A stretch of DNA of 33,765 nucleotides from positions 1-33,765 of the forward strand of contig PLRJ01000174.1 in NCBI GenBank assembly GCA_003163855.1, given 5' to 3'. The notes beneath the pieces were generated by a model that was not told the DNA's origin, searched no databases, and saw only the letters and a program-made list of their open reading frames with translations. Each line of letters opens with the position of its first letter. Position 1 is the first letter of the stretch. The position numbers and the translations under genes are program-made. The stretch comes from Bryobacterales bacterium. Lineage in GTDB: Bacteria; Acidobacteriota; Terriglobia; Bryobacterales; Bryobacteraceae. This document shows, one piece after another, positions 1-33,765 of the stretch.

Positions 1-233
1 GTGTAGCAGGCGGCGGTGTTTGGGAGGATGTGAATCTTAAGGCGGTCGATGAAATCAAGCTCGGATTCCTTGGTGCGGTCAGTCAGGTTAACCCGGCGAA
101 CGGCCAGGGTAACCATCTCGGTACCGGCGGCTGCGTGGCAGCGGGCCATTAGTTGCCTGCTGCGATACTTTCCGGTACCGACAAACAGCCGGGAATGAAA
201 CGCGCGGCCGGCAATAGTCAGAACGTCGTGCAT
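1..233 (-). CDS. thiG: Thiazole synthase ThiG, N-terminal part (cut by window edge)
   Basis: An ATG on the minus strand (231-233) opens a frame that stays open to position 1, giving 77 residues. The start reads MHDVLTIAGRAFHSRLFVGT, followed by GKY, then an EMVTLAVRRVNL segment and a DFIDRLKIHILPNTAACY segment. This is the usual N-terminus of ThiG, the TIM-barrel enzyme that builds the thiazole phosphate of thiamine from deoxyxylulose phosphate, dehydroglycine or glycine, and ThiS thiocarboxylate. The active-site lysine near residue 100 lies outside the window. The gene begins 7 bases after the histidine kinase stop codon, so it is probably co-transcribed with the two-component genes. Identification rests on recognised conserved blocks and is firm for the family. 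Confidence 0.9.
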   Translation of the reverse strand, partial: MHDVLTIAGRAFHSRLFVGTGKYRSRQLMARCHAAAGTEMVTLAVRRVNLTDRTKESELDFIDRLKIHILPNTAACY

Positions 234-240
234 AGTTCCA

Positions 241-1593
241 TTATCCGCGCATGCGCTGGGGCAGCAACGGAGCGGCGCCGGATTGGGGCGAGTGCGGGGT
301 GGGGATTTCAATGGCAATCACCAAGCCCGGCAAGGCGTTGCGCGCGCTGATGGAGCCTTGATGGACGGCAAGGGCGCGCTGGGCGATGGACAGTCCCAGA
401 CCAACGCCGCCGCTGTTGCGGTTGCGGTCCGCTTCGGCGCGAAAAAAGGGCCTGAACAAATGCGGCAAACTGTCCTCCGGCACGCCGGGGCCGAAATCGC
501 GCACTTCGATAATGCTTTTGTCAGCGGCGGCGGTTAAGGTGATCTCGACGCTGCTGTGCTCCGGGGCGTAGCGTATGGCATTGCGCACAACGTTCTCAAT
601 AGCGCGCCGCAGCAGTTCGTGATCGCCCTGCATCTGCACCGACTCCGCTCTGGTGTTCACGCGCAACTCGACATCGCGCGCCTCGCCTTCCACGGCGCAG
701 TCATCCACCACGTCCTGCAACAGATCGCGCAGATCCAGCGGAACCATGTTGCGGCTTTCTGGATCGTTTTCGGCGCGGGTCACCTGCAGAAGTTCAGAGA
801 TCAGCGTGCTGAGACGGTCAACTTCCTTCTGGATGCGAGCCATGGCGCGGCTGCGATCGGGACTGGTTTTGGCGAGCTCAACGGCGAATTCAAGCCGCGC
901 CAGCGGCGAACGCAATTCATGCGAAACATCCTGCAGCAGACGGCGTTCGGCGGTTAGCAAGGTTTGAATACGGTCCGCCATCACGTTGAAGGCGCGCGCC
1001 AGTTTGCCGATTTCGTCCTGGCGTTTGGCCTTGGCGCGAACTTCCAGGTCGCCGCGTCCAAAACGTTCCACTGTCTGTTCGAGCGTGCGCAGGGGCGCGG
1101 CCAGTTGAACTGCCAGAATGTAGCAGAACACCACCGCCGCCACAGCGATCCAGAGGAAATAGGGAATGGCGCTCCAAGGCCCAACCGGGGCGGGGGCGTC
1201 GATGATCAGCTTGTATTTACCGTCGCGCGTGGGCCACGCCAGTATCATGCGGCTGTCACTGGCGGGGCTCCAGTGCGGCCCGGCTTTGTTAATGTCGGCG
1301 CTCCGGTCGCGGCCAGTGACTAGATCGATGCCGTGCTCGTCTACCAGTGCATGCGTTCCCGGCATCAACGTTTCAAGCCGCGCAAAGTAGGCCTGTAACG
1401 CGGGCTTACCGCCTGTCTCATACGCTTCGCGTGCGTCGCTCACCTGAAGAGACACGGACCGCGAGAAAAAGTCGTGGCGTCCCGGCGCAAAGCGATTGCG
1501 CAAGTCGTTGGTGTAGCCGATGCCGGCCAGGCAGACGATAAACGTAACAAAGAACCACAGCAGGATTTTCGCGAATATGGAGCGGACAAACAT
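241..1593 (-). CDS. CpxA-like sensor histidine kinase
   Basis: This 450-residue membrane sensor kinase has a TM helix at about 8-28, a periplasmic region of about 110 residues, a second TM helix at about 142-164, a HAMP linker to about 215, and a HisKA domain with the H-box SHELRSPLARL (phospho-accepting His225). A HATPase domain follows, with an N-box (ENVVRNAIRYAP), a G1 box (DFGPGVPE) and a G2 box (GVGLGLSIAQR). It should phosphorylate the response regulator encoded directly upstream; the TAA of that gene abuts this ATG with no gap. Architecture and H-box are of the CpxA/EnvZ class, which usually senses envelope stress. The actual stimulus is unknown, and the periplasmic part is not recognisably homologous to a named sensor domain. 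Confidence 0.9.
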   Translation of the reverse strand: MFVRSIFAKILLWFFVTFIVCLAGIGYTNDLRNRFAPGRHDFFSRSVSLQVSDAREAYETGGKPALQAYFARLETLMPGTHALVDEHGIDLVTGRDRSADINKAGPHWSPASDSRMILAWPTRDGKYKLIIDAPAPVGPWSAIPYFLWIAVAAVVFCYILAVQLAAPLRTLEQTVERFGRGDLEVRAKAKRQDEIGKLARAFNVMADRIQTLLTAERRLLQDVSHELRSPLARLEFAVELAKTSPDRSRAMARIQKEVDRLSTLISELLQVTRAENDPESRNMVPLDLRDLLQDVVDDCAVEGEARDVELRVNTRAESVQMQGDHELLRRAIENVVRNAIRYAPEHSSVEITLTAAADKSIIEVRDFGPGVPEDSLPHLFRPFFRAEADRNRNSGGVGLGLSIAQRALAVHQGSISARNALPGLVIAIEIPTPHSPQSGAAPLLPQRMRG

Positions 1594-2286
1594 TTAGGTT
1601 CCAGTCTCTTCCGAAGCGAACAGGTAGCCGACACCACGCACCGTCCGAATCAACGGCCGGCCCCGCTCCAACTTCTTACGTAAGTGACTGACGTGCACAT
1701 CCAGCGCGCGTTCCAGCGGATTGGCTTGCCGATTGTACAGAAAGCGTGCCAGGTCGTCGCGAGAAACTACGCGCCCGGCGGAACGTACCAGCACTTCCAG
1801 GATGTCGTACTCGATGGAGGTGATTTCCACCAGTTCGCCCTCGCGGTGCACCTCGCGGGAATTGGAATTGAGTTTGACGCCATTTGCTTCCAGCACTTCG
1901 GTCTTCAGAGCGGGTCCGCGACCGGCGCGGCGAAGCACTGCTTGAATGCGGGCGAGCAGTTCGTCCGGGCTGAACGGCTTGGCCAGATAATCGTCGGCGC
2001 CGGCGTTCAGGCCTTCGATACGGTCGCCATGCTCGGTGCGGGCGGTCAGCATGATCACGGGCACAGCACTGCGGCGGCGCAGCTGGCGCAATACTTCGAA
2101 GCCTTCCATGCCCGGCATCATGACGTCGAGCAGAACCATGTCGAGATTGCCGTCCAGCGCGCGTTTCAAACCTTCGTTGCCGTCGTTGGCGATGGCGAGT
2201 GCGATGTCGCGGCCGCTGAAATACTCGGCCATCAGAGCTGTCAGTTCGGTGTCGTCATCGACTATCAGAATGGAAAGGTCTTTCAC
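1594..2286 (-). CDS. OmpR/CpxR-family response regulator
   Basis: This 230-residue regulator has an N-terminal receiver domain with acidic pocket Asp10/Asp11, phospho-acceptor Asp54 in LLDVMMPGMEGFE, a conserved Thr in MLTA and a Lys in AKPF. A winged-helix DNA-binding domain (about 135-228) follows, including VSHLRKKL and RTVRGVGYLF. Length and domain order are typical of the OmpR family. It is the cognate partner of the adjacent histidine kinase, whose ATG follows the stop without spacing. Targets cannot be read from the window. A 149-bp gap with a possible terminator for the upstream rhodanese gene precedes it, so the pair probably has its own promoter. Confidence 0.92.
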   Translation of the reverse strand: MKDLSILIVDDDTELTALMAEYFSGRDIALAIANDGNEGLKRALDGNLDMVLLDVMMPGMEGFEVLRQLRRRSAVPVIMLTARTEHGDRIEGLNAGADDYLAKPFSPDELLARIQAVLRRAGRGPALKTEVLEANGVKLNSNSREVHREGELVEITSIEYDILEVLVRSAGRVVSRDDLARFLYNRQANPLERALDVHVSHLRKKLERGRPLIRTVRGVGYLFASEETGT

Positions 2287-2400
2287 TGCGTTCGCTAAAG
2301 CCGAGCTAGGTTAAGGCGGCTCCGTTGCCCCAGCATACTATCTCCCCTTGACGGCTTCACCCGGAAGCACTTTGCCTGATCCGGTACCGGCGAATTTCGA

Positions 2401-2419
2401 AACGGCCCATACGGCCGTT
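2401..2419 (-). terminator. Possible hairpin terminator after the rhodanese gene
   Basis: AACGGCC and GGCCGTT form a perfect 7-bp stem with a 5-nt loop, 17 bases beyond the rhodanese stop codon. On the minus strand it is followed only by TTCGAAATT, a weak T-tract, so termination is plausible but not strong. The rest of 2287-2435 shows no further gene. Confidence 0.4.
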
Positions 2420-2435
2420 CGCACGCTGCCATTTA

Positions 2436-2819
2436 CTAGCGTGTCAGCGGCAGCCCCGAAACCTCAATCGCACGCCATCCGCCATCGAGGGAAATCACAT
2501 TCCGGTAACCCATCTTCTGCAAGTTGTCCGTCGCCAGCGCCGACCTGTACCCGCCGCCGCAATAGAGCACCAGCTTCGTATCTTTATCCGGAAACGCCGT
2601 CTCGATGTCGCGTTCAATAATGCCCTTGCTCATATGAATGGCGCCCGCGGCGTGCAGCGCCTGCCACTCGCTGTCTTCGCGCACATCGACCAACTGCCCG
2701 GCCTCGCCCGCCGCCAACAGGCGCTTGTACTCTTCGATATCAATTTCATGCACGCGGGTTTTGGCATCTTCCACCAAGGCAAGAAAACCAGGACTGTGGT
2801 GCTTTACAGGAGTGCTCAT
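2436..2819 (-). CDS. Single-domain rhodanese-like sulfurtransferase
   Basis: This 127-residue protein is mostly one rhodanese domain. It contains VDVREDSEW, the HAAGAIHMSKG segment, and an active-site loop CGGGYR with catalytic Cys87 in LVLYCGGGYRSALA, then MGYRNVISLDGGWRAW-like sequence (here GGWRAIEVSG). Such enzymes move sulfane sulfur through a cysteine persulfide; the natural donor and acceptor are not known here. There is no signal peptide, so it should be cytoplasmic. Its ATG overlaps the murA stop by 4 bases (ATGA), implying translational coupling at the end of the murQ-murA run. Confidence 0.9.
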   Translation of the reverse strand: MSTPVKHHSPGFLALVEDAKTRVHEIDIEEYKRLLAAGEAGQLVDVREDSEWQALHAAGAIHMSKGIIERDIETAFPDKDTKLVLYCGGGYRSALATDNLQKMGYRNVISLDGGWRAIEVSGLPLTR

Positions 2820-4099
2820 ACATCTGCTCCGGCGCGCATGGTCTGCTGCACGCGCTGGATATTCGCGCCTACAGCCGCCAGCTTCTCTTCAATCCGTTCG
2901 TAACCGCGATCTATATGATAAACACGGTCGATAATCGTCTGCCCCCTGGCAACCAGGGCCGCCAGCACCAGCGACGCACTCGCGCGCAGGTCGGACGCAA
3001 TCACCTGCGCGCCCATCAGCAGATCTTCACCGGCCACTATCGCCTGGCGTCCTTCAATCCGGATATTAGCGCCCATGCGAACGAGTTCCTGCACGTGCAT
3101 AAAGCGGTTTTCGAAGATGGTTTCGGTGATAAAGCTGATGCCGTGCGCCGTCGCCATCCAGGCCAGGTACTGCGCCTGTAGATCGGTTGCGAAGCCGGGG
3201 TATTCTTCCGTCTTCATATCAAGCGCCTTCGGACGGCCCGCACAGCGCACGCGCAAAACGTCGGCCTGCGGCTGGTCCACCTCGGCCCCCGCCTGCTGCA
3301 TCTTCACCACCAGCGCCGCCACGTGTTCCGGATTGCAATCGCTGACTATTAGATCTCCGTGCGAAATGGCGCCCGCGAGCAGGAACGTGCCGGCTTCAAT
3401 ACGGTCGGGAATAATGGTGTGCTCCGCGCCGTGCAACTTTTCCACGCCTTGCACTTTGATGGTGGATGTACCGGCGCCTTCGATATTGGCGCCCATGGCG
3501 ATCAGCAGGTTGGCCAGGTCTTCCACCTCCGGCTCGCGCGCCGCGTTGCCGATAACTGTTTCGCCTTTGGCCAGCACGGCCGCCATCAGCACGTCTTCGG
3601 TGCCGGTGACGGTGATGCGGTCGAAGTGAATATTGCCGCCGCGCAGTCCGTCGGGCGCTTGCGCTTCCACGTATCCATAAGCCTGTTCAATGGTCGCGCC
3701 CAACTTCTCAAGCGCCGCAACGTGCATGTTGATGGGCCGCGCGCCAATGGCACATCCGCCCGGCATGGAAACACGTGCGCGTCCGGCACGCGCCACCAGC
3801 GGCCCCAGCACCAAGCTGGAAGCACGCATGGTTTTCACCACATCGTAAGGCGCTTCCGGCCGGTCGAGCGTCCTGGCATGCACGCACGTTTTGCCATTGT
3901 GATGCGCCACCTTCGCGCCCGCGTATTCCAGCAGGCTTTCCATGGTTGCTATGTCTTTCACGCGTGGAACGCGGTGCAGGGTTACCGGTTCATCGGTCAA
4001 CAGGCAGGCCGCCAGTGCCGGCAGCGACGAGTTCTTGGAACCGCTAACCGGCATCTCGCCGCTCAAAGGCGTGCCGCCTACAATCTTGAATTTGTCCAT
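2816..4099 (-). CDS. murA: UDP-N-acetylglucosamine 1-carboxyvinyltransferase MurA
   Basis: This 427-residue cytoplasmic enzyme transfers enolpyruvate from PEP to UDP-GlcNAc, the first committed step of peptidoglycan synthesis. Lys22-Asn23 are present in SGSKNSSLP. The catalytic loop reads MPGGCAIGARP with Cys116, corresponding to E. coli Cys115, so the enzyme should be of the fosfomycin-sensitive type. The typical EEYPGFATDLQAQ segment and an Arg in the C-terminal ALVARGQTIIDRVYHIDRGYE block are also present. Length fits the family. It begins 6 bases after murQ and overlaps the rhodanese gene, so the three form one operon linking cell-wall recycling with synthesis. Confidence 0.96.
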   Translation of the reverse strand: MDKFKIVGGTPLSGEMPVSGSKNSSLPALAACLLTDEPVTLHRVPRVKDIATMESLLEYAGAKVAHHNGKTCVHARTLDRPEAPYDVVKTMRASSLVLGPLVARAGRARVSMPGGCAIGARPINMHVAALEKLGATIEQAYGYVEAQAPDGLRGGNIHFDRITVTGTEDVLMAAVLAKGETVIGNAAREPEVEDLANLLIAMGANIEGAGTSTIKVQGVEKLHGAEHTIIPDRIEAGTFLLAGAISHGDLIVSDCNPEHVAALVVKMQQAGAEVDQPQADVLRVRCAGRPKALDMKTEEYPGFATDLQAQYLAWMATAHGISFITETIFENRFMHVQELVRMGANIRIEGRQAIVAGEDLLMGAQVIASDLRASASLVLAALVARGQTIIDRVYHIDRGYERIEEKLAAVGANIQRVQQTMRAGADV

Positions 4100-4105
4100 C
4101 TCTAC

Positions 4106-4996
4106 CTATTTCGTGTCGGCCAGCGCCGCCCGCAGCCGCCCCTTGGATGCCGCCAGCCGCGCCTCTGCCTCAATTCGAGTGAGCCCCAATTTTTGCATGA
4201 CGATGGCTGTGCGGACGGAGCCGCCGCTGTTGAGCAGAAGCGCAGCTTGCTCATAGGATACGTTGGCGATGCCCGCGATGATGCGCCGCGCCCGGTCTAC
4301 TAACTTCTCGTTGGTCGGCTGTACGTTCACCATCAGGTTGCCGTACACATAGCCTAATCGGATCATTACACCCGTGCTCAACATGTTCAGCACCAGCTTG
4401 GTGGCGGTTCCAGCGCGCATACGCGTCGAACCGGTGACGACTTCAGGACCCGGCGTCGGGGTAATGGCAATCTCGGACGCCGCCGCAACCTCCGAATTCG
4501 TGGTGCAGCTAAGCCCAATCGTCAGGCCGCCCAATGACCGCGCGTAAGCCAGAGCTCCTAAGACATAGGGCGTGCGTCCGCTGGCGGCGATGCCGACTAC
4601 GGAATCGGAAGCTGAGAAATGATGCTCGGTCAGGTCCTGCTGACCTTGTTTGGGATCGTCTTCGGCTTTTTCAATGGGATGACGGAGCGCGCGGTCGCCG
4701 CCGGCGATGAGCCCCACGACTAATCCTGGCGGCGTGTTGAAAGTAGGCGGGCATTCCGAAGCGTCCAGCACTCCCAAACGCCCGGAAGTGCCGGCGCCCA
4801 GGTAAAACAACCTGCCACCAGCCTCCATGCGCGCAACCACGGCATCCACGGCCTTCGCGATATTCGGTATCTCGCGTTGGACAGAGAGCGCCACCTCCTG
4901 GTCGGCGGCGTTGATCACGCCTAGCATTTCGCTGGTCGAGAGCGAGTCTATCTGGGCGGAAGCAGGGTTCGAGCTTTCCGTAACAAGATGGCGCAT
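4106..4996 (-). CDS. murQ: N-acetylmuramic acid 6-phosphate etherase MurQ
   Basis: This 296-residue SIS-domain enzyme cleaves the lactyl ether of MurNAc 6-phosphate to give GlcNAc 6-phosphate and D-lactate during peptidoglycan recycling. The family signatures TESSNPAS near the N-terminus, YLGAGTSGRLGVLDASECPP (SIS sugar-phosphate site), GIAASGRTPYVLGAL and TGSTRMRAGTATK are all present, and a UBA-like helical C-terminus follows. It is followed after 6 bases by murA. MurNAc-6P normally comes from a phosphotransferase system or from AnmK; neither gene is in the window. Confidence 0.95.
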   Translation of the reverse strand: MRHLVTESSNPASAQIDSLSTSEMLGVINAADQEVALSVQREIPNIAKAVDAVVARMEAGGRLFYLGAGTSGRLGVLDASECPPTFNTPPGLVVGLIAGGDRALRHPIEKAEDDPKQGQQDLTEHHFSASDSVVGIAASGRTPYVLGALAYARSLGGLTIGLSCTTNSEVAAASEIAITPTPGPEVVTGSTRMRAGTATKLVLNMLSTGVMIRLGYVYGNLMVNVQPTNEKLVDRARRIIAGIANVSYEQAALLLNSGGSVRTAIVMQKLGLTRIEAEARLAASKGRLRAALADTK

Positions 4997-5020
4997 TCTA
5001 GGTAGGCCTCAAAGACGCGC

Positions 5021-5054
5021 ATGGCCGAGTGAGCGCAACGCCCAGCTCGGCCAT
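5021..5054 (-). terminator. Strong hairpin between erpA and murQ
   Basis: ATGGCCGAG and CTCGGCCAT form a perfect 9-bp stem, with a small inner GCG-CAA-CGC helix, in the 80-bp gap after the erpA-type gene and before murQ. It could terminate or attenuate erpA transcripts. It is not followed by a T-tract on the minus strand, so it may instead be a processing or repeat-type hairpin. Confidence 0.4.
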
Positions 5055-5076
5055 CGGGAACCTAATACAATTTTAT

Positions 5077-5400
5077 TTAGACGCTGAACGAACTGCCGCA
5101 GCCGCAGGTAGACTTCACTTGCGGATTGCTGAACTTGAACCCGGAACCTTCCAGGGTCTCCACGTAGTCCACTTCGGCGCCATCCAGATAAAGCATGCTG
5201 GCCTGATCCACGAAGACCTTTAGACCAGAGAATTCGTAGGTTTTATCAAGCATGTTCGGTGCGTTTTCGAAGGCCATGGAGTAGCTGAAGCCAGAGCAGC
5301 CGCCGCCCACAACGGCAATGCGCAGCCCGGCTGGTTTCGGTTCCTGCATTCCTAAGATTTCCGCTACTTTGGTCACCGCGGTTTCGGTAAGTTGAATCAT
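5077..5400 (-). CDS. erpA: A-type iron-sulfur carrier (ErpA/IscA/HesB family)
   Basis: This 107-residue protein has the three conserved cysteines of A-type carriers: Cys35 in VVGGGCSGFSY, and Cys99 and Cys101 in the C-terminal STCGCGSSFSV motif. Members bind Fe-S clusters and hand them to apo-enzymes in the cytoplasm. The length is normal. The start is supported by GAGGAG five bases upstream of the ATG. It stands alone, apart from any suf or isc cluster, and is divergent from the ECF sigma gene. ErpA, IscA and SufA cannot be separated from sequence alone; the symbol is the most likely choice. Confidence 0.87.
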   Translation of the reverse strand: MIQLTETAVTKVAEILGMQEPKPAGLRIAVVGGGCSGFSYSMAFENAPNMLDKTYEFSGLKVFVDQASMLYLDGAEVDYVETLEGSGFKFSNPQVKSTCGCGSSFSV

Positions 5401-5415
5401 CGGTATCTCCTCATT

Positions 5416-5429
5416 GAACAGGGCTGTTC
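5416..5429. promoter_or_regulatory. Palindrome GAACAG-GG-CTGTTC upstream of erpA
   Basis: This is a perfect 6+6 inverted repeat with a 2-nt centre, 15 bases upstream of the erpA start codon and inside the divergent region shared with the ECF sigma gene. The position fits an operator near the erpA transcription start. The half-site resembles GAAC...GTTC boxes, but the spacing of 6 differs from the Gram-positive LexA box (4), so no regulator is named. The rest of 5401-5555 holds no other gene. Confidence 0.35.
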
Positions 5430-5555
5430 CCCATTAGTGTACAACGATCTAAGACCTTTGATGTCGTATTTCGCTGAAAAGGTGCGCCTGTTAAGGGATA
5501 ATGAAGGGTAAACCTGAGCACGGAGCCAGGCTGCAACTTTTTGTAACGCGTTGAA

Positions 5556-6254
5556 ATGAGGGTGCGTCGGACGCGGTGTATGAACGGATTCAGCATATCT
5601 CTTCCTTTTCCCGCAGTAACCGGGGAAGCCACTCGGGCGAAGACCAAGTTGGATCACCGAACAAGCGACGAAGCGGCTCTTGTCCGCCGGGTGCAGGCAA
5701 ACGACGAGATGGCGTTCCGCGAGATCGTAGACCGCTACCAGGCGAAGGTCTTTTCTATCATTTACGGCATTTTGCGCAACCGCAACGATGCAGAAGATAT
5801 TGCCCAGCAGGTTTTTGCCAAGATCTACTTCTCTATTAAGAATTTCGATTTCCGAAGCTCGCTTTTGACCTGGATCTACAAGATTACGGTCAACGAATGT
5901 TACGACTACTTGCGTAAGAAACGTGTCCGGAAGCTGGTTTATGAGAGCGATTTCTCGTCGGAAGACTCGCTGCGCATGGAAAATTCAGAACCGGCTACTG
6001 ATCATGCTCCGGCCGTGGATCACCGCCTCGCTCAGCATGACTTGATAGTAAAACTGCTATCGAAGATCTCTGAGGAAGATCGTGCACTGATCCTGCTGAA
6101 GGAAGTGGAAGGTCACTCTGTAGAAGAACTTGCAGAGATGACGAACATGAATGAGAATACCATCAAGGTAAAGCTTTTCAGAGCCCGCCAGAAGCTGGTG
6201 AAGGCGGCTCAGCGTTTGGAAAAAGGTCCTATAACTCCACCCGCTGTCGGCTAG
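5556..6254 (+). CDS. ECF RNA polymerase sigma factor (first module)
   Basis: This 232-residue sigma-70-family protein has region 2 at about 40-115 (FREIVDRYQAKVFSI, the DAEDIAQQVFAKIY core-binding helix and the LLTWIYKITVNECYDYLR -10 recognition segment). Region 4 is at about 160-222 (EEDRALILLKEVEGHSVEELA, then the helix-turn-helix MNENTIKVKLFRARQKL). There is no region 3, as expected for the ECF group. The N-terminus is uncertain: ATGs at 5556 and 5580 are both in frame and neither has a good ribosome-binding site, so the first 30 or so residues may not be translated. It is followed by a zinc-finger anti-sigma gene and a Spy-like gene, which suggests an envelope-stress regulon. It is divergent from erpA. 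Confidence 0.9.
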   Translation: MRVRRTRCMNGFSISLPFPAVTGEATRAKTKLDHRTSDEAALVRRVQANDEMAFREIVDRYQAKVFSIIYGILRNRNDAEDIAQQVFAKIYFSIKNFDFRSSLLTWIYKITVNECYDYLRKKRVRKLVYESDFSSEDSLRMENSEPATDHAPAVDHRLAQHDLIVKLLSKISEEDRALILLKEVEGHSVEELAEMTNMNENTIKVKLFRARQKLVKAAQRLEKGPITPPAVG

Positions 6255-6346
6255 GACAGTGCGTGCGAGTTTGTTGTAAAGTTTAGTTAACAGCAGGCGT
6301 CTAGATCTGCGAAGTTCGGTTGGGGCTGTAAAAAATTGAGGGAAAA

Positions 6347-6826
6347 ATGCACGGGTTCGTACGCGATCGAGTAGAAGATCTGCTCGCGGCCAAGCCATCT
6401 GCCGGGGCATGTGAAGTTGCAAAGGGCCACTTGAACGAGTGCCTGGAATGCGCTGCGGAATTCGATGAATTGCGGGCACAGTCCGAGTTGTTACGTTCGC
6501 TTCGGCCGCCGGAGGAGCTAGAGCCGAGTCCCGGCTTTTACGCCCGGGTGCTGCAGCGCATTGAGGAGCGGGCCAAGAAATCCATATGGTGGGTGTTCGT
6601 CTACTCGCCGGTCGGCAAGCGCCTTGCTTATGTATCGCTGGCCACTGCCGTGATACTTGGATCGTACGTGGTGGCGCAAGAGGCTCGGGATGGCGGTTTC
6701 AGCGCAAGTCCGCGGGTTGTAAGCGAAGTAGCGACTCACTATGATGTGCCGGTGGTGGGCAATCCCGACCAGCAGCGGCAGGCTGTTCTAGAAAACTTCG
6801 CTTCGCACTCCGGTACACTCCAATAG
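6347..6826 (+). CDS. Membrane-anchored zinc-finger anti-sigma factor
   Basis: This 159-residue protein has an N-terminal ZAS-type zinc finger (His28, Cys32 and Cys35 in the HxxxCxxC pattern GHLNECLECAAEF). A cytoplasmic linker follows, then one TM helix at about 88-106 (the LAYVSLATAVILGSYVV segment) and a periplasmic tail of about 50 residues. Anti-sigma factors of this type hold the ECF factor at the membrane until a signal releases it. It lies 92 bp after the sigma gene and has a good ribosome-binding site (GAGGG before the ATG). The tail has no recognisable sensor domain. Confidence 0.82.
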   Translation: MHGFVRDRVEDLLAAKPSAGACEVAKGHLNECLECAAEFDELRAQSELLRSLRPPEELEPSPGFYARVLQRIEERAKKSIWWVFVYSPVGKRLAYVSLATAVILGSYVVAQEARDGGFSASPRVVSEVATHYDVPVVGNPDQQRQAVLENFASHSGTLQ

Positions 6827-6852
6827 CAAGTTCCACCACATTTCGGAAGCCT

Positions 6853-7263
6853 GTGGCTCGCGAAGACGACGCTGGCTGGTCGAATCCAAAAGTACTGGTC
6901 ATTTTTGCCTTCATCTTCCTTTGCGGGACTTCTTTTGGCGCAGTCGTCATGCGCGCCTACGTACACCGTCATCTGCAGCCTGCCGTTTTAGTGGAGGCGG
7001 CACCAGTTAAGAACAGTGCTGCCAACATGGACGCTGCCAGTAAATTGGGACTCTTGCAACTGGAAAAGGAGTTAAAGCTCAGCGCGACGCAGAAGGAAAC
7101 CGTAATGGCGGTGCTGGACGAGTACGGTAAGTTCTACCAGAATATAGAAGATCAGAGGCAGGATGTGGCGCGCCACGGCGAGCGTAGGATTCTAGACTGC
7201 CTGGACGACACCCAGAAAAAGGAGTTTCAGAAGATGCTCGGGATAAAGGACCTGCCGCAGTAG
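6853..7263 (+). CDS. Spy/CpxP-like membrane-anchored small protein
   Basis: A 136-residue protein starting at GTG, with GGAAG close upstream. After 12 polar residues it has one TM helix (about 13-34, VLVIFAFIFLCGTSFGAVVM), then a charged helical domain. That domain contains LQLEKELKLSATQKE and FYQNIEDQRQDVARHGERRI, a pattern like the LTxxQ segments of CpxP, Spy and ZraP periplasmic chaperone/metal-sensing proteins. No metal ligands are obvious. Its position, 26 bp after the anti-sigma gene, suggests an accessory sensor or a stress output of the first ECF module. The family call is by pattern only. Confidence 0.6.
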   Translation: MAREDDAGWSNPKVLVIFAFIFLCGTSFGAVVMRAYVHRHLQPAVLVEAAPVKNSAANMDAASKLGLLQLEKELKLSATQKETVMAVLDEYGKFYQNIEDQRQDVARHGERRILDCLDDTQKKEFQKMLGIKDLPQ

Positions 7264-7269
7264 GTCCGT

Positions 7270-7563
7270 TTACTCCACCTGGACGTCCGAAACTTCCTGC
7301 GAAACTTCGCAAACCGGCGCCCCTTCCGCTTTGTCTTTCATACGGCTTTGGATAGCAGCCATCAGGCGCGCCTGGATGTCCGCAGGGACGGGCTTGCACT
7401 CCATGCCCTTAAAGACCTTTAATGTCTTCTCCGCCGTATCGCACACGACAAAACAGTTAGGGCATTCGTTTACGTGTCTCTGTAGCTCGGCGTACTCGAC
7501 TGCATCCAGAGATTTCTCCAGATACTCGTTCAGCTCTTGCAGAAACTGCTTACAAGTAAGCAA
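7270..7563 (-). CDS. Soluble zinc-finger anti-sigma factor
   Basis: This 97-residue protein has no TM helix. The zinc-binding set is Cys4, His30, Cys34 and Cys37 (QRHVNECPNCFVVC), the same spacing as in RsrA/ChrR-type ZAS domains; a further Cys41 follows. The C-terminal part is a short charged helix and an acidic tail. Its start overlaps the end of the second ECF sigma gene by 14 bases, strongly implying a sigma/anti-sigma pair. A soluble zinc anti-sigma with extra cysteines would fit redox control, but that is an inference. It ends 6 bp from the convergent Spy-like gene. Confidence 0.83.
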   Translation of the reverse strand: MLTCKQFLQELNEYLEKSLDAVEYAELQRHVNECPNCFVVCDTAEKTLKVFKGMECKPVPADIQARLMAAIQSRMKDKAEGAPVCEVSQEVSDVQVE

Positions 7564-8173
7564 ACGCGTCGTCTCCCTTTTTCTTAAATTGCCGGGTCAA
7601 CTTCTCCCGCAGCTGCAAGCGGGCTCGCAGCAGACGGCTTTTCACGGCTGAAATCGACAGGTTCAAAGTCTCCGCCGTTTCCTCTATTGACATTTCTTCG
7701 ATGTCACGTAAGACAAAAACGGTTCGGTAAGCTGGCTTTAAACTTTGAATCGCCTGATCTAAAATACTAGCCAGTTCCTCCCGGGAGTACGTATCCTCCG
7801 GATTTTGGTCCCAAACCGCGATTTCCCTGACGACCTCGTCTTCGCCGGTATCGATCGGATCGTCAAGGGGAACGGTCCGGTCCGAACGCCGCTTGCGCAG
7901 CTTCATCAGGGCTTCGTTGACTGCAATGCGAACCAGCCAGGTATAGAACTTAGAGTTTCCCTGAAAATCCGCCAGGTGCGTATAGGCCTTCAGGAAGGTT
8001 TCCTGCAGCACGTCTTCCGCATCGTCGTCGTTCTGGGTAATCTGCTTGGCCATGCGAAAGACGCGGCGGTCGTAATGCTGCACCAGATCTGAAAATGCAG
8101 TCATATCGCCGCTCTTGGCCGCGGTGACCAGGGCGGACTCATCAAATACGGGGGTTGCGGAAGTTGTACTCAC
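7550..8173 (-). CDS. ECF RNA polymerase sigma factor (second module)
   Basis: This 207-residue RpoE-like sigma factor has region 2 (FSDLVQHYDRRVFRMA, then DAEDVLQETFLKAYTHL and FYTWLVRIAVNEALMKLRK). An acidic linker of about 35 residues follows. Region 4 (PAYRTVFVLRDIEEMSIEETA, helix-turn-helix ISAVKSRLLRARLQL) comes last. It is translationally coupled to the soluble anti-sigma that follows. It is clearly a different ECF subgroup from the sigma at 5556, with a longer linker and different region 4 helices, so the two modules are not recent duplicates. The divergent promoter region is shared with the DUF2853 gene. Confidence 0.92.
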   Translation of the reverse strand: MSTTSATPVFDESALVTAAKSGDMTAFSDLVQHYDRRVFRMAKQITQNDDDAEDVLQETFLKAYTHLADFQGNSKFYTWLVRIAVNEALMKLRKRRSDRTVPLDDPIDTGEDEVVREIAVWDQNPEDTYSREELASILDQAIQSLKPAYRTVFVLRDIEEMSIEETAETLNLSISAVKSRLLRARLQLREKLTRQFKKKGDDAFAYL

Positions 8174-8203
8174 TCGAAAGGTTCCTTCAGTCTATCAACG
8201 GCC

Positions 8204-8231
8204 TGATATACTCCCCCAGGATCGTTCCTGG
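8204..8231 (+). promoter_or_regulatory. Extended -10 promoter with overlapping inverted repeat
   Basis: TGATATACT (8204-8212) is a good extended -10 element. The expected transcription start (about 8219) falls inside CCAGGA-TCGT-TCCTGG (8216-8231), a perfect 6+6 inverted repeat that could be an operator. It is placed to drive the DUF2853 gene at 8271 and lies between it and the divergent sigma gene. No good -35 is seen. The same TGATATACT word precedes clpX. Confidence 0.45.
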
Positions 8232-8270
8232 CACGTCGGAGCGGCAATTCAAAACAAAGGCAGATTATTC

Positions 8271-8612
8271 ATGACTGAACACAAGCCCGACTATGTAGTG
8301 GACGTGAAAAAGTATGTTCCGGCAGTGGATGAGGAAGCCGTAGCCGGCATTGTAAAGCATCTGGGCATCGCCCTGCATACGCGTGACGCTTCGCTGGTGG
8401 CGGCGACTGATCCTGAGGAGCTGAAACGGGTGCGCGAGGGCTTTATGAAGAAGAAGCTGGCACTGACGGCAAGCGACGCTGAACTGGACGCCGCTCTGAA
8501 GAAGGTAATGGAGCAGATGAAGGGCGTCCACGACAAGCACCGGGTGACGGTATGTTACCTGCTGGCCGAGCATTACGGCAAGCTGGACCTCTTTCACCCG
8601 AAAGCCAAGTAG
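8271..8612 (+). CDS. DUF2853 family protein
   Basis: This is a 113-residue, charged, helical cytoplasmic protein. The segment TDPEELKRVREGFMKKKLAL, then DAELDAALKKVMEQMKG and VTVCYLLAEHYGKL, match the DUF2853 pattern (usual length about 110). The function of the family is unknown. I chose ATG 8271 over an upstream in-frame start at 8115, because the upstream stretch overlaps the divergent sigma gene and the promoter, and AAAGGCAG precedes this ATG at a suitable distance. It lies 57 bp upstream of thrS, in the same direction. Confidence 0.78.
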   Translation: MTEHKPDYVVDVKKYVPAVDEEAVAGIVKHLGIALHTRDASLVAATDPEELKRVREGFMKKKLALTASDAELDAALKKVMEQMKGVHDKHRVTVCYLLAEHYGKLDLFHPKAK

Positions 8613-8630
8613 CGAACTTGACGCGGCGCG

Positions 8631-8666
8631 AAAGGGTCAAGCTGATAACCTCGGAATTGATCCTTT
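8631..8666 (+). promoter_or_regulatory. Leader hairpin directly upstream of thrS
   Basis: AAAGGGTCAA and TTGATCCTTT pair over 10 bp (one G-U) around a 16-nt loop, and the stem ends 3 bases before the thrS ATG. The only purine-rich Shine-Dalgarno-like run (AAAGGG) is inside the 5' arm, so folding should limit initiation. This looks like a translational control site, as known for E. coli thrS, but the loop carries no threonine anticodon, so mimicry of tRNA is not shown. Confidence 0.45.
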
Positions 8667-8669
8667 CCC

Positions 8670-10604
8670 ATGAGTAGTTTGATCATTACGCTGCCGGACG
8701 GCAGCCAACAATCCGTCGCGCCCGGAACCCGTCCGCTCGACATCGCTCAATCCATCAGCCCGCGTCTGGCCGGCGCGGCCCTGGTCGCCCGGGTCAACGG
8801 TGAATTGTACGATTTAACCCGGCCGCTTGAGACCGACGCCAAGCTGGAAATCCTGACCGCCAAAAATCCGGAGGCACTGCAGGTATACCGGCATTCCACC
8901 GCCCATCTGCTGGCCGCCGCCGTGCTGGAACTCTATCCCGAGACGCAGCTTGGCATCGGTCCCCCAACCGACACCGGCTTCTATTACGACTTCCAGCGCG
9001 ACGCCAAGTTCACCCCCGACGACCTGGAGCGCATTGAAGCGCGCATGCGTGAACTCGCCGCCCAAAATCTGCCTTTTGACCGCCAGTTGACTCCCAAAGC
9101 GGAGGGCCTTGAGAAATACAAAGACGACTGGATGAAGCACGAACTCATCGAAGAGCGGGCGGGTGATGTCTTTTCCGAATACACGCTAGGGCCGAAGTTC
9201 ATCGACTTCTGCCGTGGTCCGCATGTTCCTTCCACCGATAAGCTGAAGGCGTTCAAGCTGCTCTCCATTGCTGGCGCCTATTGGAAGGGCAACGAGAAGA
9301 ACCCGCAGTTGCAGCGCATTTACGGCACTGCCTTCTTCACGAAGCAGGAGCTGGACGACTATCTGAACCGGCTGGAAGAGGCCAAACGCCGCGACCATCG
9401 CAAACTGGGGCAGGAACTCGATCTTTTCAGCATTCAGGACCTGGCTGGTCCCGGCCTGATCTTCTTTCACCCCAAGGGCGGAGCGGTCCGCAAAGTGATT
9501 GAAGACTGGATGCGCGAACAGTACATCAAACGCGGCTATTCGCTGGTTTATACGCCGCACATCGCGCGCAGCGATCTCTGGAAGACCTCAGGCCACTACA
9601 ACTTTTATTCGGAGAACATGTTCGCCAGAATGCCGGTGGACGATGCCGAATACCAGCTAAAACCCATGAACTGCCCGTTCCATATCCTTATTTACCGGGA
9701 CAAGATGCGCAGTTATCGCACTTTACCTGTGCGGTTAGGTGAGTTGGGGACGGTTTATCGGTACGAACGGTCTGGCGTATTGCACGGCCTGCTCCGCGTG
9801 CGTGGCTTTACCCAGGACGACGCGCATATCTTTTGCACGCCGGAACAGATTGAGAACGAAGTGGTCAACTGCCTGCAGTTCGCCATCGATACTCTGAATA
9901 CTTTCGGCTTTACCGAATATGAGGCTGAGCTGTCTACGTGGGACAACGGTGTCAGCGGCAAGTACGACGGCACCGCCGACCAGTGGGCGATAGGCGAAAA
10001 GGCGCTGCACAACGCTACCCAACGGCTGGGAATGAAGGTGAAGGTATCGCCGGACGAGGCAGCTTTCTACGGTCCGAAGATCGACGTAAAGCTGGTGGAT
10101 GCCATTGGACGGCACTGGCAGCTTTCGACAGTTCAATTCGATTTCACGCTGCCACGGCGCTTCGGTCTGGAATATATCGCCGAAGACGGCAAGTCGCATC
10201 AGCCTTTGATGGTGCATCGCGCCCTGTACGGCTCTGTAGAGCGCTTCTTCGGCATTCTTATCGAACACTATGCCGGAGCTTTCCCGGTCTGGCTTGCGCC
10301 GGTGCAGGCGGTGGTCCTGCCGATAACCGATCGCCATGCCGCTTATGCCAAGGAAGTGAAACAGAAACTGGACGCCGCCGGTTTCCGGTCCGAACTCGAT
10401 GATCGCAGCGAAAAAATAAATTTAAAGATCCGCGAGGCGCAACTAATGAAAATCCCGTATATGCTAGTTCTAGGGGATCGGGAAGCGGAAGCTGGACAGG
10501 TATCTGTCCGCAACCGCAAGCACGGCGATCAGGGTGCTGTGAGCTTGGATGCATTCATTTCCCAGCTAACTGCTCTTGTGAGCGAGAGAAGTCTTCAGGA
10601 ATAG
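8670..10604 (+). CDS. thrS: Threonyl-tRNA synthetase
   Basis: This 644-residue class II synthetase charges tRNA-Thr. Domain order is TGS (1-60), the editing domain (about 65-225, with HSTAHLLA and the CRGPHVPST metal-binding motif), the catalytic core (about 245-540) and the anticodon-binding domain (about 545-640). Catalytic zinc ligands are seen as Cys in KPMNCPFH, the His in DDAHIF and the His in LMVHRALYGSVERFFGILIEHYAG (motif 3). Motif 2 is RYERSGVLHGLLRVRGFTQDDAH. The length is normal and the editing site is intact. The gene follows a leader hairpin. Confidence 0.97.
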   Translation: MSSLIITLPDGSQQSVAPGTRPLDIAQSISPRLAGAALVARVNGELYDLTRPLETDAKLEILTAKNPEALQVYRHSTAHLLAAAVLELYPETQLGIGPPTDTGFYYDFQRDAKFTPDDLERIEARMRELAAQNLPFDRQLTPKAEGLEKYKDDWMKHELIEERAGDVFSEYTLGPKFIDFCRGPHVPSTDKLKAFKLLSIAGAYWKGNEKNPQLQRIYGTAFFTKQELDDYLNRLEEAKRRDHRKLGQELDLFSIQDLAGPGLIFFHPKGGAVRKVIEDWMREQYIKRGYSLVYTPHIARSDLWKTSGHYNFYSENMFARMPVDDAEYQLKPMNCPFHILIYRDKMRSYRTLPVRLGELGTVYRYERSGVLHGLLRVRGFTQDDAHIFCTPEQIENEVVNCLQFAIDTLNTFGFTEYEAELSTWDNGVSGKYDGTADQWAIGEKALHNATQRLGMKVKVSPDEAAFYGPKIDVKLVDAIGRHWQLSTVQFDFTLPRRFGLEYIAEDGKSHQPLMVHRALYGSVERFFGILIEHYAGAFPVWLAPVQAVVLPITDRHAAYAKEVKQKLDAAGFRSELDDRSEKINLKIREAQLMKIPYMLVLGDREAEAGQVSVRNRKHGDQGAVSLDAFISQLTALVSERSLQE

Positions 10605-10666
10605 AATTGGGCTAGACCGAAGAGACTTGCACAACTGACGCTATTTCTGCGCCCCCCAAAGGGGAC

Positions 10667-11791
10667 TTGGGGTTGATTTTAGCCGATTTATTGATGATCG
10701 GCTGCTGGGTGTATTGTGTTCTAGCGATTACAGCAGCCGTACGACATAAAAGACGCAAGCTGCGTCTGACTTTTCCTGGCGCCTCCACCGGCATCAGTAT
10801 CTTGAAACCGTTAGCGGGCCTGGACGAAGGTTTAGAAGACAATCTGCGCAGTTACTTTGAGCAGGAATTCTATCCTTACGAAATTCTTTTCGCGGTACGC
10901 GACACATCCGACCCAGCTGTTCCACTTGTGCGCCGGCTGATGGCGGAGTATGTTCACATACCATCCTTGCTGGTGATAACCGGCGAACCTCCTTATCCGC
11001 ATGCCAAGGTCTTCAGCCTGAAGTGCATGTTTGATAAGGCGCAATTCGATCTGATCGCGATGTGCGACAGCGACGTGCGCGTGGGTAGAGACTTCTGCCA
11101 GCGGCTTGCCCTCGAGTTTGAAGACGATGGCTTGGGTCTGGTCACTTGTCCTTATCGCGCGGTCTCGGGCTTTAGCATCTGGTCGAAGCTGGAAGCGCTG
11201 GGCATGAATACCGACTTTCATGCCGGCCTGTTCACCGCCGTCCTGATGGAAGGTAATACTACGTTTGCGGTTGGTCCGACGATTGTGGCTCGGCGCAGCG
11301 TGCTGCTGGGCATTGGCGGCATTGAACGCGTCAAAGATTATATTTCCGAAGATTACATGCTGGGCCGCATCGCTTCCGATCTGGGCTTCGGCGTGCGCTT
11401 TTCCTCCTATGTGATAGAGCATCGGATCGGCAGTGAAGGCTTGCTGGCGAACCTGGCGCATCGCCTGCGTTGGGCGCGCACCAGCCGCCGCTCACGCCCA
11501 TGGGGCTATGTCGGGCAGTTCTTTACGCATCCCATGCCGGTGAGTCTGCTGGCGTTTATAGTGTGGCCGGATTGCTGGCCACTGCTTGGTGTGACGGCTG
11601 TGCTGAGGACGGTGGAGGCGTGGATCGTCTCGGTGCGGGTGCTAGGGGCGAAGGTTCCGTGGGCGCTGCTGCCGTTGCAGGATGCACTGGGATTCGGGTT
11701 TTGGCTGGCTGGGTTCTTTGGAAAGTCGATCAGTTGGCGCGGGCAGCGGTATTTGTTGAACCGGGATGGGACGGTTGAATTGGCGGGTTGA
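10667..11791 (+). CDS. GT21-type glycosyltransferase (HpnI / ceramide glucosyltransferase-like)
   Basis: This 374-residue membrane-bound inverting glycosyltransferase has an N-terminal TM helix, a GT-A domain and hydrophobic C-terminal segments (about 285-350). The GT21 acidic motifs are present: VRDTSDPAV, CDSDVRV (DxD, nucleotide-sugar/metal binding) and SEDYMLG, with HRLRWAR in the place of the QxxRW motif. Family members glucosylate ceramide or, as HpnI, add N-acetylglucosamine to bacteriohopanetetrol. HpnI is the likelier bacterial role, but no other hopanoid genes are near. The start is TTG 10667 or, better spaced from AAAGGGGAC, TTG 10673. Confidence 0.82.
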   Translation: MGLILADLLMIGCWVYCVLAITAAVRHKRRKLRLTFPGASTGISILKPLAGLDEGLEDNLRSYFEQEFYPYEILFAVRDTSDPAVPLVRRLMAEYVHIPSLLVITGEPPYPHAKVFSLKCMFDKAQFDLIAMCDSDVRVGRDFCQRLALEFEDDGLGLVTCPYRAVSGFSIWSKLEALGMNTDFHAGLFTAVLMEGNTTFAVGPTIVARRSVLLGIGGIERVKDYISEDYMLGRIASDLGFGVRFSSYVIEHRIGSEGLLANLAHRLRWARTSRRSRPWGYVGQFFTHPMPVSLLAFIVWPDCWPLLGVTAVLRTVEAWIVSVRVLGAKVPWALLPLQDALGFGFWLAGFFGKSISWRGQRYLLNRDGTVELAG

Positions 11792-11856
11792 AGTCAGCAG
11801 CGTTGATCCGTTTTAATCGGTGGCCAATCTCATCCTGAGAACTCGACGGGCCGCTG

Positions 11857-11909
11857 ATCACCTCCGATGAACCGCCATGGGCCGGCCAGGGCTGCCAACC
11901 GGAGGTGAT
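11857..11909. repeat. Inverted repeat forming a long hairpin, upstream part of repeat copy 1
   Basis: ATCACCTCCG (11857-11866) and CGGAGGTGAT (11900-11909) form a perfect 10-bp stem with a 33-nt loop, between the glycosyltransferase gene and repeat copy 1. Part of this stretch (CGATGAAC, then GATGAAAAC) is also found before copy 2 at 18958, so the structured element may be longer than the conserved core. Confidence 0.5.
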
Positions 11910-11951
11910 GAAAACTTTTGGAAAGATGACGAACTACGGGCGTTGCGGTGA

Positions 11952-12028
11952 GGGGACACGCCTGCGCTTTTCGGACTTGGGTGGTTTGGTGGACGACAAG
12001 CCCGGAGTGTCCCCGAGGGACTTTTCGG
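11952..12028. repeat. Intergenic structured repeat, copy 1
   Basis: The core is GGGGACAC...GTGTCCCC (arms 11952-11959 and 12007-12014, 8-bp stem), with a conserved loop stretch CGGACTTGGGT and a conserved 3' tail GAGGG-CTTTTCGG. The second copy is at 19025-19098. Both lie between convergent genes. An open frame across this region (11905-12171) looks like chance. It may be a REP-like or RNA-structured element; no transposase is near. Confidence 0.7.
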
Positions 12029-12032
12029 CGGC

Positions 12033-12186
12033 ACTAAAGACCGAGTTCCTGGTCATACGCGGTCAGTTCTTCCAGCGTGGATTCGCGATCCATGGCTTCA
12101 TCGGGCAGGACGATCTTGTTGTCAGCGTGGCTATCAAGAAATTTCTGCAAATGGTCGCAAGGAGCGGCTAAATTTGGGCGTTGATC
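12033..12186 (-). pseudogene. Coding-like remnant downstream of the TonB-type gene
   Basis: In the same frame as the TonB-type gene, but after its TAA, the minus strand reads without a stop for about 50 codons and ends at TAG 12033-12035. The translation includes HLQKFLDSHADNKIVLP and STLEELTAYDQELGL, which looks like the acidic C-terminus of a real protein. There is no good start codon (one ATG would give only 19 residues). It could be a remnant of a decayed gene. I do not recognise the family. Confidence 0.25.
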
Positions 12187-13245
12187 TTATTCCCGCTTCA
12201 ACGCAAAATTCACAATCACACTCGTGATAACCGCTACCGGTCGGCCGTTTAGCATCACAGGCCGATACTTCCACTGCAGGACGGCTTCCCTGGCAGCATT
12301 CACCAGCAGCGGATGGCCGCGTACCAGTTGCAAATTTTGAACCGTGCCGTCTTCGCCAATGATAGCTGTGAACTCCACCGTTCCCGAGACACGTGCCGAT
12401 TTGGCGAGCGCCGGGTAAACCGGCGCAACTTTCTCGATGAGGTTGGCTTCGGCTACTGCGCCGCCGATGCGCACGGCGCCTGGCGGAGCATTCGACATCG
12501 GCGGATTCTTCACCGCTTCCAGATTCTGCTGCCACTTTGGGTTTTGCGGATCGAGCAGGGTCGCGCGCTCCATCAACTGCATGCCCAGTTTCCTCGTGTC
12601 CTCACCCGGCATTGAGGTCGCCATCATTCGGCCTGCAAGGCTGAGCAATTCAGCGTCGGAGGAAGCTAATAGGCGCGCCTTCAGGGCCTCGGCTTTCTCT
12701 AAGCTGAGCGGAAAAACCGGGTTTCCCACGTTGTTGCGTGGCACCGACTTTGCGAAGATCGAAGCTTCCGCCTCGGCATATTGTGTGGGCAGGCTGGCAC
12801 TGGCAGGAATCTTGCGTGCCTGCTCCAGCAGATCGACACTGCGCAAGGGATCGTTCGCCTCCATGAATCGAGCCGCGTTATAAAGGACGGCTGGCGAATC
12901 AGACCGCTTGCTGAGTTGGCCTTCCCAGGCGGCCTTCGCCAGAGAATAGTCAGCCGCATCCAAGTCAGCGATGTTAAGCGCCGCGGCCAGGATGGGGCTT
13001 TCCGGGCGGTTCTCAATCAGCCATATCATCTGCTGCAGATAAGCCGCTTTGTCGCCCGTCCTCCAGTAAGTTTTCATCAACTGCAGCCGCGCCCTGGCGT
13101 CGTCGGGATCGGCCTGCAACTTAGCCAGCAAAACGTCGGGCGGATCACTCGGAGGCGGATTTACTTGCCGCTCGCGAATGACTTGAGCTGGCAGCATCAT
13201 GCAGCCCATAAATATTGTTAAGACAACGCAGCAAAAACCACGCAC
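12187..13245 (-). CDS. Exported TPR-like protein with TonB C-terminal domain (second of tandem pair)
   Basis: A 352-residue protein with a signal peptide (hydrophobic 5-18, then LPAQ) and a helical, TPR-like region at about 35-240 (LLAKLQADPDDARARLQLMK, AVLYNAARFMEANDPLRSVDL). The C-terminal TonB domain at about 262-350 contains KVAPVYPALAKSARVSGTV, IGEDGTV and REAVLQWKYRP. TonB domains contact outer-membrane receptors, but the classical membrane anchor and proline-rich spacer are missing, so energy transduction is not assured. It starts 14 bp after a paralogue, clearly by tandem duplication. Confidence 0.82.
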   Translation of the reverse strand: MRGFCCVVLTIFMGCMMLPAQVIRERQVNPPPSDPPDVLLAKLQADPDDARARLQLMKTYWRTGDKAAYLQQMIWLIENRPESPILAAALNIADLDAADYSLAKAAWEGQLSKRSDSPAVLYNAARFMEANDPLRSVDLLEQARKIPASASLPTQYAEAEASIFAKSVPRNNVGNPVFPLSLEKAEALKARLLASSDAELLSLAGRMMATSMPGEDTRKLGMQLMERATLLDPQNPKWQQNLEAVKNPPMSNAPPGAVRIGGAVAEANLIEKVAPVYPALAKSARVSGTVEFTAIIGEDGTVQNLQLVRGHPLLVNAAREAVLQWKYRPVMLNGRPVAVITSVIVNFALKRE

Positions 13246-13259
13246 AACGCCTCCTCGCT

Positions 13260-14285
13260 TTACTGGCTTAAACTGAAGTTCACACTGACTTCCGTTACAA
13301 CCGCGACCGGAATATTGTTCACCAGCGTCGCTTTATACTGCCACTGCAGAACCGCGTCTCTGGCCGCACTCACCAGCAGCGGCGCTCCGCTAATCAAATC
13401 CAAGTGCTGAACTGAGCCGTCTTCGTCAATAATGGCGGTGAACGTTACCACGCCTTCTATCCGGCCCGACTTCGCCAGCGGCGGATAAACCGGCGCGACC
13501 TTGTTGATTAGATTTGCTTCCGCTTCGGCGCTCGAAATGCGCATTGCTCCAGTGCTCTTGAGGCGCGACTCGGGACTCACTTCCGCTAGCGCGTTGCGCC
13601 ACTTTGGACCCTCGTAGCTGGCACGCTGCATTAGACGTAGCCCGGCCTTCTTGATTTCGGGATCGAGTCCACTGGTAACCAGAACCTTGCCCGCTCCGCT
13701 CAGCAGTTCTGGGTCCGAAGAATCCGTCAGTCGCGCCTTTAATGCGTTCGCGCTGTCGAGCGTCAGCGGCAGTGACGGATTTCCATCCGCATCGCGCACA
13801 AAAGCCATCAGATAGGCTGTTCCTTCCGCTGCCACATAGGCCGACTGCGAGGGAGCCAGTTTACGCGCTTGTTCCAACAGATCAATCGCGCGAACGGGAT
13901 CGCTTGGTGTCAGGAAGACAGCGGCGTTATACAGCACTGCAGGGGACTTGCTGCGCTTTTCCAGTTGCACCTCCCAATCGGACTTCGCCTGCTCATAGTC
14001 GCTGGGCGAATTCAACACACCGCCGGAGGGCTTCAGCTTGCCCTTCGTTCCCAAAACCGGACTGGCGGGCCGATTCTCAATTAACCAGAAAACCTGCTGG
14101 GCGTAGGCTTCTGAGTCTTTGGCTTTGAGATAGGCGTCCATCAAGGCGGAACGAATGTCGTCGTTATTCGGGTTGGCTAAAAGCTTTTGTTCCAGGGCGA
14201 CGGGATCGGGCGCGTTCGCATCCTGCGCCGGTAAAAACAGAGTGACCAAAACAATCCCTAGAAGAGCGCGAAGCAAAAGCTGCAT
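13260..14285 (-). CDS. Exported TPR-like protein with TonB C-terminal domain (first of tandem pair)
   Basis: This 341-residue paralogue of the next gene has the same layout. A signal peptide (MQLLLRALLGIVLVTLFLPA, then Q) is followed by repeated helical segments (LEQKLLANPNNDDIRSALMD, AVLYNAAVFLTPSDPVRAIDLLEQARKL) and a TonB C-terminal domain (KVAPVYPPLAKSGRIEGVV, IDEDGSVQHL, RDAVLQWQYKATLV). The shared motifs QQ-FWLIENRPASPVL and KSPAVLYNAA show close relationship with the downstream copy. It lies 36 bp after the penicillin-acylase gene and is probably co-transcribed with it. The substrate or partner is unknown. Confidence 0.82.
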   Translation of the reverse strand: MQLLLRALLGIVLVTLFLPAQDANAPDPVALEQKLLANPNNDDIRSALMDAYLKAKDSEAYAQQVFWLIENRPASPVLGTKGKLKPSGGVLNSPSDYEQAKSDWEVQLEKRSKSPAVLYNAAVFLTPSDPVRAIDLLEQARKLAPSQSAYVAAEGTAYLMAFVRDADGNPSLPLTLDSANALKARLTDSSDPELLSGAGKVLVTSGLDPEIKKAGLRLMQRASYEGPKWRNALAEVSPESRLKSTGAMRISSAEAEANLINKVAPVYPPLAKSGRIEGVVTFTAIIDEDGSVQHLDLISGAPLLVSAARDAVLQWQYKATLVNNIPVAVVTEVSVNFSLSQ

Positions 14286-14321
14286 AAGATTTATTCGAAC
14301 ACAAACTTCGTGCGTCGTGGC

Positions 14322-16559
14322 TTACTGGCCCGGTTTGACATGCAGAGTTTCGCGCGCGTCTACGTGATCGAACTCCATCGGAAAGCTGGTTCCCGCATAG
14401 TAAGCCGGCCACTGGTCTTTATAGTGCCCTGACGCAACAAACCCGGATTCACCAACTACTATGTTCTGCACCGACTTGTCCAAATCGCCAAAATCCACGA
14501 CCATACGCTCGGACGGTCCTAGTCGTGGAGTCGTCTGCTTTATCGTTGTTCCGGAGCCGCTCATCTCTACCGGCCCTATGTCGAACATGCGGTCAACCAG
14601 CGGCAATTGTTTACCAACCGGATGGTCGAACTTCCATTGCAAAATGTGTCCCCAGTGCCAGCGAGAAACCGGCGTGCCCATACTTTCACGGCCCGTTACC
14701 AAGGCCAGCGCGAAGTTCTGCATCAGCCATACGTCCCAATTATTTCCCGCCACCCAGCCGTCCGGCCGCGTCCGCAGCATGGTTTCAATCACCTGGGGAC
14801 GGGGTCTGAGGTTTAACATCTGCGAGTGCGAACCAAGCGCCCGCACCAGCGATTCGCCCAGCCGCTCAGCCAGCAGTTCAGTCATCGCGGGCGCGGCCGC
14901 ATCCTTGTCCATCTGCCCATTCCAGGGGCGCAGCACCGGCACGGCGTCGCGCACCAGATCGTTCCTGCTGCCAACCTTTTCGAACGCCGCCACCACCTGG
15001 CCTGCCAGAAAACGGTCGTAGGCCGAATAAACATCCTTCTGCACTGCCAGCATGTCGTCCACCGTCAACTTCGCTTTAGCCGACAGCAGCGCGCGGATCT
15101 GCTCGATGCGGTACTTATCGGCGAAGCTGCCGGTGATGTGGAACGGGTAGCCGGGCGGAAAAGTGCTCTGGTTCGCCGTCGCAATAATGCCCGACGGCGG
15201 GTTGTACATGGACGGCATTTGTTCATAGGGAATGTAGCCGTCCCATTCGTAGTTGCCGGATGCGCCGTCTACCGGCACGTCGCCGTCGAAGTGCCGCACG
15301 GGCAGTTTGCCGGCCGCCTGATACCCAATATTTCCGCTGCGGTCGGCGTAGATGAAGTTCTGCGGAGGGCCCCAGAAATCGCCCAGGGCGCTACGAAATT
15401 CCTGCCAGTTCTTGGCGCGATTTAAATCCAGAAAAGGGAAGCCGAAGCCATCGGCTGCGGTCCAACGCATGGTTAGAATTTTGCCGCCTTCAGTGCTTAA
15501 TACGGGGCCATGCACCGTCACCCAGGTATCCACCACCACCGGCTTGTCGCCCTTAACGGCAATCACCTGATGATCGAGCTTTGCTTGTAATTGCTGGCCC
15601 TTGAACTGGTAGTGGCCGTTTTGTGGATCAAGCTGTTCGCGATATAAATCCATCGTGTCCACCTGCAGGTTGGTAACGCCCCAGGCAATCTGGTCGTTGT
15701 GGCCGCTGATGATGCAGGGGACGCCCGGCAAAGTCACTCCGGAAACATTCATTCCTGGCGCTTTCAGATGGGCCATGTACCAGGTTCCAGGAATGCCGTA
15801 TTCCAAGTGCGGATCGTTGGCCGCCATGGGCTTGCCATCGGACGTATGCGCTCCTGAAACTGCCCAGGCGTTGGAACCCGGACTCAGATACTGCCCTTCC
15901 GTCACGGGAAAAAGAATGTGAAAGCGGGCTGGATCGACACCGCGTGCCAAGGCTTGCCCGCGTTCATAATCGCTATTGGCTGAATCGGTCAGATTGCGAA
16001 ACATCACCAGGCCCACCAGCACCGAATCGGCTATGGTCCAGGGCCGCGGATCGTAAGAATGGCCGGGGAGTGAAAACTCAAGCGAGTAATCGCCGTGATG
16101 CGTATCGATGAAATGATTCACGCCGCGCGCGTATTCCACCATCACGGCGCGCTGCTCCGGTGGAAGCAGTTCCACGTCATGATCGGCGATTGCTTTCATG
16201 CGCATGCGCCGGGCGCGCTCGTCTACAGCAAGCGTAGACGGTCCGAAGACTTCGGAAAGATCACCGGCGGCAAAACGCCGGATGCCATCCATCTGCCACA
16301 ATCGGTCTTGGGCGGTAACGTAGCCTTGCAGGAAAATGGCATCCTGCCACGAAGCGGCTACGATATGGGGCACGCCACGAGCGTCGCGTTGCACAGTAGC
16401 CTCGCCGCTAATGGGTGCGGTGATTTCACCGGAAACTTTCGGGAGCGGCCGAAAAGCCAGCCAGTAGATGGCAACTGCCAGAAGAACAACAAAAGCAGCT
16501 ATGCTCACATTGATAATGCGTATCAGGCGGGAGAGCACCACCCGATTGTACTCTGCCAA
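14322..16559 (-). CDS. Penicillin acylase family N-terminal-nucleophile hydrolase
   Basis: This 745-residue exported or membrane-anchored precursor has a TM/signal segment at about 12-34. The alpha part contains RDARGVPHIVAAS and LQGYVTAQDRLWQMDGIRR. The autocleavage site is in LSPGSNAWAVSG, with Ser229 as the new N-terminal nucleophile of the beta chain; ANDPHLEYG and an N-P-S/T-type beta pocket follow. Members hydrolyse amides such as beta-lactam side chains or acyl-homoserine lactones; the natural substrate cannot be read here. The start is uncertain: TTG 16559 has no ribosome-binding site, whereas GTG codons 6-7 residues later lie just after TACAAT, a possible -10, so a leaderless start is possible. 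Confidence 0.9.
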   Translation of the reverse strand: MAEYNRVVLSRLIRIINVSIAAFVVLLAVAIYWLAFRPLPKVSGEITAPISGEATVQRDARGVPHIVAASWQDAIFLQGYVTAQDRLWQMDGIRRFAAGDLSEVFGPSTLAVDERARRMRMKAIADHDVELLPPEQRAVMVEYARGVNHFIDTHHGDYSLEFSLPGHSYDPRPWTIADSVLVGLVMFRNLTDSANSDYERGQALARGVDPARFHILFPVTEGQYLSPGSNAWAVSGAHTSDGKPMAANDPHLEYGIPGTWYMAHLKAPGMNVSGVTLPGVPCIISGHNDQIAWGVTNLQVDTMDLYREQLDPQNGHYQFKGQQLQAKLDHQVIAVKGDKPVVVDTWVTVHGPVLSTEGGKILTMRWTAADGFGFPFLDLNRAKNWQEFRSALGDFWGPPQNFIYADRSGNIGYQAAGKLPVRHFDGDVPVDGASGNYEWDGYIPYEQMPSMYNPPSGIIATANQSTFPPGYPFHITGSFADKYRIEQIRALLSAKAKLTVDDMLAVQKDVYSAYDRFLAGQVVAAFEKVGSRNDLVRDAVPVLRPWNGQMDKDAAAPAMTELLAERLGESLVRALGSHSQMLNLRPRPQVIETMLRTRPDGWVAGNNWDVWLMQNFALALVTGRESMGTPVSRWHWGHILQWKFDHPVGKQLPLVDRMFDIGPVEMSGSGTTIKQTTPRLGPSERMVVDFGDLDKSVQNIVVGESGFVASGHYKDQWPAYYAGTSFPMEFDHVDARETLHVKPGQ

Positions 16560-16603
16560 ACGAATGGACCGGTTTAGCTGGCGAAGTCCGAGTTAGACAT
16601 CGC

Positions 16604-17950
16604 ATGGCCTTACGCTTCATCGTTTTGTTCCTGATCTTGGCCACCAACGGCTTCTTCGCCGCGGCGGAAGTTTCTCTCGTTTCGGTGCGGCAGTCGCGGC
16701 TGCGCGAACTCGCGGCGCAAGGCCAGCCGGGCGCGCAAAGCGCACTCAGTCTGCTGGCGAATCCGGGGCGTTTACTTTCTGTGACGCAAGTGGGTGTCAC
16801 GCTGGCGAGCCTGGGCCTCGGCTGGGCTGGCGAAGATACGCTCTACCGCCTGTGGCGGGACGCTTTCCAATCGTTTACGCTGCCGGTATCTCCGCTCGTC
16901 CTGCAAGGCGTGGCCTTCGCGCTGGCTTTCCTGATTATCAGCTACGCCCACGTCATCATCGGTGAGGTTGTTCCCAAGAACCTGGCCATTCAGAAGGCGG
17001 ACCGGATTGCCGTTCTAGCCGCGCCCGTGCTGTTGGTGTTTTATCGCATTTCGCAGCCGTTTGTGATCGTGATCGAACGCACTTCGGCCCTCATTCTGAG
17101 AACGTTTGGTCTAGGTCAAGCGCAGGCGCGCGGCGGGCACAGTCCGGAAGAACTGAAGTTCATCATCCAATCGAGCCGTCATGCGGGCCATCTGCAGGAA
17201 TTTCAGGAAGACGCCATTCAGAACCTGATTGAACTGTCAGACTATTACGCGCGTGAAATTATGACGCCGCGCAACGAGATTGTTTCGCTGCCATTAGACG
17301 CGAGTCTCGAAACCGTCCTCAACGTCATGACCGAGCACAAGTACGCGCGCCTGCCCGTTTACGAGGACCGGCCAGAGCAGATCATCGGCATAGTGCATTA
17401 TAAGGATCTGATGCCGGAGTGGAACGAGCGCCGCTTTGCCCACGACCGAAAACGCACGGCGCGCCCATTCCGCCTGCGCCGTTTTCTGCGCAAACCATTG
17501 GTGGTGCCTGAAACCAAGCCGCTGAACCAGTTGATAGATGAGTTCCACAAAGCCCACACCCACATGGCGCTGGTGGTGGATGAGTTTGGCACCGTTACCG
17601 GGCTGGTTACTTTGGGCGATGTTCTGGAGCAGGTCTTCGGCGACATCGGCGACGAGCATGATGTCGTCCGCCCCGCGCCCAGCATGCAGCAGCGCACGCT
17701 CGACCTGGAAGGAAGCACCACCATTCGCGAACTGGAAACGCGCTACAACATCATCCTGCCGAGCGAGGCCGAGTTTGAGACATTGGCGGGCTTCATGCTT
17801 TATCAGTTCGGCTATATTCCCAAAGAGAAGGATCACGTGGAGTACGGTGGCCGCAGGTTCACCGTTTCGGCCATGGACCGCAACCGTATCGCCATGGTGA
17901 CGATCGAGAAACTGCTTGATCCGAAGCCTCAGGCCGAGGCCGCCAAGTAA
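16604..17950 (+). CDS. CNNM/CorC-type membrane protein (DUF21, CBS pair, CorC_HlyC)
   Basis: This 448-residue protein is often annotated as hemolysin C/TlyC or magnesium/cobalt efflux protein. It has a DUF21 transmembrane domain (about 1-185, with ATNGFFAAAEVSL and the GEVVPKNLA motif). Two CBS domains follow (about 213-275 with MTPRNEIVSLP and RLPVYEDRPEQIIGIVHYKD, and about 295-350 with HMALVVDEFGTVTGLVTLGD). A C-terminal CorC_HlyC domain (about 360-435) closes it. Homologues act in Mg2+ export, with CBS domains binding adenine nucleotides. The start ATG lies only 44 bp from the divergent acylase gene, so the promoters overlap. The stop overlaps the next ATG by one base. Confidence 0.92.
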   Translation: MALRFIVLFLILATNGFFAAAEVSLVSVRQSRLRELAAQGQPGAQSALSLLANPGRLLSVTQVGVTLASLGLGWAGEDTLYRLWRDAFQSFTLPVSPLVLQGVAFALAFLIISYAHVIIGEVVPKNLAIQKADRIAVLAAPVLLVFYRISQPFVIVIERTSALILRTFGLGQAQARGGHSPEELKFIIQSSRHAGHLQEFQEDAIQNLIELSDYYAREIMTPRNEIVSLPLDASLETVLNVMTEHKYARLPVYEDRPEQIIGIVHYKDLMPEWNERRFAHDRKRTARPFRLRRFLRKPLVVPETKPLNQLIDEFHKAHTHMALVVDEFGTVTGLVTLGDVLEQVFGDIGDEHDVVRPAPSMQQRTLDLEGSTTIRELETRYNIILPSEAEFETLAGFMLYQFGYIPKEKDHVEYGGRRFTVSAMDRNRIAMVTIEKLLDPKPQAEAAK

Positions 17951-18888
17951 TGCCCGAGCGCCCAAACCGCCTGGCGTACCTGGCGCTGGCGTCGGTCAGC
18001 TTCTTCTGGGGAACCACTTACCTGGGCATCCGCATCAGCCTGGAAGGCCTTCCGCCGTTTTATCTGATTGCCATCCGCTATGTCATCTCCGGCGGCCTGC
18101 TTCTAGTGGGGGCGGCGCTCAGCGGCATGACCATCCCGCGCGGCCGTGAACTTTGGCTGACGTCCGTTTGCGGCGTTCTGTGCATCGCGCTTGGCAACGG
18201 TTGCCTGGCTGTGTCGGAGACCATGATCCCCAGTGGAACGGCTGCGCTTTTTTACACTACGACGCCGTTCTGGATGGTTGGCATTGATGCCCTGCTGCCT
18301 CGCGGCAAGAGGCCGCTTCGAAACACCATCTACGGCCTGCTGCTGGGCCTGTTCGGAGTGATTTATCTCATCTATCCCGATTTCATTCGCGAAGGGCTGG
18401 GCGGTAAAACCCTGATTGGCTTCCTGCTGCTTCAACTCGGCGCTTTAGGTTGGGTCTTCGGAGCGCTTCTCCAGAAACGCATCCCGTCCCAAGCTACGCC
18501 GATGATCAGCGGAGCGGTGCAACAAGTCGCCGCCGGTTTATTCATGTTCGCTCCGGCTTCGCTGTTTGAGAGGCTGCCGCACAGCATAGCCGCAAGGCCC
18601 ATCTACGCGGTTCTCTATCTGGTCGTGTTCGGCTCGATTGTGGGGTATAGCGCGTTCATTTATTCTGTGGCGAAGCTGCCTGTGGCGTTGATGTCTATCT
18701 ACACCTTCGTCAATCCAATCGTTGCCGTTTTTCTGGGCTGGCTGTTCTTCCGCGAGCCTTTCGGAACGCGGGGGGTAATCGCGATGGGCATCATTTTTGT
18801 GGGTATTGCTGTGGTCCGCTGGAGCGAATCGCGCGGCCATAAACAATCGTTGCCTGTGCTGGATACGGAAGCCGCTGGTGTCAGCTGA
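17950..18888 (+). CDS. EamA/DMT-superfamily transporter
   Basis: This 312-residue protein has ten predicted TM helices in two EamA repeats (about 10-140 and 155-292). The start is typical (SFFWGTTYLGIRISLEGLPP), with FYLIAIRYVISGGLLL, GTAALFYTTTPFWMVG and a second repeat ending FREPFGTRGVIAMGIIFVGI. Family members export amino acids, nucleotides or other small metabolites by a proton-coupled mechanism; the substrate here is unknown. The TAATG overlap makes it translationally coupled to the CNNM-like gene. Repeat copy 2 follows the end of the gene. Confidence 0.9.
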   Translation: MPERPNRLAYLALASVSFFWGTTYLGIRISLEGLPPFYLIAIRYVISGGLLLVGAALSGMTIPRGRELWLTSVCGVLCIALGNGCLAVSETMIPSGTAALFYTTTPFWMVGIDALLPRGKRPLRNTIYGLLLGLFGVIYLIYPDFIREGLGGKTLIGFLLLQLGALGWVFGALLQKRIPSQATPMISGAVQQVAAGLFMFAPASLFERLPHSIAARPIYAVLYLVVFGSIVGYSAFIYSVAKLPVALMSIYTFVNPIVAVFLGWLFFREPFGTRGVIAMGIIFVGIAVVRWSESRGHKQSLPVLDTEAAGVS

Positions 18889-19024
18889 CCGAATCGGCGT
18901 TCCTCAGCGTTGATCAGCCGCCCATTCATCTTAAAGCTCGGTTTCCTATATGGCCGCCGATGAACGTGATGAGCCGGCGCGAGCGGCCCCGCCTGAGATG
19001 AAAACGTTCATGGACCTTTCGGTA

Positions 19025-19098
19025 GGGGACACGCCTGCGTTTCGGACTTGGGTAGCGAATCGGCAACTAGCCCGGCGTGTCCCCGAGGGGCTTTTCGG
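19025..19098. repeat. Intergenic structured repeat, copy 2
   Basis: GGGGACACGCC (19025-19035) and GGCGTGTCCCC (19074-19084) make a perfect 11-bp stem. The loop contains TTTCGGACTTGGGT and the 3' tail is GAGGGGCTTTTCGG, both shared with copy 1. The element lies between convergent genes (EamA transporter ending at 18888, LolA-like gene ending at 19129), as does copy 1. The upstream 18889-19024 holds no gene; it contains CGATGAAC and GATGAAAAC also seen before copy 1. Confidence 0.7.
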
Positions 19099-19128
19099 TT
19101 GCTGGAAGAGCAAAAAGCGGAATTCCAC

Positions 19129-19848
19129 TTACCGCTTGCCACCGGAAACAATCACTGCGGCCTGCGGCTTGCTAAAAATCACCGGGTCCAGTTCAAGATT
19201 ATTTCTTACGTTCTTAATATGAAAGTCTTCTCCACTCCCGCCTTTATCCGTTGTCCGGTGCACGATATTGAACGGGAACTGCACTCCGTTCACTGGTTTA
19301 TAGTCCAGAAACTGAATGGTAGTCGTAAAGTAAGCCGATGTTTCGCCCTTCTGTTCAATGCGCGCCAATAAGTGCGTTCGCGCATCGAAGTAAAAAGTTG
19401 CCTGCGCCAGCGCGTTAGGCGCGACGATAATATCCATGTCCTTGTCGTCCTCGCGCTTAGGCGCCTGCACCGACAAATCGTTGTACATTTGTTTCAGCGC
19501 TGCATAGCGCAGCGGATTGGCATCAATTTCCATTGGCAGTTCATCGCCTTTGCCAAAGCGGTGAACTTTCTTGCGCTTGTTGTAGGTCCACCCGGCACTA
19601 CCATCGAAGCCGCTCTTCTCCTTACCTTCCAGCAGCAGCACCTTGTCTGGCTTGGCCCAGTAATATGTAGCCTTCAATCCAAGCCGCAGAGTCCCAGTGA
19701 CCTCGCGCGAATGGATCGCATCAATCGCCGCCTGACCACCTAACGCCTGCACGTAGGCTGTCACAATGTCATCAACTGTCCGAGCGTTCTCCGCCCGCAC
19801 CGGGAGGCAGAACAGGAAAACTCCGAGCCATTCGAAACGTAAGCGCAT
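19129..19848 (-). CDS. Exported LolA/LppX-fold-like protein
   Basis: A 239-residue protein with a signal peptide (MRLRFEWLGVFLFCLPVRAE), then VDDIVTAYVQALGGQAAIDA, a frequent opening of small exported proteins with an outer-membrane lipoprotein-sorting (LolA-like) fold. The body is beta-rich: TGTLRLGLKATYYWAKPDKV, FDGSAGWTYN, FYFDARTHLLARIEQKG, TTIQFLDYKPVNGVQFPF. Such proteins are periplasmic and may carry lipids, but the role is unproven. I chose ATG 19848 over GTG 19851 because AGAAGG is then better spaced. It is divergent from osmC. Confidence 0.68.
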   Translation of the reverse strand: MRLRFEWLGVFLFCLPVRAENARTVDDIVTAYVQALGGQAAIDAIHSREVTGTLRLGLKATYYWAKPDKVLLLEGKEKSGFDGSAGWTYNKRKKVHRFGKGDELPMEIDANPLRYAALKQMYNDLSVQAPKREDDKDMDIIVAPNALAQATFYFDARTHLLARIEQKGETSAYFTTTIQFLDYKPVNGVQFPFNIVHRTTDKGGSGEDFHIKNVRNNLELDPVIFSKPQAAVIVSGGKR

Positions 19849-19890
19849 CACACCTTCTAAAGTAGAGGAAACAGCGCGAAGGACGCATGC

Positions 19891-20301
19891 ATGGAAGTTA
19901 CAGTCAATTATCTCGGTTCAGTTCAGTTCGAAATCAAAGCCAGGCAGCACACCATAGTCAGCGATCAGCCGGAGGAAAACGGCGGTTTCGACGAAGGCAT
20001 GACGCCGCCCGAGTTCCTGCTGGGGGCGTTAGGCTCCTGCGCCGCTTACTATGCGGTGGAATATTTGAAAGCCCGCAAACTGGCCACCGCCGGGGTCAGC
20101 GTGAAAGTGTACGCCGACAAGGCGAAAAATCCTGCCCGGATGGATAACTTTGTCATCCAGGTTGAGATTCCCATCGAATTGACTGAAGACCAGAAGCAAG
20201 GTGTGGCGCGGGCGGTGGATAAATGCCTGGTTCACAACACGCTTTTACATACGCCTAAAATCAGCACGCAAGTGGCGGCCGGGCACCCGGCCTGGGCCTA
20301 A
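19891..20301 (+). CDS. OsmC/Ohr-family peroxide-reducing protein
   Basis: This 136-residue cytoplasmic protein carries the two catalytic cysteines of the family: Cys50 in LLGALGSCAAYYA and Cys112 in VDKCLVHNTLL. These form the thiol/disulfide pair that reduces organic hydroperoxides. The general OsmC pattern (GGFDEGMTPPEFLLGALGSC) is clear; Ohr and OsmC subtypes cannot be separated with confidence. AAGGA precedes the ATG by 7 bases. It is a single gene, divergent from the LolA-like gene, and no OhrR gene adjoins it, although a MarR-family gene lies 1.5 kb downstream. Confidence 0.88.
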   Translation: MEVTVNYLGSVQFEIKARQHTIVSDQPEENGGFDEGMTPPEFLLGALGSCAAYYAVEYLKARKLATAGVSVKVYADKAKNPARMDNFVIQVEIPIELTEDQKQGVARAVDKCLVHNTLLHTPKISTQVAAGHPAWA

Positions 20302-20377
20302 GCTGGTAACTGGTAGAGTTTCCCAAAAATCCCGCGGCGTAAAACCGTTATCCTAGAAAGCAGGAGTCACCGGAATC

Positions 20378-21352
20378 ATGACAGTCCTAGAGTCCCTGAA
20401 GAAATACAGCATTGTGGTCGCCGATACCGGCGACATCCAAGCGATTGCGCGCCTGAAGCCGCAAGACGCCACCACGAATCCCTCCTTATTGTTCAGCGCT
20501 GCCCAGCGCCCGGAATATCAGCACCTGGTACGTGAAGCTTTAGAGCACGCCGAAAAGCAAGGCGGCAACAAGAAGGCCGAGACCGAAGCTTTCATGGATA
20601 AGCTGGCGGTAAGCTTTGGATCAGAAATTCTGAAGGTCATCCCCGGTCGCGTATCGACGGAAGTGGATGCCAGCCTGAGTTTCGATACCGAAGCCACTCT
20701 CGCCAAGGCGCATGAACTCATCCGCCTGTATGAAGAGCGTGGAACCAGCCGCGAGCGAATCCTCATCAAGATCGCCAGCACCTGGGAAGGCATCAAGGCT
20801 GCCGAAAAGCTGGAGCAGGAAGGCATCCATTGCAACCTGACCCTGCTGTTCAGCTTCGCGCAGGCAGTGGCATGCGCCGAAGCCAAGGTAACGCTGATCT
20901 CGCCCTTCGTCGGCCGCATCTACGACTATTACAAGAAGGAAAACGGCGGCAAGGATATCGCGATCGAGCAGGATCCCGGCGTCGCTTCCGTCACCCGCAT
21001 TTACAACTACTTCAAGAAATACGATTACAAGACGGTTGTGATGGGCGCCAGCTTCCGCAAGGTGGAGCAGATTACCCATCTCGCCGGTTGCGATCTTTTG
21101 ACCATCAGTCCCGATCTGCTTGACGAAATGCAGAAGACCGAAGGCGAGATCGAGCGCAAGCTGACGGCTGAGGGTGCCAAGGCCAGCAGCGACGAAAAAA
21201 TTCACCTGGACGAGAAGACGTTCCGCTGGATGCACAACGAAGACGCCATGGCGACCGACAAGCTGGCAGAAGGAATCCGCAAGTTTTACGCGGATGCCCG
21301 CAAGCTTGAGAAGTACGCCCAGAGCCAAGTCACCGAAAAAGTCGGCGCGTAA
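20378..21352 (+). CDS. tal: Transaldolase (TalB type)
   Basis: This 324-residue enzyme of the non-oxidative pentose phosphate pathway exchanges a dihydroxyacetone unit between sedoheptulose 7-phosphate and glyceraldehyde 3-phosphate. It has the long TalB form. ATTNPSLL is present near residue 31, Lys131 in [15 protein letters not shown] is the Schiff-base residue, and [17 protein letters not shown] and [13 protein letters not shown] follow. It stands alone, with AGGAG upstream and a strong terminator 10 bases after the stop. Confidence 0.96.
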
Positions 21353-21361
21353 GTCACCGAG

Positions 21362-21388
21362 AGGCCGGCTTACGTGGCCGGCCTTTTT
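21362..21388 (+). terminator. Rho-independent terminator of transaldolase
   Basis: AGGCCGGC (21362-21369), a 7-nt loop, GCCGGCCT (21377-21384) and a run of five T make a classical intrinsic terminator directly after the transaldolase stop codon. Confidence 0.9.
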
Positions 21389-21402
21389 CATGTCTTGCTA
21401 CA

Positions 21403-21422
21403 TTAGTTGCATATGCAACTAA
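21403..21422. promoter_or_regulatory. Perfect 20-bp palindrome, probable MarR operator
   Basis: TTAGTTGCATATGCAACTAA is a perfect palindrome and covers the start codon of the small exported protein gene (ATG 21413-21415). Its size, AT-rich half-sites and place upstream of a MarR-family gene fit a MarR-type operator with autoregulation. Only 24 bases separate it from the upstream terminator, and TACATT (21399-21404) could be a -10 for a leaderless transcript. Confidence 0.72.
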
Positions 21423-21796
21423 AAGCTCTGCGCTTCTGTTTGATTCCGGTGCTGGCCGCCGTCGCGCTTTGTGCCCAGACGCCCACAGCCCCAAAGGTGA
21501 CGGTCATCATGGCTACTCTGACGTTGAAAGACGGCGTTACGCGCGACCAGCTCAAAAAAGTGATGCCCACCGAGGTTCGTGAAACGGTAGACCTTTACCT
21601 GGACGGCAAAATTCGCGATTGGTATGCCCGAGGTGACGGGAAAGGCGTTGTTTTTTTCGTCGACTGCAAGACCGTTGACGAAGCGAGGGCGATTCTGGAA
21701 CAACTGCCGCTGGTGAAAGCGAGTTACGCCTCGTTCGACTATATGCCGCTTGGCCCGCTGTCACCTTTGAAACTGCTGTTGACCCCCGCTCCGTAA
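21413..21796 (+). CDS. Small exported protein, muconolactone-isomerase/YciI-like fold
   Basis: This 127-residue protein has a signal peptide (QLKALRFCLIPVLAAVALCA, then Q). One domain follows, with VTVIMATLTLKDGVTRDQL, DLYLDGKIRDWYARGDGKG, VFFVDCKTVDEARAILEQLP and a closing SYASFDYMPLGPLSPL. The pattern suits the dimeric alpha-beta barrel of muconolactone isomerase and YciI-like proteins. Enzyme activity is not shown, and export is unusual for this fold. I chose ATG 21413 over TTG 21407. There is no ribosome-binding site, consistent with a leaderless mRNA. It precedes marR by 9 bp and is probably in one operon with it. Confidence 0.65.
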   Translation: MQLKALRFCLIPVLAAVALCAQTPTAPKVTVIMATLTLKDGVTRDQLKKVMPTEVRETVDLYLDGKIRDWYARGDGKGVVFFVDCKTVDEARAILEQLPLVKASYASFDYMPLGPLSPLKLLLTPAP

Positions 21797-21805
21797 TAAT
21801 GCGCT

Positions 21806-22264
21806 ATGCCTGAAGCAACTACTGTTCTGCCCGACCTTGGCTGTGCCTGCGCCACCATCCGGCGCGCGGCCCGGTTGGTGACGCAACTTTACAGCGAAGA
21901 GCTGAGCCAAAAGCTGGAGCCCACGCAATATTCATTACTCTCGGCGCTCAGGCTCGAACCCGGCGCGAGTCAGTCGAGGCTTGGACGCGCGCTGGGCCTC
22001 GACAAAACCACCATGTCGCGCAGTCTTCGCTTGATGGAAAGGCATGGCTGGATCGAGCGGGGTCAAAGCGACGATCAGCGCGAGCGTGGATTCCAGCTAA
22101 CACCGCTGGGAAAGAAACTGTTCCGCGAGGCAAAACCCCGCTGGGCAAAAGCGCAAGCCAGGTTGGGCGACGGCCTGAAGCCAGGCGAACTGGAAGACCT
22201 GCTGCGCGCAGTGAATCGTATTGCCGAAGCAGCCCTCGCGATGCAGCAGGCCACAGATCCGTGA
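21806..22264 (+). CDS. MarR-family transcriptional regulator
   Basis: This 152-residue winged-helix regulator has a helical N-terminus with a Cys-Ala-Cys pair (Cys13, Cys15 in GCACATIRRAARLVTQLY). The recognition region is SRLGRALGLDKTTMSRSLRLM, the wing is SDDQRERGFQLTPLGKKLF, and a dimerisation helix follows. MarR proteins bind palindromes and release on ligand binding or cysteine oxidation; the N-terminal cysteines could be redox-active, which is a guess. It likely controls its own operon through the palindrome at 21403-21422. The last codons run into an inverted repeat. Confidence 0.88.
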   Translation: MPEATTVLPDLGCACATIRRAARLVTQLYSEELSQKLEPTQYSLLSALRLEPGASQSRLGRALGLDKTTMSRSLRLMERHGWIERGQSDDQRERGFQLTPLGKKLFREAKPRWAKAQARLGDGLKPGELEDLLRAVNRIAEAALAMQQATDP

Positions 22265-22392
22265 CAGTCACCATAACTCCCCATTTCTCCTGCGGAGAAG
22301 TTATCGGGAGTTATGGTGACGGGAGTTATGGTGACTGTCACGGATCTCAATCACGGATCTCAATCGGGAGTTATGGTGACTGTCACGGATCT
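22255..22392. repeat. Cluster of 27-bp inverted and direct repeats
   Basis: A 27-bp unit occurs inverted at 22255-22281 and directly at 22321-22347 and 22366-22392, all identical, with a 15-bp partial copy at 22306-22320. The unit contains GGGAGTTATGGTGACTGTCA followed by CGGATCT. A 13-bp tandem pair (TCACGGATCTCAA) lies at 22338-22363, and TTCTCC-TGC-GGAGAA (22285-22299) sits in the first loop. The array fills the gap between the convergent marR and folK genes and begins within the last marR codons. It may act as a bidirectional terminator or be a REP-type element. Confidence 0.85.
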
Positions 22393-22434
22393 TCGGATCT
22401 TGATCGGCGTTTATCTGCGTAAATCAGCGGCCAT

Positions 22435-22935
22435 TTAATCTTCAGCCAGCTTTTCGATCTTCTGATCCCGCACTTTATCCAGCGCGCTGGCCAACAACTC
22501 CCGGCTGACCGGATGCCGCAAATCAGGCGCGATTTCAGCCAGCGGCTCCAATACAAAGCGCCGCTCCAGCATGCGCGGATGCGGAACGATTAAGCGCGGC
22601 ATAGCGATAACAGCATCGCCGAAGAGCAGAATGTCCAGATCAATCTTTCGCGGTCCGCGCGGAATGCTCGCGCCGCTGCGATCACGTCCCAGTTCCCGCT
22701 CGATGCGCAGCAACCTGGCCAATAGCTGCAACGGAAAATCGCGCGTGCGGCACTCGGCCACCATATTCAGGAACCAAGGCTGGTCCAGCACATCGCGCGG
22801 AGCCGTTTCATACAACGAAGACCGCTGAACAATCTCAACCTGCTCCGCCGCCAAAGCCGCCAGCGCGTTCTCGATATTCCCGCGCCTATCTCCGAGGTTC
22901 GAACCAAGCGCGATATAAACCGTCCGTTCGGACAT
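22435..22935 (-). CDS. folK: 6-hydroxymethyl-7,8-dihydropterin pyrophosphokinase
   Basis: This 166-residue HPPK transfers pyrophosphate from ATP to 6-hydroxymethyl-dihydropterin in folate synthesis. Signatures are VYIALGSNLGDRRGNIENAL, the SSLYETAPRDVLDQPWFLNMV pterin-binding stretch, LLRIERELGRDR, and the PRKIDLDILLFGD metal/ATP motif followed by PHPRMLERRFVLEPLAEIAP. Length is typical. The ATG overlaps the ruvB stop by one base (TGATG), so folK is translated as the third gene of the ruvA-ruvB-folK operon. No other folate gene is adjacent. Confidence 0.95.
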   Translation of the reverse strand: MSERTVYIALGSNLGDRRGNIENALAALAAEQVEIVQRSSLYETAPRDVLDQPWFLNMVAECRTRDFPLQLLARLLRIERELGRDRSGASIPRGPRKIDLDILLFGDAVIAMPRLIVPHPRMLERRFVLEPLAEIAPDLRHPVSRELLASALDKVRDQKIEKLAED

Positions 22936-23987
22936 CAGAACAGCGGGTTCTGGTCCGTGCCAAAACGCCGGCGCGCAATCTTGAAGTAATCGAACGCGCG
23001 CTGAGTGGCAACACGGCCGCGCGGCGTCCGGTCCAGAAAGCCAAGCTGCATCAGATACGGCTCATAAACTTCCTCAATCGTGTCCGACTGTTCATCTATC
23101 GACGCGGCAATCGTGCTCAATCCTACCGGACCGCCGCCATACTTTTCGCAAATGGTCAGCATAATCTTCTGATCCGTTTCGTCCAGACCATAGCAGTCCA
23201 CTTTCAGCAGATCGAGCGCCGCCTTCGCTACCTTCAGATCGATATGGCCGTCCGCACGCACCTGCGCATAGTCGCGCACGCGCCGCAACAGCCGGTTCGC
23301 AATGCGCGGTGTTCCGCGCCCGCGCCGCGCAATTTCGAGCGAGGCATCAGCAGTAATCGGCACGCCCAGCAGGCCGGCGGACCGCTCCACAATCTTGCCC
23401 AGCGTCGCTTCGTCATAAGGATCAAGCCGCAGAACAATGCCAAAGCGGCTGCGCAAAGGCGCGCTCAGCAGACCCTGGCGCGTGGTAGCGCCCACCACGG
23501 TAAAACGCGGCAGCGACATGGAGTGAGTGCGTGCCCCCGGCCCCGCGCCAATCAAAATGTCGAGCCGGAAATCCTCCAGCGCCGAGTAAAGCGTCTCCTC
23601 AATGTCAGGCAGCAGCCGGTGAATTTCGTCGATGAAGAACACCTGGTTCCGCGCCACGCTGGTCAGAATGCCGGTCAAATCCAGTTTCTTCTGCAGCACC
23701 GGACCCGCTGTCTGATCGAGCGGCACGCCCATCTCCTGGGCAATAATTCCCGCCAGCGTCGTCTTGCCTAAGCCTGGAGGCCCGCACAGCAGAACATGGT
23801 CCATCGCTTCGCCGCGCTTGCGCGCCGCTTCAATAGAAATGGCCAGTTGTTCGCGCACATGCGGCTGCCCGGCGAAATCGTCCAAACGCGTAGGTCGAAG
23901 GGCCGTTTCAAACTGGCGCTCCTCGTCATCGCCACTGGGCGAAACCATGCGTTGCGCGGGCATTTCGCTACCAAGTTTACTCGCCAT
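22935..23987 (-). CDS. ruvB: Holliday junction branch migration ATPase RuvB
   Basis: This 350-residue AAA+ hexameric motor drives branch migration with RuvA. Walker A is GPPGLGKT (about 69-76), Walker B is FFIDEIHRL, sensor 1 lies in TVVGATTRQGLLSAPLRSRFG, and the C-terminal winged helix contains DRTPRGRVATQRAFDYF. The N-terminus includes the typical LRPTRLDDFAGQ. It starts 3 bp after ruvA. ruvC is not in the window. Confidence 0.97.
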   Translation of the reverse strand: MASKLGSEMPAQRMVSPSGDDEERQFETALRPTRLDDFAGQPHVREQLAISIEAARKRGEAMDHVLLCGPPGLGKTTLAGIIAQEMGVPLDQTAGPVLQKKLDLTGILTSVARNQVFFIDEIHRLLPDIEETLYSALEDFRLDILIGAGPGARTHSMSLPRFTVVGATTRQGLLSAPLRSRFGIVLRLDPYDEATLGKIVERSAGLLGVPITADASLEIARRGRGTPRIANRLLRRVRDYAQVRADGHIDLKVAKAALDLLKVDCYGLDETDQKIMLTICEKYGGGPVGLSTIAASIDEQSDTIEEVYEPYLMQLGFLDRTPRGRVATQRAFDYFKIARRRFGTDQNPLF

Positions 23988-23990
23988 CGT

Positions 23991-24593
23991 CTACCGCACC
24001 AAGGCCAGCGCCGCTCGGAAGTAGGCTTCAAAACCGGCCGGCTGTCCTTTTTCTTTTACCTTGCGGATGGCTTCGTCCGCCGCCGGACGCGCGCATCCTA
24101 AATTCACCAGAGCCGACAGCACATCTTTATCCAAAGCGTTGTAATCAGGACCGTTCTCCGCAGCCGCCGCCGCTTTGCCCGCCACTTCAACGCCCGCCAG
24201 CTTGTCTTTCAACTCCAGCACCATACGTTCCGCCGTCTTTTTTCCCACGCCCGGTATGCGCACCAGCGCGGCGATATCAGACGAGCGAATGGCCGTGACA
24301 AGCCCCGCCGTCGGGAGTCCGGAAAGCACCGCCAGCGCCAATTTAGGTCCAATGCCGCTAACCGAAATCAGCCGTTCGAACAATGCTTTTTCTTCGGCGG
24401 TGGAGAAACCGAACAGTACAATGGCGTCCTCGCGGACGTGCGTGTGGATGCGCAGCGATGCCGTGGAGCCAATGTCGGCGAGCGCGCTATAGGTTGAGAT
24501 CGGAATCTGCACGTCGTAGCCGACGCCTCCCACGTCCAGCATGATCTGGTTTGGATGCTTCTCTAAAATAGTGCCGCTGAGATGGCCTATCAT
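23991..24593 (-). CDS. ruvA: Holliday junction DNA-binding protein RuvA
   Basis: This 200-residue protein has the OB-fold domain (about 1-62: MIGHLSGTILEKHPNQIMLD, HVREDAIVLFGF). A helix-hairpin-helix region follows (LISVSGIGPKLALAVLSG and LVRIPGVGKKTAERMVLELKDKL). After an Ala/acid linker comes domain III (about 150-200, DVLSALVNLGCARPAADEAI), which binds RuvB. It forms the tetramer that holds the four-way junction. It is the first gene of the ruvA-ruvB-folK operon and divergent from metK. Confidence 0.96.
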   Translation of the reverse strand: MIGHLSGTILEKHPNQIMLDVGGVGYDVQIPISTYSALADIGSTASLRIHTHVREDAIVLFGFSTAEEKALFERLISVSGIGPKLALAVLSGLPTAGLVTAIRSSDIAALVRIPGVGKKTAERMVLELKDKLAGVEVAGKAAAAAENGPDYNALDKDVLSALVNLGCARPAADEAIRKVKEKGQPAGFEAYFRAALALVR

Positions 24594-24791
24594 ACCCGCA
24601 GAAACTTCAGGCGTTCAAACACGAATACCATTATGTGTAACACCGACAGTTTTTCGCAGGCGACGAAACGGCTTGCGACTTGGTAAACTACGAAGGTTCC
24701 ATTTCGTCTTTCACTATTGGCCGCCTTTCATCCGGTAAACCTCCGGGTATACCAAACGGGCGCGTAGCTTAAGGAGTTCCATCCTCTTCAC
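24594..24791. promoter_or_regulatory. Divergent ruvA/metK control region
   Basis: This 198-bp gap must hold promoters in both directions. A hairpin TCGCAGGC-(9 nt)-GCTTGCGA (24654-24678, one G-U) is visible, and AAGGAG lies before the metK ATG. I see no match to the known SAM-I, SAM-II or SAH riboswitch cores, and no tRNA. Confidence 0.4.
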
Positions 24792-25946
24792 ATGAGTCAC
24801 ATCTTCACTTCTGAGTCCGTCACCGAAGGTCATCCGGATAAAATTGCGGATCAGGTTTCAGACGCCGTTCTCGACGCCGTTCTTAAAGACGACCCCACCG
24901 GACGCGTCGCGTGCGAAACGCTGGTAACCACTGGGATCTGCATCGTCGCTGGCGAAATTACCACCAAGACCTATGTCGATGTGCCGCGGCTGGTCCGCAG
25001 CGTCATCAACGAGATCGGCTACAACAACGCCCACTACGGTTTCGACGGCAATACCTGCGCCGTGGTCAACATGATTCAAGCCCAGTCACCCGACATCGCC
25101 ATGGGCGTAGATACGGGCGGTGCCGGCGACCAGGGCCTAATGTTTGGCTTCGCCTGCGACGAAACGCCGGAGTTGATGCCGCTGCCTATTTCGCTGGCGC
25201 ACAAGTTGGTGCAAAGGCTGAGCGAATCGCGCCGTTCCAAGGAATTAAGCTATCTGCGGCCCGATGGCAAAAGCCAGGTAAGTGTTGAGTATGTAGACGA
25301 CAAACCGAAGCGCATCGACGCCGTGGTCATCTCGATTCAGCACGACGACGATGTCTCGACCGAACAGTTGCGCGCTGATGTAAAGAAGTTGATTATCGAT
25401 GCCGTTATTCCTTCAGGCATGGTTGATTCGCAAACCAAATTTCATATCAATCCCACCGGACGTTTCGTCATCGGCGGTCCGCACGGCGACACTGGTTTAA
25501 CTGGCCGCAAAATTATTGTCGACACCTACGGCGGCATGGGCCGTCATGGCGGCGGCGCGTTCTCGGGTAAGGATCCGACAAAGGTCGATCGCTCGGCTTG
25601 CTACATGGCGCGCTATGTGGCCAAGAATATTGTGGCCGCAGGGCTCGCCAGCCGCGTTGAAGTGCAGTTGGCCTATGCCATTGGCGTGGCTGAACCGGTC
25701 AGCGTTATGGTTAACACGTTCGGCACCGGTAAGGTCGCAGACCAGCGCCTGTCTGAAATCGTTCGTGATACTTTCTCGCTTACGCCAGCCGGTATGATCA
25801 AGAGCCTGAATTTGCGCCGTCCCGTGTATCAGCAGACGGCTGCGTTTGGACATTTTGGCAGAACCGGCGACGGCTTCACCTGGGAGGCTGCCGACAAAGC
25901 AGCTGTTTTGGCGGAGGCCGCTCATCTAACTGCCGCGGCTGTTTAG
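24792..25946 (+). CDS. metK: S-adenosylmethionine synthetase
   Basis: This 384-residue cytoplasmic enzyme makes SAM from methionine and ATP. Signatures are [20 protein letters not shown] (ATP and metal site), [18 protein letters not shown], the P-loop-like [20 protein letters not shown] with [11 protein letters not shown], and [20 protein letters not shown]. The usual GGYARHGGG reads GGMGRHGGG, a conservative variant. Length is normal. It is followed after 51 bp by the ahcY-like gene, which would process the by-product of SAM-dependent methylation. Confidence 0.97.
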
Positions 25947-25997
25947 GCAGACACTTTGAATCCAGTCACCATCGCCGTTTCGGGGGGAGCGACGGTT

Positions 25998-27278
25998 ATG
26001 TCAACGCAAATCGCTAATGCCGTGCCATTCGACGTCAAAGATCTGGCGCTTGCAGAGCACGGCAAAAGGCGCATCGAATGGGCGTTCCAATCGATGCCCA
26101 TCTTGCAGGGAGTGCGCAAACACTTCATCAAAATGCAGCCGTTCGCGAACCTGCGCGTTGCCGCTTGCCTGCATGTGACTCCGGAAACAGCCAATCTGAT
26201 GATTACGCTGCGCGATGGTGGCGCGCACATCCTGTTATGCGCCGCCAGCCCTCACTCTACCCACGACGACGTGGCTGCGTGTCTGGCCAAAGATTACTCC
26301 CTCCCTATTTACGGGATTCGCGGCGAAAGCGGAGCTTATTTTTCAGCCCATATCGATGCGGCTGTAGCCCACGCACCGCAAATTGTCATCGACGACGGCT
26401 GCCATTTGATTTCGGCGTTGCACGAACGAAATCCGGCCTGGTTGGCGGACGTGCTCGGAGCCACCGAAGAATCTCCAGTCTCCGCCATTCGGCTGCGCGT
26501 GGCCGCCAAAGAAGGTTTGTTGCGTTTTCCCGTTGTCGCGGTAAGCGAATCGAACACCAAGCGCGTTTTCGATAGCCGTTATGGCGCCGGACAGAGTACG
26601 CTCGATGCCATTGTTCGCACCACGGGACATCTAATAGCGGGTACAACGCTGGTTATTGCCGGTTTTGGCGCGTGCGGCCGTGGTATCGCTATGCGTGCTC
26701 GCGGTCTGGGTGCCAGCGTCATTGTGACGGAAGTGGATCCGGTGCGAGCGCTCGAAGCTTTGATGGACGGCTATCGCGTTCTATCGATGTCGGAAGCTGC
26801 CACCCTCGGCGATATATTTATCACCGTTTCCGGCAATAAGAACGTGATTGGCCGCGAGCATTTCGAGAAGTTCAAGAACAGTGCGATTCTTTGCAATGCC
26901 GGTCATTCCAAGGCCGAAATCGATACCGAAGGACTCGCCTCCGCCGCTTATTCTCGCCGCGTGGTACGCGATTTTGTCGAGGAGTTCTCCATGCGCGACG
27001 GCCGTAAGATCTACCTGTTAGCCGACGGCCGCCCCGTCAACATGGTGGCCGGTGAAGGCCAACCCGCCGGTGTAATGGATGTTTCCTTTGCCAATCACGC
27101 CCTGGTTGCGGAATACTTAGTGAAGGAAGGCGCGTCGCTTCAAAAGGCCGTTTACCCGGTGAGTCCGGAGATGGATCATCAGGTAGCTAAACTGAAACTG
27201 GAAGCGATGAGCGTCAAAATCGACCGTCTTACGGTCGCGCAAGAGCAATATCTGGCGAATTGGGCTGAAACCGCCTAA
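25998..27278 (+). CDS. ahcY: Divergent short-type S-adenosylhomocysteine hydrolase-like protein
   Basis: This 426-residue NAD-dependent enzyme is of the short archaeal/Thermotoga type: it lacks the C-terminal Lys-Tyr tail, ends KIDRLTVAQEQYLANW, and has the Rossmann motif GFGACGRGIAMRARGLGA. Retained residues, by alignment to human SAHH numbering, are His59 (H55), Asp133 (D131), Glu158 (E156), Lys188 (K186), Asp192 (D190) and His303 (H301). Changed residues include Ser183 (N181), Ser193 (N191), Gln355 (H353), Ser159 (T157), His136 (D134), and SPHSTH in place of NPLSTQ. The start is ATG 25998 with GGGGGAG upstream; a TTG at 25956 is in frame but poorer. The fold is certain, but the substrate may not be SAH. 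Confidence 0.83.
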   Translation: MSTQIANAVPFDVKDLALAEHGKRRIEWAFQSMPILQGVRKHFIKMQPFANLRVAACLHVTPETANLMITLRDGGAHILLCAASPHSTHDDVAACLAKDYSLPIYGIRGESGAYFSAHIDAAVAHAPQIVIDDGCHLISALHERNPAWLADVLGATEESPVSAIRLRVAAKEGLLRFPVVAVSESNTKRVFDSRYGAGQSTLDAIVRTTGHLIAGTTLVIAGFGACGRGIAMRARGLGASVIVTEVDPVRALEALMDGYRVLSMSEAATLGDIFITVSGNKNVIGREHFEKFKNSAILCNAGHSKAEIDTEGLASAAYSRRVVRDFVEEFSMRDGRKIYLLADGRPVNMVAGEGQPAGVMDVSFANHALVAEYLVKEGASLQKAVYPVSPEMDHQVAKLKLEAMSVKIDRLTVAQEQYLANWAETA

Positions 27279-27329
27279 GTCCCGCGTCGCTCGACCAATT
27301 TGAAGAGAGTAAGTTTTTAGAGAGTAGAA

Positions 27330-28586
27330 GTGTCAACAGCCGCAGATTGCAAGCGCTCGGTCGAAATCGAGATTCCGCTTGAAGAAGTAGAGAAAACTAA
27401 AGAGCGAGTGACCAGTTCCCTGCGCCAGCGCGTAAAACTGCCTGGATTCCGTCCAGGCAAAGCGCCGCTCAACATGATTCAGTCGCGCTTTGAAAGCGAC
27501 ATCCGCCACGAAGTGCTGGACTTGCTGTTGCCGCAGGCCTTCCGCGACAAGATGGACAAGGACCACGTGAAGGTGGTGGGCCAGCCCAACATAACAGACC
27601 TGACGTTCGAACCCGGCCAGCCCATCCGTTTCAAAGCCGCGTTCGAAGTTGCGCCGGAGTTTGAGCTTGCCGAGTATCGCGGCCTGCCGGCGAAATACGA
27701 AGAGCCGGTGGTGACGGATGAGGAACTGGACAAGCGCCTTGAATCCATGCGCGAAAGCAAAGCCGAATACGTCAACCTCGATCCGCGCCCCTTGGAAGCG
27801 AGCGACTTTGTGCTGGTTCACTTGAAGTCGCTGCATGGCCTGGCGGAAGCGATAGACCAGGACGTCCAGATTCAAGTCTCCGGCGAAGATACGCTGCCGG
27901 CTTTCAATGAGGCTCTGCTGGGCATGCAACCTGAAGAGAGCAAAGAGGTTGACGTAACGTATCCGGACGACTACGGGCAGGAGAACCTGGCTGGCAAAAC
28001 CGTTAAGTTCGAATTGACCGTAAAGACAGTTCGCAAGAAGGAACTGCCTGCTTTGGACGATGAGTTTGCCGCCGATCTAGGCGATTTCAAAACTCTGGAC
28101 GAGTTGAAGGATGCTGTGCGCAAAGCGATCTTTGCGGAGAAACAGTATGCTGCTTCACAGGCCGCCAAGGAAGAGATCATCGACCACCTGGTGGAGCAAA
28201 ATCCGTTCCCGGTGCCGGAAACCTACGTAGACCGCCAGATTGAAAATCAAGTTAAAATGCAGCTTCGCGACCTTGCCGGCCGCGGCGTTGACCCCAGTTC
28301 CATCAAGCTGGATTGGGCGAAACTTAAGGCCAACCAGACCGAGAAGGCGACTCGCAACGTGCGCGCCTCTTTGTTGCTGGAGAAGATTGCCGACAAAGAA
28401 GGCATTGCCGCGACGAAAGACGAAGTCGATGCCGAATTACAGCGGATTGCACGCCAGGAGCGCGAGGCGGTGGCCGTTACTCGCGCCCGCTTGGATAAAG
28501 ACGGCACCATTGCCCGCATTGCTGGTCATATTCAAACCGAAAAGACGCTGCAGTTCCTGTTTGAGCAAGCCCAGAAACACGCGTAG
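27330..28586 (+). CDS. tig: Trigger factor
   Basis: This 418-residue ribosome-bound chaperone has the N-terminal domain with signature LPGFRPGKAPLNMI, a central FKBP-like PPIase domain (about 148-240, with FVLVHLKSLHGLA and LLGMQPEESKEVDVTYPDDY), and a helical C-terminal domain (about 245-415, PALDDEFAADLGDFKTLDELK). The start is GTG, supported by AGAGAGTAGAA. The usual order in many bacteria is tig-clpP-clpX-lon; here tig is followed by convergent accessory genes instead of clpP. Confidence 0.94.
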   Translation: MSTAADCKRSVEIEIPLEEVEKTKERVTSSLRQRVKLPGFRPGKAPLNMIQSRFESDIRHEVLDLLLPQAFRDKMDKDHVKVVGQPNITDLTFEPGQPIRFKAAFEVAPEFELAEYRGLPAKYEEPVVTDEELDKRLESMRESKAEYVNLDPRPLEASDFVLVHLKSLHGLAEAIDQDVQIQVSGEDTLPAFNEALLGMQPEESKEVDVTYPDDYGQENLAGKTVKFELTVKTVRKKELPALDDEFAADLGDFKTLDELKDAVRKAIFAEKQYAASQAAKEEIIDHLVEQNPFPVPETYVDRQIENQVKMQLRDLAGRGVDPSSIKLDWAKLKANQTEKATRNVRASLLLEKIADKEGIAATKDEVDAELQRIARQEREAVAVTRARLDKDGTIARIAGHIQTEKTLQFLFEQAQKHA

Positions 28587-28646
28587 CCAGCAAGAGTACG
28601 GATCGGCCCTAACTAACTTCTCGATGCCGCTCAGCTTCACGGGTTG

Positions 28647-29042
28647 CTACTGCTCCTCTTCCCTCAAAAGGGCGGTTCGGACGAGCAGTCGGTCTTCCTT
28701 ATTCATACCCAGCACGGAGACCGTCGCTCGTCCTATAGCGGTTATCCCCAAGATGCGCGCTCCGTCTGACTCGAAATGCTCTTCCCAGATATCCGTTCGC
28801 GGATTGAACAAGCGAATTGTCTGACCGGTTTCGGCGTCGAAGCCGGCAATATTGGGACCCTTGTGCCGGTTGCAGTGAGTGCAAGCTAACGCTAGGTTGC
28901 TTGCGCTCGTTTCGCCCCCGTGCTTTTCAGCTCGAACGTGATCGATTTGAAAGGGCAAAGGGAAGGCAGACTGAGGTAGGCAACAATACTCGCAGCGATA
29001 GCCCGCTCGCTCCCGGACGATCCGGGCAAGGGCCCGGTTCAC
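28647..29042 (-). CDS. HNH endonuclease
   Basis: This 131-residue protein has an HNH domain with zinc-ribbon cysteines Cys17 and Cys20 (YRCEYCCLP), the catalytic Asp34-His35 (FQIDHVRAEKHGG), Asn49 in SNLALACTHCNRHKG, and Cys54/Cys57. A C-terminal region with TGQTIRLFNPRTDIWEEHF is typical of a widespread small HNH subfamily. It should nick or cleave DNA, but its biological target is unknown. The start is GTG and overlaps the upstream small gene by 4 bases. It converges on tig. Confidence 0.88.
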   Translation of the reverse strand: MNRALARIVRERAGYRCEYCCLPQSAFPLPFQIDHVRAEKHGGETSASNLALACTHCNRHKGPNIAGFDAETGQTIRLFNPRTDIWEEHFESDGARILGITAIGRATVSVLGMNKEDRLLVRTALLREEEQ

Positions 29043-29329
29043 TGCTGGCTGACAGGAGGTTGTTTTAAAACTCGGCGCGCTTTGGATTGCCAGACCGCCA
29101 CGAGGCTCCCAACATGCAGGTACCCATCGAGTTCCTGACTCTCAGCTTCGGTGAGCGAACCAGCCCGCGCTTTGGCCGATAGCTCATCGACGCGGTCTTC
29201 GTCGGCCGGCGGCAGCTTCATCGAAAGCAGGTAGCGGGCTGCTTCCGGAGTGAGATCCCGTTCCTCGGATTCTAATATGCGAGCGAGGATGGCCGATTCG
29301 GTGTTTGGGGTAAGAACCTGTGAACTCAT
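29039..29329 (-). CDS. Small partner protein of the HNH nuclease, function unknown
   Basis: This is a 96-residue, acidic, helical protein: NTESAILARILESEERDLTP, EAARYLLSMKLPPADEDRVD, AGSLTEAESQELDGYLHVGS, then VWQSKARRVLK. There is no known catalytic motif. I chose ATG 29329, which has GGAAG six bases upstream, over an in-frame start 60 bases earlier without one. The stop overlaps the HNH start (GTGA), so the two are translated together. I know similar small genes beside HNH genes in other bacteria; whether it regulates or inhibits the nuclease is open. Confidence 0.75.
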   Translation of the reverse strand: MSSQVLTPNTESAILARILESEERDLTPEAARYLLSMKLPPADEDRVDELSAKARAGSLTEAESQELDGYLHVGSLVAVWQSKARRVLKQPPVSQQ

Positions 29330-29360
29330 ACTTTTCTTCCCTATCATCCCTGATTTCGGC

Positions 29361-29389
29361 TTGATAAGAAATCCTCTTAATCTCCTCAA
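29361..29389 (-). promoter_or_regulatory. Candidate promoter of the HNH pair
   Basis: On the minus strand TTGAGG (29384-29389), a 17-bp spacer and TATCAA (29361-29366) resemble -35 and -10 boxes (4/6 each), and would give a leader of about 25 nt before ATG 29329. Confidence 0.35.
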
Positions 29390-29468
29390 GCGAAATTTTG
29401 TCTACGGGTTTCCGGGGGGTCCGGAGGTTTCCGGGTGGCCTGCGTCAGCATCCGAGTCACTCGAATAA

Positions 29469-29677
29469 CACTTCGGGAAGCACGGTGCCGAGGTCGGCGC
29501 AGAGTCACGGGATCAATACGTGAACAAGGCGGTTGAGTTTTCCAGGAATCTACGAGGAGCGGATAGGTCCGAAGTCACGGGGTTCACCGAGGGTGTTGTC
29601 AGGTACAGGAAGAACGGAAGGTACATCGACATTGCGCCGGACAAGCGTATATGTCATTCGGTTCATTGGACGAGTGA
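29469..29677 (+). pseudogene. Orphan polymorphic-toxin C-terminal domain, frameshifted
   Basis: From 29469 the plus strand reads HFGKHGAEVGAESRDQYVNK, then AVEFSRNLRGADRSEVTGFT, then EGVVRYRKNGRYIDIAPDKR. This is the pattern of small RNase-like toxin tails found at the C-termini of Rhs, CdiA and related proteins. After Arg the frame is lost, but the +2 frame from 29651 gives the expected ending MSFGSLDE and a TGA at 29675-29677, so one base seems deleted near 29649-29651. A TAA (29466-29468) lies just before the domain and no delivery module is attached. An immunity-like gene follows 46 bp later. The call rests on remembered motif patterns. Confidence 0.55.
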
Positions 29678-29723
29678 GAGTCCCGCGCTTTTGGACGGCG
29701 TTAGTCGCCGTTGAGAACTAGTT

Positions 29724-30164
29724 ATGATCGATTTCTCTATTAGGAACGCTGACGGTGCGCCGAGCGGGCTCTACATGAGTCTCCTGCCCGGCGTTTACCG
29801 GAAACATGAGAGCTGTGGCGGAATGATTGTGGTTGGTGAGGGCGCCTTCGGGTTCTTAGAACCATCCATAGCAAAGGTCTCAGCGGAATACTCGAGGCCG
29901 TACAGTCACTGGGGTGTCACTGCACTACGACGTGAGGAATGGGCGCTGGTTCTGGTTGAGTGGGGAGCGCTTGAAACCTCGTTGACGGGCGGGGCAAGCG
30001 ATCGCGTGGCGGGACTGCGGTTCATCACCCGTGATCTGGAGAATGAGTTCTTACAAGAAGCCGATTTGAACTATATTCGGTTGGCAGATTTCATTCGAGA
30101 GATAAGTCTTTGGCTGCTTACGACTTTGGAAAATCACGACGTGGTGTCAGTTCTCGGTATCTGA
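29724..30164 (+). CDS. Hypothetical protein, candidate immunity protein
   Basis: This is a 146-residue soluble protein with no signal peptide. Seen are FSIRNADGAPSGLYMSLLPG, a tryptophan-rich middle (YSHWGVTALRREEWALVLVE, then WGALETSLTGG), a LRFITRDLENEFLQEADLNY segment, and a hydrophobic C-terminal helix REISLWLLTTLENHDVV. I do not recognise a family. Small, acidic, Trp-containing proteins directly after a toxin C-terminal domain are usually its immunity proteins, so that role is inferred from position. The frame is intact while the toxin is broken, a common state of orphan cassettes. Confidence 0.6.
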   Translation: MIDFSIRNADGAPSGLYMSLLPGVYRKHESCGGMIVVGEGAFGFLEPSIAKVSAEYSRPYSHWGVTALRREEWALVLVEWGALETSLTGGASDRVAGLRFITRDLENEFLQEADLNYIRLADFIREISLWLLTTLENHDVVSVLGI

Positions 30165-30618
30165 GTTCCAACGTAAGTGTCGCACTGCACTTAAATCGTG
30201 GATTCTCGCCCTGTGGAAACAGGGGGAAACAGGGGGACGCCTGACCAGTATCCTGCCGCGCCCACCCACCTCAACCAGACTGCGGAGTAGGCTAAATAGG
30301 AACAGACGCCCTTTCCGAAGACCTACAATAACGGCAATGGAAGTCCATGCTGGTTCTCTTTTAGCCGCAGGTCTTCTTGAGCCGCGAAGCGAAAAATCGC
30401 GTCCTGGCCATCAGCTTTCTACCGTCGCCCTTTATCCGGGCATCGGCTTCGTTAACTCCAACACGGCGACTGGCTTGCGCGTTTGTTTGTACGACTATGG
30501 CAGAAGGTCTCGCGCTACCTGCAAAGAACGCGATCCCGAATCGGGGCTCGATTGCCTTGGCGCCAGATAATACGGCCGTGTCCGGCACGGAACCATTGTT
30601 CGAATTGATGAGCGTAAG
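30165..30618. other. Gene-poor stretch with a 10-bp tandem repeat
   Basis: No convincing gene is seen. GGAAACAGGG occurs twice in tandem (30215-30234), followed by GGACGCCTGACC, slightly like the GGGGACACGCCTG arm of the structured repeats. Three weak open frames overlap at 30337-30625 (two plus, one minus); none has a recognisable domain, so none is annotated. This may be decayed accessory DNA. Confidence 0.5.
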
Positions 30619-30909
30619 ATGCTGAAAGCAACTCCAAAGTGGTTGGGCCTGCTTTTAGAAATCTATCTACTTCTAACATTTGTCAATCTGGCCCTCTTGC
30701 TGCCGTATCCTTGGGACACAGAGCGCTGTTTACTCACAGCCGCCAGTGTAGTTGCATCTGGCGCGTGCTCATATTTCACAAGTATTAGCTTCTACAACAG
30801 CCAAAAGGAGCTCAAGCCTATCCTTTTCGCTCCTCCGTTCGTTTTATGGTGGGGCGTGACCGGTCTGAGCCTGCTCTCCCTGATGTTTTGGCGTGTTGTC
30901 GGTAAATGA
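30619..30909 (+). CDS. Small membrane protein, unknown function
   Basis: A 96-residue hydrophobic protein with about three TM helices: 8-29 (WLGLLLEIYLLLTFVNLALL), about 38-58 (CLLTAASVVASGACSYFTSI) and about 71-92 (FAPPFVLWWGVTGLSLLSLM). A short loop NSQKELKP lies between the last two. No family is recognised. It lies in the accessory insert between tig and clpX and overlaps the following small frame by ATGA. The hydrophobic pattern argues that the gene is real. Confidence 0.55.
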   Translation: MLKATPKWLGLLLEIYLLLTFVNLALLLPYPWDTERCLLTAASVVASGACSYFTSISFYNSQKELKPILFAPPFVLWWGVTGLSLLSLMFWRVVGK

Positions 30910-31094
30910 TGCTTGGCCTCGGTGAGCTAAAGCTCGAAGCCAAGGACGAAGCCGGAGTTGAGGGAACTTTGAGCGCGGGACCCGTAGAAGCATCCGCAAA
31001 AGTCGTAGCGGAGGTTAGTGCTATTACGAGTGTCAACCCAGGGACCAGCGGCGCGGTTGCCGCCAGTGGAACGGGATACAAAAACGACAGCTGA
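30906..31094 (+). CDS. Small hypothetical protein
   Basis: A 62-residue frame that begins in the ATGATG overlapping the stop of the membrane protein gene. It is rich in Ala, Gly, Val and Ser: LGELKLEAKDEAGVEGTLSA, GPVEASAKVVAEVSAITSVN, PGTSGAVAASG. There is no signal or known domain. Coupled position supports it, composition does not exclude chance. No gene is seen from 31095 to 31227. Confidence 0.35.
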   Translation: MMLGLGELKLEAKDEAGVEGTLSAGPVEASAKVVAEVSAITSVNPGTSGAVAASGTGYKNDS

Positions 31095-31227
31095 AGGCTA
31101 GGCGATGGTGTCTAGTCAAACATCCGCTTCTGCCACCCACGCTGCCTGTTGGTCCTATCTCCCCTGTACCCGCTCTTACTTTCTTAACGTTTTACGTCGT
31201 AATGTACCCTCTAAATCGAAATACTGC

Positions 31228-31236
31228 TGATATACT
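31228..31236 (+). promoter_or_regulatory. Extended -10 promoter of clpX
   Basis: TGATATACT matches the extended -10 form (TGn plus a 5/6 -10 box) and would start transcription near 31243, giving a leader of about 59 nt before the TTG start of clpX. It shows that clpX is transcribed apart from tig. No good -35 is seen. Confidence 0.5.
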
Positions 31237-31301
31237 GAAGTCGTTATCGTTCCGACTAATGCAAGGGATCTAATGATTCTTTATTCCGTAGGAGACGCAG
31301 C

Positions 31302-32573
31302 TTGAAGCGCGCCGGATCAGACGACTCCCTCCGTTGTTCGTTCTGCCATAAGAGCCAAGACGTTGTCGGTAAGCTCATTTCCTCCCCCAGTGATTACCCA
31401 CGCGCCTATATTTGCGATGAATGTATTGCGGTTTGCAATTCCATCATCGAGGACGACCGGCACGAGCAGAGCTATGGCACGCCCGGCAAGCTGCCGAGAC
31501 CGCTAGAACTCAAAGAATATCTGGACCAATACGTGATTGGCCAGGAGGCGACCAAGAAAAAACTTGCTGTCGCTGTATACAACCACTACAAACGCATCCA
31601 GCTCAACAAGCAGCGCGGCGCTGAGGTCGAGCTGTCGAAATCCAACATTCTGCTTATCGGTCCCACCGGAACCGGTAAAACCTTGTTGGCCCAGACATTG
31701 GCTCGCATCCTTGACGTGCCGTTCGCTATTGTGGATGCCACCACGCTGACAGAAGCCGGCTATGTGGGTGAAGACGTTGAGAATATCATTCTGCGCCTTC
31801 TCCAGAACGCCGATTGGGACGTCCAGCGGGCGCAGACCGGTATCATTTACATCGACGAAATCGACAAGATTGGCCGCAAGGATGAGAATCCGTCCATTAC
31901 GCGCGATGTCTCGGGCGAAGGCGTGCAGCAGGCATTGCTGAAGATTCTGGAAGGTACGGTTGCCAACGTTCCACCGCAAGGTGGGCGCAAGCATCCTCAC
32001 CAGGAGTTTACGCCAGTAGACACCACCAACATCCTCTTCATTCTTGGCGGCGCGTTCGTCGGGCTTGAGAAAGTGATCGCTCGTCGCGTTGGAACCAAGT
32101 CGATCGGTTTTGTCGCCGCCGACGAGAAAGACGCGAACCGGCGCGGCATGAATGCCGTCAGGCGTGGATCCGATCTGCTTGTACAGTGCCAGCCGGTCGA
32201 TCTCATCCGCTACGGCTTCATTCCTGAGTTCATCGGCCGCATGCCCGTGACCGCCATTCTGGAAGATTTGTCGAAAGACGCTCTCATCCAGATACTCACC
32301 AAGCCGAAAAACGCGATTGTTCGTCAATATCAGAAGTTGTTTGAGTTTGAGAATGTTAAGCTCAAATTTAGCGAAGATGCCCTGGATGCGGTTGCGCAAC
32401 TTGCCATGGAGCGCAAAGTAGGGGCACGTGGTCTCCGGATGATTTTGGAAGACTTGATGCTTGATCTGATGTACTACTTGCCGACCTTTAAAAAGGTCAA
32501 AGAGTTTGTAGTAACTAAAGAGATGGTTCTGACGCAAAAGATCAACATGGCTGTGCTGGAAAAAGCTGGTTAA
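31302..32573 (+). CDS. clpX: ATP-dependent Clp protease ATP-binding subunit ClpX
   Basis: This 423-residue AAA+ unfoldase has an N-terminal zinc-binding domain (Cys12, Cys15, Cys38, Cys41), Walker A GPTGTGKT (120-127), pore loop GYVGED (153-158), Walker B IIYIDEID (181-188) and the RKH loop (about 229-231). The ClpP-contact loop Ile268-Gly269-Phe270 is present, so the protein should still work with ClpP even though clpP is not in the window. The start is TTG with AGGAG 7 bases upstream. It delivers unfolded substrates to ClpP in the cytoplasm. Confidence 0.97.
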
Positions 32574-32761
32574 CCGCCAGCTTTGTTCAGCCGTCCATTC
32601 ATCGGCTTTCCCCAGTTCGGATAAAATTTAGATAGTAGTTGTAAACTGCAATTTGGCCTTTTAATTGTTCTTGAATTAGACGGGCTGCTACCGAATCCCC
32701 AGGGTCCTGCTTTCGCAAGACGCCTTTCCGCCTAAGAAGCATACTCAGCCAGAAAGTCACA
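32574..32761 (+). promoter_or_regulatory. clpX-lon intergenic region
   Basis: This 188-bp AT-richer gap probably carries the lon promoter. I see no CIRCE element or clear sigma-32 promoter. An antisense frame (32841 to 32599, 80 codons, with a hydrophobic segment) overlaps the lon start and is considered under findings. Confidence 0.35.
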
Positions 32762-33765
32762 ATGGTCACCACAAAAGATAAAACGGATACAAAGCGCCTG
32801 CCGATGATGCCCATCCGGGATGTCGTTATCTTTCCGTACATGATGACTCCCTTCGTAGTAGGGCGCGAGTCCAGCGTTCGAGCTTTAGAAGAAGCCCTGC
32901 TTGGCGATAAGAAAATTTTCCTGGCTACGCAGCATGATGCCCAGGTAGATGAACCTAGGCCCGACGAAATCTACTCGGTGGGCACCGTCGCCAACATCGT
33001 GCAAAGCCTGAAACAGCCCGATGGAAACATCAAGGTTCTGGTGGAAGGCGTCGAGCGCGGCAAAGTCATCTCTGTCAGCGAGGAAGAAGGCTACTTCCGC
33101 GCGGTCGTCAAAACGACCACCTTCAAAGTGGACGCCGGCACCCAGCTTGAAGCGCTAACCGGGCGCGTAACGACGCTTTTTGAGCAGTACGTAAAGCTGA
33201 GCCAGAATCTGAATTACGACACTATGCTGGCCGCCATTCGTGTGGACGATCCGGGTAAGTTGTCGGATACTGTCGGCGCCAACCTGCAACTTACTATCGA
33301 AGAAAAGCAGGAGCTACTCGAAATCTTCGATCCCATCGACCGCCTTACCCGCGTGGCCGATCTGCTGGACATCGAAATCGAGAAGCTGAACGTAGACCGT
33401 TCCATCCAGGGCCGCGTGAAGCGCCAAATGGAGCGTGCGCAGAAAGAATACTACCTTAACGAGAAGATTAAGGCGATTCAGAAGGAACTGGGCCGCGGCG
33501 AGAAGAGCGAATTCGACGAACTGAAAAAGAAAATCGAAGCCGCCGGCATGACCAAAGACGCGCAGGAAAAGGCTATGGCCGAACTCAAGCGTCTGGAAGG
33601 TATGCCGCCTATGTCGGCCGAATCTACTGTTTCGCGCAACTATCTCGAATGGCTGTTAGCCGTGCCGTGGAAGAAGCGCAGCAAGGAAATCCGCGATCTT
33701 CGTTTTGCCCGCCAGATTCTGGAAAGCGATCACTATGGTCTCGAAAAGATCAAGGAACGCATCCT
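32762..33765 (+). CDS. lon: ATP-dependent protease Lon, N-terminal part (cut by window edge)
   Basis: The frame runs from ATG 32762 to the end, giving 334 residues. It shows the Lon substrate-binding N-domain (RLPMMPIRDVVIFPYMMTPF, VGRESSVRALEEAL, EIYSVGTVANIVQSLKQPDG, NIKVLVEGVERGKV). The coiled linker follows (RQMERAQKEYYLNEKIKAIQ, then KELGRGEKSEFDELKKKIEA) and the approach to the AAA domain (NYLEWLLAVPWKKRSKE). Walker motifs and the Ser-Lys protease dyad lie beyond the window. Lon degrades damaged and regulatory proteins. Another in-frame ATG (32801) is possible; the ribosome-binding site is weak for either. Confidence 0.95.
   Translation, partial: MVTTKDKTDTKRLPMMPIRDVVIFPYMMTPFVVGRESSVRALEEALLGDKKIFLATQHDAQVDEPRPDEIYSVGTVANIVQSLKQPDGNIKVLVEGVERGKVISVSEEEGYFRAVVKTTTFKVDAGTQLEALTGRVTTLFEQYVKLSQNLNYDTMLAAIRVDDPGKLSDTVGANLQLTIEEKQELLEIFDPIDRLTRVADLLDIEIEKLNVDRSIQGRVKRQMERAQKEYYLNEKIKAIQKELGRGEKSEFDELKKKIEAAGMTKDAQEKAMAELKRLEGMPPMSAESTVSRNYLEWLLAVPWKKRSKEIRDLRFARQILESDHYGLEKIKERI

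Follow-up and report, generated by a model that had tools for sequence, protein, structure and literature searches.

An apparently new family of dispersed, mobile-looking DNA hairpins in Bryobacterales genomes

The window, by which we mean the whole stretch of DNA analysed here, covers positions 1 to 33,765 of contig PLRJ01000174.1 (33,765 nucleotides) from the Bryobacterales assembly GCA_003163855.1. It contains two copies of a hairpin whose core we call H: 58-66 nt with constant ends (5' GGGGACACnCCTG, 3' CGGAnTGTCCCC) and a free middle. Each copy lies between the ends of two convergent genes. The genome to which the window belongs (G000 in our numbering, in which G, C and L stand for genomes, contigs and loci) is a Bryobacterales-like draft of 6.33 Mb in 253 contigs, 89% complete. 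The features are as follows.

10667-11791, + strand: glycosyltransferase gene, upstream neighbour of copy 1
11853-11939, + strand: upstream module M of copy 1 (own-genome search and alignment)
11857-11866 and 11900-11909, + strand: arms ATCACCTCCG and CGGAGGTGAT of a copy-specific 10-bp hairpin inside M
11938-12028, + strand: repeat unit of copy 1, made of left flank GGGCGTTGCGGTGA, H and right flank CGAGGGACTTTTCGG (30-copy own-genome alignment)
11952-12014, + strand: hairpin core H, copy 1, 63 nt, GGGGACACGCCTG ... AGCCCGGAGTGTCCCC (sequence and exact pattern match)
11952-11959 and 12007-12014, + strand: stem arms GGGGACAC and GTGTCCCC of copy 1, with CGGACTTGGGT between them (sequence)
12187-13245, - strand: gene for a TonB_C protein, convergent with the glycosyltransferase gene
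17950-18888, + strand: EamA transporter gene, upstream neighbour of copy 2
19012-19110, + strand: full repeat unit of copy 2 (covariance-model positions 1-99; 108.6 bits from a model to which copy 2 itself contributed as one of 30 copies)
19025-19084, + strand: hairpin core H of copy 2 (60 nt; its 11-bp stem GGGGACACGCC/GGCGTGTCCCC pairs without mismatch)
19025-19032 and 19077-19084, within the preceding feature: stem arms GGGGACAC and GTGTCCCC of copy 2; loop and tail as in copy 1
19129-19851, - strand: open reading frame without a Pfam match, convergent with the EamA transporter gene

An earlier note on this DNA had described a stem, loop and tail repeated about 7 kb apart, both times at convergent gene ends. 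The coordinates agree with this, as does the tail, which forms a 33-nt direct repeat of 91% identity in the two copies. The note also drew attention to conserved loop bases beyond the stem, and rightly so: unpaired bases are conserved in the own-genome alignment. The unit of copy 1 is truncated at its right end compared with many other copies, which run on into GTTGCGGGAAGA. Next to copy 1, two adjacent TonB C-terminal genes on the minus strand (12187-13245 and 13260-14285) share 71% identity over 216 nt (12265-12480 versus 13335-13550), and are likely the result of a tandem duplication.

Alignment of 30 copies from the window's own genome, a few of them incomplete, gave the consensus unit GGGCTTTGCGGTA - GGGGACACgCCTGCG..TCGGACTTGGGTgg..(variable)..AGCCCGGAGTGTCCCC - GAGgGGCTTTTCGGTTGCGGGAAGA. 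The stem of H reads GGGGACACnCC/GGnGTGTCCCC, with frequent mismatches at n, and the middle varies even inside one genome. The length range given above is that of the exact-pattern places listed, for which 47-77 nt were allowed; in 158 distinct cores it is 59-65 nt (47-65 allowed), bar a single core of 55 nt that contains N. Among the pattern matches listed, every genus shows the same asymmetry between the two arms, a property that is partly fixed by the pattern itself.

The repeated unit extends beyond H on both sides. Module M is present at five places in the own genome (E <= 0.001), each immediately 5' of H (at C79 of an H remnant only), and the outer flanks of the five places do not align by eye. 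The 10-bp hairpin with CCTCC/GGAGG arms that the earlier note placed just upstream does exist in copy 1, where it folds with a z of -3.2 alone and -1.7 with more flank, but the other four copies of M fold differently and do not form it. Downstream of nearly every copy lies a repeat R, GGCTTTTCGGTTGCGGGAAGA, with 26 pattern matches (reversed control 0), 25 of which come after H, a partial H or an H remnant; the remaining one (C183:12686) is without H by the searches made. In addition, similar GGGGCTTTTCGGT-like stretches are found on either side of H in the own genome.

The genome-wide count proposed in the earlier note returned 45 BLAST matches at E <= 0.001 for the consensus unit against the own draft genome, spread over many contigs. 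Some copies form head-to-tail arrays of two to three units, at about 105 bp per unit, with three units each on C72 and C192. Since copies and arrays also occur at contig ends (C19, C245, C193, C70, C179, C136 and C62), the arrays probably break draft assemblies. Two contigs, C115 (L096) and C192 (L012), carry near-identical gene ends, followed by H on C192 and by the remnant GGGGAGTCGCCGAG on C115. The remnant lacks almost all of H and could be a deletion product; we did not take the pair as insertion evidence.

Beyond the own genome, the exact H pattern was found in 11 of 237 family genomes, belonging to five of 76 genera, with no match for the reversed control. The number of exact-pattern copies per genome is 188, 24, 15, 11, 7, 5, 2, 1, 1, 1 and 1. 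In such matches the letters that the pattern specifies are conserved by construction, given that the matches were selected by their ends; the independent, unbiased evidence for constant ends is therefore that of the BLAST and covariance-model searches. The covariance model built from the 30 own copies matches 10 of 200 family genomes. G035 and G200 each have 19 model matches among the best 20 candidates scored per genome. For G200 this compares with one exact-pattern match, and its copies are mostly a diverged variant. A pattern scan of named genomes returned at least 112 stretches, and those among the matches listed are all from Bryobacterales/Bryobacteraceae metagenome assemblies (C20_concoct.bin.137, palsa_124, bog_105, fen_235 and, once, LS_FP_2_bin.112). 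High copy numbers are thus found in separate genera, with middles and arms that differ. No match to H was found in 72,556 plasmid records.

In six relatives (G001, G002, G105, G015, G229 and G201) the stem extends into genome-specific outer arms, for example GAAAAAG/CTTTTTC, GAAAATG/CATTTTC or GAAATCC/GGATTTC. Across genomes, different letters still pair in these arms. With identical flanks merged, and excluding the genomes without an outer stem (G000, G035, G223, G225 and G200), 204 of 312 positions pair in 26 distinct flanks. When right arms were reassigned among left arms, the mean was 173.7 and the maximum 195, and none of 2000 shuffles reached as high. Because copies of one genome have inherited their arms from common ancestors, there are few independent changes, about as many as there are arm types rather than 26. 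The two window copies, as the rest of their genome, have no outer stem. The covarying stem positions that the earlier note suggested looking for are thus seen in the outer stem of relatives, but not in the constant stem, where none of 12 pairs showed a compensatory double change among the 30 own copies. As the stem pairs hardly vary in these copies, own-genome variation says little for or against the stem. The note had named a lack of both further copies and covariation as fatal to its interpretation; instead, further copies exist and the relatives' outer stem covaries. Such covariation would be needed by a DNA hairpin as much as by an RNA.

Several observations point to mobility. In G035, eight loci have both long arms, GAAGCTGTAAAAGAATCC...GGATTCTTTTACAGCTTC, with small variations, and seven of the eight are exactly 99 bp long. 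The 3-bp flanks are identical on both sides in six of these eight loci (TGA/TGA or TCA/TCA), and in four of six loci in a stricter arm search. These flanks look like a probable 3-bp target duplication of the form TNA. Should the T and the A be part of the element itself, the duplication would be supported by the middle base alone, which is the same on both sides in all eight loci; the chance figure of 9e-7 for TNA flanks treats all three bases as free and is therefore too favourable. L199 and L306 share flanks, meaning that the G035 sites are not all independent. Four of the long-armed loci (L178, L199, L306 and L136) are bordered by a shared GC-rich stretch, CCGAGCCGCGACCG, and its inverse, and may sit in another repeat.

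H is also present in a contig of IMG/VR (IMGVR_UViG_3300026551_000007; L333:3295-3354), between matches to the terminase large subunit and the portal protein that point in the same direction; a major head protein gene lies further along this phage contig. Two copies lie within open reading frames. One (L146:360-421) stands in frame, with topoisomerase and DEAD-helicase domains on either side, and the other (L161:1931-1991) is in frame inside a 701-codon ORF without a Pfam match, rich in hydrophobic stretches. At L161, the frame seems to be longer by about 49 codons owing to a repeat of roughly 150 nt. Orthologous loci were also inspected for an empty site. A match to the upstream gene was found in eight relatives (68-75% identity), none of which has H in the stretch covered after the gene; of these loci, L270 has a lone TGTCCCC and the L268 sequence stops short of the gene's end. 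With intergenic DNA that cannot be aligned, these eight relatives define no precise insertion boundary. Similarly, the exact extent of the mobile unit is not fixed, since what is repeated extends beyond H and varies between genomes.

We consider it probable, though by no means certain, that H forms the core of a miniature DNA hairpin that is mobile but non-autonomous, of the REPIN, TIR-dimer or MITE class, and not a structured RNA. The earlier note had left two readings side by side, a small structured RNA and a REP-like mobile element, and as a whole is partly supported: the second reading is borne out by the many copies, the tandem arrays, the high counts in separate relatives, the probable target duplication of one subtype, and the copies in ORFs and in a phage contig. 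In such an element, the recognised part would be the two ends of H, leaving the middle free except for its length. The hairpin ends would be recognised, perhaps on single-stranded DNA, by a transposase whose gene lies or once lay elsewhere, and which would copy or move H into mostly intergenic DNA, where it might be tolerated above all between convergent genes. Head-to-tail arrays could then grow by unequal recombination or slippage. The narrow core length, the patchy distribution, the pairing outer stems of relatives and the five places of M with their unalignable outer flanks also speak for this reading.

As to the enzyme, a 2013 survey describes Y1 transposases with terminal inverted repeats and the motif GGGGWSAS (TIRYT), with a well-defined acidobacterial group, and states that the TIR repeat families occur as singles, dimers and clusters (PMC3733652). 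According to a 2018 study, its subclass 2.1 probably corresponds to the TIRYTs (PMC6006769), and the two papers describe TIRYTs together with a TIR repeat family in Acidobacteria (PMC3733652, PMC6006769). Both arms of H, represented by GGGGACAC, fit GGGGWSAS, which makes a TIRYT-type Y1 (HUH) transposase the lead candidate. For the long-armed G035 subtype, a DDE transposase would be more likely given the TNA flanks.

The earlier note had suggested looking for a REP-associated transposase, and our search found none attached to H. No H flanks a Y1 gene at the 45 loci examined (four own genes and 41 from relatives, out of 59 Y1 matches in 12 genomes, all drafts in which a gene could be missed), and the own genome's four Y1 genes all carry other inverted repeats. 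Likewise, in none of 237 genomes does GGGGACAC precede a Y1 gene at the distance tested (one gap range and one protein motif), while the positive control, GGGGACAG, lies upstream of a Y1 gene in 18 of the 237. Two candidates were discarded. At L107 a model match that lacks both GGGGACAC arms runs across the 3' terminus of a Y1 gene; at L262 some 550 nt of unrelated sequence separate a Y1 gene from an H beyond it, which we take as a coincidence. At L126, a lone GTGTCCCC lies about 1 kb from a Y1 match. No recurrent transposase family stands out beside H among 492 ORFs from 80 loci compared all-against-all. Nine neighbour clusters were checked against Pfam, and the rest by eye at most; ten representatives of the nine match ordinary families, among them those of outer membrane proteins, TPR, kinases and transporters, but no transposase.

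Other inverted repeats were encountered along the way. Within the window, positions 22255-22392 hold three copies of AGATCCGTGACAGTCACCATAACTCCC and its inverse, matching the inverted repeats around one of the own Y1 genes (L034, C134). This repeat makes up a second miniature family, in this case with a transposase beside it. The inverted repeat GTGGACGGAGG... of another Y1 gene (L031:1142-1943) also occurs beside H in L009 and L099.

A special case of the mobile hairpin, possible but rather unlikely, is that H is an internal part of an insertion-sequence MITE of the DDE type with TNA duplication, and that the own copies have decayed or been rearranged and lost their long terminal repeats. The eight long-armed G035 loci, with their near-uniform length and their TNA flanks, speak for it, as do related long arms in fen_235. 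Nonetheless, both arms are found at these eight loci only, whereas the distinct copies collected from G035 number about 120; long arms are missing from the 30 aligned own copies, and the outer arms of G001 and G002 are of other kinds. The genera have H in common, not the long terminal repeats. The shared flanks of L199 and L306 and the GC-rich stretch next to other sites reduce the number of independent events, and no parent insertion sequence was found, nor any match in the plasmid records mentioned above.

Alternatively, H could be a bidirectional intrinsic terminator, a GC-rich stem between an A run and a T run, conserved for that role and spread by duplication. We regard this as improbable. 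The outer arms of G001 and G002 (GAAAAAG/CTTTTTC or GAAAATG/CATTTTC) do have the shape of a bidirectional terminator, but the window copies are without this outer A/T stem. Placement is equally two-sided. Of 19 placed own copies or arrays, nine are convergent, seven codirectional and three divergent (7, 6 and 2 without L002, L003, L009 and L029, where a neighbour is doubtful). This count omits loci with ambiguous or missing neighbours, second array copies and the remnant L096, and relies on crude ORF calls. Compared with the background spaces at relatives' loci (84 convergent, 163 codirectional, 88 divergent; n = 335), nine or more convergent out of 19 has P = 0.03, in favour of a terminator; against it, the other ten are codirectional or divergent by the same crude calls. 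The phage copy lies between same-direction terminase and portal genes, some copies are in frame inside ORFs, and the job of a terminator does not require identical end letters across genera. A terminator scan found none, but it is blind to loops longer than 8 nt. Overall, the placement fits a terminator only weakly and does not fit an RNA of fixed position. It resembles that of REP-like repeats, which are best tolerated where no promoter is disturbed.

A more speculative reading, to which we likewise give little credence, sees in H a functional hairpin module that a conserved factor of the Bryobacterales would recognise and that different mobile carriers would have captured repeatedly. If this were true, the carriers would be a long-armed, TNA-flanked MITE-like element in one genus, A/T-armed palindromes in relatives, a direct-repeat unit in the own genome, and a phage. 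The narrow length, the unlike ends and the free middle would then describe the substrate of a new single-stranded-DNA recombination or transposition enzyme.

It is very unlikely that H arose passively, through tandem duplication and segmental copying with no transposase involved. The direct-repeat arrays, the GGGGCTTTTCGGT-like stretches on both sides of H and the frequent position of arrays at contig ends are what such a process could leave behind. However, it leaves unexplained the constant ends around a free middle of narrow length, the probable target duplications, the phage-contig copy and the high counts in separate genera.

Folding bears on the last alternative, in which the many copies would be paralogues of a non-coding structured RNA or of a regulatory RNA element. 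As single-stranded DNA, the bare window cores fold with z values of -1.95 (copy 1) and -3.05 (copy 2), the lowest among H copies being -7.9. As RNA with short flanks, the window copies reach 0.27 and -1.01, no better than shuffles. A second structure has two pairs with double changes, a number matched by 379 of 500 shuffles, while its covariation score was reached by 17 of 500. Despite that score, the conservation of unpaired bases among the own copies (5' TGCG..CGGACTT, 3' AGCCCGGA) and an arm asymmetry that recurs in every genus among the matches listed (partly pattern-fixed), we hold an RNA to be the least credible reading, and do not retain the structured RNA of the earlier note, given the RNA folds, the lack of any match to Rfam families at gathering thresholds within the window, the absence of double changes in the 12 stem pairs, second-structure changes no more frequent than in shuffles, the occurrence of H in 11 of 237 genomes only, and its location in all gene orientations with no fixed position relative to genes.

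The family is real, dispersed and mobile-looking, apparently new in sequence and known in kind. No published description was found in the literature searched (on REPIN/RAYT in Acidobacteria, TIRYT, MITE, repeats of Bryobacter and Solibacter, and the string GGGGACACGCC), subscription papers being outside the scope of that search. It adds a family of miniature mobile-looking hairpins to a lineage of soil bacteria represented here by metagenome assemblies; a single draft genome has 188 exact-pattern copies. Moreover, H offers a well-bounded substrate on which to study what enzyme moves hairpins lacking an adjacent transposase: its ends are constant, its length range is narrow, its middle is free, and its outer arms differ between genomes and yet pair.

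How does H compare with systems already described? Rickettsia palindromic elements are palindromes that lie in frame inside ORFs. The copies in L146 and L161 are likewise in-frame palindromes, a likeness of position, whereas H in the window's genome is mostly intergenic. Target duplications of the form TNA are assigned to DDE elements. The G035 subtype resembles a TNA-duplicating MITE in its 99 bp (seven of eight loci), its long terminal repeats and its identical TNA flanks (six of eight), unlike the window copies, which have neither long terminal repeats nor a demonstrated duplication. With the TIRtrons and TIR repeats of TIRYT transposases, as presented in the sections cited above (PMC3733652, PMC6006769), H shares the GGGGWSAS arm and the occurrence of short inverted repeats as singles, dimers and clusters. 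A TIR repeat, however, flanks its Y1 gene (GGGGACAG lies upstream of Y1 genes in 18 of 237 genomes), and H was not found to flank any. H works like a TIR dimer or a REPIN, and yet we do not file it as one, as the test for a parent gene failed. From REPINs and BIMEs it differs in that its two ends are unlike each other (GCCTG versus TCCGGGC on the reverse strand) and in that no cognate RAYT was found. It shares with them the two inverted conserved ends around a variable spacer, the mostly extragenic location, the many copies and the genome-specific families. The GTAG that marks the 5' foot of a REP hairpin is present in 18 of 29 own copies, though not in all (own genome only; one of the 30 is cut at a contig start).
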